From contig DAOVMD010000109.1 in assembly GCA_030630935.1 (NCBI GenBank), positions 1 to 8,561 on the forward strand: a DNA stretch of 8,561 nt, in the 5' to 3' direction. A model generated the notes under the pieces. The model made no database searches, was not told where the DNA came from, and saw only the letters and a list, made by a program, of their open reading frames with translations. Both the position numbers and the translations under genes were made by a program. The number at the start of each line of letters is the position of its first letter. Position 1 is the stretch's first letter. The DNA comes from Candidatus Mcinerneyibacteriota bacterium. Its GTDB lineage: Bacteria > AUK180 > JAQVHJ01. This document shows, in pieces, positions 1 through 8,561 of the stretch.

Positions 1-75
1 ATCTGATGCAACATAATCCTCGATGCTTTTGGGAAACAAATTCATTTGTTTCCTGTTACCAAAACGATAAGACAT
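1..75 (-). CDS. IS1182-family transposase, N-terminal 25 residues (cut by window edge)
   Basis: Reading the minus strand from an ATG at 75-73 gives 25 open codons that run off the left edge: MSYRFGNRKQMNLFP followed by KSIEDYVASD. This resembles the start I know from IS1182-type DDE transposases, roughly '(Y)(R/K)YGNRxQ(M/L)(N/S)LxPxSIEDYVxxDDPVR', the N-terminal region of an enzyme that cuts and joins the ends of its own element. A good ribosome binding site (AAGGAG) lies eight bases upstream and a TATAAT-like box further upstream, so this looks like the true start rather than an internal fragment. Whether the rest of the gene is intact cannot be seen. It is transcribed away from the two kinase genes and probably has no functional link to them. 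The family call rests on memory of the conserved N-terminus over only 25 residues. Confidence 0.75.
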   Translation of the reverse strand, partial: MSYRFGNRKQMNLFPKSIEDYVASD

Positions 76-83
76 ATTAATTT

Positions 84-89
84 CTCCTT
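84..89 (-). promoter_or_regulatory. Ribosome binding site of the transposase
   Basis: The minus strand reads AAGGAG eight bases before the ATG at 75-73. This is near-ideal Shine-Dalgarno sequence and spacing, and it fixes the transposase start. Confidence 0.7.
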
Positions 90-105
90 AGTTTTTATAT
101 AGAAT

Positions 106-133
106 ATTATAACATATTTATGACTAAAAACAA
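106..133 (-). promoter_or_regulatory. Possible promoter of the transposase
   Basis: On the minus strand a perfect TATAAT (111-106) is preceded, 16 bases upstream, by TTGTTT (133-128), a weak -35 sharing only TTG with consensus. Transcription would start near position 100 and give a short leader before the ribosome binding site. The surrounding DNA is very AT-rich, so a TATAAT can occur by chance; its placement is what makes it plausible. Confidence 0.4.
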
Positions 134-312
134 AGTAGAAATATTTTGATTTTAGGGAATTATATTATGACACAGTCTCAATGACAATCAAGCGTTTTTA
201 TATTACCCCTTACATGTCTCGTAAAAGTCCCTATCGATTTTTTTTATTATTCTATTTGTTTTTATCCTGTACACCAATTCTAAATAACTGTGAAATTTCT
301 GTTAACTTTTCA

Positions 313-341
313 TTGAAATTTTAATTTCTTTATGATATAAT
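313..341 (+). promoter_or_regulatory. Sigma70-type promoter of the two-kinase operon
   Basis: TTGAAA at 313-318 (five of six consensus bases) is followed after exactly 17 bp by TATAAT at 336-341. A TG at 333-334 makes it an extended -10 (TGnTATAAT). The predicted transcription start is near 348, giving a leader of only about 17 bases that consists of little more than the ribosome binding site. GTTAAC hexamers at 301-306 and 343-348 bracket the promoter with a 42-bp centre-to-centre spacing. The rest of the 180-312 interval shows no gene or clear hairpin. If the host uses Bacteroidota-type promoters (TTTG / TAnnTTTG), this consensus-like match might be misleading. Confidence 0.65.
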
Positions 342-350
342 AGTTAACAT

Positions 351-357
351 AAGAAGG
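351..357 (+). promoter_or_regulatory. Ribosome binding site of the histidine kinase gene
   Basis: AAGAAGG lies seven bases before the ATG at 365. A second in-frame ATG follows immediately at 368, with a ten-base spacing, so initiation could use either codon with a one-residue difference. Confidence 0.6.
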
Positions 358-364
358 TTAATTT

Positions 365-3300
365 ATGATGAAAAATTCTAAGAAAATTTTTATTTATATA
401 ATGATTCCAGTATTATTACTGATTTTCAATTTTACCTATACCGCAGTAATAAATTCAAGAGTTAAAAATATCAATACAAACTTTGAAAAAGAAGTCTCGA
501 ATATAGAAAGTCAATTTCAAAAGACTTTAGATAATAAATTGAAATTAATCCTTGAATTGCTGAAAAATGAATTTACCGGAAAAAACTTCAAAACGAAACC
601 CGAGATTCGCAAATCATTTGATTTAGTTGAAAGGAATATTGCCCGAAATATATTAAACATTCCCATATCCAAGTTTCTTTATTCAATTCGTTACTTCTCA
701 GATAATAACCTGATAATTTATAAAGGTGTCCTCTTTCCAATAGATCAATTTAAGATAAATAATCTATTCGAAAATAAAGATGAACCGCACTTTTATGTTT
801 TAAGAGATAAGTTATATAATAAGATAATTATCTTTAATATCCCAGTTAATGAGACTGATAATATCTTTTTCTTTATTTTATTCGAAGATACTTTAAATCT
901 TTATCCTGATTTTTATAAGTTAAAGGATTGCTTATCTGAGCAGACTAAAAATTGTATTGAGATCTTCAGTAAAAATACTTCTCATGACAGATCCCGTTTA
1001 TTGGAATTTAACTATCAAGGAGAAACCAGATTTTATTACGCTTCAAAAGCTGAGATAAAAGAAATCATATTAAATTTAAACAAGCTAAAAAAGAAAAATG
1101 TTGAGACAGCAGTTTTCTTCCTAATAATCTTCTGGATTTTATTAATACATATTATTTTATCATATTTAAAGAAAACGGAAAATAAAACTTCCTTAATTGT
1201 ACTAATTCCAATTTTCATTCATATACTTTGTTTAACATATTTATTTCAAAAATATGAAACAGTTGAGATTTTTAATTGGATATTTTCAAATAATCTTATA
1301 CTTCTATCCGTTTCAATTTTATTTCTTATTATCTCAGTAGAAATTTATAGTTTTTATAAAAAGGTAGTTGAAGGAAAAATTCTCAATGAAATAATTTATA
1401 ATATTATGTCACTGGTATTTTCAATTTTTTTCATCTACTTCTTTAATAAATCAATTGTACAATTTAATCATTTGAATTTTAATTTTCTTGCAAGCATGGA
1501 TTATAAACTATTTTTTGTAATCTGGAAATATTTTATATTTTTTATTGCAATTATATTAGTTCATTTTTCAATATTTTTATTGACGAGACCTTCAATTAAA
1601 CCACTTAATATTATAATTCGGGATAAGATTAAATCCTTTAAGGCACCACCCATGCTTTGGTTATGGTCTTATCTCGGATTAATCCTTGTCTTAATTTTTG
1701 TAAATCCCCAAATCGCAGGGATATTAACAACCTTATTAGCTGTAGGTTCTCTTTTGACGTTTATTGATATTTATCATATTAAACAGAGCTTGCTCAGTCC
1801 CCTAAACTATTTGATTTTAATAATCATATTTGCCTTCTCAATAAGTTTTGTTTCCTTTCCTACCCAATTAAGGAGTTTCTTTAACTTTCGAGATAAAATA
1901 ATTAAGGGTTCCATTCTTCAGTCACTTGAAGCCAAACATGATATAGAACTGGATTTAATTACTAAGATTTCAAATCAGATTGAAGATGAACTGGATTTTT
2001 CTGAAATCATTATTGAAGGGGATCCTTCATTCATTTCTCCCTTGATTTATTTAAAGTATTTCAATCGAATTTTATTGTCAAACGAAGGAATTCGAATTAG
2101 GATTATTGATGTTCGCGGGAATATCCTTTCTGATTACTTAAAGAATTATATGGTAGAAATGGATGATGAGATAAAACGAGACGAGCTTGATTTCAAGAAA
2201 AACAAATCTTCAACTACTCATTATTTAATTGAAGAGACTGATTACAAGAAGATTTCTTTTTTCATGCCGCTTAAAGATAAAGAGAATGTTCTCGGAGTTA
2301 TGAATATTAATCTAATGATTCCTAAAAAGATGCATAACATTGTACAGGGTTCGACTCGTGATTATTATTTTAATAAGGAGGTTATTGTAACACAGTATTT
2401 TGACGGCAATATCATTGATTCATCACGACCTGGAATTAATATCCCATACTCTAAAGAAAATTTAAAAGCTATAAAGTTCAATAATATTATTTATTCAGTA
2501 ACATACAAGGAAATTCCGGAATTTGGGGAAGTTTCAATTGCAATTCCGAAGCTAAGTTTTATTGAGAAAGTGCAATTATTTATTTTCAATAATATTTTAA
2601 TATTCATAATTCTATTCTCTATATTATCAATACTTTTTATTATATATTTCCTATTTCATTATTTCTCAAAACAGCAAACACATCATTATAAACTTTCTTT
2701 CCAGCATCAATTAACTTTAATTTTAATATTCCTTCTTTTAGTTCCGTTATTCTCAGGCATTTCACTATTCCGGAGAAATTACTTCAGGATTCAAAAGGAA
2801 AATATTTATAATCAATCTTTAAATCGTTTAGTTTTACTGGAAGATACTATAAGGAACCGGTCAATTAACATCCTGGATAATTTCCTAAAGCAAATTGAAG
2901 AAGAAAACCTAATCGCAGGAGATGACTATAATTTTTTAGGAAGTAATATTAAAATATTTGAATATAATAGTTTTAAAGATTTTGATACCAGCATAATTTC
3001 GAATACATTTCTCACCGGTTTACGATATAAGAGTTACTTCCGGTTTCAAAATAGGAAGCTCTACCTGTTTTATTTTACGTTATTAAGGGATAAAGATAAT
3101 GAAGTTACCGGTACAATCCTTTTAGGTTTAGAGATAGATGAGAACTTCTTTTCTGAGCTCATAAAAATTTTTCCATACCAGATTAGTATTTTCCGTGGCC
3201 GGATTCTATACCTTACTAACAACCAGGAAATTTTTCTATCCGGGTATATTACGTCAGAAATACCTTATGAGAATTTTAGTAACCTTTATAGAAATAAGAA

Positions 3301-4366
3301 TTTTGACAGCTTAATGTTCAAGTTCAATAAGAAGGATTATTACCTTGTTTTCCTAACACTACTTAATGATAACAAAGAATATATCGGGTCATTAGCAATC
3401 CTGGACCAGATCTTCCCCGAAACCGAAGAAGGTACAATTGATACTTACCTTTATAAATTAGTAACATTCTCTTATTTATTATTCATAATAATTTTAGTTA
3501 TTTCATATCTACTCACATTATTCATCAGTAAACCATTGAATGAGCTTCTGAAAGCTACAAAAGAGATTCAGGATGAAAACCTTGATTATCAAATTGAGTA
3601 TCGAGGTGCTGAAGATATCCAGGTATTGATTGATGAGTTCAATAAGATGATAATTGAATTAAGAGAAACGCGAAAGGAACTTATAAATATTGAAAGGTTG
3701 AAAGCCTGGAAAGAAATAGCAAAGAAGATTGCACATGAGATTAAGAACCCTCTTACTCCAATTAAACTAACAATTGAACATCTTATTACACTCTATCAGG
3801 ATAATCCGAAGGAATTTGACAAGCTCTTTTTAAAGGCAACAGAAAATATCCTTGAACAGGTAGATAATCTTAAGGATATCTCGGATGAATTCTCTACATT
3901 CGGCCGAATTGCAGAGCCTAAGAAGAAGAAGACAAACTTGACAAACTTAATAAATGAGATTATTCTGCTCTATATTGGGAGAGGTGAAAACGAAGGGATT
4001 AAACTTGAAAGTGATATTGAAGATAATGTTTTCGTTTTTGCTGATGAACGAATGATCAAAAGAGTTTTAATTAATCTTCTCGACAATGCACTTGGGGCAT
4101 TCATTGACATAAAGGGAACTATCAAGTTAGAACTTAAATCTGATAAAGAATTTATATATTTAAAAGTTATTGACAACGGTGTTGGAATTAATGATAACGT
4201 AATTGAGAAAATCTTTGAGCCGAACTTCTCAACAAAAAAAGCCGGAATGGGTTTAGGACTTGGAATAGTTAAAGAGATTTTAGAAAAGCATGATGGAGCC
4301 ATTTCCATTTCAAGTAAGCACGGAAAAGAAACGATTGTTTTAATTACAATACCTCGCTTTGAATAA
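365..4366 (+). CDS. NtrY-like multi-pass membrane sensor histidine kinase with three extracytoplasmic regions
   Basis: This is a sensor kinase that should autophosphorylate a histidine and pass the phosphate to a response regulator. Order by residue: membrane segment 8-29; extracytoplasmic domain 30-245; eight hydrophobic segments between about 249 and 498; second extracytoplasmic domain about 499-735, with Cache/PAS-like strand patterns; segments 743-765 and 783-801; third Cache-like domain about 802-1030; final segment 1035-1054; HAMP about 1055-1105; HisKA with the H-box AHEIKNPLTPIKL (His1124); and HATPase_c with N-box N1237-N1241, DNGVGI 1270-1275, FEPNFSTK and GMGLGLG 1294-1300. All catalytic boxes are intact. 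The WKEIAKKIAHEIKNPLTP stretch is typical of the NtrY family. Twelve segments with a cytoplasmic N-terminus put the kinase inside, and loop charges agree (Lys/Arg-rich loops near 269-274, 332-338 and 408-426). At 1333 residues it is far longer than usual NtrY (about 750). The only non-membrane cysteines, C189 and C197, lie in the first external domain. No partner regulator is in the window. The ligand is unknown. Confidence 0.9.
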   Translation: MMKNSKKIFIYIMIPVLLLIFNFTYTAVINSRVKNINTNFEKEVSNIESQFQKTLDNKLKLILELLKNEFTGKNFKTKPEIRKSFDLVERNIARNILNIPISKFLYSIRYFSDNNLIIYKGVLFPIDQFKINNLFENKDEPHFYVLRDKLYNKIIIFNIPVNETDNIFFFILFEDTLNLYPDFYKLKDCLSEQTKNCIEIFSKNTSHDRSRLLEFNYQGETRFYYASKAEIKEIILNLNKLKKKNVETAVFFLIIFWILLIHIILSYLKKTENKTSLIVLIPIFIHILCLTYLFQKYETVEIFNWIFSNNLILLSVSILFLIISVEIYSFYKKVVEGKILNEIIYNIMSLVFSIFFIYFFNKSIVQFNHLNFNFLASMDYKLFFVIWKYFIFFIAIILVHFSIFLLTRPSIKPLNIIIRDKIKSFKAPPMLWLWSYLGLILVLIFVNPQIAGILTTLLAVGSLLTFIDIYHIKQSLLSPLNYLILIIIFAFSISFVSFPTQLRSFFNFRDKIIKGSILQSLEAKHDIELDLITKISNQIEDELDFSEIIIEGDPSFISPLIYLKYFNRILLSNEGIRIRIIDVRGNILSDYLKNYMVEMDDEIKRDELDFKKNKSSTTHYLIEETDYKKISFFMPLKDKENVLGVMNINLMIPKKMHNIVQGSTRDYYFNKEVIVTQYFDGNIIDSSRPGINIPYSKENLKAIKFNNIIYSVTYKEIPEFGEVSIAIPKLSFIEKVQLFIFNNILIFIILFSILSILFIIYFLFHYFSKQQTHHYKLSFQHQLTLILIFLLLVPLFSGISLFRRNYFRIQKENIYNQSLNRLVLLEDTIRNRSINILDNFLKQIEEENLIAGDDYNFLGSNIKIFEYNSFKDFDTSIISNTFLTGLRYKSYFRFQNRKLYLFYFTLLRDKDNEVTGTILLGLEIDENFFSELIKIFPYQISIFRGRILYLTNNQEIFLSGYITSEIPYENFSNLYRNKNFDSLMFKFNKKDYYLVFLTLLNDNKEYIGSLAILDQIFPETEEGTIDTYLYKLVTFSYLLFIIILVISYLLTLFISKPLNELLKATKEIQDENLDYQIEYRGAEDIQVLIDEFNKMIIELRETRKELINIERLKAWKEIAKKIAHEIKNPLTPIKLTIEHLITLYQDNPKEFDKLFLKATENILEQVDNLKDISDEFSTFGRIAEPKKKKTNLTNLINEIILLYIGRGENEGIKLESDIEDNVFVFADERMIKRVLINLLDNALGAFIDIKGTIKLELKSDKEFIYLKVIDNGVGINDNVIEKIFEPNFSTKKAGMGLGLGIVKEILEKHDGAISISSKHGKETIVLITIPRFE

Positions 4367-4371
4367 TAATT

Positions 4372-4377
4372 AGGGAG
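4372..4377 (+). promoter_or_regulatory. Ribosome binding site that decides the TTG start of the Ser/Thr kinase gene
   Basis: AGGGAG lies nine bases before TTG at 4387. An in-frame TAA at 4378-4380 rules out any earlier start, and the next in-frame ATG is codon 83, deep inside the kinase domain. The nearby ATG at 4391 is in another frame. TTG is therefore the only reasonable start. Confidence 0.7.
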
Positions 4378-4386
4378 TAATATATT

Positions 4387-7300
4387 TTGGATGAGAATCG
4401 CTATGAGAAGATAAGAGAAATCGACAGTGGCGGTCAGGGAGATGTAAGTTTAGTTTTTGATAAGCAATTAGACAGGAATCTTGCATTAAAGAAACTCAAG
4501 AAGGGCGCTTCTGAAGCAGCTATAAAACAATTTAAAACCGAAGCCCTGATAAATGCAAAATTGGAACACCCCTCTATTCCGCCTATTCATGAACTTGCTA
4601 CAAACATTGAAGATAATAATATTTATTTTACAATGCGATACATTGAAGGGAAAACTCTCGCTGAAAAGATTGCTGAAGCAAATAATTTAAATGAAAGATT
4701 GAGATTGTTAGGAAATTTTATTGATATCTGTAACGCTGTTGCATTTGCTCATTCAAAAGGAATCCTACATCTTGATATTAAACCTGATAATATTAAGTTG
4801 GGTAAATACGGCGAATCAATCCTATTGGATTGGGGTATTGGAAAATTTGAAGATGAAAACTTCACTCTACATGGTTATACTGCTAAATTCACTTCCCCGG
4901 AAGCAGCCCGGCATAAATCTAATGAGATTGATAAGCGGAGCGATATTTACTCATTAGGTTCAGTTTTATATTCAATACTAACGGGTAAGGTACCATTTGA
5001 TTCCGGAACATCGAGTGGTGATCTTTTTCTTGTGATAAACCAAGAACCCAAGACCATAAAAGAAATTGAACCTGCTATGCCGATTGAATTAATTGGAATC
5101 TGTAATAAGGCAATGAAAAAAAATAAAGCTGAACGATTTCAACATGCTAAAGAAATGGCTGAAGCATTATCAGATTTTATTTCAGGAAAAATTGTTAAGG
5201 ATATTTATATTCCCTGGTATAAAAAAATCTATAAAACTTTTCAGATGCATAAATTCTCTATTACAATTAATACATTAATAATTTTAATAATAACAGCATT
5301 TGTTTTATTTAGTGTTTCTCAACGAAAAGAGATGCTTGCAAATATCTCCCGCTCAAGAACATTAAACTTGTATGGTGCAAAGGCTGAATTTGAAAAGAGC
5401 TTCAACCTTGCATATTTTTATTATGCTAATTCATTTTTGAAAACACCAGGGATGAAGTTGACACCATTCTCCCGGGCTAAGATGGCAAGCCTATATCTGT
5501 CAATAGTTCCATTGGAGAGTTCAAAAAACATTAATAATTCAAGCCTGATTCGTGTATTACTCTCACCTGACAGTTCAAAGTTCCTTATTAATACAGTAAA
5601 TGATAACATTCTTCTTGTTGATTCCAAATCATATAAGGTTCTACAAATATTCAAAGGAATTGATTGTGATTTATCTTCTGATGGAAAAACTCTTGCTTAC
5701 ATTTCAAAAGATAATGCGATTATTTTAATTAATGTTGAATCCGGAGAATTGGTAAAAAACTGCTCCCTCAATTCAGGTAAACCTGTAATAATAAAATTTA
5801 ATAATGAAGGGAATTATTTAATAATTGGCTTTGCATCGGGTCGAATAAAATTATGGAATCTAAAGGAAGATGAACCTATTATAACTCTTGAAGGACATTC
5901 AACTGCAATTTCAGCTCTAAACTTTATGAAATCTGATGAAATTTTGATATCAGGTTCAAAATCCGGGATGATGAAAATTTGGAATATTGCAAGAATTAAT
6001 GAAATTGGTTATAAGGCACTAACTTCTCCTAATTTAATTCAAACGTATATTGTGAAACCAGGTGATACTTTAAAATCAATCGCATTCAAATTCTTTAAAG
6101 ATTCTTCGAACTGGATTCTGTTATTAAAACAGAATCCTAAAATTACTAATCCTGATTTGATCAAACCCGGGACAAAATTAAAAATTCTCTTTCAAGATAA
6201 TAATAATTTAATTTTCTTTGATCAGCAGATAGGCAATCTTAAAATCAGAAATATTAGTAATAAATACAATAGAGTATTATTTAAAAAAATATTCAATGAG
6301 GAAAATGAATTAATAAATATACAAATGTACCCGGCAAAAAATATTCAAGCGCATTCTAGTAAGTTAACTTGCATTTCTATAAATGAAACCAGTAATCTAA
6401 TTGCAACTTCCGGAAGAGATTCAACAATAAAAATCTGGAACCTTCATGATTATTCACTTATTAAAATTATTAAAGCGCATAAAGGCTGGGTCTCATCTGT
6501 TAAATTCAGTCCGAAAGGAAATTTCCTACTCTCATCAGGTTTTGATAATAAATTAAAAATTTGGGACACATCTGATTTTCAGCTTCACGTCCAGATTCAA
6601 GGTCATTTTGACGCAATTACATCTGCGATATTTTCCAATGACGGGAACAAAATAATCTCCACCTCTTCTGATAAATCCATAAAAACATGGAGGTTCGAAA
6701 ACAGATCGAAGTCTTTAACTCTTGATAAGCATCTTGGAACAATTTTAAGCATAGCCTTTAACCCGACCGGAGATATCCTTGCTTCATGTGCGACAGACGA
6801 AATTATCAATATCTGGAGTGTTAAAGATAGAATTATAAAAAAGTCCTTAATTGAACAATATAATAAGATAAATGATATACTGTTTCTCCCCGATAGGAAG
6901 AGACTCGTTTCGGCAGGGAATGAATCAATAATAATCTGGGATATAGATAATGGTAAGAAAATCCAAAACCTGTATGGACATGAGGGTTCAATTAATACAA
7001 TCGCAATTGACCCTGAAAGAAATTTATTAATCTCCGGCGGGGCAGATAATAATATCTTTATCTGGGATATAAACACCTGGAAAAGAATTAAAAACTTTAA
7101 TGCGCATGATACAAATATTATTACAGTTGCTGCAAGCTCAAAAGTCAACTATTTTATTTCAGGTGATGAAAATGGAATAATCAAGATTTGGAATACTAAT
7201 ACATTCCAGAATATTAAAACTCTGATAACTGAATCTGGCTCTGTAAACTCTTTGGTTATCGATACGGTTAACTCAATCCTGGTCTCAGGTCATAAAAATA

Positions 7301-8457
7301 GCGATATCTTAATCTGGAATACAAAGACCTGGGAGTTAATCAGCAAGTTAAAAGGACACAGCAGCTCAGTATCCCATCTTAAATTAATTAATAATTCAAA
7401 GTATCTAATATCATCCGGGACTCGAACAGGAATAATTATTATCTGGGATATGAATACTTTTAAACAAGTTAGTTATTTCCAGAACAAGGAGGGCTGGATA
7501 TTTTCATTTGATATAGATCATAACTCAGAAATCATTAGTGTTGCATATAATAATAGAATATTCTTTTATTCATTAACTAACTTAATCTTAAGTGATAATG
7601 CAATCGAAAATGATCTAAAAAACAAACTCGATCTATTCTTATTAAATATCTCTGATTCTGCGTTTAATACTCAAGGGATCAAACTTTTTCACTCTAAATC
7701 AGAACATTATAAAATTGCCCTTAAATTCTCCAGGTTCTTAATTCTCACTCTAACTCAAAAGGAACAATCTGTAAAAATAAAAAAGAACTTTATGAAATTT
7801 ATTTTATTGATTATATTCTATATTGTATTCTTAATTATATCTTTTTATTTAAAAAAATACTTAGCTTCGAAATCTGGATTAATAAAAATTTATTCTCCCT
7901 TAGAAATCATACTTGGGGTATTATTTATAACTTTACCCATCTTCATTTTTATTCAACCATTAAAGATTGAGCCAGGTACTCAAAATATAATCTCAAATCT
8001 TTCTAAATATTCTTTAACAAAATATTTCACATTAAATATTCAATTTTTTATGATACTATTTATTGTATCTATAATTACAGCTATAATTATTTATATTGTA
8101 AAACCTAAAATCAATTTCAATCTTATCCCTGGATTCATCCCAGGCTTGATTGGAATACTTTCAATTAGTATTTTTATTCATAACTATACAAAACCATTCT
8201 TTAAAGAGCGAGGGTTTAATATTGTTTTAGTAGAACCATTTATAATAGGATTTCTAATACTCCTTATTATTGTAGCCAATGTAATGGTATATGTCTTAAT
8301 AAAAAAGGATAAGATTACAAAACAAAAAGCTGCTTTAAAAAACTTATTCCCTTCTCTAATAAGTATAACATTTTCATTTTTTACCTTGATTTATCTGACA
8401 GCATTTTTCATAATCAGATTCTTCTTTTATCTCGAGCTGTATCAGTTTCAAATTTGA
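4387..8457 (+). CDS. Transmembrane Ser/Thr protein kinase with WD40 repeats, an inserted LysM domain and six C-terminal membrane segments
   Basis: This is a Hanks-type kinase, expected to phosphorylate Ser/Thr on cytoplasmic proteins. Kinase domain, residues 6-264: glycine loop SGGQGDV (14-20, first Gly of GxGxxG replaced by Asp13), ATP lysine K35, helix-C E52, catalytic loop HLDIKPDN (128-135, with Leu129 in place of the usual Arg), DWG 148-150 in place of DFG, SPE 170-172, DIYSLG 186-191, and R250. A membrane segment at 290-311 is followed by a helical linker to about 380. Next come about four weak WD40-like repeats (386-546), a LysM domain (553-601: YIVKPGDTL, then NP, then IKPGTKLKI), a poorly defined stretch, and about ten clearer repeats (657-1070) ending in IWD/IWN. 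Six hydrophobic segments follow near 1138-1156, 1172-1190, 1219-1238, 1247-1265, 1284-1305 and 1321-1349. Lysine-rich loops (1156-1167, 1239-1241, 1306-1318) fit a cytoplasmic side, so the WD40-LysM part is predicted to be outside. It lies 20 bp after the histidine kinase gene and is probably co-transcribed. Kinase-TM-WD40 proteins are common in Planctomycetes and relatives; the LysM and the six-segment tail are unusual. The ligand and substrate are unknown. Confidence 0.9.
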   Translation: MDENRYEKIREIDSGGQGDVSLVFDKQLDRNLALKKLKKGASEAAIKQFKTEALINAKLEHPSIPPIHELATNIEDNNIYFTMRYIEGKTLAEKIAEANNLNERLRLLGNFIDICNAVAFAHSKGILHLDIKPDNIKLGKYGESILLDWGIGKFEDENFTLHGYTAKFTSPEAARHKSNEIDKRSDIYSLGSVLYSILTGKVPFDSGTSSGDLFLVINQEPKTIKEIEPAMPIELIGICNKAMKKNKAERFQHAKEMAEALSDFISGKIVKDIYIPWYKKIYKTFQMHKFSITINTLIILIITAFVLFSVSQRKEMLANISRSRTLNLYGAKAEFEKSFNLAYFYYANSFLKTPGMKLTPFSRAKMASLYLSIVPLESSKNINNSSLIRVLLSPDSSKFLINTVNDNILLVDSKSYKVLQIFKGIDCDLSSDGKTLAYISKDNAIILINVESGELVKNCSLNSGKPVIIKFNNEGNYLIIGFASGRIKLWNLKEDEPIITLEGHSTAISALNFMKSDEILISGSKSGMMKIWNIARINEIGYKALTSPNLIQTYIVKPGDTLKSIAFKFFKDSSNWILLLKQNPKITNPDLIKPGTKLKILFQDNNNLIFFDQQIGNLKIRNISNKYNRVLFKKIFNEENELINIQMYPAKNIQAHSSKLTCISINETSNLIATSGRDSTIKIWNLHDYSLIKIIKAHKGWVSSVKFSPKGNFLLSSGFDNKLKIWDTSDFQLHVQIQGHFDAITSAIFSNDGNKIISTSSDKSIKTWRFENRSKSLTLDKHLGTILSIAFNPTGDILASCATDEIINIWSVKDRIIKKSLIEQYNKINDILFLPDRKRLVSAGNESIIIWDIDNGKKIQNLYGHEGSINTIAIDPERNLLISGGADNNIFIWDINTWKRIKNFNAHDTNIITVAASSKVNYFISGDENGIIKIWNTNTFQNIKTLITESGSVNSLVIDTVNSILVSGHKNSDILIWNTKTWELISKLKGHSSSVSHLKLINNSKYLISSGTRTGIIIIWDMNTFKQVSYFQNKEGWIFSFDIDHNSEIISVAYNNRIFFYSLTNLILSDNAIENDLKNKLDLFLLNISDSAFNTQGIKLFHSKSEHYKIALKFSRFLILTLTQKEQSVKIKKNFMKFILLIIFYIVFLIISFYLKKYLASKSGLIKIYSPLEIILGVLFITLPIFIFIQPLKIEPGTQNIISNLSKYSLTKYFTLNIQFFMILFIVSIITAIIIYIVKPKINFNLIPGFIPGLIGILSISIFIHNYTKPFFKERGFNIVLVEPFIIGFLILLIIVANVMVYVLIKKDKITKQKAALKNLFPSLISITFSFFTLIYLTAFFIIRFFFYLELYQFQI

Positions 8458-8487
8458 TATATTAATAGGAGATGATTTCAGTCTTTT

Positions 8488-8528
8488 GAATGTCATTGCG
8501 TATCGTGCAAACCGTCAGAATGTCATTG
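8488..8528 (+). repeat. Short direct repeat GAATGTCATTG, two copies 30 bp apart
   Basis: The 11-mer GAATGTCATTG occurs at 8488-8498 and again at 8518-8528. The sequences after each copy differ, so this is not a simple tandem duplication. TGTCATTG-type strings are frequent at the edges of dispersed intergenic repeats in many bacterial genomes, and the local composition is more GC-rich than the genes before it. The roughly 100 bases from 8458 to the window end hold no gene I can support. Confidence 0.55.
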
Positions 8529-8548
8529 TCCCGACGCGTCGGGATGAC
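8522..8548. repeat. Palindromic intergenic repeat with a perfect 16-bp core
   Basis: TCCCGACGCGTCGGGA at 8529-8544 is a perfect inverted repeat. It is flanked by GTCA at 8522-8525 and its complement TGAC at 8545-8548, with three extra bases (TTG) on the left arm. In RNA this could form a strong stem, but it has almost no loop and no T-run follows, so a classical terminator is not supported. The form (GTCAT..CCCGACGCGTCGGG..ATGAC) looks like a dispersed extragenic palindrome. It may still mark or protect the 3' end of the operon transcript. Confidence 0.6.
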
Positions 8549-8561
8549 TTCCGTTCCACTC

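Follow-up and report, generated by a model that had tools for sequence, protein, structure and literature searches.

The question raised by this locus is what a membrane-bound Ser/Thr kinase may be doing with a LysM domain lodged inside its WD40 propeller. The window, meaning the whole analysed stretch of 8,561 nucleotides from a Candidatus Mcinerneyibacteriota bacterium (assembly GCA_030630935.1, contig DAOVMD010000109.1), carries on its + strand a gene at 4387..8457, in which a TTG start codon is preceded by GGGAG, a sequence resembling a ribosome-binding site, and an open frame of 1356 amino acids follows without any internal stop. The product is a receptor-type Ser/Thr kinase organized as a Hanks kinase domain, one transmembrane helix, about 15 WD40 blades with the LysM between the fourth and the fifth, and a C-terminal group of six helices. 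This single uninterrupted frame and its domain order had been proposed in the first-pass annotation, whose description proved right in all main points. The protein is a real kinase-TM-repeat receptor, set apart by a tail private to its lineage and an insert of the glycan-binding type.

The kinase domain occupies residues 4-262 (4396..5172, + strand), within which the Pfam Pkinase match spans residues 6-252 with an E-value of 1.4e-32, and the best solved relatives, by sequence matches in PDB, are PknB, StkP, and PknA. The Hanks motifs noticed earlier were confirmed, since the catalytic Lys, Glu, HxD Asp, Asn, and DxG Asp are all kept (K35, E52, D130, N135, and D148). Some variants were also observed: HLD replaces HRD at residues 128-130, making this a non-RD kinase, DWG replaces DFG, and Asp13 stands at the first Gly of the Gly-loop. 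The domain is likely to be catalytically active. The membrane segment that had been placed at residues 290-311 (5254..5319, +) was recovered as a single hydropathy helix at 292-310, with a value of 2.5, and three paralogues as well as a fragmentary relative from another genome (G001) have theirs at the corresponding position with respect to the kinase. It is followed by a linker (5320..5526, +) common to the paralogues and to the G001 relative, the alignment with the latter reaching residue 377 at 43% identity.

The WD40 array was delimited with a repeat profile built from the protein's own clear repeats, which detected 13 blades, two of them weak. Four of these precede the LysM (5539..5988, +), blades 1 and 2 being the weak ones, and nine strong repeats follow it at residues 659-1035 (6355..7491, +), each scoring 50-64 bits; Pfam also matched many WD40 families. 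Two degenerate blades were read by eye from the sequence, one directly after the LysM and unscored by the profile (6199..6354, +), the other closing the array (7492..7590, +). The resulting count of about 15 agrees with the initial estimate of about 14 WD40-like repeats.

The LysM, initially located at residues 553-601, was found at residues 554-600 (6046..6186, +), and PF01476 matched it with 42.5 bits in the whole-genome search (E-value 2.3e-10) and with 41.5 bits on the excised piece, against a curated cut-off of 20.9. Such an E-value, together with a score twice the cut-off, indicates that the match is not due to chance. The domain belongs to the subtype W..LxxNPxIxNPDLIxPG and retains, unbroken, two elements that are conserved across the LysM alignment, namely the GDTL loop and the NPDLIxPG segment, which argues that it is not decaying. 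It is TsaP/SafA-like: the nearest sequences of known structure are SafA (PDB 7r1l, E 5e-6) and 6ve2 (E 7e-6), a LysM protein resembling TsaP that we take to be TsaP itself, and these are followed by a fungal effector, Kbp, phage tail LysM proteins, TsaP, and CERK1. Among these relatives, binding to the wall or to chitin is the most frequent role, although not the sole one. In the same genome, the nearest LysMs belong to two TsaP-like proteins with 49% identity, one of which (L004) has a visible signal peptide. However, LysMs of other genomes are equally close (42-53% identity), so recent shuffling within this genome is not indicated. AlphaFold models built from the single sequence without an alignment were too poor for use, with a mean pLDDT of 51 for the LysM alone (68 aa), whose expected fold is beta-alpha-alpha-beta, and 36 for the ectodomain (799 aa). 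Peptidoglycan sensing or tethering is the function that we infer as the best reading of this domain.

The C-terminal part (7777..8454, +) contains six hydrophobic segments at residues 1135-1343, as the first reading had it. This tail, defined by hydropathy and homology, is without a match in Pfam or PDB, and a profile built on it recovered exactly four proteins, namely the window protein and three paralogues of the same genome, with none in the six other genomes of the phylum. Two of the paralogues are encoded in tandem on one contig (C31) and the third on another (C225). In all three, a kinase and one helix lead into a propeller-like region that has diverged, and a six-helix tail homologous to that of the window protein comes last; they also carry an extra N-terminal domain absent from the window protein. 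A local LysM profile, which gave 6e-17 for the window protein, found no LysM in the three paralogues. The nearest relative elsewhere is the G001 fragment, from the same taxonomic family and with 43-44% identity, which ends at a contig edge just before the propeller, that is, before the position of the LysM; a search for its missing C-terminal half returned nothing from that 72%-complete assembly. As far as can be seen from paralogues without a LysM and a relative cut before that point, the tail is a trait of the family and the LysM a trait of one member, the window protein. The suggestion that the tail senses the state of the membrane is speculation. Both contigs that carry paralogues also encode, close to the kinase genes, long proteins that begin like lipoproteins and consist of repeats with units like KGIAIIRWKYDEKGNKIEESFYGKDEKLKE (L035, 1468-3558; L036, 12558-14000), and these could be possible partners.

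Pkinase, helix, and WD40 array follow one another in the order known from Planctomycetota kinase-TM-WD40 proteins, which are predicted to hold the kinase inside and the WD40 part mostly outside, in the periplasm (PMC11032199). The loops of the tail point in the same direction: over the four paralogues, those predicted inside contain 51 K/R in 203 residues vs 29 in 247 for those predicted outside (Fisher p 3e-4), a bias to be taken as a lean and no proof, because loops drawn from paralogues do not count as independent observations. Moreover, a lysine-rich stretch just before the tail runs against the positive-inside rule, and when it is counted as outside, the bias weakens to p 0.01. On this modest evidence, the WD40 part may lie in the periplasm.

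Regarding the cell in which such a protein would operate, penicillin-binding transpeptidases and Omp85 proteins were found in all seven genomes of the phylum, which therefore points to a walled cell with two membranes. No PASTA kinase was seen in these seven genomes. Each of them has PASTA domains, but all the ORFs concerned measure 321-359 residues, which is not enough for a kinase of that type. The two examined (L140 and L141) encode a membrane-anchored PASTA protein without a kinase, adjoining a class A penicillin-binding protein, and the same holds by ORF size in all seven genomes. With no PASTA kinase seen in the seven genomes, there could be room in this phylum for another kinase that responds to the wall, although this is no more than suggestive.

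Upstream of the kinase gene, and separated from it by 20 bases, lies a gene for an NtrY/AtoS-like sensor histidine kinase (365..4366, +; HATPase_c, HisKA, and HAMP), possibly co-transcribed with it. This protein is unusually long (1333 aa) and has a large multi-helix N-terminal part without a Pfam match. On the minus strand, window positions 1-75 hold the start of a frame reading MSYRFGNRKQMNLFPKSIEDYVASD, a short piece without a Pfam match that presumably resembles the N-terminus of an IS1182-type transposase, and positions 8510-8561 correspond to a dispersed repeat of about 40-50 bp holding CCCGACGCGTCGGGATGACTTCC, of which the genome has 40 or more copies, several located at contig ends.

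The first-pass annotation did not recall this exact combination of domains, and the full order was indeed unmatched in any other protein searched. The kinase part was compared with 386 genomes, and 60 regions with long kinase ORFs were fetched from the best matches; none of these long kinases had a LysM by a local profile, nor did any of the fetched regions encode a six-helix C-terminal tail by hydropathy. A Pfam scan of 61 kinase ORFs covered the 25 commonest families among the matches listed, and the statement on LysM rests on the local profile. A blade-LysM-blade query over 290 genomes returned WD40-only or LysM-only matches and none combining both, and a scan of genome contigs with the full-length protein yielded nothing beyond one weak match to a WD40 protein (L045). 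Within the main texts of open-licence papers, no description of bacterial Hanks kinases with a LysM was found.

The search in the opposite direction, from LysM to kinase, covered 19 genomes, the majority of them kinase-rich, from which 57 regions with LysM ORFs of at least 380 residues were fetched and tested by a local kinase profile. A single region was positive (L162, contig C5 of G282), encoding a kinase at residues 48-322, a helix at 382-400, and a LysM at 579-620 (45 bits in Pfam). Six further genomes belonging to that class contain homologues of this L162/L201 type with both kinase and LysM (L202, L203, L204, L209, L210, and L211), so that this kinase-TM-linker-LysM family extends over seven genomes, five genera, and two taxonomic families. 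The six members with an unbroken frame, when examined, each showed one helix separating the kinase from the LysM, while L210 has its kinase divided over two frames; other homologues in the genomes of this family consist of kinase and helix without a LysM. No WD40 was detected in the member scanned, and the LysM is of a different subtype from that of the window protein. Because this design is independent of that of the window protein, an outside LysM has apparently been joined to a Hanks kinase on two or more separate occasions. Each half of the architecture is known or recurrent, even though the full order was unmatched.

Taken as a whole, the protein may be an inner-membrane receptor kinase whose periplasmic WD40-LysM part contacts the wall, whose tail anchors it, and whose kinase signals inside, a reading to which we assign an even chance and in which topology, ligand, and direction of the signal are what we infer. 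The kinase would reside in the cytoplasm, with one helix crossing the inner membrane, and beyond it a large periplasmic WD40 scaffold would bear the LysM as an insert separating blade 4 from blade 5. The LysM would contact peptidoglycan or GlcNAc-containing fragments thereof, while the six-helix tail would bring the other end of the ectodomain back to the inner membrane and hold it there. Contact with the wall, its loss, or strain could then change the position or the oligomeric state of the ectodomain, and this change would be passed on to the kinase. Support for such a receptor comes from a LysM of the exported TsaP type in an organism that makes peptidoglycan. The second kinase-TM-LysM family also favours it, since an independent occurrence in seven genomes makes a LysM outside and a kinase inside a recurrent solution.

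According to the chief rival, the LysM is no more than a wall anchor that fixes the position of the kinase, and the actual signal is either a protein binding to the propeller or a stimulus perceived by the tail; we regard this as less likely, although its probability is appreciable. TsaP probably uses its LysM as a wall anchor, and the window protein carries a single LysM of that class. Moreover, the family can evidently perform its core function without a LysM, since the three paralogues lack one while retaining the kinase, the propeller-like region, and the tail. Against a mere tether, the LysM is the only recognised outside domain of the second family, in which a sensing role is more natural, although this is not decisive.

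It is improbable that the ligand of the LysM is something other than peptidoglycan, such as a protein partner or an ion, or that the domain is a neutral insertion in a tolerant propeller. Potassium-binding Kbp and the phage tail LysM proteins are relatives with other roles, and the insert was seen in one protein only in the searches made; however, the organism has peptidoglycan, and the two conserved LysM elements are intact. A propeller and LysM lying in the cytoplasm, either with the segment at 290-311 failing to cross the membrane or with an inverted topology, is very improbable. Lysine-rich flanks occur on both sides of the first helix as well as before the tail, but one strongly hydrophobic helix is found in all members, the tail loops are K/R-biased, and the described relatives are predicted to be periplasmic. 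An assembly chimera of unrelated genes has a negligible probability despite a short contig that ends in a dispersed repeat and a fragmented assembly of 471 contigs, given that the frame is continuous, the G+C of the LysM (0.29) nearly equals that of the gene (0.30), the tail is homologous to that of paralogues with the same kinase and helix, and the repeat lies outside the gene.

The receptor reading acquires its meaning from questions that are largely open, namely wall sensing via Ser/Thr kinases outside Gram-positives and the inputs of many kinase-WD40 receptors. A propeller with a glycan-binding-type module offers a concrete candidate ligand for a receptor of the latter kind, and the apparently undescribed kinase-TM-LysM family, found across genera, would be a simpler model for the wall-sensing question.

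Among known systems, the Planctomycetota STKs of Ca. Uabimicrobium and Gemmataceae (PMC11032199) resemble the window protein in the N-terminal Pkinase, the helix, and the long C-terminal WD40 array, so the layout of cytoplasmic kinase, one helix, and outside WD40 array is already known. They are, however, mostly single-spanning, their description includes no six-helix tail, and LysM is absent from the main text. Outer repeats are a common feature of such kinases; the tail and the LysM are what is not typical here.

The earlier suggestion of an analogue of PASTA kinases in a Gram-negative-type cell was upheld in part. PknB, PrkC, and StkP share with the window protein a PknB-type kinase, a single helix after it, and outside repeats with a possible peptidoglycan binder, and several findings favour the suggestion: the LysM is real, the phylum has the proteins of a walled two-membrane cell and showed no PASTA kinase in seven genomes, described relatives are predicted to have their WD40 outside, and a second kinase-TM-LysM family exists. 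In contrast to PASTA kinases, the window protein has WD40 and LysM, no PASTA, and an extra six-helix tail. A whole-genome search with PF03793 matched only contig C5 of this genome and not the window contig, and the NCBIfam model PknB_PASTA_kin reached 184 bits against a cut-off of 450, over the kinase part only. Therefore, the protein should not be filed as a PASTA kinase, and what is left of the suggestion is that, by analogy, it may work like one.

The kinase-TM-linker-LysM family is alike in its Hanks kinase, its one helix, and a LysM beyond it, but there the LysM ends a Pro/Thr-rich linker, WD40 and tail are absent, the LysM is of another subtype, and the kinases are not close. Plant LysM receptor-like kinases (CERK1, LYK) likewise combine an outside LysM, one helix, and an inside Ser/Thr kinase, although an N-terminal triplet of LysMs precedes helix and kinase, the reverse of the order found here with its one LysM, WD40 is lacking, and the similarity of the LysMs is only distant (7vs7 CERK1, E 0.05). 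The TsaP/SafA LysM proteins, closest among solved LysM sequences, are not kinases. Tentatively, bacterial LysM receptor kinases might be regarded as a convergent class, built at least twice, whose role in walled two-membrane bacteria would be that of PASTA kinases in Gram-positives or of LysM receptor-like kinases in plants.
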